Assembly (NCBI GenBank): GCA_904420005.1
Contig: CAJFTT010000042.1
Span: 62,001 to 126,000 of the forward strand
From: Candidatus Tabaqchalia intestinavium
GTDB taxonomy: Bacteria; Bacillota; Clostridia; Oscillospirales; CAJFTT01
DNA length: 64,000 nt
Direction: 5' to 3'
Shown piece by piece: positions 1-64,000 of the stretch. The stretch's first letter is position 1. Every line of letters begins with the position of its first letter. The notes under the pieces were generated by a model, which saw only the letters and a list, made by a program, of their open reading frames with translations, was not told the origin of the DNA and ran no database searches. The position numbers were made by a program, and so were the translations under genes.

Positions 1-1658
1 ACCAGTTCCGTTTTCGTATCGTGACGCTCGACGGGCAGATCATCAACGCGGGCGGCTCCTTCACCGGCGGTTCCGTCGGGAGAAACGCAGGGCTGCTCAC
101 CCGCTCCCGCGACATTGAAAAGCTGCAGCAGGAAGCGGCTGCGCTGCAAACGCAGCTGGATGCGGCTTCCGAAGAGAAACGGCGCATTTCAGAAGAAACG
201 GCCGCGCTGGAAGCGGAATATCTCGGCCTCAAGAGCGAGCTACAGACCTGCGCGGAGAATCTCATTCGTCTGGACGGGGAGTTGAAGCTGCGGCAGGATC
301 AGGCGGAGGCTGCCGACAGCATGCTTTCTTCCCTGGAGGAGGAAGCGGCTGACGCGGCGCAGCGGCGGGAAGCGCAGCTGGCCCAGATTGCGCAGACGCA
401 GCAGGCGCTCTCCGAATTAAGCGAGCAGATGACGCAGGCCGAGGAAGCCGTTACGCGGCTGTCCGGCGGTCAGTCGCAGCTGGCGGCCCGCCGGGAGGCG
501 CAGTCGCAGGAGATCGCCTCCATCCGGCTGCAGGTGATGGAGATCCGCAAGGATATCGACGCCGACGAGCAGGCGATCGCGGATGTCGAAGTCCGCCGGC
601 AGGAGCAGAAAAGCCGCGCCGGCGCTTACGAGGAGGAAATCCGCACACTGGAAGAGAAAACCCGGCAGGATGAAGAAAAGATCCAGGCGCTCTTGGCGGA
701 GGCGGCTGCGCTGCGCGAGCAGGCGAAGGCATCGGAGACCGGCGTGGCCGAAGTGGCCCGCGAGAGGGAGACGCTGGAAAAGCGCGTCACGCAGATCGGG
801 GAAGAGCAGAAAGCCGCCTATAACGAGCGGGAGAAAATCGGAGGCGAGGTCGGTCGGCTGGAAGAGCGCCGCGCGAATCTCAGCCGCGACTATGACAAGA
901 TTATCGCTTCCCTGCTCGAGGAGCATCAGCTCACCCGCTCGGAAGCGGAAGCGGCTGCGCCCAAGATCGAGGATGTACCGCAGGCGCAGCGGCGGCTGGC
1001 AGAGCTGAAAAACAAAATCAAAGCCCTGGGATCCGTCAACGTCGGCGCAATCGAGGAATATAAGGAAGTCTACGCCCGGTACGCCGCGATGAAGGAGCAA
1101 TATGACGATGTGGAGCAGTCGAGGAAAGAGCTGCTGCATATTATTTCAGACGTTACCTCCAAGATGAAAACCATCTTTGGGGAGGAATTTGCCCGCATCA
1201 ATCTCAATTTTACGGAAACGTTCCGGGAGCTGTTCGGTGGCGGCACAGCGCAACTGCGCTTGACGGACCCGGACGATGTGCTGACCTCCGGCATCGAGAT
1301 CGACGTGGCGCCGCCTGGGAAGATTATCAACAATCTCGCCTCACTCTCCGGCGGCGAGCAGGCGATGGTCGCTATGGCGATCTATTTCGCGATCCTGAAG
1401 GTGCGTCCCGCCCCGTTCTGCATTCTCGACGAGGTGGAGACGGCGCTGGACGACGTCAACGTCTCCCGCTTTGCGGCGTATCTGAACAAAATGTCGGATC
1501 GCACCCAATTCATTGCGATCACGCATCGGCGCGGCACGATGGAAATGGCGGACCGGCTTTACGGCGTGACGATGCAGGAAGAAGGCGTGTCCAAGCTGCT
1601 GGTGATGAACGTCTCGGAAATGGCGAAGGATAAGCAGCTCGGCGCGATCATAAAATAA
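1..1658 (+). CDS. smc: Chromosome segregation protein SMC, hinge/C-terminal part (5' end outside window)
   Basis: Frame is open from base 3 (QFRFRIVTLDGQIINAGGSFTGGS hinge motif); coiled coil; C-terminal LSGGEQAMVAMAIYFAILKVRPAPFCILDEVETALDDVN signature/Walker B. Confidence 0.96.
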   Translation, partial: QFRFRIVTLDGQIINAGGSFTGGSVGRNAGLLTRSRDIEKLQQEAAALQTQLDAASEEKRRISEETAALEAEYLGLKSELQTCAENLIRLDGELKLRQDQAEAADSMLSSLEEEAADAAQRREAQLAQIAQTQQALSELSEQMTQAEEAVTRLSGGQSQLAARREAQSQEIASIRLQVMEIRKDIDADEQAIADVEVRRQEQKSRAGAYEEEIRTLEEKTRQDEEKIQALLAEAAALREQAKASETGVAEVARERETLEKRVTQIGEEQKAAYNEREKIGGEVGRLEERRANLSRDYDKIIASLLEEHQLTRSEAEAAAPKIEDVPQAQRRLAELKNKIKALGSVNVGAIEEYKEVYARYAAMKEQYDDVEQSRKELLHIISDVTSKMKTIFGEEFARINLNFTETFRELFGGGTAQLRLTDPDDVLTSGIEIDVAPPGKIINNLASLSGGEQAMVAMAIYFAILKVRPAPFCILDEVETALDDVNVSRFAAYLNKMSDRTQFIAITHRRGTMEMADRLYGVTMQEEGVSKLLVMNVSEMAKDKQLGAIIK

Positions 1659-1693
1659 TCTCGGATGGAATTTGAAGAGGAGAAGGTGCCGCA

Positions 1694-2605
1694 ATGGGAT
1701 TTCTGGAAAAGATCAAAAACGGACTGCGCAAAACAAGGGACAGTTTCACCTCCAATCTGCGCGGAATTTTGAATTCCTTCACCAAAATCGATGAAGAACT
1801 CTTCGAAGAACTTGAGGAAATCCTCATCATGGCGGATGTCGGGACGGTCACCACACAGCATATCCTCGATCGGCTGCGCCAGAAGATCAAAGAGGAGGGG
1901 CTGACCGACCCGCAAGCCATCCAGGAAAAGCTCAAAGAAGTGCTGTGCGAACTGCTGACAGGGGACAACACGCTGCATCTTGCCACACAGCCGTCGGTGA
2001 TTCTGGTCATCGGCGTCAACGGCGTTGGGAAAACCACCACCATTGGAAAAATGGCGGCGTATTTCTCCGCGCAGGGGAAAAAGGTTGTGCTGGGCGCGGC
2101 CGACACTTTTCGCGCCGCCGCGATCGATCAGCTGGAGGTCTGGGCACAGCGCGCGAACGTGCCGCTGGTGCGCCAGAGCGAAGGAGCGGATCCGGCGGCC
2201 GTGGTGTTTGACACCATGCGGGCGGCCAACGCACGGCACATGGATATTGCCATCTGCGACACGGCGGGGCGACTGCATAATAAGAAAAACCTCATGGATG
2301 AGCTGAGCAAAATCAGCCGCGTCATCGAGCGCGAAGCGCCCAGCAGCGACAAGGAGGTACTGCTGGTGCTGGACGCGACGACGGGGCGCAACGCCGTCAC
2401 CCAGGCGCGGGAATTTCGCGAGGCGGCCGGCATTACCGGCATTGTCTTGACGAAGCTTGACGGCACGGCGAAGGGCGGCGTCGTGCTTGCCATTCAGGAC
2501 GAATTGGGAATCCCTGTAAAATTTGTCGGCGTGGGGGAAAAGATCGACGATCTGCAACCTTTCGATGCGCAGGCGTTCGTGGATGGGTTGTTTGAAGAAG
2601 TATAA
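1694..2605 (+). CDS. ftsY: Signal recognition particle receptor FtsY
   Basis: GVNGVGKTTTIGKMA, DTFRAAAIDQLEVWA, DTAGRLHNKKNLMDEL, TKLDGTAKGG SRP-GTPase motifs; follows smc. Confidence 0.97.
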   Translation: MGFLEKIKNGLRKTRDSFTSNLRGILNSFTKIDEELFEELEEILIMADVGTVTTQHILDRLRQKIKEEGLTDPQAIQEKLKEVLCELLTGDNTLHLATQPSVILVIGVNGVGKTTTIGKMAAYFSAQGKKVVLGAADTFRAAAIDQLEVWAQRANVPLVRQSEGADPAAVVFDTMRAANARHMDIAICDTAGRLHNKKNLMDELSKISRVIEREAPSSDKEVLLVLDATTGRNAVTQAREFREAAGITGIVLTKLDGTAKGGVVLAIQDELGIPVKFVGVGEKIDDLQPFDAQAFVDGLFEEV

Positions 2606-2641
2606 ACAATTGTTCGCGTCGCCGAAAGGAGAGAAATGTAG

Positions 2642-3235
2642 ATGAAATTCGTCGTTGCGACCAATAACGAACATAAATTGCAGGAGATTCAGCGGATTTT
2701 GCTGCCGCTGGGAATCGAAGCGCTTTCACAAAAACAGGCGGGGGCGTCGGTCGAGGTAGAGGAAACCGGGAGCACCTTCGAGGAGAATGCTTTTCTCAAG
2801 GCGCAGGCAGTCGCAAAGGCGACCGGTCTGCCGGCGGTTGCTGACGATTCCGGCCTTGCGGTGACGGCGCTGGGCGGACGGCCGGGGATTTATTCCGCGC
2901 GGTATGCCGGAGAGGGCGCGAGCGACGCCGATCGGATCCGCAAACTGCTCAAAGAGCTCGAAGCGTGCGATACACAGGACCGCAGCGCCAAATTTGTGTC
3001 TGCGGTGTGCTGTTATTTTTCCGAGGACGATTGGTTTTGCGTGCGCGGCGAATGTCCCGGCGTGATTGCGCACGCGCCTATGGGGGAAGGCGGGTTCGGC
3101 TATGATCCCGTATTCTTCCTGCCGGAAGAGGGGAAAACCTTCGGACAGCTTACCCCGCAGGAGAAGGATGGCTACAGTCACCGCGGGCGGGCGCTGCGCG
3201 CCATGCAGGAGAAGCTGCGGGATCGGCTGGCGTAA
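2642..3235 (+). CDS. rdgB: XTP/dITP diphosphatase (RdgB/HAM1 family)
   Basis: N-terminal VVATNNEHKLQEI, ADDSGLAVTALGGRPGIYSARYAG, GGFGYDPVFF motifs. Confidence 0.95.
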   Translation: MKFVVATNNEHKLQEIQRILLPLGIEALSQKQAGASVEVEETGSTFEENAFLKAQAVAKATGLPAVADDSGLAVTALGGRPGIYSARYAGEGASDADRIRKLLKELEACDTQDRSAKFVSAVCCYFSEDDWFCVRGECPGVIAHAPMGEGGFGYDPVFFLPEEGKTFGQLTPQEKDGYSHRGRALRAMQEKLRDRLA

Positions 3236-3338
3236 GGAACCGCGAGCAGCGCGGTGAAAAGAAAGGAATAAGCCGCAGGGAAAAGCGACGGATTTTCCTT
3301 CTCGGTGGAACAATGATACAGAAAGGCGTTTTGATACC

Positions 3339-3647
3339 ATGATTACAACCAAACAGAGAGCCTATTTGCGCGCGATGGCCAATGGACTGGAGACAATTTT
3401 GCAGATAGGAAAAGGCGGCATTTCTCCCAATCTCGTCGCGCAGGTTAAAGACGCGCTCGAAGCGCGGGAAATCATCAAGCTGTGTGTGTTGGAAACGGCT
3501 CCTGTCACGGCGCGGGAAGCGGCGCAGGAGCTGGCCGATTCGGCCCGCGCGGAGATTGTGCAGGTGATCGGCAACCGTTTCACGCTTTATAAGCGAAACG
3601 AAAAGGAGCCTCGGATCACGTTGCCCAAAGCAGTGCGGAAAGCCTGA
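3339..3647 (+). CDS. yhbY: YhbY-family (CRM domain) ribosome-associated RNA-binding protein
   Basis: LRAMANGLETILQIGKGGISPNLVAQVKDALEAREIIKL; neighbours nadD/yqeK/rsfS. Confidence 0.9.
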   Translation: MITTKQRAYLRAMANGLETILQIGKGGISPNLVAQVKDALEAREIIKLCVLETAPVTAREAAQELADSARAEIVQVIGNRFTLYKRNEKEPRITLPKAVRKA

Positions 3648-3741
3648 CCACGGCCGGTGCGGCCGATAAATCAAAACCGCCGGAAGTGAAAATCCGGCGG
3701 TACAGCGGCATTGGGAAAGAAGAGAAGCGGAGGCAGCGGCT

Positions 3742-4365
3742 TTGAAAACAGCGGTTTTTGGCGGTACGTTTGATCCAATTCACCTTGGGCATGTCGCGTT
3801 GGCGCAGCATTTTTCCGAAGCGTTGCAGCCCGACCGCCTGTTGCTGATTCCGACGAGCGTTCCTCCGCACAAGCAAGCGACACAGCTTGCCACCGGCGCG
3901 CAGCGCTTGGAAATGTGCCGTCTCGCCGCGAGGGAAATCCCGCGTTGCGAAGTATGCGACCTGGAACTGAAACGGCCAGGCAGAAGCTACACGGTCGACA
4001 CATTGGAAGCGCTGCACGCAATGGGAGAAGGGGATTTCTATCTTCTCATGGGAGCGGACATGTTCCTCTCTCTGGAGCGTTGGCGTAATTTCTCGCGCAT
4101 CGCCCAGCTTGCCGTATTATGCGCCGCGCCCCGGCAGGAGAAAGAATACGCCGCGTTGTGCCGGCACGCCGCGCATTTGGAGCGGCAATGGGGGGCGAGA
4201 ACCTTTGTGGGGAACTTTTCTGTGCTGGAGCTTTCCTCCACGTACATCCGGCAACGGCTGAAAAGGGGAGAGCCTTGTCGGGATTTCTTGCTGCCTGCTG
4301 TTGAGACCTATATCTGTGAAAACGGGTTATACGGCGTGAAGCGTCCGTTTTCCGGCGGCGTATAA
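3742..4365 (+). CDS. nadD: Nicotinate-nucleotide adenylyltransferase
   Basis: FGGTFDPIHLGHVALAQ nucleotidyltransferase motif, SSTYIRQRLKRG near C-terminus. Confidence 0.95.
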   Translation: MKTAVFGGTFDPIHLGHVALAQHFSEALQPDRLLLIPTSVPPHKQATQLATGAQRLEMCRLAAREIPRCEVCDLELKRPGRSYTVDTLEALHAMGEGDFYLLMGADMFLSLERWRNFSRIAQLAVLCAAPRQEKEYAALCRHAAHLERQWGARTFVGNFSVLELSSTYIRQRLKRGEPCRDFLLPAVETYICENGLYGVKRPFSGGV

Positions 4366-4516
4366 CGTAGGACTGCCAGGCGCATAATTTTCAAAAAAGG
4401 CTCGCGCAGCGCGGGATTTTATGGTAAAATGAGGCCATTGGAAGGAAATGCGGGTCGCCGCACGGTAAACGCCCGGCGGCTGTGGTGCGTTTCTGTCCAG
4501 GGAAGGATGAAAAACG

Positions 4517-5101
4517 ATGCAGGAAAAAATCGAAGAATGGAAGAAGATGCTGCAAGCGCGGTTAGACGCGCGGCGGTATCATCATTCTCTCTGTGTGATG
4601 GAGGAAGCGGAGCGGCTGGCACGGCAATACGGCGCGGACGTGGAGAAAGCGCGGATCGCCGGGCTACTGCACGATATGACGAAAAACGACACGGAGGAGC
4701 AGCATTTTGACGTCTTTACCCGCGGAGGGATCGAGCTGGACGAAGTGGCGCGCAGCACGAAGAAGCTGCACCACGCTATCAGCGGCGCCTGGCGGATAGA
4801 GCATGAGCTGGGCGTGACGGATCGCGAAATCCTCGACGCCGTACGGTACCACACCACGGCGCGCGCCGGCATGACGCTGCTGGATAAAGTCCTGTACCTT
4901 GCCGATTTTGTTTCAGCGGATCGTGACTATGAAGGCGTAGAGGCGCTGCGCGCGCTGGTGCATCAAGATTTGGAGGCCGGGCTGAGAGAGGCACTGTCTT
5001 TTTCCATTGCGGAGCTGCTGCAGAAACCCGCGCCCATTCACAGAGATACAGTGGAAGCATGGAATGCAGAAATGTTACAGCGAAAGGAGACAACGATTTG
5101 A
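4517..5101 (+). CDS. yqeK: YqeK-like HD-domain hydrolase (bis(5'-nucleosyl)-tetraphosphatase family)
   Basis: HH...GLLHDMTK HD motif; AVRYHTTARAGMTLLDKVLYLADFVS; follows nadD, TGATG overlap with rsfS. Confidence 0.92.
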   Translation: MQEKIEEWKKMLQARLDARRYHHSLCVMEEAERLARQYGADVEKARIAGLLHDMTKNDTEEQHFDVFTRGGIELDEVARSTKKLHHAISGAWRIEHELGVTDREILDAVRYHTTARAGMTLLDKVLYLADFVSADRDYEGVEALRALVHQDLEAGLREALSFSIAELLQKPAPIHRDTVEAWNAEMLQRKETTI

Positions 5102-5460
5102 TGGAAGCGCTGGAAATCGCAAAGCTGGCGGCCGGATGGCTGGACGCCAAAAAAGCGCAGGATTTGCAGGTCATCCGCGTGCGGGAGCTGACGGTGATCG
5201 CGGACTATTTCGTCCTGGCGAGCGGCACGAGCAATACGCAGGTCAAAGCGCTGGCGGATGAGGTGGAATATCAGTTTTCCCAGCGCGGGATTGAGCCTGC
5301 GAGAACGGAAGGCTACCGCACGGCAAGCTGGATTGCCATGGATTACGGCAGTGTGATTATTCACATTTTCCAGAAAGGCACCCGCGATTTTTATCAGCTG
5401 GAGCGCGTCTGGGCCGATGGGGAACAGGTGGATCTGTCGGAGATTATCAAACCAAATTGA
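5101..5460 (+). CDS. rsfS: Ribosome silencing factor RsfS
   Basis: Start chosen at 5101 (MEALEIAKLAAGWLDAKKAQDLQVI); ADYFVLASGTSNTQVKALADEVE, YRTASWIAMDYGSVIIHIF. Confidence 0.94.
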   Translation: MEALEIAKLAAGWLDAKKAQDLQVIRVRELTVIADYFVLASGTSNTQVKALADEVEYQFSQRGIEPARTEGYRTASWIAMDYGSVIIHIFQKGTRDFYQLERVWADGEQVDLSEIIKPN

Positions 5461-5484
5461 GCAAAAACAGGGGAGAAACCGAAG

Positions 5485-7899
5485 ATGAAAAACGACGTGA
5501 CGAAATACGATTTCAAGGCGATCGAACAAAAATGGCAGAAAATCTGGGATGAAAAGCAGGCTTTTGCCGCCAAGCAGGATTTTTCTCTGCCGAAGTTTTA
5601 CGGTCTGGTGGAGTTCCCGTATCCTTCGGGCGCGGGACTGCATGTCGGGCATCCGCGCTCGTATACGGCGCTGGACATCATCTGCCGGAAAAAGCGGCTG
5701 GAAGGCTTCAATGTGCTCTACCCGATGGGATGGGATGCGTTCGGCCTGCCGACGGAGAATTTCGCGATCAAAAATAAAATTCATCCCGCGATCGTGACGG
5801 AAAAAAACGTCGCGCGTTTCAAGCAGCAGCTGCGTTCGCTGGGTCTGTCGTTTGACTGGGCGCGGGAAATCAACACTACAGATCCCAGCTATTATAAATG
5901 GACCCAGTGGATTTTCCTGCAGATGTACAAGCACGGTCTGGCCTATAAGAAAAAGATGACGGTCAACTTCTGCACATCCTGCAAGGTGGTGCTGGCGAAC
6001 GAGGAGGTCGTCAACGGCGTGTGCGAGCGCTGCGGCAGCCCTGTCATCCAGAAGGAGAAAAGTCAATGGATGCTCGCCATTACCAAATACGCCCAGCGCC
6101 TGCTGGACGATCTGGACCAGGTGGATTACATCGACCGCGTCAAGCTGCAGCAGCGCAACTGGATCGGCCGCTCGACCGGTGCGGAGGTGCGTTTTGAGAC
6201 GACGCAGGGCGACACGCTGACCGTTTTCACCACACGGCCGGATACGCTGTTCGGCGCGACGTACATGGTCATCGCACCGGAACATCCTTTCCTGAAAAAA
6301 TGGAAGATCGATAACCGTGCCGAGGTGGAAGCATATCAGGAACAGGCCGCGCATAAGAGCGATTTTGACCGGACGGAAATGGCCAAGGAGAAGACCGGCG
6401 TACGCCTGGAAGGCGTGCGAGCGATCAACCCCGTCAACGGCCGGGAAATCCCGATTTTTGTCTCTGACTATGTGCTGATTACCTACGGGACCGGCGCCAT
6501 CATGGCGGTGCCGGCGCATGACACCCGCGACTGGGAGTTCGCCAAAAAATTTGACCTGCCTATCATCGAGGTGGTGCAGGGCGGCGACGTGCAGCAGGAA
6601 GCGTTCACCGATTGCGAGACCGGCGTGATGGTCAATTCCGGTTTCCTCGATGGCTTGTCTGTGGAGGAAGCTAAAAAGAAAATGATCGACTGGCTCACCG
6701 AAAAGGGGCTGGGAGAGCAGAAAGTCAATTTCAAGCTGCGCGACTGGGTGTTCTCGCGTCAGCGTTATTGGGGCGAGCCGATCCCGATGGTCTGGTGCGA
6801 AAAGTGCGGCTGGGTGCCTGTGCCGGAGTCCGAGCTGCCGCTGACGCTGCCTGAGGTTGAGTCCTATGAGCCGACGGACAACGGCGAATCGCCGCTGTCA
6901 GCGCTGGACGATTGGGTCAACACGACCTGTCCGCACTGCCACGGTCCGGCCAAGCGCGAAACGGATACCATGCCGCAGTGGGCGGGTTCCTCCTGGTATT
7001 TCCTGCGCTATACCGATCCGCATAACGACACCGCGCCCGCCTCCAAAGAGGCGCTGGAATATTGGCTGCCCGTCGACTGGTATAACGGCGGCATGGAACA
7101 CACCACGTTGCATTTGCTTTACAGCCGGTTCTGGCATAAATTCCTTTACGACATCGGCGTTGTGCCGACTTGTGAGCCGTATGCCAAGCGCACTTCGCAC
7201 GGCATGATCCTGGGCGAAAACGGCGAGAAGATGAGCAAGTCGAAGGGGAACGTCGTCAACCCCGACGAGATCGTCGCGACCTATGGCGCGGATACGATGC
7301 GCCTGTATGAGATGTTCATCGGCGACTTTGAGAAATCTGCCCCCTGGTCGTCCGACAGTATCCGGGGATGCAAGCGGTTCCTCGACCGTACGTTTGCGTT
7401 GCTGGGAATGCTGGAAGCGGGCGACGATTATTCCGCCGCGCTGGAAAGCAGCATGCATAAAACCATCAAAAAGGTCACGGATGACATCGGCAGCATGAAG
7501 TTCAACACCGCCATCGCTTCGATGATGGCGCTGATCAATGAGATTTACGACAAGGGCAGCCTGAATCACGCTGAGCTGCGTACGTTCCTGCTGCTGCTCA
7601 ATCCGTTTGCGCCGCATATCACGGAAGAAATGTGGGAGCGCGCGGGTTTTGCCGGCATGGTGTTTGAGCAGCGCTGGCCGCAATATGACGAAAGCAAGAC
7701 AAAGGATGCCATGGTCGAGATCGCGGTGCAGGTCTGCGGCAAGCTGCGCGCGACTGTAACGGTGCCGGCGGATTGCGACAAAGAAACGGCCATTGCCATC
7801 GCGCGGGCGGAGGAAAAGGTTGCGTCCGCAGTGAACGGCAAGACCACGGTAAAGGAGATTTACGTCCCGGGCCGTCTGGTGAATCTGGTGGTCCGTTGA
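5485..7899 (+). CDS. leuS: Leucine--tRNA ligase
   Basis: [19 protein letters not shown] (HIGH) and KMSKSKGN (KMSKS) motifs, 804 aa, editing domain. Confidence 0.98.
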
Positions 7900-7935
7900 C
7901 AACACTGGCGAGGAACAGGAGGGAACACGGGCGGA

Positions 7936-8706
7936 ATGTATCAAGAAGAGATTATGGTGCGCTATAGCGACAGTGACAGCGACGGGCAATGCAGCCTGCT
8001 GTCGATGGTGAATTATTTGCAAGATGTGGCAACCGATCATTCAGATGCGGTCGGTTACTCTATAAAAGCACTGCGGGAGCTCAACGTGTTTTGGGCGTTG
8101 CTCGTGTGGCGAATTGAACTTAACCGCTTCCCACGTTATTTGGACCGCATTACTGTGCGCACCTTCACCAATCAGCTGAATCGCTGCTTTTCCACGCGTG
8201 GTTTTGATATTCTGGACGCCGATGGTACTGTGATCGGACTTGCAGCATCCCGCTGGGTAATGTGCAATGCAACGACCTTTCATGTGATGAAGATCCTGGA
8301 AGGAATGCCGGAAACCTATGGCAGGGATGATTACATGCCGCTTGAGCCGCCTAAGATTACGGGCCGGGAAATTGCAGAGCTTGCCCTGCAGGAACACAGT
8401 CGCATTCGGGTTTCCCGACGGGATATTGATACAAACGGGCATGTCAACAACGCCAGTTATGTGGCGTACGCGCTCGACGCGCTGCCGGACGACGGCGTCG
8501 ACATGCGCACGTTGGAGGTGCATTACCGCTCCGCGGCATATCTGGGGGATACGCTGGTGATCAAAAGCGGCTGGGTGGAAGATCGTTATGCGGTTGGCCT
8601 TTACACGCCGGCGGGAGAACTTCGCGTGCTGTGCTATTTCGGCGGCGCACGAAGTGCAGGCAGTGTTGGGACCGATAAAGAGACACCATCTTACGAGCGT
8701 ATATAA
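7936..8706 (+). CDS. Acyl-ACP thioesterase family (hotdog) protein
   Basis: Two hotdog halves: YSDSDSDGQCSLLSMVNYLQDVATDHS and RDIDTNGHVNNASYVAYALDALP. Confidence 0.82.
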   Translation: MYQEEIMVRYSDSDSDGQCSLLSMVNYLQDVATDHSDAVGYSIKALRELNVFWALLVWRIELNRFPRYLDRITVRTFTNQLNRCFSTRGFDILDADGTVIGLAASRWVMCNATTFHVMKILEGMPETYGRDDYMPLEPPKITGREIAELALQEHSRIRVSRRDIDTNGHVNNASYVAYALDALPDDGVDMRTLEVHYRSAAYLGDTLVIKSGWVEDRYAVGLYTPAGELRVLCYFGGARSAGSVGTDKETPSYERI

Positions 8707-8829
8707 ATGCGGAGTCAGGCTCTCTTGGTTTGACCGTAAAAATCGGTAGACAGCTGTGAAGCAGGCGGTAGGCCAGGTTGGTTTGTTGCGGCCCCGCCTG
8801 CCGTTATATTTTCGAGAGACAGTCCGCAT
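8707..8829. other. Nested inverted-repeat / structured region between thioesterase gene and rbgA (candidate structured leader or MITE-like element)
   Basis: ATGCGGA (8707-8713)/TCCGCAT (8823-8829); CTCTC (8720-8724)/GAGAG (8814-8818); ACCG/CGGT (8733-8747); GCAGGCGG (8761-8768)/CCGCCTGC (8794-8801) enclosing GGCC/GGCC. Confidence 0.4.
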
Positions 8830-8874
8830 GGTGGAAACTAGAATATTGCCCTGTTAGAGGGGGAGGAGAATCCG

Positions 8875-9741
8875 ATGGATAACGTCTATGTGCAGTGGTT
8901 TCCGGGGCATATGACCAAAACACGCCGTCAGATGGAAAAACGGCTCTCGCAGATCGACGCAGTTGCAGAAATCCTCGATGCCCGCATTCCGCTGAGCAGC
9001 CGCAATCCCGATCTGGACGAGCTGGTGAAGGATAAGCCGCGGCTTATCCTGCTCAACAAAGCCGATCTCGCTGACGAAGCGCAGAGCGAACGTTGGGTGC
9101 AATATTTTCGGCAGCAGGGTTGCTCTGCCATTAAAGTTTCCTGTCAAAACCATGTGGGAATTCAGGAATTTCAAGCGCGTGTCAAGGAAGTGCTGGCGGA
9201 AAAGCTGGCGGCATACCGAGAAAAAGGGATGGTCGGCCGCAGTATTAAGGTGATGGTGGCAGGCATCCCCAATGTGGGGAAATCCACTTTTATTAATCGG
9301 CTCGCCGGCGGCGCCAGGCTCAAAACGGCCGACCGCCCCGGTGTGACGCGCGGCGAGCAGTGGATCAATCTCGGCAACGGCATCGAGCTGCTTGATACCC
9401 CCGGCGTTCTTTGGCCGAAGTTTGACGATCCGCGCGTCGGAGAAATGCTGGCGTTCACGGGCGCTGTTCGAGACGCGGTGGTTGACGTGGAACATCTGGC
9501 GGTGCGCCTGCTCGAGCTGCTGCTCGCACAGTATCCGTCTCTGGTCGCGCAGCGATACGAGGTGTCGCTGGAGTATGATGCGTTTGTGTTTGAAGTGCTG
9601 GAACGAATCGCACGCAAACGCGGATTTCTGCAAAAGGGTGGTGTGCCGAACACAGAACGCGCGGCCGTTATGCTGCTGGATGAATTCCGCGGCGGCAAGC
9701 TGGGGCGGATCACGCTCGAGCAGGCGCCTATGCAGGAATAA
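8875..9741 (+). CDS. rbgA: Ribosome biogenesis GTPase RbgA (YlqF)
   Basis: [15 protein letters not shown]; circularly permuted GTPase motifs NKADL ... [16 protein letters not shown] ... [10 protein letters not shown]; strong RBS gggaggag. Confidence 0.95.
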
Positions 9742-9758
9742 GAAACGAAAAGGGGAGA

Positions 9759-10379
9759 ATGGCCGTGTGGGAATTTGAAACGCAGGAACGGGCAGCGGGC
9801 CGAACGTTGCTCTGCGGCGTGGATGAAGCGGGCCGGGGATCTTTGGCGGGGCCCGTTTGTGCAGCGGCGGTAATCTTGCCGTTTGAAGTGGAGATTCCGG
9901 GGCTGAATGATTCCAAAAAGCTCTCCGAGGCCAGACGAGAGCGTTTATTTCCGGAAATTCAGGAGAAAGCGTTGGCTTTTTCCATTGCATTCGCCCAGGT
10001 GGAGGAAATTGAAGAATATAATATTCTCGGCGCCACTATGCGTGCTATGCAACGAGCTGTAAAGGGGCTTAACATTACGCCAGAGCTTGTACTGGTGGAT
10101 GGTAATCGAGCCCCGGATTTTGGAATTCCTGCCCGGACGATCGTCAAGGGGGACGCGCGCAGTGCCAGTATCGCAGCGGCTTCCATTCTGGCGAAAGTAT
10201 CTCGTGACCGGTTGATGCGCGAACTGGATGCAAAGTACCCTCAATATGGGTTTGCTAAACATAAAGGCTATGGGACGGCAGCGCATTATGCCGCGCTGCA
10301 GGAATATGGCCTGTGTCCTGAGCATCGCCCCAGTTTCTTAAAAAATCTGGCGGCGCATGCTGGGAATGGCAATACGTAG
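9759..10379 (+). CDS. rnhB: Ribonuclease HII
   Basis: [56 protein letters not shown]. Confidence 0.97.
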
Positions 10380-10382
10380 ATG

Positions 10383-10410
10383 AAAAACAAGGCGGATACT
10401 GCTTGTTTTT
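10383..10410 (+). terminator. Intrinsic terminator downstream of rnhB
   Basis: AAAAACAAG/CTTGTTTTT inverted repeat right after rnhB stop. Confidence 0.6.
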
Positions 10411-10506
10411 ATATTCCTCGGTAGATTAGGGAAATTTAGGCTTTATGTGATGTCGAACAAGACGGCCAGCTGTGCTTTCCTCGTCTGTTAGAGTTAGTGT
10501 GACTGC

Positions 10507-10590
10507 CTTGTCAGCCCGTTTTTGATCTAAAAACGCTGCGGATTTATCGGTGGGGGCGGAGAGGCCGCTGCCTGACAGTGGGCTGACAGG
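10507..10590. other. Candidate structured RNA domain in the ORF-poor rnhB / glycoside hydrolase gap
   Basis: 11-bp helix CTTGTCAGCCC (10507-10517)/GGGCTGACAGG (10580-10590) enclosing hairpin GTTTTT-gatct-AAAAAC (10518-10534) and GCGG/CCGC. Confidence 0.3.
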
Positions 10591-10673
10591 AGATCGGATC
10601 CACGGCCATTCTAGCTGTGTCGAGCGTGTTGTCTCTTACCTGCTGAGGCCATTTTATGCAGTTTGTACAAAGA

Positions 10674-10712
10674 AGAAGGATGATTTCATTCATCCTTCTA
10701 TTATTTTTTCCT
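10674..10712 (+). terminator. Strong intrinsic terminator with no obvious upstream ORF
   Basis: Perfect 10-bp stem AGAAGGATGA-tttcat-TCATCCTTCT followed by ATTATTTTTTCC. Confidence 0.75.
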
Positions 10713-10789
10713 TTTTCCATTGTTTTCCCGGCTTGCTTATGTTACACTGAGCGAAAGAACACTGGTAGGACTATGCGAGGAGGGATTGG

Positions 10790-13744
10790 ATGGAACTGAA
10801 GCAGTTTTGCAAGGAAATTGAGACGAACGCGCAGCAGTTTGGCAGTATACCGTTCTGGAGCTGGAACGATAAACTGGAACCGGAAGAACTTCGCCGGCAG
10901 ATTCGTCGGATGAAGGAGCTGGGGATGGGCGCGTTTTTCATGCATGCGCGCGGCGGTTTGGAGACCGGGTATCTGCAAGACGACTGGTTTGAAGCGGTGC
11001 ATACCTGCGTGGAGGAAGCGAAAAAGCTCGGGATGCAGGCGTGGGCTTATGATGAAAACGGGTGGCCGAGCGGCTTTGCGGGCGGCGCGCTGCTGGAGGA
11101 CCCGAAAAATCATGCCACCTATTTGGAGTTTGCCAGGAGCCGGACGTTTCCCGAAGATGCGCTGGCGGTGTACGTTCTGCAAGGGGAGATACCGCGCCGA
11201 GTCATAGAGGAGATACCAGATACGCAGGAGTATCTGGCGGTTTTTCAACGGTATGACAGCTCTTATGTCGACACGATGGATGCCCGCATCACGCGGTTGT
11301 TTTTGCAGCATACGCACGAAGTCTATAAGCAGCGCGTGGCGGAAGAGGACTGGGGAACAGTTATGCCCGGTTTCTTCACGGACGAGCCGCAGTATTATCG
11401 CTGGGCAACGCCATATTCCAACACGTTCCCAGAGCAGTTTTCCCAACGGTATGGTTATGATCTGTTCGAGCGGCTGCCGGCGCTGTTTGTGGATTTCCCC
11501 GGAGCGGAAGAGTTCCGTTACGATTATTATCTGCTGTGCCACACGCAGTTTATCGAGAATTTCATCCATGTGCTTTACGACTGGTGCGAAGAGAATGGCT
11601 GCCAGCTGACTGGGCACGCCGTGGAAGAGGGGAACCTATTCGCGCAGATGTGGTGCTGCGGCGGCATTATGCCGTTTTATCAATACGAGCACATCCCCGG
11701 GATTGATCAGCTCGGGCGCTTCTGTGCGCGGGACTTTGCCGTTCGGCAGATGAGTTCTGTCAGCGCGCAGACGGGCAAGGAAAAAACCATTTCCGAAATG
11801 TTCGGCTGCTGTGGCTGGGACGTTACGCCCGTGGAGCTGAAAAAAGTTGCCGAGTCTCAATATGTCAACGGCGTCAATCTCATGTGCCAGCATTTGTACG
11901 CATATTCCATCCGCGGGCAGCGCAAGCGCGATTATCCCGCGACCTATTCCGAGCATTTGCCCTGGCAGGCGCATCTGGCGACGTTTGAACGCTATTTCAG
12001 CCGGCTCGGTTATGTGCTCTCGCGCGGTACAGAAGCGGTGCGTACGCTTGTTCTCCATCCGATTCACAGCGCTTATCTGCACTTCAAGCGCGATAATGAC
12101 TACGGTTCAATCAAGGAACTGGAGGATAAATACGGCGCCCTTTCCGACATGCTGTCCTCCCGGCAGATCGCCTACCATTTCGGCGACGAAACCATGCTCG
12201 CCTCGCTTGGCAGCGTAGAGGGAACCCGGCTTCGCTTGGGCCTTTGCAGTTATGATTACGTGATTTTGCCTTATACGGAAACAATAGACCATACGACGGC
12301 GCAGCTGCTGCGGGAATATCTGGCGGCAGGCGGCAAGCTATGGATGTATGACCGCGCGCCGGACCGCATAGACGGGCGCAAGGCGGATCTGTCTTGGCTG
12401 CAGGCCAACTGCACGCTCGAGGAGATCGAGAATGCGCAGGAAGCGAGCCTGCGTACCCCGGACGGGAAGACGCTTCCCACGATCCGGCAAATGGTACGGG
12501 AAACGGAGAACGGCCGCATTTTCTTCCTCACAAACCTCTCGGACGAGGTATTGCCGGAGGTACAAATGACAATATCCGCCTGCCGCGGCCTGTCCTGCCT
12601 GGATCTGCAAACAATGCAGGAAACGCCGGTGTTCTACAAGAAGGAAGGGCAGCGTCTGACAGCGACGCTTTCCTTCCAGTCGGCGGAATCTTTCGTCCTT
12701 CTGGAGACGGACGCCGCCTCGGCTGTCCGCCCGCCGCGCGCGCCGGAGGTCCTCTCGCTGCCGTCCGATTTCCATTTTACTTCTCTGCCGGAAAACTGGC
12801 TGACGCTCGACACCGCGGAGATCTCTTACGACGGGGGCGTCACGTATGAACCCGCGCGGCCGGTGATGTTGCTGAAAGATCTGTTGCTGCGCAACCGTTA
12901 CGAGGGCGAGGTGACCCTGCGTTTTACCTTTTTTGCCCAGACCGTGCCGGAGTCGTTGTTTGCGGTCTTTGAGCCGCTGCGCTATAGCCGAATTTCCTGC
13001 AATGGGATGATCTTGCAGCCGGAAAACGCTATGTGGCGTCTGGATCGTTCTTTCCGTTGCGTCGATCTGCACAAGGCAGTGCATGAAGGGGAAAATACGC
13101 TGGAATTTACATTTTCCTATTGGCAGCGTCCCTATGTGTACCACGTGTTGTATGGCGGCGTTTCGGAATCGCTGCGTAACTGCCTTTCCTTTGATACGGA
13201 AATCGAATGTGTGTATCTCTGCGGGGCTTTCTGCGTCGCGATGCCGGATGGAGAAGTTCGATGGGACGAGCGCGAAAGTCGTATCTATGCGGGAACTTTC
13301 GCGTTGTGTCCGCAGAAAAAGGAAATTGATCTCCGTGACGTTGTGACAGACGGGTACCCGTTTTTTGCCGGCAATCTTTCGGTGGAAGCGACGCTTATGT
13401 GGCAGCCGGAACAAGCAACGGCGCTGCGTTTGTCTGGTCGCTATTGCGTATGCGAAGTATCGCTCAACGGCCATCCGGTGGAAAAGTCCCTGTTCTCGCC
13501 TTATGTGGAGCTTTCGGAGGCGCTTGTCCCCGGCGAAAACCGTCTTTGCCTGCGGCTGTACAATTCCAATCGCAACTTGATGGGACCGCATCATTTCCCG
13601 GACCCGGAGCCCTATTCCGTGGGACCGTGGACCTTCTCGTGCGAAAACAGCTGGAAAGACGAGCGATGCGACGCGTATTTGCCGGAACGGTATTCGTTTG
13701 TGCGTTTCGGCCTTGATCTGCCGAACCCGGAGAAGGAAGCCTGA
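10790..13744 (+). CDS. Large glycoside hydrolase-like protein (GH106/GH2-like: TIM barrel plus beta-sandwich regions)
   Basis: 984 aa; N-terminal IPFWSWNDKLEPEELRRQIRRMKELGMGAFFMHARGGLETGYL...WAYDENGWPSGFAGG typical of these hydrolases; C-terminal sandwich (LSGRYCVCEVSLNGHPVEKSLFSPYVELSEAL...GENRLCLRLYNSNRNLMGPHH). Confidence 0.6.
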   Translation: MELKQFCKEIETNAQQFGSIPFWSWNDKLEPEELRRQIRRMKELGMGAFFMHARGGLETGYLQDDWFEAVHTCVEEAKKLGMQAWAYDENGWPSGFAGGALLEDPKNHATYLEFARSRTFPEDALAVYVLQGEIPRRVIEEIPDTQEYLAVFQRYDSSYVDTMDARITRLFLQHTHEVYKQRVAEEDWGTVMPGFFTDEPQYYRWATPYSNTFPEQFSQRYGYDLFERLPALFVDFPGAEEFRYDYYLLCHTQFIENFIHVLYDWCEENGCQLTGHAVEEGNLFAQMWCCGGIMPFYQYEHIPGIDQLGRFCARDFAVRQMSSVSAQTGKEKTISEMFGCCGWDVTPVELKKVAESQYVNGVNLMCQHLYAYSIRGQRKRDYPATYSEHLPWQAHLATFERYFSRLGYVLSRGTEAVRTLVLHPIHSAYLHFKRDNDYGSIKELEDKYGALSDMLSSRQIAYHFGDETMLASLGSVEGTRLRLGLCSYDYVILPYTETIDHTTAQLLREYLAAGGKLWMYDRAPDRIDGRKADLSWLQANCTLEEIENAQEASLRTPDGKTLPTIRQMVRETENGRIFFLTNLSDEVLPEVQMTISACRGLSCLDLQTMQETPVFYKKEGQRLTATLSFQSAESFVLLETDAASAVRPPRAPEVLSLPSDFHFTSLPENWLTLDTAEISYDGGVTYEPARPVMLLKDLLLRNRYEGEVTLRFTFFAQTVPESLFAVFEPLRYSRISCNGMILQPENAMWRLDRSFRCVDLHKAVHEGENTLEFTFSYWQRPYVYHVLYGGVSESLRNCLSFDTEIECVYLCGAFCVAMPDGEVRWDERESRIYAGTFALCPQKKEIDLRDVVTDGYPFFAGNLSVEATLMWQPEQATALRLSGRYCVCEVSLNGHPVEKSLFSPYVELSEALVPGENRLCLRLYNSNRNLMGPHHFPDPEPYSVGPWTFSCENSWKDERCDAYLPERYSFVRFGLDLPNPEKEA

Positions 13745-13761
13745 AAGGGGAGACACTTGCT

Positions 13762-14484
13762 TTGTATACCGGAGAAGACTATCTCGCGCTGCAGAGTCGA
13801 TTGCGGGAACTGGCGGACGAAAAATTCCGATCCTTCAACGAGAGCCTGATTCCCGGTACAGAGGGCAGTTTGGGCGTGCGTGTGCCGCAGCTGCGCGCCA
13901 TAGCGAAAACGATCGCCGGGACAGAGGACTGGCGCGGATATCTGGCCGTTGCGCAGGACGGGACGCTGGAGGAACGTCTGCTGCAGGGTATGGTGATTGG
14001 CGCCGCCCGCTGCGAATATACTGAGCGGCTGCAGAGAATCGCCTGGTTCGTGCCGAAAATCAACAATTGGGCTGTGTGCGACGTGTTTTGCGCGTCACTC
14101 AAAGACACCGCGCGCCATCGGGCGGAGATGTGGGAGTTTTTGCAGCCGTATCTCGCCGCGACGCAAGCATTTTCTCTTCGCTTTGCCTGTGTGATGCTGC
14201 TGGACTATTTTGTCACGCCGGACTATATCGGCAGGACGCTCGAATGTTTGGGCGGCGTCCGGCATACGGACTATTACGTCAAAATGGCCGTGGCGTGGGC
14301 GCTGTCGGTCTGCTTTGTCAAGCAGCGGGCGGAGACGATGCGCTTCTTGCAGGCGCATCCGCTCGAGGAAGAGATCCGGCATAAAACTGTACGCAAGATC
14401 TGCGAATCCCGGCGCGTGGCGCAGGACGACAAGCAGCTGCTGCGCCAGTGGGATAAATCACCGGACAGCACACTGCTTCTTTGA
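13762..14484 (+). CDS. DNA alkylation repair (AlkD-like HEAT repeat) protein
   Basis: VRVPQLRAIAKTIA, KINNWAVCDVFCASLK, HTDYYVKMAVAWALSVCFVK; TTG start. Confidence 0.9.
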   Translation: MYTGEDYLALQSRLRELADEKFRSFNESLIPGTEGSLGVRVPQLRAIAKTIAGTEDWRGYLAVAQDGTLEERLLQGMVIGAARCEYTERLQRIAWFVPKINNWAVCDVFCASLKDTARHRAEMWEFLQPYLAATQAFSLRFACVMLLDYFVTPDYIGRTLECLGGVRHTDYYVKMAVAWALSVCFVKQRAETMRFLQAHPLEEEIRHKTVRKICESRRVAQDDKQLLRQWDKSPDSTLLL

Positions 14485-14527
14485 ACGGCAGGAAAACCAT
14501 GCGCTGGCCGTGCAGACAGAAATATAG

Positions 14528-14570
14528 AAGCCCCGCCATTGCCATATTGCTGCAACGGCGGGGCTTCTTG
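14528..14570. terminator. Bidirectional terminator between convergent alkD-like and pdaB-like genes
   Basis: AAGCCCCGCC (14528-14537)/GGCGGGGCTT (14557-14566) plus inner TTGC/GCAA. Confidence 0.85.
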
Positions 14571-14588
14571 CTATAATCGGAACCCGGA

Positions 14589-15518
14589 TTATTCTTCCGG
14601 TACGGGTTGCAGCGCTTCTTCCTGTTTCATCGCTTCCTGCTCCATCTGGTATTCCATATAATAATCGCCCAGATAGGGCTGCGTATTCATGGGAGAGAGC
14701 GTCTCCTCCGCGTCATCCGATGCTTCGGCGTCAGCGCTGAGATCCGGAACCTCGGACGCCGGCCGCTGCACGCCGGCATGGTCGATGACATAATTCTCTT
14801 TCAGAATCAGCTCAGAAATCGGCACAAACTGATAGCCGTCGGCCAGCAGCGCTTCTATGATCTGCGGCAGCGCTTCCGGCGTATTTTTTGCCGCGTTATG
14901 GAACAGGCAAATGGATCCGGGTTTCACTTTGGCGGTCACATTTTTGACCAGCTGATCGACGGACGGATCTTTCCAGTCCAAGCTGTCGACATCCCATTGA
15001 ATGCAGTAATATTGCTCGCTTTCCAATGCTTCAATCAGTGTGTTATTATAACTGCCGTAAGGCGGGCGGAAAAGATTGGGCTTTTTCCCTGTAACTTTTT
15101 CGATCTTTTCGCCGCAGGCCCGGATTTCTTCCAGCATTTTGTCCAGCGAGAGCGTCGCCATGTCGGGATGTGTGTTGGAATGGTTCATGATCTCGTGCCC
15201 GGCGTCAGAGAGCGCCTTGACAGATTCGGGATATTTATCCACCCACTCTCCGACGACAAAAAACGTCGCCTTGATCTTGTATTTTCCAAGAATATCGATC
15301 AGCGCCTGTGTATCCTCGTTTCCCCAGGCCGCGTCAAAGGAGAGGGAAATCACCTTTTCTTCTTTTTCCACATTATAAATCGGGATTTTCCGCGCCTTTC
15401 CTGACGTGGCCGCGACCTGCGGCCCGATGGCAAACAGACAGATCAGCACCGACGCCACCAGCAGAAGGCACACAGCGGCGATGCTAACCTGCCGCCGGCT
15501 AATAACAAACAGCTTCAT
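14589..15518 (-). CDS. Polysaccharide deacetylase, PdaB-like (sporulation-associated)
   Basis: LSFDAAWGNEDTQALIDILGKYKIKATFFVVG, HEIMNHSNTHPDM, FRPPYGSYNNTLIEA NodB motifs; N-terminal TM segment. Confidence 0.88.
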   Translation of the reverse strand: MKLFVISRRQVSIAAVCLLLVASVLICLFAIGPQVAATSGKARKIPIYNVEKEEKVISLSFDAAWGNEDTQALIDILGKYKIKATFFVVGEWVDKYPESVKALSDAGHEIMNHSNTHPDMATLSLDKMLEEIRACGEKIEKVTGKKPNLFRPPYGSYNNTLIEALESEQYYCIQWDVDSLDWKDPSVDQLVKNVTAKVKPGSICLFHNAAKNTPEALPQIIEALLADGYQFVPISELILKENYVIDHAGVQRPASEVPDLSADAEASDDAEETLSPMNTQPYLGDYYMEYQMEQEAMKQEEALQPVPEE

Positions 15519-15881
15519 CGAGCATTCCTCCCTTATACCCTATGCATATGCGGCAGCCATCGAAAAAATTTCCATGCCTGAATTTTGTTTTTCAGTATTC
15601 TCAACAAAATAAAAAGCAGTACATTTCGAAAAACAGGTAATTCTGACGATTTATGAAATTAGCATAAAAATTCAGCGCGGCGGCTTGCTTTTTACCCCGA
15701 AAAATATTACAATATACTTAGTTTTCTTGGCGAAATACGGCAGGAAACCACCATATTTTGTGTCTGGCAGGTGTGGGTATGAGCATGTGTGTTTCCGCAA
15801 TCGTATGCGACGAAAAAGGATTTGTGCCGAGAGAGGGAAAAGGCTTTTATTGTCTTACCAATTTTTAATGAGCAAGAGGGT

Positions 15882-15912
15882 AGCGCTGTATCTTAGCGCT
15901 TTTTTCTTTTTT
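15882..15912 (+). terminator. Putative attenuator/terminator in the purE leader
   Basis: AGCGCT-gtatctt-AGCGCT followed by TTTTTCTTTTTT, ending about 47 nt before the purE ATG. Confidence 0.55.
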
Positions 15913-15958
15913 GGAAAACAAGAGGAATTCTGTTTCGGAGTGAGAAAGGGGCAGGCAT

Positions 15959-16456
15959 ATGAAAAAAGTAGCGGTTATTATGGGGAGCGACAGCGATTTT
16001 CCCACAGTCAAAGGCGCGATCAAAACGCTGCGGGAGTTCGGAGTTCCCGTGGAGGTTCGCGTTCTCAGCGCACACCGCACACCGGCGGAGGCGGCTGCGT
16101 TTTCTTCCGGTGCGGCTGAGAATGGGTTCGGCGTCATCATCGCCGCGGCGGGTAAAGCAGCGCATTTGGCGGGCGTGCTCGCTGCGCATACGGTGCTTCC
16201 CGTGATCGGCATCCCGATCAAATCTTCGACGCTTGACGGCCTCGACGCGCTGCTTTCGACTGTCCAGATGCCGAAGGGGATCCCGGTGGCGACGGTCGCC
16301 ATTGACGGAGCGGACAATGCGGCGCTGCTCGCTGTGCAGATGCTGGCGCTGTCAGACGCTTCGCTGACGGACAAGCTCGCCGCGATGCGCCGTCGTATGA
16401 CGCAGGAAGTAATGGAAAAGAATGAAAAATTGCAAAGAGAGGTTGAGGCATTATGA
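15959..16456 (+). CDS. purE: 5-(carboxyamino)imidazole ribonucleotide mutase / AIR carboxylase
   Basis: [52 protein letters not shown]. Confidence 0.95.
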
Positions 16457-17163
16457 AAAAGATTGATTTGCTCTACGAGGGGAAAGCCAAGAAGGTTTAC
16501 ACCACAGAAGATCCGAATCTGCTGATCGTCGATTACAAAGACGATGCGACGGCGTTTAACGGCGAGAAGAAGGGAACGATTCATAACAAGGGCATCATCA
16601 ACAACCGTGTGACCAACCATCTGATGAAGCTTCTGGAAAAAGAGGGAATCCCGACGCATCTGGTGGAGGAGATTTCCGATCGTGAGACGATCGTCAAAAA
16701 AGTCACCATCGTGCCGCTGGAGGTCATTGTGCGCAACATTGCCGCCGGCTCGCTTTCCAAGCGTCTCGGCCTTCCGGAGGGAACTAAACTCGACTCCACC
16801 GTGCTGGAATACTGCTATAAGGACGATGCGCTGGGCGATCCCATGGTCAACAATTATCATATCTTCGCTCTGCACCTGGCAACACAGGAGGAGCTGGATA
16901 CTATCGCGGATTACGCCTTTCGCGTCAACCAGTTCCTGTCTGATTACCTCAAAGATCTCAACATTGAGCTGATCGACTTCAAAATCGAATTTGGCCGTAC
17001 GCCGGACGGGAAAATTATCCTTGCGGACGAGATTTCTCCGGATACCTGCCGTTTCTGGGACAGCAAGACGCACGAGAAGCTGGACAAAGATCGCTTCCGC
17101 CGCGATCTTGGTCATGTTGAGGACGCGTATCAGGAGATCATGAAACGCCTGCTGGGCGAATAA
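16453..17163 (+). CDS. purC: SAICAR synthase
   Basis: [66 protein letters not shown]. Confidence 0.98.
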
Positions 17164-17267
17164 GTTGCTGGGATCGGCCCGGCGGGGATGCTTTCTCTGT
17201 CAGGCCGATTCTGGATTTTTGCGCCAGGCAGGCACCGGCATAAAGGGAAAGGCAGGGGGTAACACAT

Positions 17268-18671
17268 ATGGGAGGAATTTTCGGCGTTGCGTCCCGCAGC
17301 GACTGTGTCTCGGATTTGTTCTTTGGGACGGACTATCATTGCCATCTTGGGACTAAGCGCGGCGGTATGGCCGTCTGGAATGAAAACGGCTTTGTCCGCA
17401 GCATTCACAATATTGAAAACGCGCCGTTCCGCACGAAGTTCGAGCGGGACGTGGAGGAGATGTCCGGCAATTCGGGTATCGGCTGCATCAGCGACACAGA
17501 ACCGCAGCCGCTGATCATCCGCTCGCATTTGGGCAGCTTTGCCATCACGACGGTGGGGCGCATTAACAATATTGACGCGCTGATGGAGAAAGTGTTTTCC
17601 AACGGCAACTCGCATTTTCTGGAAATGAGTCATGGCAAGGTCAATCCTACAGAGCTTGTCGCGGTGCTCATCAATCAATGTCAAAGCATCGTCGAGGGGA
17701 TCCAGTATGCGCAGGAGATGATCGACGGCTCCATGACGATGCTGGTGCTGACGGAGCGGGGTATTTACGCCGCCCGCGACCGCATGGGCCGGACGCCGCT
17801 CATCCTAGGTCAGAAAGAAGATGCCGTGTGCGTCTCGTCTGAGAGCTTTGCCTATCTTAATTTGGGCTACAGCGATCTTCGCGAACTGGGCCCCGGCGAG
17901 GTGGCGCTCGTGACGCATAGCGGGGTGGAAACGGTGGTCAAGCCCCGCCAGAAGATGAAAATCTGCGCGTTCCTGTGGACCTATTACGGATATCCATCGT
18001 CCTGTTATGAAGGCGTCAACGTGGAAGCCATGCGCTATGAAAACGGCAAGCGCCTCGCCAAGCAGGAAAATGTCGATGTCGATTATGTCGCCGGCATTCC
18101 CGATTCCGGTACGGCGCACGCCATCGGTTATGCCACGCAATCGGGGATCCCTTTCGCGCGGCCTTTCATCAAGTATACCCCGACCTGGCCGCGCAGCTTC
18201 ATGCCGCAGAATCAGAGCATGCGTAATCTCGTTGCGAAAATGAAGCTCATTCCCATCGATAAGCTCATCCGCGGGAAACGACTGCTGTTCATCGACGACT
18301 CCATCGTCCGCGGCACCCAAATGGGCGGCACAGCGCAGTTTTTGTATTCCAGCGGCGCGCAGGAGCTGCATATCCGTTCGGCCTGTCCGCCCATCATGTT
18401 CGGCTGCAAATATCTCAATTTCTCCCGTTCCACAACGGAATATGATCTCATTTCCCGCCGCGCCATTCTGGAGCTCGAAGGCAAGGAAGGGGAGAAGCAC
18501 TTGGAGGAATACGTCGATCCGTCGACGGAGCGCTACCGCAATATGGTCGAATGTATCGGACATAAGCTCAATTTCACCACGCTGGAGTATCAAAAACTGG
18601 AGGATCTGTTGGCTGCCATCGGAATCGATCCGGAAAGTGTATGTACGTACTGCTGGGACGGTCGCGAGTGA
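17268..18671 (+). CDS. purF: Amidophosphoribosyltransferase-like protein (PurF family) starting MGGIFG, without Cys at position 2
   Basis: GAT class II-like N-terminus (MGGIFGVASRSDCVSDLFFGTDYHCHLGTKRGGMAVW) and PRTase motif LLFIDDSIVRGTQMGGT. Confidence 0.88.
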   Translation: MGGIFGVASRSDCVSDLFFGTDYHCHLGTKRGGMAVWNENGFVRSIHNIENAPFRTKFERDVEEMSGNSGIGCISDTEPQPLIIRSHLGSFAITTVGRINNIDALMEKVFSNGNSHFLEMSHGKVNPTELVAVLINQCQSIVEGIQYAQEMIDGSMTMLVLTERGIYAARDRMGRTPLILGQKEDAVCVSSESFAYLNLGYSDLRELGPGEVALVTHSGVETVVKPRQKMKICAFLWTYYGYPSSCYEGVNVEAMRYENGKRLAKQENVDVDYVAGIPDSGTAHAIGYATQSGIPFARPFIKYTPTWPRSFMPQNQSMRNLVAKMKLIPIDKLIRGKRLLFIDDSIVRGTQMGGTAQFLYSSGAQELHIRSACPPIMFGCKYLNFSRSTTEYDLISRRAILELEGKEGEKHLEEYVDPSTERYRNMVECIGHKLNFTTLEYQKLEDLLAAIGIDPESVCTYCWDGRE

Positions 18672-18743
18672 GCATCCGAGGATCTGTATGGATGCGTTTA
18701 TTTGCCCTGACGGCGGAAAATCGGATTTGGGAGGATACATTGG

Positions 18744-19766
18744 ATGAAAAGTTTCAGCGAAAGCTATAAAGAGGCCGGCGTCGATGTCACGGCCGGATAT
18801 CGTGCGGTGGAGCTGATGAAACAGCATGTCAAGCGCACGACGACCGCCGGAGTGCTGTCGGGCATTGGCGGGTTTGGCGGACTGTTCGCGCCGGATCTGA
18901 CGGGAATGGAGCGCCCGGTGCTCGTGTCCGGCACCGATGGCGTCGGAACGAAGTTGAAATTAGCGTTTTTGCTTGACCGGCATGATACAGTCGGGATTGA
19001 CTGTGTCGCCATGTGCGTCAATGATATCATTTGCTGCGGCGCGAAACCGTTGTTTTTCCTTGATTATGTCGCTGTCGGCAAAAACCGGCCCGAGCGCGTG
19101 GCGGAGATCGTCTCCGGCGTGGCGGAGGGCTGCGTGCAGTCGGAATGCGCGCTTATCGGCGGGGAAACCGCTGAAATGCCGGGCTTTTACCCGGAAGACG
19201 AATATGATCTCGCCGGCTTCGCAGTGGGGATCGTGGACGAGAAGAAAATCATCGACGGCGCAAAGGTCAAGGCAGGGGATGCGCTCATCGGCGTCGCGTC
19301 CTCGGGGCCGCACTCCAATGGGTTCTCCCTCATCCGCAAGGTTTTTGATGGGAATTTCGAGGAGAAGCTGTCTGATGGACGTACCGTGGCGGAGGCGTTG
19401 CTCACACCAACGAAAATTTACGTCCGCGCGGTGATGCGTTTGATTGAGAAGATCGATGTGCATGCCATCAGCCATATCACGGGCGGCGGCTTTTTCGAGA
19501 ACATTCCGCGCATGCTGCCCGACGGCCTGAGCGCGAAGATCCGCTTGGATTCCTATCCGGTGCCTGAAATATTCACCCGTCTGCAGCAGGAGGGGAAAAT
19601 CCCACAGCGTGATATGTACAATACGTTCAACATGGGGATTGGACTGTGTATCGCTGTGGCGAAGGAAGATGTGCCCCAGGCCCTTTCGGCGATCGAAGCC
19701 GCAGGAGAAAAGGCATACCCGATTGGCGAAGTGGCAGAAAGCGGCGAGGGCGTTGTGTTATGCTGA
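18744..19766 (+). CDS. purM: Phosphoribosylformylglycinamidine cyclo-ligase
   Basis: [65 protein letters not shown]. Confidence 0.98.
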
Positions 19767-20386
19767 ACATTGCGGTTTTCGTTTCCGGCGGCGGCACGAA
19801 CCTGCAGGCGTTGCTGGATGCGCAGCAGGCCGGTCAAATCTGCGGCGGTCAAATTGTCGCGGTGATGGCCAGCAAGCCCGGCGTTTACGCGCTCGAACGC
19901 GCTGCGAAGCATGGGATTGCTGCAGAGGTCGTGCGCAAAGCGGAGTACGCCGATACGGCCCAATATGCGCAGGCCATGCTGCAGTTTTTGCATCGGCATC
20001 AAATTGGTCTCATCGTGCTGGCAGGCTTTTTGTCCATTGTGCCGGAGGAAGTGATCCGCGCATATCCCAATAAAATCATCAATATTCATCCTTCGCTGAT
20101 CCCGTCGTTCTGCGGACCTGGGTTTTATGGTCTGCGGGTTCATCAGGCGGTGCTGGATGCCGGCGTGAAGGTGACCGGCGCCACCGTGCATTTTGTCAAT
20201 GAAGTGGTAGATGGCGGGGCGATTTTGTTCCAGAAGGCGGTTTCGGTTGAGGAGGATGACACACCGGAAACGTTGCAGCGCCGTGTGATGGAACAAGCAG
20301 AATGGAAGCTGCTGCCGCTGGCAGTGTCCAAATTCTGCGAAGGGAAAATCCAGGTGGAAGGGCGGCGCACGCGGATTCTGCCGTGA
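19760..20386 (+). CDS. purN: Phosphoribosylglycinamide formyltransferase
   Basis: Start at ATG 19760 overlapping purM stop; [66 protein letters not shown]. Confidence 0.97.
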
Positions 20387-20430
20387 GCGCCTTTTTGTGG
20401 AACGCACAAAATGAAAGCGAGGCTTTGGAA

Positions 20431-21144
20431 ATGCAGAAGATCGATCTGTTTGAAGATTTGCGCAGGAATCCTTATCCCGGCCGCGGGATCTTGCTGGGCC
20501 GGCACGCTGACGGCGTGCATGCGGTGATGGCATATTTCATCATGGGCCGCAGCGAAAACAGCCGCAACCGCGTTTTTGTGTTGGAAGGCGAGAACATGAA
20601 AACACGCGCTTTTGACGAAGCGAAAATGGTGGATCCGTCTCTGATCATTTATTATCCGGTTCGCGTTCTGGGGAATCAGACCATCGTCACCAACGGCGAC
20701 CAGACGGACACGATCTTCGACGCGTTGTCTGCAGGCGGCACGTTTGAGGGCGCGCTGCGCACGCGGACGTTTGAGCCGGATCCAGACAATTACACACCGC
20801 GTATTTCCGGACTTATGACAGTGGCGGACGGTGCCTGCGAATACCGCTTATCGATTCTCAAAAGCGACTATAATAATCCCGCCTCCGCCCAGCGCTTCTT
20901 CTTCGAATATTCCACGCCGCTGCAGGGAGAGGGACATCTGATCCATACCTATGAAACAGACGGCAATCCCATCCCGTCCTATTGGGGTGAGCCGAAAACC
21001 GTGTCCGTTGACGGTTCCATAGACAGCTTCACAGATGCGCTGTGGAATAGCCTCAATGAAGCCAACAAAGTTTCCCTGTTCGTTCGGTTTGTCGACTGCG
21101 AGACGGGGAAGACGGAAACGAAAATTGTCAACAAGCACCAGTAA
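20431..21144 (+). CDS. IMP cyclohydrolase, PurO-like (archaeal-type fold family)
   Basis: RNPYPGRGILLGRHADGVHAVMAYFIMGRSENSRNRVFVLEGENMKTRAFD; located directly before a stand-alone AICARFT. Confidence 0.85.
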   Translation: MQKIDLFEDLRRNPYPGRGILLGRHADGVHAVMAYFIMGRSENSRNRVFVLEGENMKTRAFDEAKMVDPSLIIYYPVRVLGNQTIVTNGDQTDTIFDALSAGGTFEGALRTRTFEPDPDNYTPRISGLMTVADGACEYRLSILKSDYNNPASAQRFFFEYSTPLQGEGHLIHTYETDGNPIPSYWGEPKTVSVDGSIDSFTDALWNSLNEANKVSLFVRFVDCETGKTETKIVNKHQ

Positions 21145-21174
21145 GCGGTGCAGCAAAAGCAGGAGGGGATTTTC

Positions 21175-22350
21175 ATGGCAAAGGAACTGGAACTCAAATA
21201 TGGCTGCAATCCCAATCAGAAGCCGTCCCGCATTTTCATGGAGCAGGGGGAGCTGCCTATCACGGTGCTCAACGGGAAGCCGGGCTATATCAATTTTCTC
21301 GACGCCTTTAACAGCTGGCAACTGGTATGTGAGCTGAAAGCGGCGACCGGATTGCCGGCGGCGGCTTCCTTCAAGCATGTCAGCCCGGCCGGTGCGGCGG
21401 TGGCGGTCCCTATGAGCGAAACGCTGAAGAAAATTTACTTTGTGGATGATCTGGAGCTGTCTCCGCTCGCGACGGCTTATGCCCGCGCGCGCGGCGCGGA
21501 CCGCATGTCGTCCTACGGCGATTTCATCGCGCTGTCCGACGTTTGCGACGTGCAGACAGCGCGGCTGATCCAGCGGGAAGTATCCGACGGCATCATTGCG
21601 CCGGGCTACGATGCGGACGCGCTGGAGGTGCTGCGTTCCAAGCGCAAGGGAACCTATAATATCATTCAAATTGATCCCGCCTATGTTCCGGATCCCATCG
21701 AACGCAAGCAGTGCTTTGGGATCACATTCGAGCAGGGGCGCAATGATCTGAAAATTGATGCCTCCCTGCTGCAGAAGGTGGTCACAGAGAATCAGAATAT
21801 TCCGGAAGATGCTAAACGCGACCTGGTGATTTCTCTGATTACGCTCAAATATACGCAGTCGAATTCCGTATGTTACGCCAAGGACGGACAGGCCATCGGT
21901 ATCGGCGCCGGGCAGCAGTCCCGCGTGCATTGCACGCGGCTGGCCGGCAATAAGGCGGATAACTGGTATCTCCGCCAGCATCCGAAAGTGCTGTCTTTGC
22001 CTTTCAAGGCGGATATCCGTCGTCCCGATCGGGATAACACCATTGACGTTTTCATCTCGGAGGATTATATGGACGTGCTGGCGGATGGAATTTGGGAGAC
22101 CTTCTTCACCCAGAAACCAGAACCGTTGACCCGGGAGGAAAAGCGCGCCTGGCTGGATACGCTGACCGGCGTTTCGCTGGGTTCGGATGCTTTCTTCCCG
22201 TTTGGAGACAACATTGAGCGCGCGAAAAAGTCCGGCGTTTGCTATATCGCGCAACCGGGCGGCTCCATCCGGGACGATAATGTGATCGAAACCTGCAACA
22301 AATATGGCATGGCAATGGCCTTTACAGGTATTCGGCTGTTCCATCATTGA
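21175..22350 (+). CDS. Stand-alone AICAR formyltransferase (PurH AICARFT domain only)
   Basis: LKYGCNPNQKPSRIF, NGKPGYINFLDAFNSWQLV, AAASFKHVSPAGAAV, AYARARGADRMSSYGDFIALSD; no MGS-like IMPCH domain at the N-terminus. Confidence 0.9.
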   Translation: MAKELELKYGCNPNQKPSRIFMEQGELPITVLNGKPGYINFLDAFNSWQLVCELKAATGLPAAASFKHVSPAGAAVAVPMSETLKKIYFVDDLELSPLATAYARARGADRMSSYGDFIALSDVCDVQTARLIQREVSDGIIAPGYDADALEVLRSKRKGTYNIIQIDPAYVPDPIERKQCFGITFEQGRNDLKIDASLLQKVVTENQNIPEDAKRDLVISLITLKYTQSNSVCYAKDGQAIGIGAGQQSRVHCTRLAGNKADNWYLRQHPKVLSLPFKADIRRPDRDNTIDVFISEDYMDVLADGIWETFFTQKPEPLTREEKRAWLDTLTGVSLGSDAFFPFGDNIERAKKSGVCYIAQPGGSIRDDNVIETCNKYGMAMAFTGIRLFHH

Positions 22351-22377
22351 TAATTCTGACCGAAAGGAGCGCTGCGC

Positions 22378-23640
22378 ATGAAAATATTGGTGGTTGGCGG
22401 CGGTGGCCGGGAACACGCCATTGTGAAAAAACTGGCGGAAAGCCGAAAAGTAGAATCCCTTTACTGCGCGCCCGGAAACGGCGGCATTTCTCAGCTGGCG
22501 GAATGCTTCCCGGTCAAGGCAACGGATCTGGAAGGGCAGCTTGCCCTGGCGAAAAAACTCAAAGTAGACATGGTGGTTGTCGCGCCGGACGATCCGCTTT
22601 GTTTGGGATTGGTAGATTTGCTGGAGCAGAACGGCATTCGCGCCTTTGGCCCACGGAAGAACGCAGCCATTTTGGAAGGCAGCAAGGTTTTTTCAAAGCA
22701 GCTCATGAAGCAGTACGGGATCCCCACTGCCAAATATGCGGTGTTTGACGACATGCAGGCAGCGCTGGAATACGTCGCGCAGCAGCCTGCACCCATCGTG
22801 GTGAAGGCTGAAGGGTTGGCGCTTGGAAAAGGCGTTATTATCGCGCAGACACAGCAGGAAGCGGCGGACGCAGTGCATTCCATGATGCAGGACAAAGCTT
22901 TTGGTGACGCTGGCAACCGTATTGTGATTGAGGAATTTCTCACTGGAACGGAGGTCACAGTGCTGGCGTTTACAGATGGCAAAACGCTCGTGCCGATGGT
23001 GTCCTCCAAGGATCACAAACGCGCATTAGACGGGGATAAGGGACTGAATACGGGCGGTATGGGTACCATCAGCCCAAATCCGGCTTATACCGATGAAATC
23101 GCGCAGCGCTGCATGGCGGAGATTTTCCTGCCGACCGTGGAGGCAATGCGGGCGGAAGGCCGGACCTTCAAAGGGTGTTTATATTTCGGCTTGATGCTCA
23201 CACAGGATGGCCCAAAAGTAATCGAGTATAACGCGCGTTTTGGCGATCCTGAGACACAGGTAGTGCTGCCCCGGCTGGAAAGCGATCTATGTGAGATTTT
23301 CGATGCGATCATCGACGAGCGGCTGGCGGAAATCCCCGTGCATTGGAAGCCAGGCGCTGCGGCGTGCATTGTCATTGCTTCCGGCGGATACCCGGTGAAA
23401 TATCAGTCGGGTTATCCGATTGAAGGCCTGGAGCAGGCGGAAGCCATGCAGGACGTGACGGTTTACCATGCTGGGACAAAGTTGGAAAACGGCCGGTTCC
23501 TCACGGCCGGTGGACGCGTGCTGGGCGTCACCGCGACCGGGGAGACGTTGGAGGCGGCGCTTACGCAAGCCTATGCCGCGGTGGAGAAAATCCATTTCCA
23601 AGACGCGCATTATCGGCATGATATCGGCCGAACAAAATAA
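22378..23640 (+). CDS. purD: Phosphoribosylamine--glycine ligase
   Basis: KILVVGGGGREHAIVKKLAES, VVKAEGLALGKGVIIA, NTGGMGTISPNP ATP-grasp motifs. Confidence 0.98.
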   Translation: MKILVVGGGGREHAIVKKLAESRKVESLYCAPGNGGISQLAECFPVKATDLEGQLALAKKLKVDMVVVAPDDPLCLGLVDLLEQNGIRAFGPRKNAAILEGSKVFSKQLMKQYGIPTAKYAVFDDMQAALEYVAQQPAPIVVKAEGLALGKGVIIAQTQQEAADAVHSMMQDKAFGDAGNRIVIEEFLTGTEVTVLAFTDGKTLVPMVSSKDHKRALDGDKGLNTGGMGTISPNPAYTDEIAQRCMAEIFLPTVEAMRAEGRTFKGCLYFGLMLTQDGPKVIEYNARFGDPETQVVLPRLESDLCEIFDAIIDERLAEIPVHWKPGAAACIVIASGGYPVKYQSGYPIEGLEQAEAMQDVTVYHAGTKLENGRFLTAGGRVLGVTATGETLEAALTQAYAAVEKIHFQDAHYRHDIGRTK

Positions 23641-23666
23641 ATTCCGTTTATTTCAACAATATTGTA

Positions 23667-23700
23667 AAAAAGGTGGGATTTTTATCTCACCTTTTTGTTT
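23667..23700. terminator. Terminator after purD
   Basis: AAAAAGGTGGGAT-TTTT-ATCTCACCTTTTT hairpin with U tract. Confidence 0.85.
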
Positions 23701-23764
23701 TATGAGGTGTTTTAATCAACTTTCTTCATTAGATGATCTTTCTGAGAAGCGTACAAAATTGGGA

Positions 23765-25000
23765 TCAATGTTCAAACCTTTTCAGTTCACCCTCTAATAT
23801 ATCAGCAAAGTCCTGAATTGGGTTTGCAAGTGATTCTGCATATTTAAGGACTTGTTTATTATTCTTGTACTCTAACGGGGCTTTGCGAACCTGCAGAGCA
23901 ATTTTAAGTATATCAGGAGCTGGGCATAGATTGTTTTCCAAGGCCCAATCAGCAGCAGCGGTTTTAGCAATGATTTTTCCAGTTCGCAGGGTATACAGGC
24001 ATCGTGCAATATCTAACATCCAACCGAACGCATATAGGTTGTGTTCCGTCTTCTGCACATATTTTCTTATGGTTTCATAATGATGTTTTATATCGGCATA
24101 CAAATCGCTGAAATTTGGTGCATTTAACCGGCTACGAATATCGCAACCATACAATAAAATTCCGCGTTCAATCAGCTCTGACATACCAAAACTATCAAAC
24201 ATATATGCATCGGCAATTCTTTCACCGCTAGTTCCCCAATAGACCACTCGGTCGGAGGATTTCGATATAAAAGCATCAAGCATCAGCATTCCTCCCTCAA
24301 ATAATCGATAGTATGGATTGCCGGGTTCTTTTTCAAGCATTAATTGACGAAGCTTTACAAGTCTTGACGCCTGTTCTTCCGATATCTGCTTAGTAGTTAA
24401 AACAAGAATGTCAATATCGCTCCAACCTAGTCTGAAATCATCCAACACCGAAGAACCATGTAAATAAATTGACGGTTCACAATTTGACAAAATGCTGCTG
24501 ATTTCATAAATCATCTTATTTATGGCCTTCTGGCGTTCGTATCGTTCAGAGCCAACGGGGTGAAGAATATATTTTCGATTCGGATATCCCCTAGATTCAA
24601 CAAGTGCGTCTTCAATAAATCCATACTTTTCATAAAGCGCTCTCAACGCAATACTTTTCTCATTATCGGCAAGAAAAGTACAGGCTGAAATCTCCTTGGT
24701 TCTATCCAAGCGTTGGAGAGCTTCATTCATAAGCATTGAAGCGACGCCGCGGCGACGATAATTAGGAGAGACGCCAAGGTAGCAAATCATATTATGTCCT
24801 TTAGAAAAAAGCATAACGCCTGCAATCTCACCGCCGACTTTTATGCAGATAGCCTGCCGATTACTCATGAATTTGAGAACGGTAGCCGCGTGCTCATTCA
24901 ACTTCTCCTGCGTATCCATACCAGGAAAAATCTGGCTAATCTGTTTCACAAGCCCCATCCAATTTTCAATATCTTCGGGTATGCCGTAAAATAACTGCAT
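23765..25000 (-). CDS. GNAT acetyltransferase - nucleotidyltransferase (aminoglycoside-type adenylyltransferase-like) fusion protein
   Basis: N-terminal GNAT (YLGVSPNYRRRGVASMLMNEAL...LRALYEKYGFIEDA); C-terminal NTase motif IYLHGSSVLDDFRLGWSDIDILVLT and ANT-like helical end YAFGWMLDIARCLYTLRTGKIIAKTAAADWALENNLCP. Confidence 0.85.
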   Translation of the reverse strand: MQLFYGIPEDIENWMGLVKQISQIFPGMDTQEKLNEHAATVLKFMSNRQAICIKVGGEIAGVMLFSKGHNMICYLGVSPNYRRRGVASMLMNEALQRLDRTKEISACTFLADNEKSIALRALYEKYGFIEDALVESRGYPNRKYILHPVGSERYERQKAINKMIYEISSILSNCEPSIYLHGSSVLDDFRLGWSDIDILVLTTKQISEEQASRLVKLRQLMLEKEPGNPYYRLFEGGMLMLDAFISKSSDRVVYWGTSGERIADAYMFDSFGMSELIERGILLYGCDIRSRLNAPNFSDLYADIKHHYETIRKYVQKTEHNLYAFGWMLDIARCLYTLRTGKIIAKTAAADWALENNLCPAPDILKIALQVRKAPLEYKNNKQVLKYAESLANPIQDFADILEGELKRFEH

Positions 25001-25120
25001 AGTTTTCCCCCTTTTATCTGAAAATCTTTATCAAGCAATTGCCCTTTCCCACAATATTCGATTCCTTCCTGTAAAAGGCATTGGCAAGCTGTTCTCGATC
25101 TGTGCATGTCGAGATTTTTT

Positions 25121-25786
25121 CTAAGCCGAAAGGGGAGGGAAGGGGAGACCGCAGGCAAGGCAGATTCCATATCCCGCCAACGCGAGGCCGCCGGCGCCCA
25201 GCATCAAAAATATCGGATTGCATTTCCATTTCCGCAGGATGAGAAGCACTGCAGCGCACAGCACGACCGACAGCCAGTCCGTCGTGCGCAGAGAAATACC
25301 GACGCCGGATTCGAGCAATGGAAAAAATGACGTCTGCAAAATGGAGACACCTGCTGCGGCAATGAGCGCAAGAATCGCCGGACGCAGCCCGGCCAACACT
25401 CCTTGCACACCCGCTGTGTGATAGTATTTTTCATATAGCTTCGCCAGCGCCAGCACAATTACGCACGACGGCAGGACGCAGCCAAACGTCGCGACAAGCG
25501 CGCCGCCGATTCCTGCGACTTTGAGCCCGACAAACGTTGCGCAATTGATCGCAACCGGACCGGGCGTCATTTGCGAGATGGTGATAATGTCCGTGAACTC
25601 CATCGGCGTCATCCAGGCGTGCGCTGTCACAACCTGCGCTTCAATGAGCGGCACGGAAGCGTAACCGCCGCCGAAGCTAAACAACCCGATTTGCAGGAAA
25701 CTCCATAACAGTTGCAGGTAAATCACGGCTTTGGCTCCTTCCTTCCGGCGGAATAAAGAGAGCGCAACGCCCCGATCGAACCGCAA
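25121..25786 (-). CDS. Chromate transporter family protein (short-chain CHR subunit)
   Basis: FLQIGLFSFGGGYASVPLIE, ISQMTPGPVAINCATFVGLKVAG; overlaps a second CHR gene. Confidence 0.9.
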   Translation of the reverse strand: MRFDRGVALSLFRRKEGAKAVIYLQLLWSFLQIGLFSFGGGYASVPLIEAQVVTAHAWMTPMEFTDIITISQMTPGPVAINCATFVGLKVAGIGGALVATFGCVLPSCVIVLALAKLYEKYYHTAGVQGVLAGLRPAILALIAAAGVSILQTSFFPLLESGVGISLRTTDWLSVVLCAAVLLILRKWKCNPIFLMLGAGGLALAGYGICLACGLPFPPLSA

Positions 25787-26331
25787 ATCACGATCACCAG
25801 CATGATATTAACGCCAAACACCGCTACAGCGGCAAAGGCAGCAAGACAGATCAGAATGGGAAGAATTTGCTTTTTGCGCAGCAGCTCCATCGCCATCGAT
25901 AACACAACGTCGACGATCACGGCGCCGACCGCCGCCTGCATACCCCAAAGCACTGCACGCACCGCGCCGTTATGCTGAAACGCCGAATAAAAAAAGGAAA
26001 TTACCGTCAGAAGAAGCAACGGCGGCAAAACGGTCCCTAAGATGCTCAACAGCGCGCCGGGAAGGCCCGCGACACGATACCCGATCAGGATGGAGGCGTT
26101 GACCGCGATAGCACCCGGAGAGGACTGCGCAATGGCCGCGATGTCCAGCATTTCTTCCTCTTCCAGCCAGTGCAGCCGATCGACAAATTTCTGTCGCATG
26201 AGCGGTATCATCACATAACCGCCGCCGAAGGTGAATGCACTGAGCAGAAACGTCGAAGTGAATAACTTCCAATAGACCGCACGGCGCGGCATGGGCTGCG
26301 TAGTCGGTTTATTGCTATCCGGTTGCATCAT
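25723..26331 (-). CDS. Chromate transporter family protein (short-chain CHR subunit)
   Basis: FLLSAFTFGGGYVMIPLMRQKFVD, AQSSPGAIAVNASILIGYRVAGLPGA. Confidence 0.9.
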   Translation of the reverse strand: MMQPDSNKPTTQPMPRRAVYWKLFTSTFLLSAFTFGGGYVMIPLMRQKFVDRLHWLEEEEMLDIAAIAQSSPGAIAVNASILIGYRVAGLPGALLSILGTVLPPLLLLTVISFFYSAFQHNGAVRAVLWGMQAAVGAVIVDVVLSMAMELLRKKQILPILICLAAFAAVAVFGVNIMLVIVICGSIGALRSLYSAGRKEPKP

Positions 26332-26416
26332 GCGCTTTCGTCCTTTATATGTGATTTGATAATGGCTATTCGGCGAACTGGCGGAACTATTAGCGGAACT
26401 ATTAAAGGATTTAGGA

Positions 26417-27493
26417 CTACTCTTGTTGTTTCGGCGAGTCCTGCGAATCTACGGCTGAATCTGCGGCCTCTTTTGCGGCACGGTGCAGTTTTTTGGGTTG
26501 CACATTGGCCAGAGGATTTGCATTGGCGGCTTTTTCGATCTGCGTGGTGGAAAGATGGGTGTAAATCTCCGTTGTGCCCAAATTTTCATGGCCCAAAATG
26601 CTTTGCAACACACGAATGTCCACATTCCCATGCTGATACATCAATGTAGCGGCGGTATGGCGAAGCTTATGCGTGGAAAACCCCTCGCCGCCCAGCCCGG
26701 CTGCCTTGAGCCGTTCTTTGATGATCCATTGCACAGTTTTGGGGCTGATGCGCTGCTTCCTCGCGCTCAGAAACAACGCTTTCTTATCTTTGACGCCCTC
26801 GACAGGCCGCAGAGGCAAATAAGCGCGGATCGCCTCTTTGCAGGCTTCGTTGAGATATACAATCCGTTCCTTATTGCCTTTGCCAAGCACTGTCATAGTG
26901 CTGTCGTCCAGATGCACGCGATCCAGGTCGATCCCCACGAGCTCGGACAGCCGAAGGCCACAGTTAAGAAAAAGCGTGATAATGCAGAAATCCCGTTCCT
27001 TATTTTCACCATCCACAGCAGAAAGCAGATCCAGGCTTTGCTCCAAAGACAGATATTTGGGCAGGGTTTTCGGTGTTTTGGGAAGTTCCAGCTCAAGGGT
27101 CGGGTTGTAAGAAAGCTGATTTGTTTTATTGCATAGATACTTATAAAACGTATGTAAGCTAGAAACCTTCCTGGATCGGGTTTTTGCGCTGTTATGCCGC
27201 TCTCGGGAGAGAAAATACATGTATTCATAAAGATCCGACAACGTGATCGATGCGATGAAATCAATGGTAACGTCGTCGATCGGAATATCTTCCAACTGCG
27301 TATCGGCGGGAACCTGTTTTTTGAACCGTTTCATGAAACGAAGAAAAGTCCGCAAATCCAGAAAATATTCATCTACCGTATGAGAAGATTTTCCTTTGAT
27401 GGTTTCCGTATAACGAAGGAAGTCACGAAGAACCTGCGGCATATCTGCATCCAGGGTATAAGTATGTGGCATCGGTAACAACACCTCCAGCAA
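26417..27493 (-). CDS. Tyrosine recombinase (XerC/XerD-like)
   Basis: GLRLSELVGIDL (Arg I), HKLRHTAATLM (HxxR), GHENLGTTEIYTHLS (catalytic Tyr); N-terminal SAM-like region SSHTVDEYFLDLRTFLRF. Confidence 0.92.
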   Translation of the reverse strand: MLEVLLPMPHTYTLDADMPQVLRDFLRYTETIKGKSSHTVDEYFLDLRTFLRFMKRFKKQVPADTQLEDIPIDDVTIDFIASITLSDLYEYMYFLSRERHNSAKTRSRKVSSLHTFYKYLCNKTNQLSYNPTLELELPKTPKTLPKYLSLEQSLDLLSAVDGENKERDFCIITLFLNCGLRLSELVGIDLDRVHLDDSTMTVLGKGNKERIVYLNEACKEAIRAYLPLRPVEGVKDKKALFLSARKQRISPKTVQWIIKERLKAAGLGGEGFSTHKLRHTAATLMYQHGNVDIRVLQSILGHENLGTTEIYTHLSTTQIEKAANANPLANVQPKKLHRAAKEAADSAVDSQDSPKQQE

Positions 27494-27607
27494 ACCAATA
27501 TGAGATTCATAAAAACAACTTATAGAAGTTTATAGGGCTGATGGGCTACAGGCAATCCTTGGGATGGTTGGCTTATTTATAGCCTATACGAGCGTTTTCC
27601 CTCCCCT

Positions 27608-27639
27608 TAATTATACAAAATATTAATTTTGTATAATTA
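27608..27639. repeat. 14-bp perfect inverted repeat, AT-rich
   Basis: TAATTATACAAAAT-ATTA-ATTTTGTATAATTA, about 115 bp upstream of the recombinase start. Confidence 0.8.
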
Positions 27640-27743
27640 GCACTGTTTTTCTTATGAGATTATTTTCTCTGCTATCGGCGCCTTGGGTCGCTCCCCCGGC
27701 CCTTGATTTATCGTTAATTTATTCTCTGAATAATTTTACCGCA

Positions 27744-27795
27744 AAATACTAGAGACTGTCAACCAACCTTCTAGTATTGACGGTCTCTAGTATTT
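27744..27795. terminator. Hairpin downstream of ABC permease gene, likely terminator
   Basis: 19-nt arms AAATACTAGAGACTGTCAA (27744-27762)/TTGACGGTCTCTAGTATTT (27777-27795), a single non-Watson-Crick position (T-G). Confidence 0.6.
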
Positions 27796-27830
27796 CTCTC
27801 GTATTGATGATTTTATTGATGATTTTCAAT

Positions 27831-29024
27831 CTAGTCTGCGTGTAAAGCTTCGAGCGGTTTTAGTCGCGCGGCTTTCATGGCAGGAACCACACCGAACGCA
27901 ACGCCGACGATCACGGCGAACAGATTAATTTTCAGCAACATGCCCGGATCCATCGTGATGGCGATATTATATAACGATCCGCCCAAATAACATCCGGCGA
28001 CGCCGAGCGCGCTACCGATCAGACTGCCGGTTAGCGTGACCAACAGCGCTTCTGCGAGGAATTCCAGCAAAATCACCTGGTTGGATGCGCCAATGGATTT
28101 TTTTATGCCGATTTCCTTTGTTCGCTCTCGCACGGTCACCAGCATCACAGTCATGATGCTCAGGCCTGACACCACCAAGGAAACACCGCCGATAACCGTT
28201 AAGATCAACGTCACAGTGGAAAGAATTCCGTCAAAGCTCTCTTTTTGTTCATTGATATCTTCCACAACAAACTCACTTTGTCCTCGAAATTTCATCTCCA
28301 GCAGACGGACGATTTTTTCAGTGACTAGATCAGAGTCCACATCTTCTCGTACTTTGATGGCCATGCGTTGTGTATTGCTGCTTCCGGTAATATCGTAAAT
28401 CGCCTGATTGGGAAGGTAGATAAAAGACGGCACGTAGGTGTTGACCAATTCCTGCAAACCACTTTCACTGCTTTTCAGCACGCCCCAAATGGTAAACTCC
28501 TCGAATATATCGTTATACTCAACGCCGATTGTTTTCCCAACCACATTTTTTCTGCCGAATACTGCTTCTGCATAATCTTCGCCTACGAGACAGATTCGTT
28601 CCCCTTTCCGCACCTGCTCCGCGGAAAATGGCTTGCCGTACAGCAGCGTCAGGTCCAGAACCTCCTCCGCATCGGCATCGACGCCCCAAATCGCGCAGCC
28701 AGTCTGTTGGCCAGCGGCCTGTACATTGCGGTATTCTACACTCAGCGGCATGACTACTTCTGCGTCGGGCACATTTTTTTGCACGAGCTGCACATCGCTC
28801 TGCGAGAAACACAATCCGCTGTTAGTGTCCTCGAACCGTACGCTCAGCCCGTAAAGCCCCATGCCGTTGATTTGTGTGGAAATGGCTTCTTTGCCGTTTG
28901 TGGAGATGCCATTGATCAAAACGATCGAAAAGACGCCGATCGCCACGCCCAAAACAATCATGGCAGTCCGCGTTTTCTTTCTGCATATGTTGCGAAAAGC
29001 GCTGCGAATAGTGGACATCGGCAC
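27831..29024 (-). CDS. MacB/FtsX-type ABC transporter permease
   Basis: RSAFRNICRKKTRTAMIVLGVAIGVFSIVLINGIS; MLVTVRERTKEIGIKKSIGASNQVILLEFLAEALLVTLTGSLIGSALG. Confidence 0.92.
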   Translation of the reverse strand: MPMSTIRSAFRNICRKKTRTAMIVLGVAIGVFSIVLINGISTNGKEAISTQINGMGLYGLSVRFEDTNSGLCFSQSDVQLVQKNVPDAEVVMPLSVEYRNVQAAGQQTGCAIWGVDADAEEVLDLTLLYGKPFSAEQVRKGERICLVGEDYAEAVFGRKNVVGKTIGVEYNDIFEEFTIWGVLKSSESGLQELVNTYVPSFIYLPNQAIYDITGSSNTQRMAIKVREDVDSDLVTEKIVRLLEMKFRGQSEFVVEDINEQKESFDGILSTVTLILTVIGGVSLVVSGLSIMTVMLVTVRERTKEIGIKKSIGASNQVILLEFLAEALLVTLTGSLIGSALGVAGCYLGGSLYNIAITMDPGMLLKINLFAVIVGVAFGVVPAMKAARLKPLEALHAD

Positions 29025-29044
29025 TCCCCTCCCCTCTTTTCTGC

Positions 29045-30055
29045 CTATTCTGCAAGCACATGAATGGCCTGGCCGTCCTGTAGCGATTCCGATGGATTAT
29101 AAAGCAACTGCTCTGTGCCATCCAGTCCGGATTCCACTACGCTGCCGTCCAGAAGCTCATATCCCACCTGGATGAAGCGACGGTATACCCGTCCGTTTTC
29201 ATAGACGTAAACGTAATTATGATAGTTCTCATCCTGCAAAATGCACTCGAACGGAATCATCAACGCGTTTTCCTGCACGTCCGTGACAATCTCTGCCGTG
29301 GCGTTATAGCCGGCTTTTAAGTTGCGGCCAGCATTGTCCAACACCACTTCTGCCTGAATGGTGGCGCCGTTTCCCGAGGCGCTGCTCTGTGCGTTCGGGG
29401 AAATCCAGCTGATGGTGCTCTCCCACGTTTCGCCTGCAAATGCATCGCCGGAAATGCGCACGGTTTGTCCCACTTTCACGCGCGAAGAATAGGCTTCCGG
29501 GACCTCCAGCGTCACCTTCATGCTTTCCCGTCGGGAGATCGTGACGACGGTTTCGGCAAGATTCAGGGTTTTGGAAGAAATATTCATGTTCACGATTGTG
29601 CCGTCGCAAGGCGCGATCAGTTTGCCGTCGCTGTTTTGCAGCTGTGCGATGCTGTCGGCGTATTGGGATAAATCGGGCCAATAGCCTTGCAGCACCTCAT
29701 ACAGCGCTTCGCTCATATTGGAATTTTGGAATACCGCCAGCGCTGATTCCCGGTCGAGATTTGTGAGAATTTCAATCGTCTTTTCCGTGTCAATCTGCGC
29801 GATAATATCCCCCGCCTGAACAGTATCCCCTTCCCGGAAATACACCTGCGTATAATAAGCCGGAAAGGAAACGGATAGCGTATCCGCCTCGTTCTCCTCC
29901 AGCTTTCCCTTACAGGTGATGCTGTCCTCCGCCCGGTCACGCCAGGGCTGCGCCAACGAATAGGCCGGCAGGTTCTCCGACGCATAGTCACAGGCGATCA
30001 TCACAACGGCCAGGGCCGCTACGACACAAATTGCAAGCTGCAGATATTTCTTCAT
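29045..30055 (-). CDS. Periplasmic adaptor (HlyD/membrane fusion) protein
   Basis: N-terminal TM; YFREGDTVQAGDIIAQIDTEKT, GKLIAPCDGTIVNMNISSKT, VTLEVPEAYSSRVKVGQTVRIS. Confidence 0.88.
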   Translation of the reverse strand: MKKYLQLAICVVAALAVVMIACDYASENLPAYSLAQPWRDRAEDSITCKGKLEENEADTLSVSFPAYYTQVYFREGDTVQAGDIIAQIDTEKTIEILTNLDRESALAVFQNSNMSEALYEVLQGYWPDLSQYADSIAQLQNSDGKLIAPCDGTIVNMNISSKTLNLAETVVTISRRESMKVTLEVPEAYSSRVKVGQTVRISGDAFAGETWESTISWISPNAQSSASGNGATIQAEVVLDNAGRNLKAGYNATAEIVTDVQENALMIPFECILQDENYHNYVYVYENGRVYRRFIQVGYELLDGSVVESGLDGTEQLLYNPSESLQDGQAIHVLAE

Positions 30056-30160
30056 CCAACCACTCCTCAGATCGTTGCTTTTATCTTTTGAAAAATCCGC
30101 ACGATTATTTGCATACTTGTGTAAAAAATAAAAAAACTAGAAAGAGAAAAGGGTGATGAG

Positions 30161-30349
30161 ATGATCAACTGCAACAATCCATGCCAATATCAGGTAGACG
30201 GCTTCTGCAATTTAGAAACGGCATCCCCCGTCAGAGCGGAGAATGCCGTTGGCGATTGTCTTTATTTCGTGCCGAGACAGCCGGAATCACCCGCTGATCG
30301 CGGCGCCAAGCTCCCGAACGCTGCGCACACCGGTGAGACGCAGGCCTAA
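30161..30349 (+). CDS. Small cysteine-rich protein of unknown function
   Basis: MINCNNPCQYQVDGFCNLETASPVRAENAVGDCLYF; RBS aagggtgatgag; convergently overlaps radA 3' end. Confidence 0.6.
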   Translation: MINCNNPCQYQVDGFCNLETASPVRAENAVGDCLYFVPRQPESPADRGAKLPNAAHTGETQA

Positions 30350-31681
30350 ACGCTGCGCCAGCGCCTGCTGTTCTTTCACGCTGTGTTTGGGAAGAATACA
30401 TCGCGAGAACCCGAGCCGCGCCGCTTCTGCGATCCGCTGCGAAGTCTGATTCACTGCGCGGACTTCCCCTGCCAGACCGATCTCACCAAAAACGATGGTG
30501 TCTTCCGGGATTGGCGTATCTTTGAAGCCCGAATAAAGCGCGGCGGCGACCGCCAGATCCGTTGCGGGTTCCATCAGCCGCAATCCGCCGACCACGTTGA
30601 CATATACATCACTGTTGCCGAAAAAGTACCCTCCGCGCTTTTCCAGCACAGCAAGAAGCATGGACATACGATTATAATCAAAACCGGTCGCCATACGCCG
30701 CGGCGTTCCAAAGCTGGAAGCCGCAACCAACGCCTGCACTTCTGCCAGAATCGGGCGGCTTCCTTCCAGCGCGCAGGCGACCGCCGTTCCCGACACTCCT
30801 TTCGGCCGTCCGGAGAGCATCATCAGAGACGGGTTCTGCACTTCGATCAGTCCGCTGTCTCCCATCTCAAACACGCCGATTTCATTCGTGGAGCCGTAAC
30901 GGTTTTTTACTGCGCGCAGAATGCGGTAGGATAGGTTGCGATCCCCTTCAAAATACAGTACGCAATCGACGACATGCTCCAGCACTTTCGGGCCGGCGAT
31001 GGATCCTTCTTTGTTGACATGCCCCACGATGAAAACGGGGATACCCAGCTGTTTGGCAACCCGCATGACGGCGAGAGTCGATTCGCGCACCTGCGTGACG
31101 CTGCCGGGATAGGAGCTGATCGACGAAATCTGCATGGTTTGAATCGAATCGATAATGAGCAGCTGCGGCAGTTGGTCCTGGACTGTGGCGACGATCGTGT
31201 CCACATCTGTTTCGGTGAGAATAAACAGCTTGTCCGTGTCCACGTGCAGCCGCCCTGCTCGCAGCTTGATCTGCGCGGCGGATTCCTCTCCGGATACATA
31301 AAGAATCTTTCCGCTCTGTCCCATGAACTGACAAATCTGCAGCAGAATCGTGGATTTTCCAATGCCGGGGTCACCGCCGATCAAGACGATCGAACCCTTG
31401 ACAAGTCCGCCGCCCAGCACGCGATTGAGTTCCCCGAGCCCTGTGGTGTAACGGATATCCGAATCCACATCGATTTCCTGCACCGTCTGCACCCGCGCAG
31501 GTTTCGCAGAAGATTTCGTACGCAACCCGCCAGTTGCAGCTGCAGACGCCGCAGCGGGTTGCGTCTCCACTTCCTCGATCATGCTGTTCCATGCGCCGCA
31601 GCTCGGGCAACGCCCGTAAGGCCGCACCGAAACAGCGCCGCATTCGGAACAGACATAATTTACTTTCAATTTCCCCGCCAA
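30287..31681 (-). CDS. radA: DNA repair protein RadA
   Basis: C4 zinc finger YVCSECGAVSVRPYGRCPSCGAWNSM, GDPGIGKSTILLQ, KNRYGSTNEIGVFEM. Confidence 0.97.
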   Translation of the reverse strand: MAGKLKVNYVCSECGAVSVRPYGRCPSCGAWNSMIEEVETQPAAASAAATGGLRTKSSAKPARVQTVQEIDVDSDIRYTTGLGELNRVLGGGLVKGSIVLIGGDPGIGKSTILLQICQFMGQSGKILYVSGEESAAQIKLRAGRLHVDTDKLFILTETDVDTIVATVQDQLPQLLIIDSIQTMQISSISSYPGSVTQVRESTLAVMRVAKQLGIPVFIVGHVNKEGSIAGPKVLEHVVDCVLYFEGDRNLSYRILRAVKNRYGSTNEIGVFEMGDSGLIEVQNPSLMMLSGRPKGVSGTAVACALEGSRPILAEVQALVAASSFGTPRRMATGFDYNRMSMLLAVLEKRGGYFFGNSDVYVNVVGGLRLMEPATDLAVAAALYSGFKDTPIPEDTIVFGEIGLAGEVRAVNQTSQRIAEAARLGFSRCILPKHSVKEQQALAQRLGLRLTGVRSVRELGAAISG

Positions 31682-32376
31682 TTGAATACCCCCGATTCCA
31701 TCAAGCTATATCCCAGCAGCAGGCAAATCTGTTGCTGGTAAGGCGCCTGCTGCAGTTGCGCTTCCTCCTCCGGATTGGAAAGGAATCCACACTCCACCAG
31801 GACAGCCGGCGACGCAATATTATACATGATAAAAAGGTTGTCTTGCGCTTCTTTGAGTTCTCTGGTATTTTGCGGCTGTAAAAAACTGCGCAAATTCTCC
31901 TGGATCACTTCCGCGAGCAATTTGCTTCCGGTATGATTGGGCGAATAATACAGCATCATACCATGCTGCGATGCTTGAGAATATTGATTTTGGTGGATAC
32001 TGAGAAACACGGAATTGGGATGTTCCGTCGCCAATTTGAGGCGATTATGCAGATCAGAAGTTTTCATCTGCCGGATGGTGGTTGCCTCCGGGTCGTGAAT
32101 GGAGATATCCGTCTCCCGCGTCATGATGACGTCATACCCCATCAGCAATAAAAAATCCCGCAATGTCAGAGAAATCTGCAAATTGACTTCTTTCTCAATC
32201 GTTCCTGCGCTTCCTACCGCGCCGCCGTCCACGCCGCCGTGTCCCGGATCCACGATCACCAGCGGTTTCCCGGTTTCTTCTACCGTAACGCTGACCGGCC
32301 TGCTGCTTGCACAAGACGCCGCCATCAGCAGCATTCCCATCGTCAGCACCCATGCGATCGCTCGTTTCATGCGCAC
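31666..32376 (-). CDS. cwlD: N-acetylmuramoyl-L-alanine amidase, CwlD-like (germination-specific)
   Basis: VIVDPGHGGVDGGAVGSAGTIEKEVNLQISLTLRDFL, SIHQNQYSQASQHGMMLYYSP, VLVECGFLSNPEEE. Confidence 0.9.
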   Translation of the reverse strand: MRMKRAIAWVLTMGMLLMAASCASSRPVSVTVEETGKPLVIVDPGHGGVDGGAVGSAGTIEKEVNLQISLTLRDFLLLMGYDVIMTRETDISIHDPEATTIRQMKTSDLHNRLKLATEHPNSVFLSIHQNQYSQASQHGMMLYYSPNHTGSKLLAEVIQENLRSFLQPQNTRELKEAQDNLFIMYNIASPAVLVECGFLSNPEEEAQLQQAPYQQQICLLLGYSLMESGVFNWRGN

Positions 32377-32473
32377 ACGCCCCTATTTCCCGATTTGCTC
32401 GAGAATGCAATTGACGCAGCGCGCGGGGAACCCGTGGCCGCGTCAATGTAGCTTATGCGCAGATAGCTTTTCC

Positions 32474-33076
32474 TTATTCCTTTTTGCCGTCTGTTTCATC
32501 GCCCGTTTCATCATCCTTGCGATACATGATGATTTTGCTCAGCAGGCGGTTTTGATATCCCAGCCGATAGGCAAGCGTCGTGACCAGCGGAAGCACGAGA
32601 AACGGCACCACAAGCGCCCATGCCGCGCCCCGTGAGAGCAATCCCTCTGTCAAATAGACCATCGGCAAGCACAAAATTTTGTAAATGCCTTTGGTAACAT
32701 TGAGCGTCTGCGGCAGTGCATAGGCGCTCACCATAACCGACACAGCGCTGAGAATATAGGGAATGATCGCGATCAATCCTGCAAGCGCACCCCTATAGGG
32801 AGAGTAAGTCGTCAGATTCCGGCTGGCCAGTCCGATATCTCGAAAGCCTTTATTCCAGGCAACGCTATAGGTATAGACATACAGGATCAGAAGGCTCATG
32901 CCGGTGAAAACAAACTGCACCAGAAATTCTCCCAATAGCTCGACCAGCAGAAACGTCGCGATCCACAGCAGCAGAGAAAGCAAATTCGCCACCCAGATGC
33001 CGCCGAAAATTTTCAGCCCAAAGCCAGGCAAGGTATCAAGCCAGGCAAGTTTGCCTGGGTTTGTCTGTTTTTGCAT
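32474..33076 (-). CDS. Multi-pass membrane protein of unknown function
   Basis: Start set at 33076 (MQKQTNPGKLAWLDTLPGFGLKIFGGIWVANLLSLLLW); several hydrophobic segments. Confidence 0.7.
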   Translation of the reverse strand: MQKQTNPGKLAWLDTLPGFGLKIFGGIWVANLLSLLLWIATFLLVELLGEFLVQFVFTGMSLLILYVYTYSVAWNKGFRDIGLASRNLTTYSPYRGALAGLIAIIPYILSAVSVMVSAYALPQTLNVTKGIYKILCLPMVYLTEGLLSRGAAWALVVPFLVLPLVTTLAYRLGYQNRLLSKIIMYRKDDETGDETDGKKE

Positions 33077-33165
33077 GATGTAGCCACCCTTCTGCCCGCC
33101 GCTTTCGTCTCCCCTGCGGCAGAGGCACTGTGTCTTTTTGCCCCGGTGTGTGTGGCGTGCCCGTG

Positions 33166-34047
33166 TCACCCCTTGGGCGGATGCTTTTTATCCGGATCGA
33201 TCCGTTCATCCGAAAAAATCCGTTCGTCCTCGTCTTCCTCCAGCGGTTCTCCCGCGGCAGCGGCCGCTTCTTTACGGGCCTCCTCTTTCCGTTTCTGTTC
33301 CGCGTAATAAGGATCGATCATCGTCTTTTTGATAATGGGATACGAATTAAAGACCGCCACAAACCCAACGAAACTGAAATACCACAAAAATAGCAAGGTG
33401 AAAGAAAATAAATTAAATTCCAGCGCGAGCTGACCGCCTTCTGTAATCGCACCATATAGCGGCGTCGCAACAAAAAAGGTGCAGACCGCGATGATCAGCG
33501 TGGTAAGGACATTCTTGGGAAGGCCATAGAACGCGAGAATCGCCGCGTTTTTATAAAGCTGCTTAATGGTCAGATCGAAGGTTACCATCATGATATAAAT
33601 GTAATACTGCATGAAAAGGAAGGCCACGCCGCAGAGAATCGAAAGCATAAGCGGCAGCAACAAGATCCAGTTGCCGGCATACTGCTCATTCATGTAGTTG
33701 TAATAGTAGAACATGATCGCGATCACGATGATGAAAAAAGCTGCGAGATTTAACAGCCCCACGATGATGCCCTGCTTAAGATTTTTCTTGGCTGTGTCAA
33801 TGAAGTCGCCCCAGACAAACGCATGCTGCTCCCTGGAAAAATTGCGCAGAACGTAAGTGAAGCCGGCCGTGGCCGGGCCGATCCCGATCACGGTCAGCAG
33901 AGAAACACAGTAGATTAGATTGAGCACGACAAATTTCCCGAATTTCCGAAAATACAGCTCCCAAAACAAAAAAAACCGATTCTTTTTCGGCTCGTTTTTG
34001 GAAACGCCCGGTCCATCCTTATTGTAGTCAATTTTGAACAGTCCCAT
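33166..34047 (-). CDS. YesL/DUF624-like membrane protein
   Basis: Start at 34047 (MGLFKIDYNKDGPG); FWELYFRKFGKFVVLNLIYCVSLLTVIGIGPATAGFTYVLRNFSRE. Confidence 0.75.
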   Translation of the reverse strand: MGLFKIDYNKDGPGVSKNEPKKNRFFLFWELYFRKFGKFVVLNLIYCVSLLTVIGIGPATAGFTYVLRNFSREQHAFVWGDFIDTAKKNLKQGIIVGLLNLAAFFIIVIAIMFYYYNYMNEQYAGNWILLLPLMLSILCGVAFLFMQYYIYIMMVTFDLTIKQLYKNAAILAFYGLPKNVLTTLIIAVCTFFVATPLYGAITEGGQLALEFNLFSFTLLFLWYFSFVGFVAVFNSYPIIKKTMIDPYYAEQKRKEEARKEAAAAAGEPLEEDEDERIFSDERIDPDKKHPPKG

Positions 34048-34082
34048 GGAACCCTCCCGTTGTGTCACAATATCCCCATCGC

Positions 34083-34994
34083 TCAGATCGCGCGGGGATG
34101 GCATTTGGAATACATGGCTTTATATTTGTTCTTGACGAGCTTTGCGTACATCTGTGTGGAAGAAATGTCCATATGTCCCAGCAGCTCCTGCACCGATTTG
34201 AGATCGGCGCCGTTTTCCAACAGCTGGGCGGCGAATGAATGCCGGATGGTATACGGCGTGATATCTTTTTCAATTCCCGCCTGCTGCGTATACTGCTTGA
34301 CAATTTTCCAGAAGCCCTGCCGGGTCAAGCGCTGGCCATTGAGATTGACAAACAGCGCCTCCTCGACGACGCCCAACGCGCGCCCGCGTTTGATGTATTC
34401 TGCCAGGCACTTGGCCGCCTGCGGATAGATGGGGATCATGCGCTCCCGCGCGGCGTTCCCCTCTCCTGCGCAATGCACCATAGCGATGTCCAGACGGACG
34501 TCAGAAACGTTGAGTGAGATGATCTCCGTCGCCTTCATGCCGGTGGCATAAAGCACCTCCAGAATGGCGCGATCTCTGCAGCCTTTGAAAGTCCGCGGAT
34601 CCGGCTGCTCCAAGATACGTCCGATCTCGCGGTCGGTCAGGATCTCCGGAAGCTTGCCCCTGTGCTGCGGAATAGAGAAGCCCTTCGCAGGGTTGAATTC
34701 TGCCTGCCCCTGGGAAACCAGATACTGATAAAAGCAACGGATGGAAACCAGCGCTCTGGTGATGCTCGCTTCGGACTTGTTCTGCCGCAGCAAATATTCC
34801 ACATAACCGGAAAGGTCCGCCTGCGAGACGGCCTGCACTTCGAGTCCCTGCGCGCACAAATACTCGCAAAAACGCTTCAGATCCCCGTGATAGGAAACAA
34901 GCGTGTTGTTTGACGCCTTCTTACTCTCGCGCATGAACGCGAGGAATTTTTCCACCCAGGCTTCCAATGCAGGCCACCTCCTTTCTTCATGCAT
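34083..34994 (-). CDS. xerD: Site-specific tyrosine recombinase XerD
   Basis: LYATGMKATEIISLNVSDV, HSFAAQLLENGADLKSVQELLGHMDISSTQMYAKLVKNKYKAMYSKCHPRA. Confidence 0.92.
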   Translation of the reverse strand: MHEERRWPALEAWVEKFLAFMRESKKASNNTLVSYHGDLKRFCEYLCAQGLEVQAVSQADLSGYVEYLLRQNKSEASITRALVSIRCFYQYLVSQGQAEFNPAKGFSIPQHRGKLPEILTDREIGRILEQPDPRTFKGCRDRAILEVLYATGMKATEIISLNVSDVRLDIAMVHCAGEGNAARERMIPIYPQAAKCLAEYIKRGRALGVVEEALFVNLNGQRLTRQGFWKIVKQYTQQAGIEKDITPYTIRHSFAAQLLENGADLKSVQELLGHMDISSTQMYAKLVKNKYKAMYSKCHPRAI

Positions 34995-35625
34995 GCAGTT
35001 TCGGGATCAAATACACCACCGACAGCGCATGCAGAAACGATAACGCCGCGGCAACCGCCGCTGTGATCAGACTAAACAAAAGAAATACGCGAAGCGCAGT
35101 GCGTAGCTGCCGCGGATTGACCGGATTAAAAAAGCAGCTGCACAGTGCGCAGGAAAATTGCATAGCGCTTTTGGCCGCAAGAATCAACGCCACCGAGGAC
35201 AACAAAAAATAAGGCAGAAGCACCAATAACGAAACAAGCAGACCGCCCGTACCGAAAGAATGCGAAGAAACCGCCAGCGCCGCGCCCACGCCCAGTCCGC
35301 GCAAAAACAGCAACGCCGGGGAAAGCACCCCCAATAACGAGCCGCCGAGAAACGCCAAGGCGGCATGATAGATCAACAAAGACATAAACGCGGCCGTGAA
35401 CACGGACCGCAAATCGGTGACCCCGCTGAATAGATACGGCGCCGCCGCGGCGTTGACCATACTGGCGACCTGCTCGTCGGAAGAAACTGCCGCCCCGATC
35501 GAAATTCCCAACACCAGCACCCCGCCCAGCGACAGGAAAAAACGATTCCGCCGCAGGAAGGGGACGCAAGACTGTAAAGCAGCGGCGACACGGTTGATCA
35601 GAGGGAATTTCATAGCAACGCCCAC
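34987..35625 (-). CDS. spoIIM: Stage II sporulation protein M-like membrane protein
   Basis: Multi-pass protein with FLGGSLLGVLSPALLFLRGLGVGAALAVSSHSFG; overlaps xerD start. Confidence 0.72.
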   Translation of the reverse strand: MGVAMKFPLINRVAAALQSCVPFLRRNRFFLSLGGVLVLGISIGAAVSSDEQVASMVNAAAAPYLFSGVTDLRSVFTAAFMSLLIYHAALAFLGGSLLGVLSPALLFLRGLGVGAALAVSSHSFGTGGLLVSLLVLLPYFLLSSVALILAAKSAMQFSCALCSCFFNPVNPRQLRTALRVFLLFSLITAAVAAALSFLHALSVVYLIPKLHA

Positions 35626-35673
35626 ACTTTCGTTCGGAATTTATCCTATCCTATGCGAAAGGTGGACAAATTA

Positions 35674-36480
35674 TCACTCTTGTCCGGCCAATTCCTCCGC
35701 GCGCTTGGTGCACGCCTGCATAGCGCGCAGCACCACCTCGTCCAGGTGATCTTTTTCAAAGGAAGAAAGCGCTGCCAGCGTCGTCCCGCCGGGAGACGAT
35801 ACTGCGCGGATCAGCTCCTCCGGCGTTTTGTCTCCTTTGCAGAGCATTTGCGCGCTGCCGAGCATCGTTTGCAGCACGAGCGTCTGCGCCGTCTGCGCAT
35901 CGATTCCCTGCGCGACCGCGCCATCGATAATCAACTTTGCGAAAAGATAAAAATACGCCGGGCTGCTTCCGTTGACAGAAATGATCTTATTCATATCCGC
36001 CTCGGACAAAACCGCCGTTTTCCCCATAGAGGCAAACATCTGCTCCACCTCCGCCAGCTCCTGCGCCGACACAGGCGGCAGGCAGGACAAAGCCGTCGCG
36101 CCGCAGCCAAGCAGCAGCGGCGTATTGGGCATGACCCGCACCACTTTCGTCTGTTCTCCCAAAGATTGCTTGATCGCCGCGATGGAGATCCCCGCCGCGA
36201 TACTGATCACCAGCGCGCCGGTACGACCGACCGGCGCGAGCGCCGGCAACACAGCCGGGAAATTCTGCGGCTTGACCGCTAAAACGATCCAATCGCATTC
36301 TTCGGCGATGCGCGCCGCGTCCGGGACGCCGTGCATTCCCTGCGCGATAAACGGCGCGAGCTTCTCCTGCGCGACATCCGTAATATAAATCTGCGCGGGT
36401 GCATACAACCCGGCTTTCACAATTCCATGCACAATCGCCGTGGCCATATTGCCCGCGCCAATAAATCCAATTTTTCGCAT
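35674..36480 (-). CDS. proC: Pyrroline-5-carboxylate reductase
   Basis: MRKIGFIGAGNMATAIVHGI, VRVMPNTPLLLGCGATAL, SGSSPAYFYLFAKLIIDGAVAQGI-like, SSPGGTTLAALSSFE. Confidence 0.96.
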   Translation of the reverse strand: MRKIGFIGAGNMATAIVHGIVKAGLYAPAQIYITDVAQEKLAPFIAQGMHGVPDAARIAEECDWIVLAVKPQNFPAVLPALAPVGRTGALVISIAAGISIAAIKQSLGEQTKVVRVMPNTPLLLGCGATALSCLPPVSAQELAEVEQMFASMGKTAVLSEADMNKIISVNGSSPAYFYLFAKLIIDGAVAQGIDAQTAQTLVLQTMLGSAQMLCKGDKTPEELIRAVSSPGGTTLAALSSFEKDHLDEVVLRAMQACTKRAEELAGQE

Positions 36481-36603
36481 TCCGCCGACCCTCTCCATCC
36501 ATTCGATGCTTGACATAATTCATGTCTATCTAAGAATAATACAAACGGCGCGTTTTTTCAATGCCAAAACTGCAAAAATCACATTTTTGGCGATTTCCAC
36601 AAA

Positions 36604-36691
36604 ATTATGTTAATCGCGCTCGCTTTGCATAATTAATTATGTAAACTGATTATGTAAATCGTTCTTGATGTGGTATGAAAAGTTATGTTAA
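36604..36691 (+). repeat. Four direct copies of RTTATGTWA (dif right-arm-like)
   Basis: attatgttaa 36604-36613, attatgtaa 36636-36644, attatgtaa 36649-36657, gttatgttaa 36682-36691. Confidence 0.75.
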
Positions 36692-36824
36692 CCCCCAATT
36701 TATTGCGGTATTCCACAATATATGTTTTATCAACGCGACCTGCGCGATATGAACAACGATAGTTTTCGCCTAGATAAACGCCCCTTTTGCGCAGGCCGTT
36801 TTATGCCTATCCCTGTCGAGACAT

Positions 36825-36875
36825 CTTGGCGACTTAGCGTCGTGCCATAAACCGCAGCTTTACGCTTCTCTCGAC
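36825..36875. other. Structured intergenic segment (candidate ncRNA) between proC and the SASP gene
   Basis: GTCGAGA (36825-36831)/TCTCGAC (36869-36875) plus inner ACGC/GCGT-type pairing; CCTGCGC/GCGCAGG complementary copies in the flanks. Confidence 0.3.
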
Positions 36876-36957
36876 TTATCAGCGTCCCCTTCCCCGTCCC
36901 CCGCTTTTATGCGAAGCTGTCGCTGCGCTGCAGCGAGACAGGAGACCTGCGCATAAA

Positions 36958-36983
36958 AAGAAGGCGCATAACTGCGCCTTCTT
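36958..36983 (-). terminator. Terminator of the SASP gene
   Basis: AAGAAGGCGCA-taac-TGCGCCTTCTT followed on - strand by TTTTATG. Confidence 0.85.
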
Positions 36984-37015
36984 GCCGATCAAACGGCGAT
37001 TCCTTTTACAGGAAT

Positions 37016-37204
37016 TTATTTCACGCTGTTCTCGTACTGCTCGATGATCTTCTTGACCATCTGGCCGCCAACAGAACCAGCCTGCTTGGAGGTCAGGTCG
37101 CCATTGTAACCCTGCTTCAGGTTGACGCCGACTTCGTTCGCAGCTTCCATCTTGAAACGGTTGAGCGCTTCACGAGCCTGGGGCACTAAGTTCTTCTTAG
37201 CCAT
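37016..37204 (-). CDS. Alpha/beta-type small acid-soluble spore protein
   Basis: MAKKNLVPQAREALNRFKMEAANEVGVNLKQGYNGDLTSKQAGSVGGQMVKKIIEQYE; canonical SASP signatures. Confidence 0.96.
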   Translation of the reverse strand: MAKKNLVPQAREALNRFKMEAANEVGVNLKQGYNGDLTSKQAGSVGGQMVKKIIEQYENSVK

Positions 37205-37301
37205 AGTTTTTTTACACTCCTTAAATTTGATTGAATGTTTTTCTTTTTTTGCGTTTGCAGTAGTATTGTGTGTGCGTTTGAAAAGATTATGATTGGTAAT
37301 T

Positions 37302-37832
37302 TCAGGAATACTCCTGCTGCAGCCAATCGCCCAGCAGCAGCGCAGCCGTGGCGGCCAAAATCGCTTGGTCCTCGTATTGTCCCGTAAATTGCACTTTGAT
37401 TTCATGCGGCTCCACGACCCGGCCCGACAGTGTGCAAAGTTTCCTCTGCAGGCTTACCAGATACCCGTCTCCGGTCTTTCCTGAAATACTGACCGTTGCT
37501 TTCGAGGACATGCCGCAGGTGACGGCAAAAGCGCTTTCTGGCGGCAGCAGACGAGGTGGGTATTGGCTCTGTTCATCAAGCACATACGCAAAACACGGCG
37601 GAAGCGGCGTGAAAGTATGGATGGCGGAGGAAAGGACGAGAATTTTACCGTCCGCTTTAGCAACATGGTCTGCACAAGCTGCTGCAAGCGCGACGCGGTC
37701 GCTTTCCCCGACGCGCTGGATCTCCGCGCCGGAAAATAACAACGAGCAAATACCAGATCGTTCCGCAAGCTCACGCAGCGCCGCCAGAATCGGTTCATTT
37801 TCCTGTTCCGATAAAATCAAGATTTGATTCAT
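37302..37832 (-). CDS. Conserved hypothetical protein
   Basis: Start MNQILILSEQENEPILAALRELAERSG at 37832; no recognised domain. Confidence 0.6.
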   Translation of the reverse strand: MNQILILSEQENEPILAALRELAERSGICSLLFSGAEIQRVGESDRVALAAACADHVAKADGKILVLSSAIHTFTPLPPCFAYVLDEQSQYPPRLLPPESAFAVTCGMSSKATVSISGKTGDGYLVSLQRKLCTLSGRVVEPHEIKVQFTGQYEDQAILAATAALLLGDWLQQEYS

Positions 37833-38024
37833 CCGCGTTATCCTTCCTTCCGCGCCGAAATGAAAAATCACTTCTTTCGCTTATTATGGCTTTGTTGGTC
37901 TAGGCATATGCAGCGTACAGCGCAGTTACGTGCTGGAATACTTAGAAAGAACGCAAAAAAGGATTGATAATTTTGCCTCTATGTGGTATCTTATGGAGGG
38001 TAATTCCATTTTTCATTTTTTCAC

Positions 38025-38111
38025 GCTGGTGTGGCGGAACTGGCAGACGCCCGGGACTTAAAATCCCGTGAGGGTAACCTCGTACCGGTTCGATCCCGGT
38101 CACCAGCACCA
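38025..38111 (+). tRNA. tRNA-Leu(UAA), CCA encoded
   Basis: GCTGGTG...CACCAGC acceptor, anticodon loop CTTAAAA (TAA), long variable arm, T-arm GGTTCGATCC, 3' ACCA. Confidence 0.97.
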
Positions 38112-38278
38112 TATTGTCTCGTCGAAATGCCCGCTCTACAGAGAGTGGGCATTTCTCTTCCGTCGTTTTTGCTGTTTGTGATTTTTCTGCATATCCACAG
38201 AAGCAGAAATGTATGACACTGCGGAGATGTTTCTGCGCCCTTATACTGAAAACTCTAAGATTGTGGGAGGTGTTGCCT

Positions 38279-39919
38279 ATGAACTGGAAGGATGAAATTG
38301 TGCGTTTCGCCCCGGCATGCAGGCAGGAGGTGCAAACGCAGCAGGAAACGCTGACTTTGGCACAACAGCTGGGCGAAAAGTTCCTGCTGCGGGAAAATGC
38401 CGCCGCCCATGTGACCGTCGGCGCAATGGTGCTCAATCCTGCTATGACGCATGCGCTCATGGCGCACCATCCCGTTTACGATGCGCTGGGCTGGCCCGGC
38501 GGCCACGCGGACGGGCAAGATGATCTGCTGATGGCGGCATGGAAAGAAGCGAAAGAGGAGACCGGCGCGCAGCGCATCTATCCTCTTTCTGGAGTAGCGC
38601 TTTCTATGGAAACGCTTCCCTGCCCCGCGCACATTCGGCACGGTGTCAGCATCCCGGCGCATCTGCACTATAACGTTTCTTTTGGATTCATCGCGCCGGA
38701 TCGGCAGCCGCTGCCGGAATGCCCGGAAGAAACCGGTCCTGCGCGCTGGGTGCCAATTGATCGGCTGGAAACATTCTGCCGAGAAGCGCACATGATCCCG
38801 ATTTACCGGAAGCTAATCAAGCATATGCGCGCTATCAAGCAGGAGAAGGACGCGGTGTACGCCGCTCTCCCGGCGTCGCTGCTCGCGTGGTACGCCAAAA
38901 ACGCCCGTCCCCTGCCCTGGCGGGAGAACCGGGATCCTTATCGTGTTTGGCTGTCGGAAATCATGTTGCAGCAGACCCGCGTGGAGGCCGTCAAAGGCTA
39001 TTATGCGCGCTTCCTCTCGGCTTTGCCGGATATAAAATCTCTGGCTGAGGCGAAAGAGGAGACGCTAATGAAGCTATGGGAAGGGCTCGGCTATTATACT
39101 CGTGCCCGCAATTTGCAAAAGGCTGCGCAGGTGATTCAGGCGCAATACGCCGGATGCTTCCCTTCCCGTTACGAAGACATCGCGGCGTTGCCCGGCATCG
39201 GGGAATACACCGCCGGGGCGATCGCTTCCATATGCTTTGAGCAGCCGACGCCTGCGGTCGACGGCAATGTGCTGCGCGTCGTCGCGCGGCTGACGGAACG
39301 CTTTGAGCCTGTCACCTCCCCCACCCTTAAACGAGAAATCACGCAATCTTTGCGGGATGTTTATCCTACGGGACACTGCGGGAATTTTACGCAGAGCCTT
39401 ATGGAGCTGGGTGCGACGGTTTGTCTGCCTGGCGGGGCGCCTAAGTGTGAGCTCTGTCCTGTGGCGGCTTTGTGCATGGCGCGCCGAAACGGCGATACTT
39501 GGCAGCTCCCCGTGCGCGAAGCCAAAAAGCCCCGGCGGCAGGAAGATCTGACGGTGTTCTTCCTCAACTGTGGTGATCGCATCGCGCTGCGCCGCCGCCC
39601 GGCTTCGGGCTTGCTGGCGGGCTTGTGGGAGCTGCCCCATGTTTCCGGACATCTCACCGCCGAGGAGGCTGCCGCTGCTTTGTCCGATTGGCAGCTTTCA
39701 ACGCAGGGCGACTTCGCAAGCTGTTCGCGCGTGCATATTTTCACGCACGTACAGTGGAATATGCTGGCTTACCGTTTCGAATGCGTGCAGGAAAATGCGG
39801 ATTTCATCTGGGCGCCGGTTTCCGAGCTGACAGAGCGTTATGCACTGCCCACGGCATTTCGGCAATTTCTTCCTGCATTTCTTCCGTCTACATCGATTAA
39901 GACAAATTTAGGGGATTGA
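38279..39919 (+). CDS. mutY: Nudix hydrolase - A/G-specific adenine glycosylase (MutY) fusion
   Basis: Start at 38279 with GGGAGG RBS; N-terminal Nudix box GHADGQDDLLMAAWKEAKEETGA; MutY SEIMLQQTRVEAV, LPGIGEYTAGAIASICF, AVDGNVLRVVARL, Cys cluster VCLPGGAPKCELCPVAALC; C-terminal Nudix-like MutY domain. Confidence 0.93.
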   Translation: MNWKDEIVRFAPACRQEVQTQQETLTLAQQLGEKFLLRENAAAHVTVGAMVLNPAMTHALMAHHPVYDALGWPGGHADGQDDLLMAAWKEAKEETGAQRIYPLSGVALSMETLPCPAHIRHGVSIPAHLHYNVSFGFIAPDRQPLPECPEETGPARWVPIDRLETFCREAHMIPIYRKLIKHMRAIKQEKDAVYAALPASLLAWYAKNARPLPWRENRDPYRVWLSEIMLQQTRVEAVKGYYARFLSALPDIKSLAEAKEETLMKLWEGLGYYTRARNLQKAAQVIQAQYAGCFPSRYEDIAALPGIGEYTAGAIASICFEQPTPAVDGNVLRVVARLTERFEPVTSPTLKREITQSLRDVYPTGHCGNFTQSLMELGATVCLPGGAPKCELCPVAALCMARRNGDTWQLPVREAKKPRRQEDLTVFFLNCGDRIALRRRPASGLLAGLWELPHVSGHLTAEEAAAALSDWQLSTQGDFASCSRVHIFTHVQWNMLAYRFECVQENADFIWAPVSELTERYALPTAFRQFLPAFLPSTSIKTNLGD

Positions 39920-40283
39920 CAATGCATATTGCCTTTTTCTGTCGGGAATAAGGAGCGGTGCCGATTTAGCGGTTGAGCGATTCCCCTCTCCGCTTGGCCC
40001 GCGTGCAGGCAGAGCCGCTGCGAGAACTATTCAGGATATAACCCTGGCGGTGCTGCCGCGACGAGATTGCATAGCCCCCGCATACTGAAAAATGAAAGTA
40101 CTCGATTGTTTCTGGGGCTTTTCGTGCATTTTCTTGGCTTTCTGCTTTTTTTGCCTGCTGCACTGGAGCATCGCACGTTAAGAACAAAATCCCTATGATG
40201 AAAGTAGGGGAAAAGCAGACAGCTTACGCACTCGATCCGGCAAACCAGCTTCCCAACTCCAGCGCGCGACCACACTCTATTTA

Positions 40284-40314
40284 ACAAAAAGCGGCCGAAT
40301 GTTTCGGCCGCTTT
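40284..40314. terminator. Terminator downstream of the MBL-fold gene (bidirectional)
   Basis: 14-bp perfect stem AAAAAGCGGCCGAA-TGT-TTCGGCCGCTTTTT. Confidence 0.88.
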
Positions 40315-40358
40315 TTCATTCTGAGAAAGCGCAGACACAGAAACCGGGAACTGCAAAT

Positions 40359-41243
40359 TCACGCGTTGGGGGAATCCCAAATTTTCTTAGGCCACCGCTT
40401 GGCCGTTCCCGGTGTATAAGGCAGCGGCAGCGCCGCATCTCCCTCTCCGCTGACAATGTGTTCGCAAATGTCGGATTCTTTCAGCAAATATCGATTCACC
40501 TCATGGTCCGCTATTTTTGACATGCAATAATCCGGCGTCGGCCAAAGCGCAACTTTTGCTCCCGTCGCAGCATACAGCGCCTTTGTTGCGCCGCCGAACC
40601 CGTGATGCGAAATCTGCACAATGTCACAGGACAGCTTCTCCCGCTTATGTTCCAGGAGCCATTGACTGGCAAGCGTCTGGATATCGCCCAGCCAGAGCAG
40701 CCGTTGTCCCTTGACCTCCATGCGGATCACAGCACTGTAATCATTAAACCACGTTTCCGCGGGATACAGATCCTCCTGTGTATACAGCACCTCAAAGTGC
40801 AGTCCCCCACAATCGAGCTGTTCCCCCGTGTGCAGAATATGTATCGCTTCCTGCGGGTAATACGCATCGACCACGCGGTAGAATTCCTGTACGGTTGCCA
40901 GATCGCTGCTTTTCCAATCGCCTGTCACTTGCGAAAAATCGATCGGCTGGATATTATAAAAGAGCGTTTGCGCGCGGAGAATAGACGCGTATTTTTTCGT
41001 GAAATTGATGAATGTGCCAACATGATCCTGATGCGCGTGGGAGAAAAACCAGCCTGCGATGGTGGGCTTGCCGTCCGGCGCGTGCTCCAGCAGGAAACGA
41101 TAAAGTCGATCCTCCTCCCCCGGGGTAAAATACCCGCCGTCGACGAGGAAAAAGTCCCCATTTTCCAGTTGCAGCACATAGCGCATTCCGCAGTTAATCT
41201 TGCGCTGATCCAGCTCCAACTGATACAATACAATACGTCCCAC
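40359..41243 (-). CDS. MBL-fold metallo-hydrolase
   Basis: FLVDGGYFTPGEEDRLY, FFSHAHQDHVGTF, LLWLGDIQ, VQISHHGFGGATKALYAATGAKVALWPTP (ComEC/Rec2-type MBL signature). Confidence 0.88.
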   Translation of the reverse strand: MGRIVLYQLELDQRKINCGMRYVLQLENGDFFLVDGGYFTPGEEDRLYRFLLEHAPDGKPTIAGWFFSHAHQDHVGTFINFTKKYASILRAQTLFYNIQPIDFSQVTGDWKSSDLATVQEFYRVVDAYYPQEAIHILHTGEQLDCGGLHFEVLYTQEDLYPAETWFNDYSAVIRMEVKGQRLLWLGDIQTLASQWLLEHKREKLSCDIVQISHHGFGGATKALYAATGAKVALWPTPDYCMSKIADHEVNRYLLKESDICEHIVSGEGDAALPLPYTPGTAKRWPKKIWDSPNA

Positions 41244-41506
41244 AATTCCACCTCCTGTTTTTCTGCGCTATCATAGCACGATTTTGCTATATTGTAAACC
41301 GCAAAAAGTCTGCGGAAATCATACTGCTTTTGTGATACTAAGTTGACAGCTATTCGCAGACGGATCGAAGTGGTCATAACAGGGCTGATTCAAAATCGTA
41401 TTTTCGATCCTTCAAGCCGTCTTCTGCCAAGCCGTGGGCAGGCACAGAAAATCTCCGCGTTTTACTTGTTTTTGTTGCATCGATTTGGGATTTGTGCTGA
41501 TGCTTA

Positions 41507-41535
41507 TTTACAATTTGCCTGCAAAATGTTATGAT
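41507..41535 (+). promoter_or_regulatory. Sigma-A-type promoter for paaK-ACT
   Basis: TTTACA (41507-41512), 17-nt spacer, TATGAT (41530-41535). Confidence 0.7.
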
Positions 41536-41609
41536 ATACACAAATTGGGAGTCGGTGCTGCCGGAGGGTCAAAGCCGATCAAACGCAGAGGAAGGAAGGA
41601 ACAACAGGA

Positions 41610-42911
41610 ATGAGCAATTACTATCAGCCCGAAATTGAATGTGCTTCCCGGGAACAAATCCGTGCATGGCAGGATGAGCGCCTCGTCAAGCAGGTTCGCC
41701 ACGTTTATGATCATGTCCCCTATTATCGTGCCCTGATGGACGACAAAGGCGTCACGCCGGACGATATTCAGTCCGTCGACGATCTGCACAAGCTTCCGTT
41801 TCTCACCAAAGATGATCTTCGCGACGCATATCCGTTCGGGCTGCTGGCAGTGCCGCTGCACGATGCAGTGCGCATCCAGTCCACCAGCGGAACGACCGGC
41901 CGGCGGGTCGTCGCGTTCTATACGCAGCACGATATTGATCTCTGGGACGACTGCTGCGCGCGCGCGATCGTGGCGGCCGGAGGAACGGCGGACGACGTGG
42001 TGCATGTTTGCTATGGATATGGTCTTTTCACCGGTGGTCCCGGCCTCAACGGCGGTTCGCATAAGGTCGGTTCTCTGACCTTGCCCATGTCTTCCGGCAA
42101 CACCGAGCGGCAGATCCAGTTCATGTGCGACCTTGGTTCCACGATTCTCTGCTGCACCCCCTCTTATGCCGCGTATCTGGCTGAAACCATCTGCGAGCGC
42201 GGGTTACAGGATCAGATCAAGCTCAAGGCCGGTATTTTCGGCGCGGAGGCCTGGAGTGAAGAAATGCGCAGGGATATCGAAAATAAACTGCATATCAAAG
42301 CATATGACATTTATGGCCTGACAGAGATCTCCGGCCCTGGCGTTTCCTTTGAGTGCAGCGAGCAGACTGGAATGCATATTAACGAGGATCATTTCATCGC
42401 AGAAATCATCAATCCTGTCACCGGCGAAGTGCTGCCGGATGGAGAAAAAGGCGAACTGGTATTCACTAGCATCACAAAGCAAGCCTTCCCGCTGCTGCGT
42501 TATCGTACGCGCGATATCTGCGTCCTCTCGCATGAAAAATGCTCCTGCGGCCGCACGCATGTCAAAATGAGCAAACCAATGGGCCGCAGCGACGACATGC
42601 TTATTGTCAAAGGCGTCAACGTCTTCCCCTCGCAGATCGAGACCGTCCTGCTCAACAAAAATTATCCGGCCAATTATCAGATCATCGTCAGCCGTGAAAA
42701 CAACAGCGACAAGCTGGAAGTTCAAGTGGAAATGACGCCGGAAATGTTCTCCGATGCCGTCAGCGAAATTTCCAAACGGGAAAAAGAGCTCGTGGAAGCG
42801 CTCAAAGCCATGCTCGGTATTTATGCCGTCGTTCATCTCGTCGCGCCGAAAACCATCACCCGCAGCGAAGGAAAAGCGGTACGCGTTATCGACAAACGGA
42901 ATCTTTATTGA
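41610..42911 (+). CDS. paaK: Phenylacetate-CoA ligase
   Basis: IQSTSGTTGRRVVAFYTQHD, YDIYGLTEISGPGVSFEC, YRTRDICVL; PaaK-type AMP-binding C-terminus. Confidence 0.93.
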   Translation: MSNYYQPEIECASREQIRAWQDERLVKQVRHVYDHVPYYRALMDDKGVTPDDIQSVDDLHKLPFLTKDDLRDAYPFGLLAVPLHDAVRIQSTSGTTGRRVVAFYTQHDIDLWDDCCARAIVAAGGTADDVVHVCYGYGLFTGGPGLNGGSHKVGSLTLPMSSGNTERQIQFMCDLGSTILCCTPSYAAYLAETICERGLQDQIKLKAGIFGAEAWSEEMRRDIENKLHIKAYDIYGLTEISGPGVSFECSEQTGMHINEDHFIAEIINPVTGEVLPDGEKGELVFTSITKQAFPLLRYRTRDICVLSHEKCSCGRTHVKMSKPMGRSDDMLIVKGVNVFPSQIETVLLNKNYPANYQIIVSRENNSDKLEVQVEMTPEMFSDAVSEISKREKELVEALKAMLGIYAVVHLVAPKTITRSEGKAVRVIDKRNLY

Positions 42912-42972
42912 ACAAGGAAGCCACCCGTTTCCTATTAGGCCATTTTCAAAATCATGAAAGAGGTGTGAGAAA

Positions 42973-43404
42973 ATGATTGTCAAACAAATTTCCGTCTTTT
43001 TGGAGAACAAACCTGGCCGGCTTGCGGAGTTCACGCGTACCCTGCAGGAAAACAGCATCGACATGCGTGCCATGTCCATTGCCGACGCGCCCGACTTCGG
43101 CATTGCCCGTGTGATCGTGGACGACGCTTACAAGACCGCCTGTGTGCTCAAAGACGCCGGTTATGTCTGTTCCATCACACCAGTGCTGGCTGTGGCGATT
43201 CCCGATACGCCCGGCAGCCTTGTCAAAATTCTTGACCTGTTGGGAGAGAACAACATCAATCTGGAATATACGTATGCTTTTACCACCAGAAAAGTGGATA
43301 CCGCGTATATGATATTCCGTGTGCATGACACCGAGAAGGCTGCGGAGCTTCTCTCCTCTCATGGGATCCAGTTGATCTGTCAGGATGCGCTCAACCAGAT
43401 TTAA
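42973..43404 (+). CDS. Tandem ACT-domain protein
   Basis: VKQISVFLENKPGRLAEFTRTLQENSIDMRAMSIADAPDFGIARVIVDD, second ACT AVAIPDTPGSLVKILDLLGENNINLEYTYAF. Confidence 0.92.
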   Translation: MIVKQISVFLENKPGRLAEFTRTLQENSIDMRAMSIADAPDFGIARVIVDDAYKTACVLKDAGYVCSITPVLAVAIPDTPGSLVKILDLLGENNINLEYTYAFTTRKVDTAYMIFRVHDTEKAAELLSSHGIQLICQDALNQI

Positions 43405-43422
43405 ACAGTCAGGCAGCATGGC

Positions 43423-43596
43423 GTGCGTGAGAAATATCCTTCCCTGATCAAAGACCTGACATCTGGGGAAGCGTCAGCGGGCTATCTCGTCTTCACGCTG
43501 CCGGCGGGATGTGAGGAATTCACGGTTGAGTTTCGCATGGATGTCTTTGCCACCAATACCCCAATCACATTCGAGATTCTGCCCGCCGCAGAATAA
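43423..43596 (+). pseudogene. Fragment resembling the C-terminus of a DUF4352/DUF5067-like extracellular protein
   Basis: In-frame reading VREKYPSLIKDLTSGEASAGYLVFTLPAGCEEFTVEFRMDVFATNTPITFEILPAAE*, no convincing start/RBS. Confidence 0.45.
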
Positions 43597-43645
43597 GCTC
43601 CAGCTCCGAGTTTTCTAAGTTATCGATTAAATCCACACAAATCAC

Positions 43646-43690
43646 AACCCCGCCTCTGTTGCACCAAAGCGCTGCAACAGAGGCGGGGTT
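43646..43690. terminator. Bidirectional terminator between ACT gene and pyk
   Basis: 18-bp perfect stem AACCCCGCCTCTGTTGCA / TGCAACAGAGGCGGGGTT. Confidence 0.9.
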
Positions 43691-43751
43691 CATTTGTTAC
43701 TATTCCGAAAAATGTTTACCAGCAAAGAATCTTCTGAGGCCTTAAAACACA

Positions 43752-45164
43752 TTAAAGACGATGAACCTGGATCAGATCTGTCTGGTTGGTCCCGATCACC
43801 GAGCCGCTGACGATGACGATCAGATCCCCTTTCTTGACAAGTCCTGTTTCCAGCGCTTTCTCCATCGCGTGCTGCAACAAGTGGTCGGTAGTGAACTGCT
43901 CCTCCGCCGCAATAGGATATACGCCATAAACTAAATTCAGCTGCCGGCATGCGGTTTCGTTGACAGTGGCTGCGATGATGGGACATTGCGGGCGGTGCGC
44001 AGCGATCAACTGCGCGGATTTGCCGGATTTGCTCATGACGACAAGCGCCTTGGCATTGAGATCAAAGGCCGCACTGCAGCTCGCGTTTGCGACAGCATTG
44101 CAAACATCTGTACCGATTTTGAGATCATTCTGGTGATACAGTTTCTCATAATTGATCCCCGACTCTGCCGCTTCCGCGATCAACGCCATTGTATGCACAC
44201 ATTCCACGGGATAATCCCCCGCTGCCGATTCTCCCGACAGCATGATCGCCGTTGTCCCGTCGTAAACCGCATTGGCGACATCCGTCACTTCTGCGCGGGT
44301 CGGCCGAGGGCTATAGGTCATGGATTCCAGCATCTGCGTCGCTGTGACGACGATCTTTCCAGCCAAATAGCATTTATGAATCATTTCCTTCTGGATCGCC
44401 GGCAGACGCTGGAATTCCACCTCCACGCCCATATCTCCCCGCGCGACCATGATTCCGTCGCTCACGCTGATGATCTCATCCAGATGCAGCAATCCCTGCG
44501 TGTTCTCAATCTTGGAAATGATCTTGATGTCGTGCCCGCCATTTCCCAGCAGGAAACCGCGCAGCTCACGGATATCATCCGCGGTGCGCACGAACGAGGC
44601 AGCAACATAATCCACCTTCTGCGCGATGCCAAAGAGTAAATCTTGACGATCCGCCTCGCTCATATAAGGCATATCAACAGGAATATTGGGAATGTTGATG
44701 CTTTTGTGGTTGCTCATACGGCCGTTATTGCGGATTTCACACACGATGTCACAGCCGTCAATCCGCACAACTTCCATCGCGACCTTACCGTCGTCCACCA
44801 GAATCGTCGCTCCCACCGGCACGCTCTGCGCAAGATTGGGATAGGTCAGATACGCATAAGACTGCGTGCCCAGTCCTTCCCCAGCCTTGAGTGTGAAGGT
44901 TTGCCCCTTTTCAACCTCGATTGATCCATTTTCAAAGTCGCGAAGCCGAATTTCCGGTCCCTTTGTGTCCAGAAGAATCGCGATCGGTCTGCCGAGCTCC
45001 TCACGGATTTTCCGCACCTTTTCCATGCGTTCCAGATGATCTTCATGCTTTCCGTGCGAGAAATTGAACCGTGCGCAATCCATGCCGTTTTCCACCAGCG
45101 CTTTGAGCGTTTCATATTCGTCAACCGCCGGTCCCAGCGTACAGATAATTTTCGTCTTTCTCAT
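43752..45164 (-). CDS. pyk: Pyruvate kinase
   Basis: Start MRKTKIICTLGPAVD at 45164; LDTKGPEIRLRDF, VARGDMGVEVEF, ATQMLESMTYSPRPTRAEVTDVANAVYDGTTAIMLSGESAAGDYP. Confidence 0.97.
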   Translation of the reverse strand: MRKTKIICTLGPAVDEYETLKALVENGMDCARFNFSHGKHEDHLERMEKVRKIREELGRPIAILLDTKGPEIRLRDFENGSIEVEKGQTFTLKAGEGLGTQSYAYLTYPNLAQSVPVGATILVDDGKVAMEVVRIDGCDIVCEIRNNGRMSNHKSINIPNIPVDMPYMSEADRQDLLFGIAQKVDYVAASFVRTADDIRELRGFLLGNGGHDIKIISKIENTQGLLHLDEIISVSDGIMVARGDMGVEVEFQRLPAIQKEMIHKCYLAGKIVVTATQMLESMTYSPRPTRAEVTDVANAVYDGTTAIMLSGESAAGDYPVECVHTMALIAEAAESGINYEKLYHQNDLKIGTDVCNAVANASCSAAFDLNAKALVVMSKSGKSAQLIAAHRPQCPIIAATVNETACRQLNLVYGVYPIAAEEQFTTDHLLQHAMEKALETGLVKKGDLIVIVSGSVIGTNQTDLIQVHRL

Positions 45165-45266
45165 ACATTCACTCCATTCCATATTCCTCAAAAGCCACAT
45201 CTTTCATTAACGCCAGTATGGAAAACCGCATAGCATCCACACGAAAAGCTATTTTCCTTTACATAT

Positions 45267-46667
45267 TCATTTGTCGTTTGCTTTCTTTTGCAAATACGCG
45301 TCGATTTCCTCCGCCGCCTTTTTTCCGGCCCCCATTGCAAGAATCACCGTCGCCGCGCCAGTCACAGCGTCGCCGCCGGCAAACACGCCTTCCCTAGTCG
45401 TCTGCGTGCTGTCCTCTTGCACGACCAAGCAGCCTCTCCGGTTGGCTTCCAACCCCTTGGTTGTATTGCGCAGGAGCGGATTGGGCGTGGTACCGATAGC
45501 GATGATCACCGCGTCGACATCCAGGACGAAATTGGAGCCCTCGATCTCTTGAGGACGGCGGCGTCCACTTTCATCCGGATCTCCCAGTTCCATGCGCACG
45601 CATTCCATCCCTTTGACTTTGCCCTCTTCGTCCCCCAAAATCTGCACAGGATTGGTCAACAGCTGAAAATCAATGCCTTCTTCTTTGGCATGATGGATTT
45701 CCTCTGCGCGGGCCGGCATTTCTTCTTCCGACCGGCGATAAACAATGTAGACTTTATCCGCGCCCAACCGCATCGCGCAGCGCGCAGCGTCCATCGCGAC
45801 GTTGCCGCCGCCGACCACCGCCACCTTTTGGCTGCGGATAATGGGCGTATCATAATCGTCACGATACGCCTTCATCAAATTGATTCGGGTCAAATATTCA
45901 TTGGCCGAATATACATTGATCAGGTTTTCACCGGGAATCTTCATGAAAGAAGGCAAGCCTGCGCCGGAGCCGATGAAAATCGCTTCGTAGCCGTCGGCAA
46001 ACAGATCGCCAATAGAAATACTGCGGCCGACCACCGTATTGGTGTCAATTTCCACACCGGCTTTGCGAAGCGTATCCACCTCTTCTTTCACGATCGCTTT
46101 CGGCAGGCGAAACTCAGGAATGCCATAAATCAGCACGCCGCCCGCTTCGTGGATCGCCTCAAAAACCGATACTTCATAGCCTTTCTTGCGCAGATCTCCC
46201 GCACAGGTGAGACCCGCAGGTCCGGCGCCGATCACAGCCACTTTGTGCCCGTTCGACGCGGGTTTCTCCACCTCAGACGAACCATGCGCACGGTACCAGT
46301 CCGCGACGAAACGCTCCAGCCGCCCGATACCGACCGGCTCCCCCTTGATCCCGCGCACACATTTGCTTTCGCATTGCGACTCCTGCGGACATACACGGCC
46401 GCAAACCGCAGGAAGGGAATTGGTTTCCTTGATCTTGTGATATGCGCCGGCAAAGTCCCCGGCCGCGACAAGCGCGATGAATTCCGGAATTTGCACATTG
46501 ACGGGACATCCCGCCACGCACGGACGATGCTTACAGTGCAGGCAGCGCGCCGCTTCCTCCAGCGCCATCTCTTCTGTGTAACCTTTGGCCACTTCTTCAA
46601 AATTCCGATTGCGCACGCAGGGATCCTGCACCGGCATCGGCGTTTTTTTCGGCGTCATGTTAGGCAT
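45267..46667 (-). CDS. NADPH-dependent ferredoxin:NAD+ oxidoreductase large subunit / glutamate synthase small-subunit-like (NfnB/GltA family)
   Basis: ARCLHCKHRPCVAGCPVNVQIPEFI, VAVIGAGPAGLTCAGDLRKKGYEVSVFEA, VAVVGGGNVAMDAARCAMRLGA; paired with NfnA-like gene. Confidence 0.9.
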   Translation of the reverse strand: MPNMTPKKTPMPVQDPCVRNRNFEEVAKGYTEEMALEEAARCLHCKHRPCVAGCPVNVQIPEFIALVAAGDFAGAYHKIKETNSLPAVCGRVCPQESQCESKCVRGIKGEPVGIGRLERFVADWYRAHGSSEVEKPASNGHKVAVIGAGPAGLTCAGDLRKKGYEVSVFEAIHEAGGVLIYGIPEFRLPKAIVKEEVDTLRKAGVEIDTNTVVGRSISIGDLFADGYEAIFIGSGAGLPSFMKIPGENLINVYSANEYLTRINLMKAYRDDYDTPIIRSQKVAVVGGGNVAMDAARCAMRLGADKVYIVYRRSEEEMPARAEEIHHAKEEGIDFQLLTNPVQILGDEEGKVKGMECVRMELGDPDESGRRRPQEIEGSNFVLDVDAVIIAIGTTPNPLLRNTTKGLEANRRGCLVVQEDSTQTTREGVFAGGDAVTGAATVILAMGAGKKAAEEIDAYLQKKANDK

Positions 46668-47505
46668 TGCGCATTCCCTCCATCCTGCACTGGTGTTTTT
46701 TGACCGCTTCAGCTTCCTGCGCCTTATACATCCCCAGCCGATGGATCGCTTCGTCAAAATCCACGAGATGTCCATCAAAATCCGGACCGTCCACACAGGC
46801 AAATTTGGTCTCGCCGCCCACAGTCAACCGGCATCCGCCGCACATGCCCGTGCCGTCGATCATGATCGGGTTCATGCTAACTATCGTCTTGATACCGTAT
46901 TTTTTGGTCAGAAGCGAAACGAATTTCATCATCGGCAACGGCCCGATAGCGATGACCACATCAAACTGCTTGCCGGCAAGGATAAGCGATTCCAGCACGT
47001 TTGTCACGAAGCCTTTTTCTCCATAGCTGCCGTCGTCTGTACATAGATGCAACGTTGTGGAAGCAGCGCGCATCTCATCCTCCAGAATGATCAAGTCTTT
47101 CGTGCGGAACCCCGCGATCAGATCAACCTGCGCGCCAAGCGCATGCAGTTTCTTGGCCTGTGGATAGGCAATCGCGCAACCAAGGCCGCCGCCGATCACC
47201 GCCGCACGCTGGATCCCTTCTAACTCGGAAGCCTTCCCCAAAGGACCGACCACATCCAGGATGCTTTCCCCCTCTTCCAGCTCGCCCAAGCGCATGGTTG
47301 TCGCGCCGACTTCCTGGAAAATGATCGTAATGGTTCCCTTGGCACGATCGTAATCCGCCAGCGTCAGCGGGATCCGCTCTCCTCTCTCGTCGATCCGCAA
47401 AATTACAAACTGCCCGGGTTCCGCTTTCGCGGCAATCATCGGCGCCACAATTTCCATCAGCTTGACCTGCGGATTGAGCACACGTTTTTTCACGATCTTG
47501 TACAT
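46660..47505 (-). CDS. Ferredoxin-NADP+ reductase-like subunit (NfnA / sulfide dehydrogenase SudB family)
   Basis: Start MYKIVKKRVLNPQVKLMEI at 47505; PGQFVILRIDERGERIPLTLAD, GLGCAIAYPQAKKLHALGA, C-terminal DGTGMCGGCRLTVGGETKFACVDGPDFDGH. Confidence 0.92.
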   Translation of the reverse strand: MYKIVKKRVLNPQVKLMEIVAPMIAAKAEPGQFVILRIDERGERIPLTLADYDRAKGTITIIFQEVGATTMRLGELEEGESILDVVGPLGKASELEGIQRAAVIGGGLGCAIAYPQAKKLHALGAQVDLIAGFRTKDLIILEDEMRAASTTLHLCTDDGSYGEKGFVTNVLESLILAGKQFDVVIAIGPLPMMKFVSLLTKKYGIKTIVSMNPIMIDGTGMCGGCRLTVGGETKFACVDGPDFDGHLVDFDEAIHRLGMYKAQEAEAVKKHQCRMEGMRNA

Positions 47506-47813
47506 TGAAACCAACTCCAGTTTTGCATTCCACGACGGTCTTTCAACCTGACAAAGAAGGGACCGTCGCAGCGATATCGCATAGATTTTCAAGGGGTTTC
47601 CCCCATAGCCAAAAATACGGGCATTGTAACAGTGAAATCGTTTTTATTATATACGATTTAGGGGTAAAGTCAATGGACTGCAAATGAAAATTCCGCGATT
47701 GACCGCCAAACTTTTGCCGGCAAGGCTCGGATTTTTTCGTGAGAAATCACGGGGCTTATTTCCGGAAAACAGCTTCCTGCACATTGCCAGAGAAGCAAGC
47801 CGGTGTACCCTTT

Positions 47814-49352
47814 TTAAGCCGGCGTCCGCAAGGTCAACCCATCTTCGGAAAGGCAATATTCTTTTTCACAAACCTCCTGCACAAATTTACGGTCATGGGA
47901 CACGCTGATGATCGCACCGTTAAATGCATGCAGAATGGCGCGGATCATCGGATTGGACAATGGAGAAAAGTTCCGCGTCGGCTCGTCAAGTACCAGCACA
48001 TTACAGCCGGACAAAACCATCTGGACAAACAGCAGCTTCGCCTTTTGGCCACCGGACAATTCCGCTGTCGGCCGCTCCATCTCCTCCGGCGTATACTTGA
48101 CACTGCCCAAAATCGTGCGAACGCGCGTCACCTCCTCCGCGCGCCCCGACGGCGCCAAAAATTCCACCGGCGTTTTGGCAAGGCATAATTGCTCCTCGTA
48201 ATCCTGCGGCATATAGGCCGTTTTCAAATCGGAACGCTGTTGCAGCTGCTGCGCAATCTGACGCAGTAATGTTGTTTTCCCCACACCATTTTTTCCGGTG
48301 ATGCAGATTTTTTCCGGACCGATGACTTCCAGCCGTACCGGACCGCAAAGCCGCCGGCCGTATGCTTCCAAGCCATCCAGCGCTAAGGATAGCACCCGCT
48401 TGCCCGGCGGGAGGGGCGGCGTCTCTCCAAATTGCAGAAACATTGCCTCCTCGATATCCGGAAGCTGTACTTGCCGTTCCTGCTCCCGTTCGAACCGTCG
48501 CCCGAGCGCCTGAATGGATTTCATTTTCTTTTTGAGCAGCCGGCCTCCGCCGGGGTCCGCGCGACTGATCACATTCTGTTCATGCTCGACGCGCTGATAA
48601 ATCTGACGATAACGCTCCATGCGGCTCTCCTGCTCCGCCTGTTGCTTGCGCGCGAGCTGTGTCTGCCGCGCAAGTCCTGCTTCCCGCTGCCGGATATATT
48701 CCGCATAGGGCAGTCGCGCTACTGTGCAGCGCGACTGCGTTTTCCGGCGCACACGCTCGAGGTGCAGGACGACGTTGGCCGTCCTCTCCAGCAGCGTCTC
48801 ATCGTGGGAAATATACAGCACCGGTATCGTGCAGGCACACAAAAACGTTTCCAGCCAAGTCAGGGTCGCCCGATCGAGGTCGTTGCTCGGCTCGTCCAGC
48901 AGCAATATGGTGGGTTTGCCCATAAGCAGCCGCGCCAGCTGGATTTTTACCTTTTCGCCGCCGGAGAGCGTACCCATAGCCTGATCGGAGTAAAATAATG
49001 CTGTATCCACGCCGACCTGTCGTGCAATCTCGGCCAACTCCCGCTGAGACAGCGCCAGAAATTCTTCTTCCATACAGCAATATGCATAAACAGACAATTG
49101 CTTTTCCGCCTCTTCCATTTCCTGCGGGAGATAGCCGAATTTCTCCGCATCGCGCTGGACTTCGCCTTCGATAAGTGCGTATTCCTCCACCAGCGCCGGC
49201 GACGCGACCAGCTTGAGCAGCGTGGACTTCCCGTTGCCTTCTTCCCCGATGATCGCCGCGCGGTCACCCGGCTGCAAGGAAAATGTCACGTCCTCCAGCA
49301 GTACGCGTAAATCCTTTTTATGTGTTACTGTCAAATGCCGTATTTGCAGCAT
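47814..49352 (-). CDS. ABC-F family ATPase (possible antibiotic-resistance/ribosome protection type)
   Basis: Two ABC domains (GEEGNGKSTLLKL, LSGGEKVKIQLARLL...LLLDEPSNDLD; GKNGVGKTTLLRQ, LSGGQKAKLLFVQMVLSGCNVLVLDEPTRNFSPLSNP), no TM segments, charged inter-domain linker. Confidence 0.9.
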   Translation of the reverse strand: MLQIRHLTVTHKKDLRVLLEDVTFSLQPGDRAAIIGEEGNGKSTLLKLVASPALVEEYALIEGEVQRDAEKFGYLPQEMEEAEKQLSVYAYCCMEEEFLALSQRELAEIARQVGVDTALFYSDQAMGTLSGGEKVKIQLARLLMGKPTILLLDEPSNDLDRATLTWLETFLCACTIPVLYISHDETLLERTANVVLHLERVRRKTQSRCTVARLPYAEYIRQREAGLARQTQLARKQQAEQESRMERYRQIYQRVEHEQNVISRADPGGGRLLKKKMKSIQALGRRFEREQERQVQLPDIEEAMFLQFGETPPLPPGKRVLSLALDGLEAYGRRLCGPVRLEVIGPEKICITGKNGVGKTTLLRQIAQQLQQRSDLKTAYMPQDYEEQLCLAKTPVEFLAPSGRAEEVTRVRTILGSVKYTPEEMERPTAELSGGQKAKLLFVQMVLSGCNVLVLDEPTRNFSPLSNPMIRAILHAFNGAIISVSHDRKFVQEVCEKEYCLSEDGLTLRTPA

Positions 49353-49367
49353 AGGGCCTCTCTCCTC

Positions 49368-49466
49368 TCAAATAAAAATCAGCATCCGGCAGCCGAATGC
49401 TGATTTGCGCGCTAGAGCGCCCATATACAAAAACAAACGGGCGAAACGCAGCGCAATCCTCATCAT
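49368..49466 (-). CDS. Putative 32-aa leader peptide ORF upstream of the ABC-F gene
   Basis: MMRIALRFARLFLYMGALARKSAFGCRMLIFI*; stop lies 15 nt before the ABC-F ATG; ORF spans the attenuator hairpin. Confidence 0.45.
   Translation of the reverse strand: MMRIALRFARLFLYMGALARKSAFGCRMLIFI
49370..49406 (-). terminator. Attenuator hairpin in ABC-F leader
   Basis: - strand AAATCAGCAT-TCGGCTGCCGG-ATGCTGATTT followed by TTATTT; competing pairing partner at 49464-49473. Confidence 0.75.
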
Positions 49467-49573
49467 CCGGCTGAGGCCTCGCCCGCCTTGTTTCCAAGAC
49501 GTGCAGATCCGTTCAGTCGAAATGAGAATTATTTGCGCATGCTTTCACCCGTTCCTTCTTTATTGTTTTTGCT

Positions 49574-49602
49574 ATAGTAGCATACCATTTCGGCTTTGTC
49601 AA
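49574..49602 (-). promoter_or_regulatory. Sigma-A promoter of the ABC-F gene
   Basis: - strand TTGACA (49602-49597), 17-nt spacer, TACTAT (49579-49574). Confidence 0.75.
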
Positions 49603-50096
49603 GACCTCTGTCCTGCTTTGTCCTCTTCGGGCGCTACCTGCTGCGATGAATGGCGACGAATTCGCGGCATTTCCGGCATCAATTCGTCTGACACAATCCG
49701 CAGCATGGATTCCAGCTGCAGGATTTCTTCTTTTGTAAACCGTTTCTCCACCCGCTGCGTCACAATATGCAGATATTTCTGGCTGATGTTGTAATAATCA
49801 TAATATTTCTGCGTGACCTGTAAATGATATTCCCGTTTATCCGTCTCCGACTGGATCTTACGAATATATCCTTTGCGGATCAAATTATTGACTTTATACG
49901 CCGCGTTGGGCGCAGAAATATTGGTGAAAGAAGCAAATTCATTGATCGTGGGCGTTCCCAGCGCGTCGATGATCTCAACACAAAAGGTCTCGACCGTCGT
50001 CAAGCTGGCTTCCCGTTCCTGAAAACGCCGGAATATGCTTTGATTAAACTGAAGCCGAAATTTTGTATATACCTCGGAAATCACTTGATCCAGCAT
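49599..50096 (-). CDS. MarR-family regulator (FabT-like by position)
   Basis: Start MLDQVISEVYTKFRLQFNQS at 50096; wHTH INEFASFTNISAPNAAYKVNNLIRKGYIRKIQSETDKREYHLQVTQKY; last gene of fab operon. Confidence 0.85.
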   Translation of the reverse strand: MLDQVISEVYTKFRLQFNQSIFRRFQEREASLTTVETFCVEIIDALGTPTINEFASFTNISAPNAAYKVNNLIRKGYIRKIQSETDKREYHLQVTQKYYDYYNISQKYLHIVTQRVEKRFTKEEILQLESMLRIVSDELMPEMPRIRRHSSQQVAPEEDKAGQRS

Positions 50097-50185
50097 GTCG
50101 GCCTCCCTGCGCGTTTTTATGCCTTCGTGGCACGGCATGAGCGTCGCCGTGCTTTTTCTCGCTGTCGAGCTTCAGCAGGGTATCC

Positions 50186-50620
50186 TTACTCCCGGTCAGT
50201 CAGCACGAAGGTCAGCTCCGCAACCGCCGCGATTTTGCCGTCCACGCGGGCCACCGCCTTGCCGAACCCGACCGGGCCGCGCTGCTGCGTCATTTCGCAT
50301 TCGAGCTCCAGCGTGTCGCCGGGCGTCACCGGATGCTTAAAACGCGCGTTGCGAATGCCGCCGAATACCGCAAGTTTACCTTTATTCTCCTCCACCGTCA
50401 GAGCGGCTACCGCGCCGACCTGCGCCAGCGCTTCGATGATAAGCACGCCGGGCATCAGATGCTGGCCGGGAAAATGCCCGCAAAAATGCATTTCATTGGC
50501 AGAGACACATTTGATCCCTTTGGCACGTTTCCCCGGTTCGCATTCCGTGATCCGGTCCACCAGCAAAAACGGATACCGATGCGGAAGGATCTGCTCGATC
50601 TCGTTGGAATTGAGTTGCAT
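50186..50620 (-). CDS. fabZ: 3-hydroxyacyl-ACP dehydratase FabZ
   Basis: [24 protein letters not shown]-like [29 protein letters not shown]. Confidence 0.97.
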
Positions 50621-50623
50621 ACT

Positions 50624-51865
50624 TTATTCTTCCTCCCAGCGTTTGATGATGATGCTCGCATTATGCCCGCCAAATCCCAGGGAATTGGACAGCGCGTATT
50701 GCACTACGGTGTTCCGGCCTTCATTGGGGACAACGTCAAGATCGCAATCCTCATCCGGTACCTGATAATGAATCGTCGCCGGAATAAATCCATCGCGCAG
50801 CGCAAGCGCTGTAAGGATCGCCTCCACCGCGCCAGCCGCGCCGAGCATATGACCTGTCATCGATTTGGTAGAGCTGACCATGAGCTTTTTCGCATGCTCG
50901 CCAAAGACCGTTTTAATGGCAGCCGTTTCACACCGGTCATTCATCGGGGTCGAGGTTCCATGCGCGTTGATGTAGCCGATCTGCTCCGGCTGCAGTCCTG
51001 CATCCTCGAGCGCCAAATGCATGCACCGCGCGCCGCCTTCGCCTTCCGGTGCCGGCGCCGTGATATGATAGGCGTCGCAATTTGTGCCATAACCGACTAT
51101 CTCGCCATAGATCTTGGCGCCGCGGGCCTTGGCATGCTCATATTCTTCGAGCACGAGAACACCCGCGCCCTCGCCCATAACAAAACCGCTGCGCTCCTTA
51201 TCAAACGGGATTGAAGCGCGCGCAGGATCGTCGGTTGTGCACAGCGCTTTCATGGAGGTAAAGCCGCCCATACCGAGCGGCGTGATGGCCGCTTCCGCGC
51301 CGCCGCACAGCATCACTTCAGCATAGCCGTCGCGGATATGCCGGAAAGCGTCGCCTGTCGCGTTGTTGCCGCCGGCGCAGGCCGTCACGACACAGCTGCA
51401 CATACCTTTGAGGCCGTACGAAATGGCAATATGTCCCGCCGCCATATTGGAAATGACCATCGGGATAAAGAAAGGCGACACACGGTCAAAGCCCTTTTCC
51501 ACCCCTTTGGTATGTTCCGCCTCCAGGGTTCCCAGACCGCCGATCCCGCTGGAAACGATGACGCCGCACCGCGTCGCGTCTTCTTTCTCCATATCGAGGC
51601 CGCTGTCTTCGAAGGCCTCCTTTGCGGCGATACAGGCCAGCTGGGTGTAGCGATCCATCTTGCGCAGCTCGCGTTTGTCGAGGTGCGCCTCCAGATCCAG
51701 GTTCTTGACTTCCCCCGCGATCTTGACTTTCTGGTCCGTTGTGTCATAATGCGTGATGGGCGCAATGCCGCATTCGCCGCGCCGCGCCGCGTCCCATGTT
51801 TCCTGCACGGTGTTACCGATGGGCGTCACTGCGCCCATGCCCGTGATGACAACGCGTCGTTTCAT
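50624..51865 (-). CDS. fabF: 3-oxoacyl-ACP synthase II
   Basis: [66 protein letters not shown]. Confidence 0.97.
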
Positions 51866-51910
51866 GCTCCGATTCTCCTTGTCTCCTCATAGTTTTCCGG
51901 TATCGTGTTT

Positions 51911-52654
51911 TCAGACCGCCATGCCGCCGTCCACGCAGAGCACCTGGCCGGTTACATAGCCGGCTGACTCCTGCGCAAAGAACGCCACGGCGTTCGCCAC
52001 ATCCTCCGGCGCGCCGAACGTTCCCATTGGGATGCCCGCAAGAATGCTCTCCTTCACGGCATCGCTGAGCACGCCCGTCATGTCGGTAGAGATAAAGCCC
52101 GGCGCGACGGCATTGACCGTGACGTGCCGCGTCGCGAGTTCCTTGGCCAGCGATTTTGTCATGCCGATGACGCCGGCCTTGCTGGCAGCATAATTGACCT
52201 GGCCCGCATTGCCGCGCAGGCCCACGACGCTGCTGAGATTAACAATGCGGCCGTACCGCTGCTTCATCATCAGGCGCGCCGCCTGTTTCATGCACAAAAA
52301 CGCGCCCTTGAGGTTGGTATCAAGCACTCGGTCGAAATCCTCTTCCGTCATGCGCATAATGAGCGTATCCCGTGTGACGCCCGCGTTATTGACGAGAATA
52401 TCAATCTTGCCGAAGGCCTCGAGCGCAGAATTAAACATCGCTTCGCACTCTGCCGCCTGGGACACGTCCGCCTGCACAATGATAGCGTTCGCGCCTGCTT
52501 GCCGGCACAACTGCGCCGTTTCCTCCGCCGCCGTCGCATTGCCGGCATAGTTCACGACGACATTCGCGCCCTGCCGCGCAAATTCCAGGCAGATCGCGCG
52601 GCCGATGCCGCGGCTGCCGCCGGTCACAATGGCGCTTCTTCCCTGCAGACTCAT
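51911..52654 (-). CDS. fabG: 3-oxoacyl-ACP reductase
   Basis: AIVTGGSRGIGRAICLEFA, VNNAGVTRDTLIMRM, YAASKAGVIGMTKSLAKE. Confidence 0.97.
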   Translation of the reverse strand: MSLQGRSAIVTGGSRGIGRAICLEFARQGANVVVNYAGNATAAEETAQLCRQAGANAIIVQADVSQAAECEAMFNSALEAFGKIDILVNNAGVTRDTLIMRMTEEDFDRVLDTNLKGAFLCMKQAARLMMKQRYGRIVNLSSVVGLRGNAGQVNYAASKAGVIGMTKSLAKELATRHVTVNAVAPGFISTDMTGVLSDAVKESILAGIPMGTFGAPEDVANAVAFFAQESAGYVTGQVLCVDGGMAV

Positions 52655-53586
52655 TTTGTTTCTCCTTTCAGTTCCTGCACAGCGGCCTCCAGGCTCGCGA
52701 CATCCTCCACAGCAAAGGTGCGCATGGCTTTGCTCGTCTTGCGCACAAAGCCGCTGAGCACCTTTCCGGGGCCGATCTCCAGCACCGTATCGATGCCGGC
52801 CGCTTCCATATACCGCACGCTGTCTTCAAAATGCACGCTGCTTTGCACCTGCCGCTCGAGCAGCGCGGGAATCGTCTCCCCCGCCGCCATCGGCCGGCCT
52901 GTCGCATTGAAAACCACCGGGATCGTCAGCGCGCCAAACTCCACGCTGCCAAAACGGGCTGCCAACGCATCGCCCGCCGGTTTCATCAACGAAGTATGGA
53001 ACGGTCCGCTGACCTTCAACGGCACGCAGCGCCGCGCGCCGCGCGCCTGTGCCAGCACAGAAGCGCGTTCTACCGCCGCAGCGTCGCCGGAGATCACGAT
53101 CTGGCCCGGGCAATTGAGGTTCGTGATCTCGACCACTTCCCCCTGCGCCGCTTCTAAACAGACCGCACGCAGCGGTTCCCGTTCCATGCCCATGACCGCG
53201 ACCATTCCGCAGGCGCGGCCGCCGACTGCTTCCTCCATGGCCTTCCCGCGGAAAGCTGCCAGTGAAATGACATCTTTTTCCGAAAACACCCCGGCGGCAT
53301 ACAGCGCGGAATATTCCCCCAAGCTCAGCCCCGCAACCATCTCCGGCTCGATGCCGGACTCCCGCAGCAGCTTTGTCACACCGACGGCAAACGCCACCAT
53401 GCATGGCTGGGTATAGCGCGTTTGCGACAGCTTCTCCTCCGGGCCTTCAAAACACAGCCCCTTGAGATCAAACTCCACCGGTGCTTCATCCAGCACTGCA
53501 CGAAAGGCGGGATACTGTTCGTACAGATCCTTGCCCATACCGGCATGCTGACTGCCCTGTCCGGCATATACAAATGCTAGCTTCAT
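52651..53586 (-). CDS. fabD: Malonyl-CoA-ACP transacylase
   Basis: Start MKLAFVYAGQGSQHAGMGKDLYE at 53586; AGLSLGEYSAL, PFHTSLMKPAGDAL. Confidence 0.97.
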   Translation of the reverse strand: MKLAFVYAGQGSQHAGMGKDLYEQYPAFRAVLDEAPVEFDLKGLCFEGPEEKLSQTRYTQPCMVAFAVGVTKLLRESGIEPEMVAGLSLGEYSALYAAGVFSEKDVISLAAFRGKAMEEAVGGRACGMVAVMGMEREPLRAVCLEAAQGEVVEITNLNCPGQIVISGDAAAVERASVLAQARGARRCVPLKVSGPFHTSLMKPAGDALAARFGSVEFGALTIPVVFNATGRPMAAGETIPALLERQVQSSVHFEDSVRYMEAAGIDTVLEIGPGKVLSGFVRKTSKAMRTFAVEDVASLEAAVQELKGETK

Positions 53587-53602
53587 CGTGTTCCCTCCGC
53601 CT

Positions 53603-54535
53603 TTACGCCTGTGCAGCAAGTTCCTGCAGCGTTTTCTTCATCATAGCGTCCATTTCCTCGAAAATCTGACGTACCGGCTTGATTTCATGGAGCATACCGG
53701 CCACCTGGCCCGCCATGACGGAACCTGTCTGCACATCGCCGTCAAACACCGCGCGACGCAGGCCGCCCAGCGTGAGCTTCTCCAGCTCCATTTTATCGGC
53801 GCCCGCTTTTTCCTGCTTGACATATTCACGCGCCATCTTATTTTTGAGCACGCGCACCGGCACGCCGCCGATCCGCCCCGTGACCACAGTGTCGTTGTCT
53901 CCAGCCTTGAGGACAGCCTGTTTATAATTGTCATGAATCGGGCATTCCTCACTCGCAAGCAGGCAGGTCCCCACCTGAACGCCGCACGCGCCCAGCGCAA
54001 ACGCCGCCAGAAGCTGCCGACCGTCCGCGATACCGCCCGCCGCGATGACCGGAATCTTCACCGCGTCAACCACCTGCGGCACCAGCGCCATCGTCGTCAT
54101 TTCGCCGACATGACCGCCGCTCTCCGTTCCCTCCGCGATGACCGCATCCGCGCCTGCGGATTCCATCCGCCGCGCCAGCGCGACGCCGGGAACCACCGGC
54201 ATGACCAGCGCGCCGGCTTCTTTCCACATCGGGATATATTTCGCAGGATTGCCCGCACCTGTTGTGATGACGGGAATCTTTTCCTGTGCCACCAGTTGCG
54301 CCATCTCTTCAGCGGCAGGATGCATAAGCATGATATTAACGCCAAAGGGCTTGTCCGTCAGTTCCCTGCAGCGGTGGATGTTCTCCCGCAGCATGTCCAC
54401 GGTCATGCCGCCTGCGCCCACAAGGCCGAGGCCGCCCGCATTGGACACCGCCGCCGCGAATTCTCCCGTGGCGATGTTCGCCATCCCCCCCTGAATGAAG
54501 GGAAATTCAATCGACAAAAGTTCATTCAATCTCAT
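53603..54535 (-). CDS. fabK: Enoyl-ACP reductase II (FMN-dependent FabK)
   Basis: IEFPFIQGGMANIATGEFAAAVSNAGGLGLVGAGGM, EGTESGGHVGEMTTMALVPQVVDAVKIPVIAAGGIADGRQL. Confidence 0.95.
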   Translation of the reverse strand: MRLNELLSIEFPFIQGGMANIATGEFAAAVSNAGGLGLVGAGGMTVDMLRENIHRCRELTDKPFGVNIMLMHPAAEEMAQLVAQEKIPVITTGAGNPAKYIPMWKEAGALVMPVVPGVALARRMESAGADAVIAEGTESGGHVGEMTTMALVPQVVDAVKIPVIAAGGIADGRQLLAAFALGACGVQVGTCLLASEECPIHDNYKQAVLKAGDNDTVVTGRIGGVPVRVLKNKMAREYVKQEKAGADKMELEKLTLGGLRRAVFDGDVQTGSVMAGQVAGMLHEIKPVRQIFEEMDAMMKKTLQELAAQA

Positions 54536-54586
54536 GAAAAACCAACCTTTCTTTGCGTTAAGCGTCCGCCGCTGCTTTTCTTGGGC

Positions 54587-55534
54587 TCAGACCTCCATCA
54601 GCACACCGCCCCAGGTGAAGCCGCCGCCGAACCCGACGCAGATGATCTTCATTCCCGGCTGCAGCAAGCCGTCGCAGTACATTTCGTCCAGCGCAATGGG
54701 GATGCTTGCAGAGGATGTGTTACCGTACTTCGCCAGATTCATATAAAATTTTTCCATCGGGACGCCAAGCTTATGCACCACGTGCCGGATAATGCGCTCA
54801 TTGGCCTGATGGCACACGACGTAATCAATCTGCTCGAGCGTCAGACCTGATTGCGAGAGCAGCGCGTCGATGCAGCGCGGAATCCGATCCACGGCAAAGC
54901 GAAACACATCGCCGCCAGCCATATGCAAAAATGGGCGCGGGTTGCCGATTCCCGGGCAATACAGCACCTCATCGTTGCCCTGTGCGCCCATCACGCTGTA
55001 ATACGGCCGGTCGTCAAGCTCCACCACTGCCGCGCCGGCGCCGTCGCCAAACAGCACGCAAGTGCTGCGGTCCTCAAAATCCACCACGCGGGAAAGCAGT
55101 TCGCTGCCGACCACCAGCGCATAGCGCTTCTCTCCCTGCAGCAGGAGACCGCGCGCAACCTGCAGACCATAAAGGAATCCAGAACAGGCAGCGTTGATGT
55201 CCAGAGACGGCATATCCTGCGGCAGCGCCAGCTTTTTCTGCAACATGCAGGCAACCGAAGGGGTTCCATAGTCGGAAGTGAAGGTGGAGACCACACAAGC
55301 TCCCAGCGCTTCCTTCTCGATCCCCGCGCGTTCCAGCGCTTGCGCTGCCGCTTCGGAAGCCAGCTGTACATTGGTCTCTCCCTGGCAGAGCCGACGCTCC
55401 CGGATCCCCGTACGGGAGACGATCCATTCGTCGCTGGTGTCCACCATGTGGCTCATCTGCTCATTGGTGACCACCGTCGCCGGAAGACTTCTCCCTGTAG
55501 CAACAATATGCAAACCGTTCATCGTTTCAGTCAA
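54587..55534 (-). CDS. fabH: 3-oxoacyl-ACP synthase III
   Basis: ATGRSLPATVVTNEQMSHMVDTSDEWIVSRTGIRERR, INAACSGFLYGLQVA, HQANERIIRHV. Confidence 0.96.
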   Translation of the reverse strand: MTETMNGLHIVATGRSLPATVVTNEQMSHMVDTSDEWIVSRTGIRERRLCQGETNVQLASEAAAQALERAGIEKEALGACVVSTFTSDYGTPSVACMLQKKLALPQDMPSLDINAACSGFLYGLQVARGLLLQGEKRYALVVGSELLSRVVDFEDRSTCVLFGDGAGAAVVELDDRPYYSVMGAQGNDEVLYCPGIGNPRPFLHMAGGDVFRFAVDRIPRCIDALLSQSGLTLEQIDYVVCHQANERIIRHVVHKLGVPMEKFYMNLAKYGNTSSASIPIALDEMYCDGLLQPGMKIICVGFGGGFTWGGVLMEV

Positions 55535-55579
55535 ACCTTTCTTTCATCCTTTTTACGGAACTGCGCTGCCTGCGTCTAT

Positions 55580-56539
55580 TCAGAATCCTTCCTTCGGCAG
55601 CATTTGGAACGCCGAACCCATCGTGCGGAATTTCCGGTACCGATGCGCCGCCAACGCCGCGCCATTTTGCCGCCGCAAATGCGTCAAAGCAGCGTCCAGC
55701 GCAGTGTCCAGCGCCTGATATACTGCAGAGGGATTGCGATGCGCGCCGCCAAGCGGCTCAGGAATAATTTCATCCACTACGCCGTATTGCTTCAGATCCT
55801 GCGCTGTGAGCTTCATCAAATCGCATGCTTCATTGCTGCGCGAAGCATCCTTCCACAGGATCGAAGCGAACCCCTCCGGCGAAAGAATCGAATATACGGC
55901 GTTTTCCAGCATCATCACCGTATTGGCCACACCGATGGCCAACGCACCGCCGCTGTTACCTTCTCCTGTCACCACAGAGATGACCGGCACCTTGAGCGCG
56001 CTCATCTCCGCAAGGTTGCGCGCGATCGCTTCTCCCTGCCCGTGCGCTTCGGCTTCCAGGCCGGGATATGCGCCGGGCGTATCGATGAAAGTAATCACCG
56101 GCCGATCGAATTTCTCCGCCTGCCGCATCACTCGCAGGGCCTTCCGATAGCCCTCCGGACCCGGCATACCGAAATTATAGCGCAGATTCTCTTCCAGACT
56201 GGTTCCCTTGCGGTGACCGATTACCGTCACCGGCTGACCGTGGAACCGTGCGATGCCGCAAAGAATGCTGGCGTCCTCTTTGCCCTGCCGGTCTCCCCGC
56301 AGTTCAAAGAAATCCTCGAACAGCGCATCGATGAAATTTTTGGTCCCCGGCCGTCCCGCATGGCGCGCAAGGTACACCCGATCGGCCGGCGTGAGATGAC
56401 GACACTCCTTGAGCAGCTCACGAATATCCCGACGCAGCTGATTGCGCCGAAATTCCGTCACGGCCTCTTGCGGCTCGCCATCCAGCTCGCGCAGCTGGGC
56501 TTCCAGCTCGCTGATCTTGGCTTCGATCTCCTTCAGCAT
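55580..56539 (-). CDS. accA: Acetyl-CoA carboxylase carboxyltransferase subunit alpha
   Basis: [72 protein letters not shown]. Confidence 0.97.
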
Positions 56540-57462
56540 CCTGTTTTCCCCTTTTTATCATGCATCCGCAGCAACAATGCCAGCGTGGCGCGCATGTCCT
56601 TTCGTTCCACGATCTGGTCAATAAACCCGTGCTCCAGCAGATATTCCGACCGCTGGAAGCCTTCCGGGAGCTTTTGCCCGATCGTTTGCTCAATCACGCG
56701 GGGGCCGGCAAACCCGATCAGCGCGCCCGGCTCCGCGAGGGTAATATCGCCTAGGCTGGCAAAGCTCGCAGTGACCCCGCCTGTCGTGGGATGCGTGAAA
56801 TAGGAGATAAACAGCCCACCCTTGCGATCAAACTGCTGCAGCGCGGCGCTGGTTTTGGCCATCTGCATCAAGGAGTAAATCCCTTCCTGCATTCTCGCGC
56901 CGCCGCTCGCGCTGAAAATAATAAGCGGCAGGCGCATCTTTTGGGCGTATTCGATCGCGCGGGTTATTTTTTCCCCTACGGCCGCGCCCATGCTGCCCAT
57001 GAGGAATCGACTGTCCAATACCGCCACAACCGCTTTTTCCCCTTCGATCTCCCCTTCGCAGGTCACGACTGCTTCCGCCAATCCTGTTTTCTTCCGCTGC
57101 GCCGCCAATTTGTCGGCATAGCCGGGAAAAGCAAGCGGGTCGGAAGAAGCCATTCTGCGATCAAGCTCGCTGAATGTTCCATGATCCAGGATAAGGCTCA
57201 GACGATAATAAGCCGAAATGGGATGATGATACCCACAGGCAGGACAAACACATAAATTCTCGGCGAAACTTGTGCGAGTGAAATCCTTGCCGCAGGAAGG
57301 ACAGCGGACAAATACGCTGGCGTTCTCTCCGCTTTTGTCCTTTTTCACTGCATCCGCTTCCGCTTGCGGCTGCGGTTTCGGCGTTTTCCGACCGCGCAGC
57401 GCCTGCAGCGCCAGAAATTTCTCTTTCCGCTTCAAAAACAGATCGATGACAATCACCCCCAT
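56533..57462 (-). CDS. accD: Acetyl-CoA carboxylase carboxyltransferase subunit beta
   Basis: Zinc motif [73 protein letters not shown]. Confidence 0.96.
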
Positions 57463-57489
57463 ATCGTTCGACGCAACCCCCTAGGCGGT

Positions 57490-58884
57490 TTACGCCTGAG
57501 GATCTGCTGACCAACGCTCGCTCTCTTGGTCGAGCTGAAGCAGACTTTCCAGATTGCGTTCGATGAAGCTTGTGTCATAGGTTCCCTTGATAAAGTCCGG
57601 ATGATACAAGATCAAATGTGCGAAATCGGCATTGGTCTGCACACCGTCAATAACCATCTCTTCCAGCGCACGGCGCATCCGCCGGATCGCCTCCAACCGG
57701 CTGGGCGCATGTACAATAACTTTGGCCATCATCGAGTCGTAAAACGGACTCGTTTTGTATCCAGTATACAGCGCGGTATCCACCCGCACGCCACATCCGC
57801 CCGGCAGATGCAGAAACTGCACCGTGCCAGGACTGGGACGGAACCCATGCGCTGGATCCTCTGCGTTGATGCGGCATTCGATGGCGTGGCCGCGGATCTG
57901 CACGTCCTCCTGCCGGATCAGCAGCGGCAATCCTGCGGCGATGCGGATCTGTTCCCGGATCAGATCCACTCCCGTGATCATTTCCGTCACAGGGTGCTCG
58001 ACCTGAATGCGGGTATTCATCTCAATGAAATAGAACCCGCCGTCCTTATCCATGACAAATTCCACCGTGCCGGCGCTGGTATAACCGGCCGCGCGCGCCG
58101 CCGCGACAGCCGCCGCGCCCATCTGCTCCCGCAGCGCAGGCGTGAGCGCTTTGGACGGCGCTTCTTCGATGAGCTTTTGATTTTTGCGCTGGATGGAGCA
58201 GTCGCGCTCCCCCAGATGGATGATATTCCCCTGGGAATCCCCCAGAATTTGGAATTCAATATGGCGGGGATTAACAATGAGCTTTTCCAGGTACATTTCC
58301 CCATTGCCGAAGCAGGAGATCGCCTCCGCCTGCGCGCTGGAAAACGCCGAAGCCAGCTCTGTCACATCATAGGCTTTCCGAATGCCGCGGCCTCCCCCGC
58401 CGGCCGAAGCCTTGACCAGGACGGGATAGCCGATCTTCTCCGCGATCTGCGCCGCATGCTCCGCGCTCTCGACACGGCCGTCCGACCCGGGGACAACCGG
58501 GACGCCGCTGCGCTGCATGAGCCGCCGCGCCGCCTCTTTGTTGCCCATCTGTTCCATCACTGCAGCGGACGGACCGATGAAACAAATGCCGCATTCCTCA
58601 CACAGCCTTGCAAATTCGCTGTTTTCCGACAGGAAACCAAAACCGGGATGCACCGCATCGCATTGATATTTCATCGCAGCGGCAAGAATATTTTTCATGT
58701 TCAGATAGCTGTCCGCCGCTTTGGCCGGCCCGATGCAGACCGCATATGTCGCCAGTTTGACGTGCAGCGCGCTGCGATCCTCCGTGGAGTAAACTGCGAC
58801 CGTTTCAATCTCCATTTCACGGCAGCAGCGAATAATGCGCAAGGCGATCTCCCCGCGATTGGCTACCAGGATCCGTTTGAACAT
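57490..58884 (-). CDS. accC: Biotin carboxylase
   Basis: FKRILVANRGEIALRIIRCCREMEIETVAVYS, KASAGGGGRGIRKAY, EMNTRIQVEHPVTEMITGVDLI. Confidence 0.98.
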   Translation of the reverse strand: MFKRILVANRGEIALRIIRCCREMEIETVAVYSTEDRSALHVKLATYAVCIGPAKAADSYLNMKNILAAAMKYQCDAVHPGFGFLSENSEFARLCEECGICFIGPSAAVMEQMGNKEAARRLMQRSGVPVVPGSDGRVESAEHAAQIAEKIGYPVLVKASAGGGGRGIRKAYDVTELASAFSSAQAEAISCFGNGEMYLEKLIVNPRHIEFQILGDSQGNIIHLGERDCSIQRKNQKLIEEAPSKALTPALREQMGAAAVAAARAAGYTSAGTVEFVMDKDGGFYFIEMNTRIQVEHPVTEMITGVDLIREQIRIAAGLPLLIRQEDVQIRGHAIECRINAEDPAHGFRPSPGTVQFLHLPGGCGVRVDTALYTGYKTSPFYDSMMAKVIVHAPSRLEAIRRMRRALEEMVIDGVQTNADFAHLILYHPDFIKGTYDTSFIERNLESLLQLDQESERWSADPQA

Positions 58885-59339
58885 CAGGCAAGCTCCTTCA
58901 TACGGAACAACGGCGCGTCATATTCCACAACGCTCTCGTTCTCCACCAGAATCTCCTCAATCACGCCGTCTGCCGGCGCGGGAATTTCGTTGATCATTTT
59001 CATCGCCTCGATCAGGCAGATCGTATCGCCTTTTTTGACCCGGCTGCCCACCTCAACGAAAGGCGGCGCATCAGGGGACGGCGCGCGATAAAAAGTGCCT
59101 ACGAGCGGCGCTTTGACCAGCGTTCCCTCCTGCATCGCAGGGGCCGCAGCCGTTTCCGCAGCGGCAGGAGCGGTCGCCGCCGATACCGGCGCGGGAATCC
59201 CCTGCGGCACAAATACCGGCGCTGCCGGAGCCGCTTTCTTCATTGAGACGCGCGCGCCGCTCTCCTCCTGTACCTCCAACTCCGCAAGGGAGGAAGCCTC
59301 AAATTTCTCCATCAAATCATAGATTTCCTGTAAGTTCAT
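58884..59339 (-). CDS. accB: Biotin carboxyl carrier protein
   Basis: Ala/Pro linker and VKKGDTICLIEAMKMINEIPAPADGVIEEILVENESVVEYD biotinyl motif. Confidence 0.97.
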   Translation of the reverse strand: MNLQEIYDLMEKFEASSLAELEVQEESGARVSMKKAAPAAPVFVPQGIPAPVSAATAPAAAETAAAPAMQEGTLVKAPLVGTFYRAPSPDAPPFVEVGSRVKKGDTICLIEAMKMINEIPAPADGVIEEILVENESVVEYDAPLFRMKELA

Positions 59340-59409
59340 GACGTACCTCTCTCCACAAAATACTAAAAAAGAAAAAATGGCCGTCCTGCAAAGAGCACGG
59401 CCAAATTTC

Positions 59410-59643
59410 TCACTGCGCGCTGTGACTGTCGAGATAAGCCACGATGTCAGAAACCTTCTTCATTTCGGCGAGCTCTTCATCCGGGATGGAAACGCCAAAC
59501 GCATCTTCCAGCGCCATGTTGAGTTCCACCGCATCGAGGGAATCCGCGCCCAGATCATCCGTCAGGCTCGCATCCATGGTGACCTCGTCCTTATCGCAGC
59601 TCAAGGTTTCTACGATAATGTCTCTCACTTTTTCAAATGTCAT
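59410..59643 (-). CDS. acpP: Acyl carrier protein
   Basis: MTFEKVRDIIVETLSCDKDEVTMDASLTDDLGADSLDAVELNMALEDAFGVSIPDEE. Confidence 0.98.
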   Translation of the reverse strand: MTFEKVRDIIVETLSCDKDEVTMDASLTDDLGADSLDAVELNMALEDAFGVSIPDEELAEMKKVSDIVAYLDSHSAQ

Positions 59644-59746
59644 AGTTGCATCTCCTTTTAAGCCGCACAATCGCGGCAATTTTAACATCCAGTTTCGGCT
59701 CGGCTCCTCCTTGGAACAGCCTTTTTCCAGCCGAGAAATTACTTAA

Positions 59747-59803
59747 AATTATTTAAATAAAAATAATTCAATGTTATTCTAGCAGACTTTCCCGAAATGT
59801 CAA
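59747..59803 (-). promoter_or_regulatory. fab operon promoter with overlapping/downstream palindrome
   Basis: - strand TTGACA (59803-59798), 16-nt spacer, TAGAAT (59781-59776); 12-bp palindrome TTATTTAAATAA at 59749-59760. Confidence 0.65.
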
Positions 59804-60086
59804 GTATTTATTCGTCAAAAGAACCGGGAAAATTTCGCGTTTTGCTTCGCAATCTCCTGTTTTTTGCAGAATACAGGCGGTTCTTGTCAAAGTGCGGCCG
59901 ATTCACGTTGCCTTTCTTGCCTTCAATCTGCGATCTCAAGCGGTGAAAAGCACCGAATATTCACGACACGGCTAACGCAGACCGCCAACAATACTTTTCT
60001 TCCTTTATATGCGCTTATATACGCTTCCCAAGCCATGGCAATCGCAGCCGGTGCGCGTTGGCAGCATGTAAGAGAATGCAAGGCGA

Positions 60087-60947
60087 TCACAATTTCGCAT
60101 TTTCACGTGCAAGCCAATCCAGCGCAAACTCCAAAGAAACCCCGTTGCGGCGTTCCTGCGGCGTTGCCTGCGTAATGCGAATGCATTCGCACACGAAAGC
60201 TGCCGCTTCTTTCACACAGGCCGCAAACGGCGCGCCGCGCAAAGCTGCGCCAAGCAAGACGCTGGCGAATATATCTCCAGTTCCGGGAAATTCCGCGTGC
60301 AACAGGTCGGATCTTACTGTAAAGTATTCTACATTCACATGATCAAATCCAACATTCTGCACGCCGCCGTCTTTTAAGGCGCCGGTAATGACGACGCTGC
60401 GCTGTCCGCCGTTTGAGAGTCGCCGCACCCACTCGCGCAGCGTTTCCTCCTCCGGTGCCGGACAGTATGGTTCATCGAGCAACAGCGCGGCTTCCGTCAA
60501 ATTGGGGGTGATCATATCCGCCTGCTCAGTCAGACGCCGCATTCGCGCGCAAAGCCGCGGGGTACAAGTCGCATACAGCTTCCCGTCATCGCCCATCGCA
60601 GGATCCACCAGCCGAATCGCCCGGGGGTAAGCGCGCAGATATTCCTCCACAACATCAATCTGGTCTTCATTGCCGAGAAAGCCGCTGTATACCGCGTCAA
60701 AGTGGAGCCCGAGTTTCTGAAAATGCCGCAATGTCTGCTGCATGAACCGCGTGGTTTCCTCAAAATAAAAATCGTCGAACCCTCCGGTATGCGTCGAGAG
60801 CAGCGCCGTAGGCACGGCGCATACCTGCGCCCGCATGACGGAAAGCACCGGCATGATTACCGACAGCGCGCAACGGCCAAAAGAGGACATATCATGCAGC
60901 GCGATGACGCGTTTCGGACTCCGCTCCGTCTGTTCCATCAAAACCAC
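60087..60947 (-). CDS. Pyridoxamine/pyridoxal kinase (PdxK/PdxY family)
   Basis: ALHDMSSFGRCALSVIMPVLSVMRAQVCAVPTALLSTHTGGF, DPAMGDDGKLY, TPNLTEAALLL, FPGTGDIFASVLLG. Confidence 0.88.
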   Translation of the reverse strand: MVLMEQTERSPKRVIALHDMSSFGRCALSVIMPVLSVMRAQVCAVPTALLSTHTGGFDDFYFEETTRFMQQTLRHFQKLGLHFDAVYSGFLGNEDQIDVVEEYLRAYPRAIRLVDPAMGDDGKLYATCTPRLCARMRRLTEQADMITPNLTEAALLLDEPYCPAPEEETLREWVRRLSNGGQRSVVITGALKDGGVQNVGFDHVNVEYFTVRSDLLHAEFPGTGDIFASVLLGAALRGAPFAACVKEAAAFVCECIRITQATPQERRNGVSLEFALDWLARENAKL

Positions 60948-61948
60948 GTATCCTCGTTTTCATATTTCTTCTGCCGCTGCATCAGCCCATAGATGCTCTC
61001 CCGGATGGGGGCGTTTTCGTATAATACGCCGTAAATCGCGTCGACAATGGGCATTTCCACCCCCGCCGACTGCGCAAGCTCCCGGATAGCCTTGGCCGCA
61101 GAAATGCCTTCTACTGTCATGCCGATTTTTTGCACGGCTTCTCCCGGCGGCGTACCCTGTCCGATGAGGATGCCTGCCCGGCGGTTACGGCTGTGCATGC
61201 TGGTACAGGTGACGATCAGATCCCCGATCCCCGTCAAGCCGGCAAAAGTCTGCGCCGAACCGCCCAGTGCTTCTCCTAAGCGCGCCATTTCCGTAATGCC
61301 GCGCGTCATGAGCGCCGCTTTCGTATTGTCTCCCAGCCCCAGGCCGTCGATGATGCCGGCGGCGACGGCGATGACGTTTTTGCTCGCGCCGCCAAGCTCC
61401 ACGCCCACAACATCATTGGAAAGATAGACCCGCATCTCCCGGTTCATGAAGGCGTCCTGTACCAGGCGGGCCGCAGCGTCGTCCTTGGAAGCGGAAACCA
61501 GCGTCGTCGCATAGCCGCGCGCCACTTCCTCCGCGTGCGAAGGCCCCGAGAGCACAACGATGGGATTATGCGGCAATTCCTGCTCGATTGCCTGAGACAG
61601 ACGGAGATTGGTGCCGGGTTCCAGGCCTTTGGCCACGCTGACAATTACCGCATCGCGGCGCACACAGTCGGCGACGCGTGCCGCAGTGGGATGCACACCG
61701 TTGGACGCCGTCGCCAAAACGACCATGTCGCACTCCGACACAAAATTCAAAAACCGGCTGACCGCGAGCGTTTCCGGAATCGCGACTTCCGGCAACACAC
61801 GCGGGCGCTGTCGATTCTCCTGGATCTCCTGCAGTTCGCTTTCCGCGATGGACCACATGGTGACCTCATGTCCATTTTTGAGCAGCACCATGGACAGCGC
61901 AATCGCCCATCCGCCGGCGCCTAGCATCGCGACTTTCAGCTTTTTCAA
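60938..61948 (-). CDS. gpsA: Glycerol-3-phosphate dehydrogenase [NAD(P)+]
   Basis: VAMLGAGGWAIALSMVLLKNGHEVTMWS, LSGPSHAEEVARGYAT, GGASKNVIAVAAGIIDGLGLGDNTKAALMTRGITEMARLGEA. Confidence 0.96.
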   Translation of the reverse strand: MKKLKVAMLGAGGWAIALSMVLLKNGHEVTMWSIAESELQEIQENRQRPRVLPEVAIPETLAVSRFLNFVSECDMVVLATASNGVHPTAARVADCVRRDAVIVSVAKGLEPGTNLRLSQAIEQELPHNPIVVLSGPSHAEEVARGYATTLVSASKDDAAARLVQDAFMNREMRVYLSNDVVGVELGGASKNVIAVAAGIIDGLGLGDNTKAALMTRGITEMARLGEALGGSAQTFAGLTGIGDLIVTCTSMHSRNRRAGILIGQGTPPGEAVQKIGMTVEGISAAKAIRELAQSAGVEMPIVDAIYGVLYENAPIRESIYGLMQRQKKYENEDTWF

Positions 61949-62027
61949 CGCGCGCCCTCCTCGTTATAGATTCTCTCAACATCCTCGGCAACAGCGATGA
62001 CGGAAATATCCGCCGGCCGAGATGCAT

Positions 62028-62705
62028 CTATTTTGCTTTCTGTCCAATCTTATTTTCCGTACCGTTGCGCAGGCGCTTGATGTTGTCCTTGTGCATAACC
62101 ACCACAATGATTCCCATCAGCACAGACGTCCCGATGGTGAACACCCGCATGGGTACGGTCTGTCCGAACAACGTCAGCGTCCCGTCCGGCGCGAACAGGA
62201 TAGCACCCAAAATGTAGACCGGCAACGTAATGAGCACGGACAGCGACACCATTCTGGTGAAAAACAGCAGAATCAGCCACAACGCAATCACAATCAGAAA
62301 CAGCTTCCAGTCCGTGAACAGAATCATCGCCGCAAAGGTCAGCACGCCTTTTCCGCCGCGGAACCCGAAATACAGCGGGAAAATATGTCCCACCATGCTG
62401 AAAAAGCCGGCAATATATGCCCCGAGCAGCCATGCTTCCGATTCCCCAGGCAGACAATTCTGCATCAAAAAACCGCCGATCAGAACAGAAATCCCGACTT
62501 TCACGACATCTCCCACCAGCGTCAGAATCGCCACCAGGCGGCTGCCGGTACGCATGGAGTTGGTGAAACCCGCATTGCCGCTGCCGATCTCCCGAATGTC
62601 CTTTTTCATGATGAGCTTGGAGACGATAATGGAAGTGTTCAGACTACCGATCAAATAAGCGCACAGCGCAGCCAGCGCCATGCAGAACCCAGCGTTTTGC
62701 AACAC
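62028..62705 (-). CDS. plsY: Glycerol-3-phosphate acyltransferase PlsY
   Basis: AYLIGSLNTSIIVSKLIMKKDIREIGSGNAGFTNSMRT, GHIFPLYFGFRGGKGVLTF. Confidence 0.96.
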   Translation of the reverse strand: MLQNAGFCMALAALCAYLIGSLNTSIIVSKLIMKKDIREIGSGNAGFTNSMRTGSRLVAILTLVGDVVKVGISVLIGGFLMQNCLPGESEAWLLGAYIAGFFSMVGHIFPLYFGFRGGKGVLTFAAMILFTDWKLFLIVIALWLILLFFTRMVSLSVLITLPVYILGAILFAPDGTLTLFGQTVPMRVFTIGTSVLMGIIVVVMHKDNIKRLRNGTENKIGQKAK

Positions 62706-62723
62706 TGTCGATTCCCCCGTTTC

Positions 62724-64000
62724 TTATTTTGTCCCTTCGCGATCCCTCTCGCGCAGAATGAAACGAATGGGCGTCCCTTCCAGCCCAAATACGCTGCGAA
62801 TCTGGTTCTCCAAATACCGCTGATAAGAAAAATGAAACAGATCGATGCGATTACAAAACACCACGAATGTAGGCGGACGTGTCGAAGCCTGCGTCATATA
62901 GAGAATTTTCAGCCGCCGGCCCTTGTCCGACGGCGGCTGCACGCGCGCGACCGCTTCTGCCAGCACGTCGTTGAGCCGGCCGGTCGAGATGCGCATCGCG
63001 TTCTGCGCATGGACGTAGACGATCAGTTCAAACAGTTTGTCCACTCGCTGCCCCGTTTTCGCCGAAAGAAACACAATGGGCGCATAGGACATAAATGCCA
63101 GATCATTTTGCAGCTTGCGGCGGAATTTTTCCATGGTCCCGGTTTCTTTCTCCAGCGCGTCCCACTTGTTGACTGCCACAACGCAGGCTTTTCCCGCCTC
63201 CACTGCTTCGCCGGCGACTTTGCTGTCCTGCTCGGTGAAGCCCACGGTCGCGTCGATCATGATCACGCATACATCGCAGCGTTCCACCGCCATCTGAGAA
63301 CGCAGGACGCTATATTTCTCAAGCGAATCCTCGATTTTGCTCTTGCGCCGGATACCCGCCGTATCAATAAAGGTAAATTTGCCGTATGCGTTGTCAACAT
63401 CCGTATCCACCGCGTCGCGCGTGGTGCCCGGCATGTCCGCGACAATGACGCGCTCTTCCCCGGAAATGCGGTTAATAAGCGAAGATTTCCCCACGTTGGG
63501 TTTACCGATGACCGCGACGCGGATGCGCTCCTCTTCTTCCGCCTCTTCCTGCTGCGGGAGATAGCGCAGCACCTCGTCGAGCAGATCACCCGTTCCGTGC
63601 CCATGCACGGAGGAGACGGGAAATGGCTCGCCCAGGCCAAGATTATAAAACTCATATAACTCCGGCGGCGCAGCCCCCAGCTGATCCGCTTTATTCACGC
63701 ACAGCACAACAGGCTTACCGCTGCGGCGCAGCATGGCCGCGATCTCCTGATCGTTGGCCGTCATGCCGGTGCGGATATCCACCATAAAAATAATCACATG
63801 CGCCGCCTCGATGGCCAGCTGCGCCTGTTCGCGCATCTTTGCCAGCAGCATATCCGTGGTGCGCGGCTCAATGCCGCCGGTATCGACGAGCAAAAACGAC
63901 CGCCCACGCCACTCGCAGTCGGCATACACCCGGTCGCGCGTGACGCCCGGCGTGTCCTCCACGATCGACAGCCGCTTGCCCGCCAGCTTATTAAACAACG
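62724..64000 (-). CDS. der: Ribosome biogenesis GTPase Der (N-terminus cut by window end)
   Basis: Two GTPase domains (FNKLAGKRLSIVEDTPGVTRDRVYADCEW, NKADQ; IGKPNVGKSSLINRISG, NKWD) and KH-like C-terminus. Confidence 0.97.
   Translation of the reverse strand, partial: LFNKLAGKRLSIVEDTPGVTRDRVYADCEWRGRSFLLVDTGGIEPRTTDMLLAKMREQAQLAIEAAHVIIFMVDIRTGMTANDQEIAAMLRRSGKPVVLCVNKADQLGAAPPELYEFYNLGLGEPFPVSSVHGHGTGDLLDEVLRYLPQQEEAEEEERIRVAVIGKPNVGKSSLINRISGEERVIVADMPGTTRDAVDTDVDNAYGKFTFIDTAGIRRKSKIEDSLEKYSVLRSQMAVERCDVCVIMIDATVGFTEQDSKVAGEAVEAGKACVVAVNKWDALEKETGTMEKFRRKLQNDLAFMSYAPIVFLSAKTGQRVDKLFELIVYVHAQNAMRISTGRLNDVLAEAVARVQPPSDKGRRLKILYMTQASTRPPTFVVFCNRIDLFHFSYQRYLENQIRSVFGLEGTPIRFILRERDREGTK

Follow-up and report, generated by a model that had tools for sequence, protein, structure and literature searches.

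A probable ribosome-mediated transcription attenuator with an ultrashort upstream ORF ahead of an ABC-F gene in gut Clostridia

In this work, we have used comparative and folding analyses to examine the leader of an ABC-F gene found in a 64,000-nucleotide stretch of DNA from Candidatus Tabaqchalia intestinavium (contig CAJFTT010000042.1), referred to here as the window. We consider it highly likely that this leader is a ribosome-mediated transcription attenuator of the ABC-F gene, with a three-codon upstream ORF (uORF) encoding Met-Arg-Lys (MRK) as its sensor. A preliminary description of the window had already suggested attenuation of this kind, and the comparative and folding evidence strongly supports it; the same description had placed the sensor in a 32-codon ORF of the leader, and we are almost certain that this role belongs to the three-codon MRK ORF, not to the 32-codon one. 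Our results establish the anatomy of the leader, its conservation, its mutually exclusive pairings and the effect that a modelled ribosome has on them. Ribosome stalling by antibiotics probably turns the ABC-F gene on.

Anatomy of the leader and its locus

The regulated gene, which codes for an ABC-F ATPase of 512 aa, lies on the minus strand (47814–49352), as do all the leader elements given below. The promoter previously claimed for it is present at 49602–49574 and is of the sigma-70 type, with TTGACA (49602–49597) separated by a 17-nt spacer from TACTAT (49579–49574), and with TG before the -10 box. Upstream lies the gene of a MarR/FabT-like regulator (49599–50138), which ends inside the -35 box of this promoter, so that box and stop codon overlap. 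This gene stands with others resembling a fab (fatty-acid synthesis) operon, the fab gene names being a reading of the translations. Downstream of the ABC-F gene there is a dihydroorotate-dehydrogenase-like electron-transfer gene with a promoter-like site of its own (47673–47646). From the predicted transcription start near 49567, the leader is about 215 nt long. Its folding energy is -98.1 kcal/mol (z -7.5 with respect to shuffled sequences). No Rfam family reached its gathering score in the leader, and the match seen at lowered thresholds was rejected as a chance match.

The ultrashort uORF and the 32-codon ORF are both located where the preliminary description had them. The uORF, ATGCGCAAATAA (49529–49540), is the proposed drug sensor and is preceded by the Shine-Dalgarno sequence GGGTGA (49545–49550; duplex with the anti-Shine-Dalgarno -9.9 kcal/mol). 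Both are part of the 5' arm of a long hairpin, P1 (49429–49560), which would act as an anti-antiterminator. The same arm contains segment 1 (49514–49528), which begins directly after the uORF stop codon and, absent a stalled ribosome, is predicted to pair with segment 2 (49455–49473) in the 3' arm. Segment 2 has a second possible partner, the 5' arm of an intrinsic terminator that sits between the uORF and the ABC-F start. For this terminator, the hairpin (49376–49406) and the T-rich tail, which runs to about 49370, are as initially described, but the stem, put at 10 bp, has 14 pairs including G-U. It is followed by the Shine-Dalgarno region of the ABC-F gene, AGAGGAGAGAGG (49357–49368).

The antiterminator helix reported before, in which CAGCCGGATG (49473–49464) pairs over 10 positions with CATTCGGCTG (49399–49390), was found again; it is extended by 49462–49460/49403–49401 and 49456–49451/49410–49405, and, with a ribosome set on the MRK ORF, it is part of the minimum-energy fold. 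A further long stem proposed in the preliminary description, 49479–49492 with 49432–49445, did not hold: its probability is 0.0 with or without the ribosome, and 49432–49445 closes the long P1 hairpin over the uORF Shine-Dalgarno.

Conservation of the ultrashort ORF and of the P1 hairpin

A search of named contigs and related genomes gave about 55 usable orthologous ABC-F genes (43–61% identity), from Oscillospiraceae, Lachnospiraceae, Erysipelotrichaceae and others. One plan repeats itself in their leaders: a Shine-Dalgarno sequence precedes an ultrashort ORF, at whose stop codon a first segment starts; an internal hairpin separates this segment from its pairing partner, a second segment, which is often followed by a terminator hairpin. 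A uORF of 3–5 codons with a Shine-Dalgarno sequence is present at a comparable position in 43 of these leaders (30 of three codons, 12 of four and one of five), and the Shine-Dalgarno context GGGTGAAA recurs. When strict criteria were applied (ATG start, 3–4 codons, anti-Shine-Dalgarno duplex of -7 kcal/mol or better, within 300 nt), 31 of the 55 real leaders had such a uORF, whereas dinucleotide shuffles gave 1.25 on average and at most 3. About a dozen orthologs have no recognised uORF of 3–5 codons; three leaders from Bacilli MAGs (L033, L034 and L037, about 43% identity) have in its place a six-codon ORF, MLTREK or MLTRKK followed by a stop, with a very strong Shine-Dalgarno sequence and 62 nt before the ABC-F start.

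The encoded peptide varies widely. MRK is found in 11 of the 43 uORFs, and there are 24 different peptides overall, MLV, MHA, MFA and MNNI among them. The last codon before the stop encodes lysine or arginine in 30 of the 43, and arginine stands at position 2 in 16, counts that take no account of relatedness or of the constraints that P1 pairing places on the codons.

The P1 fold, involving the uORF and the bases that follow it, recurs in 41 of the 43 leaders, and P1 is more stable than in shuffles with z below -2 in 40 of the 43 (mean z -4.2). Over the 13 positions just after the uORF, a mean of 10.6 are paired downstream, compared with 4.2 in shuffles (43 leaders). The pairing is retained despite differing bases: in L045, segment 1 is ACTGTTTCC and pairs with GGAACAGTTTAC, and in L054 it is ACAGTTTCT and pairs with AGGAACTGTTTAC. 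The P1 pairs were chosen in each leader by the folding program, and pair-type counts thus lean towards structure. In a MAFFT alignment of 12 P1 regions the 3' arms were misaligned, and this alignment was therefore rejected as a basis for covariation counts or a covariance model. Where a terminator was recognised, segment 2 almost always overlaps the stretch that pairs best with the 5' arm of that terminator. Many orthologs have such a hairpin ahead of the ABC-F gene, often 20–50 nt from its start. The T-runs that follow P1 were considered as a second terminator and rejected; in many leaders they pair with the uORF Shine-Dalgarno instead. A further feature, seen in L009, L047, L053 and other leaders, is an internal hairpin that separates segments 1 and 2 within P1 and has a U-rich stretch, such as GGGCCTTGTTTTTGTTGCCGG, after it. 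This recurring element may be a polymerase pause site that couples transcription to translation of the uORF.

A modelled ribosome, the proposed switch and its alternatives

The nascent state of the leader was modelled by folding the RNA up to the terminator loop with a ribosome-sized block on the uORF start. In the window, the block on the MRK start raises nascent antiterminator pairing from 0.08 to 0.81 (from 0.14 to 0.88 in the trimmed version used for the multi-leader test). Over 33 leaders, the terminator 5' arm pairs with sequence upstream of it at 0.34 on average without the block and at 0.67 with it (Wilcoxon p = 1.3e-6), with two of the 33 shifted in the wrong direction and several terminators probably misassigned automatically. 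Position matters in the window: footprints moved 18 to 84 nt downstream leave the value at 0.08, and only shifts of 90–108 nt give a partial rise, to 0.28–0.62. For the complete leader at equilibrium, a ribosome on the uORF does not remove the preference for the terminator (0.86). As the terminator wins at equilibrium either way, we infer that the switch would have to be kinetic, with the antiterminator forming before the terminator 3' arm has been made. Such an order of events is usual for attenuators.

We propose that, when no drug is present, ribosomes would quickly complete the MRK ORF and P1 would form, with the uORF region pairing with segment 2; the terminator 5' arm, left free, would then fold into the terminator, and transcription would stop before the ABC-F gene. 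An antibiotic blocking the first peptide bonds would hold the ribosome at the uORF start codon or close to it, and the footprint would cover the Shine-Dalgarno sequence, the uORF and the beginning of segment 1, so that P1 could not form. Segment 2 would then pair with the terminator 5' arm before the 3' arm exists, and RNA polymerase would enter the ABC-F gene, whose product presumably dislodges the drug from the ribosome. The variable uORF peptide fits a sensor of blocked early elongation, and it is for this reason that we take pleuromutilins, lincosamides or streptogramin A to be the most likely inducing drugs.

A different role for the uORF, as a sequence-specific arrest peptide in which lysine or arginine before the stop stalls the ribosome with a particular drug or at termination, is unlikely. 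It would agree with the frequent lysine or arginine before the stop and arginine at position 2, and the sequence of the vmlR uORF has been reported to matter for lincomycin induction (PMC10201436); however, the remaining residues are very variable and the length goes from 3 to 5 codons, and the residue counts carry the limits noted above. A wider version of the idea is also unlikely as a whole: the K/R-stop motif would mark a sequence-specific sensor, for example one in which a drug arrests the ribosome on the final sense codon or the stop codon of the three-residue peptide, the clade would give protection from a drug class other than the known pleuromutilins, lincosamides and streptogramin A, and the MRK leader would be a portable module that different ABC-F families share. 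The 32-codon frame (MMRIALRF...IFI, 49466–49368) does exist, with 15 nt between its end and the ABC-F start, but that it encodes the drug-sensing leader peptide is highly improbable. No similar peptide was found in 42 orthologous leaders, many of which are without any ORF of at least 18 codons, and the Shine-Dalgarno sequence ahead of it is a poor match (-5.9 kcal/mol, compared with -9.9 for the MRK ORF). In addition, a block on its start leaves antiterminator pairing at 0.08, because this start lies inside segment 2, which must stay free for the antiterminator. The 32-codon ORF is a chance frame.

Two other explanations concern the output of the leader. Translational attenuation, in which the ABC-F Shine-Dalgarno is masked, could be the main mode of regulation in place of transcription termination, and both cplR and vmlR combine the two layers; part of the Shine-Dalgarno region is paired at 0.54 in the modelled repressed fold and at 0.38 in the antiterminated one. 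This is nevertheless a small difference in one sequence only, and the hairpin has a T-rich tail and hairpins of this kind recur, which makes a mainly translational mechanism very unlikely. That the structures are chance hairpins, together with an ordinary terminator that serves the fab operon upstream, has a negligible probability: it is true that the leader directly follows the fab genes and that the promoter overlaps their last stop codon, but the architecture is kept in dozens of orthologs, across several Clostridia families and beyond, and the constant neighbour of the conserved leader is the ABC-F gene. Transcription attenuation sensed through the MRK ORF is the reading that we retain.

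The ABC-F protein, its distribution and known attenuators of this type

The window protein has two ABC domains with a long helical linker between them and no membrane domain, as is characteristic of the ABC-F family. Its AlphaFold model has a pLDDT of 90.6, with linker helices at residues 216–261 and 267–292. The three best Foldseek matches are ARE proteins of solved structure, PoxtA, VmlR2 and Sal(B), and VgaA ranks fifth, all at 22–26% identity; the best PDB match by sequence is VmlR2. None of the curated NCBIfam resistance cut-offs searched (Vga, Lsa, Sal, Msr, CplR, OptrA) is reached by this protein: the best specific model, Vga, gives 204.6 bits against a cut-off of 725, and the general model NF000355 gives 292 bits against 380. 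The protein belongs to an uncharacterised clade that lies below the NCBI curated cut-off. By analogy with its neighbours in fold space, and in view of a leader that resembles a drug sensor, the window protein may be a resistance ABC-F that protects the ribosome. In the second ABC domain (residues 454–468), LDEPTRNFSPLS after Walker B replaces the usual LDEPTNHLD, and R460, N461, S463, P464, S466 and P468 show little or no variation across 26 orthologs.

Genes of the clade are scattered, being found in 34 of the 394 genomes sampled from the order. No plasmid copy with more than 60% identity was found among 526 matching records, the matches listed having 24–35%. A search of the 394 genomes of the order with a strict MRK consensus returned five sites, namely the window, three sites before orthologs and one before an Lsa-family ABC-F gene, and a looser leader consensus returned a single site in 300 genomes of the phylum, before an ABC-F ortholog. 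The Lsa-associated leader lies in another genome of the order (G010, L079:1303-1540, minus strand). It has the MRK uORF and its Shine-Dalgarno sequence (GGTGAAAAAATGCGCAAATAA) as in the window, a P1-type hairpin and two terminator-like hairpins, but the gene that follows is of the Lsa type (549 bits, partial gene) and not an ortholog of the window ABC-F.

The window leader adds a new case to a type of switch already known from vmlR, cplR and are5sc. In Bacillus subtilis vmlR, a three-codon uORF, MIN, lies in the 5' hairpin and has to be translated for lincomycin induction, and a naturally occurring MRK variant from other bacilli also induces (PMC9226507). The window leader resembles it in having a three-codon uORF within a 5' anti-antiterminator hairpin, an antiterminator and a terminator just before the ABC-F gene, and in its length, about 215 nt against about 219 in vmlR (PMC9226507). 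They differ in the uORF itself, MIN in one and MRK in the other, and in the protein, which in the window is of another clade (23% identity in the structural match); moreover, the NusG pause motif TTNTTT is not enriched in the leaders of the window clade (14 of 35 leaders, compared with 14.1 in shuffles). The cplR leader of Clostridioides difficile is likewise from the Clostridia, has a three-codon uORF with arginine at position 2 (MRI) that is sequestered by a 5' hairpin, and carries a terminator before the ABC-F gene in a leader of 212 nt; in contrast, its terminator hairpin hides the main Shine-Dalgarno (PMC10201436), and the window protein scores 144 bits with the CplR model, whose cut-off is 780. 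In Streptomyces coelicolor are5sc, with the uORF MLV, lincosamides, streptogramin A and pleuromutilins cause stalling of ribosomes on the start codon, and erythromycin does not (PMC12421871). The three-codon length is shared with the window, and MLV is also encoded by the ortholog L012, but are5sc is actinobacterial, uses a TTG start and precedes the gene of an ARE5 protein (PMC12421871).

What do these leaders mean for the ABC-F family? They extend it by a clade from gut Clostridia whose genes are probably inducible and whose member in the window falls below all the NCBIfam resistance cut-offs. Furthermore, the more than 40 natural uORF variants provide a ready series for the question, raised in previous work, of how the uORF sequence relates to the inducing drug (PMC10201436).
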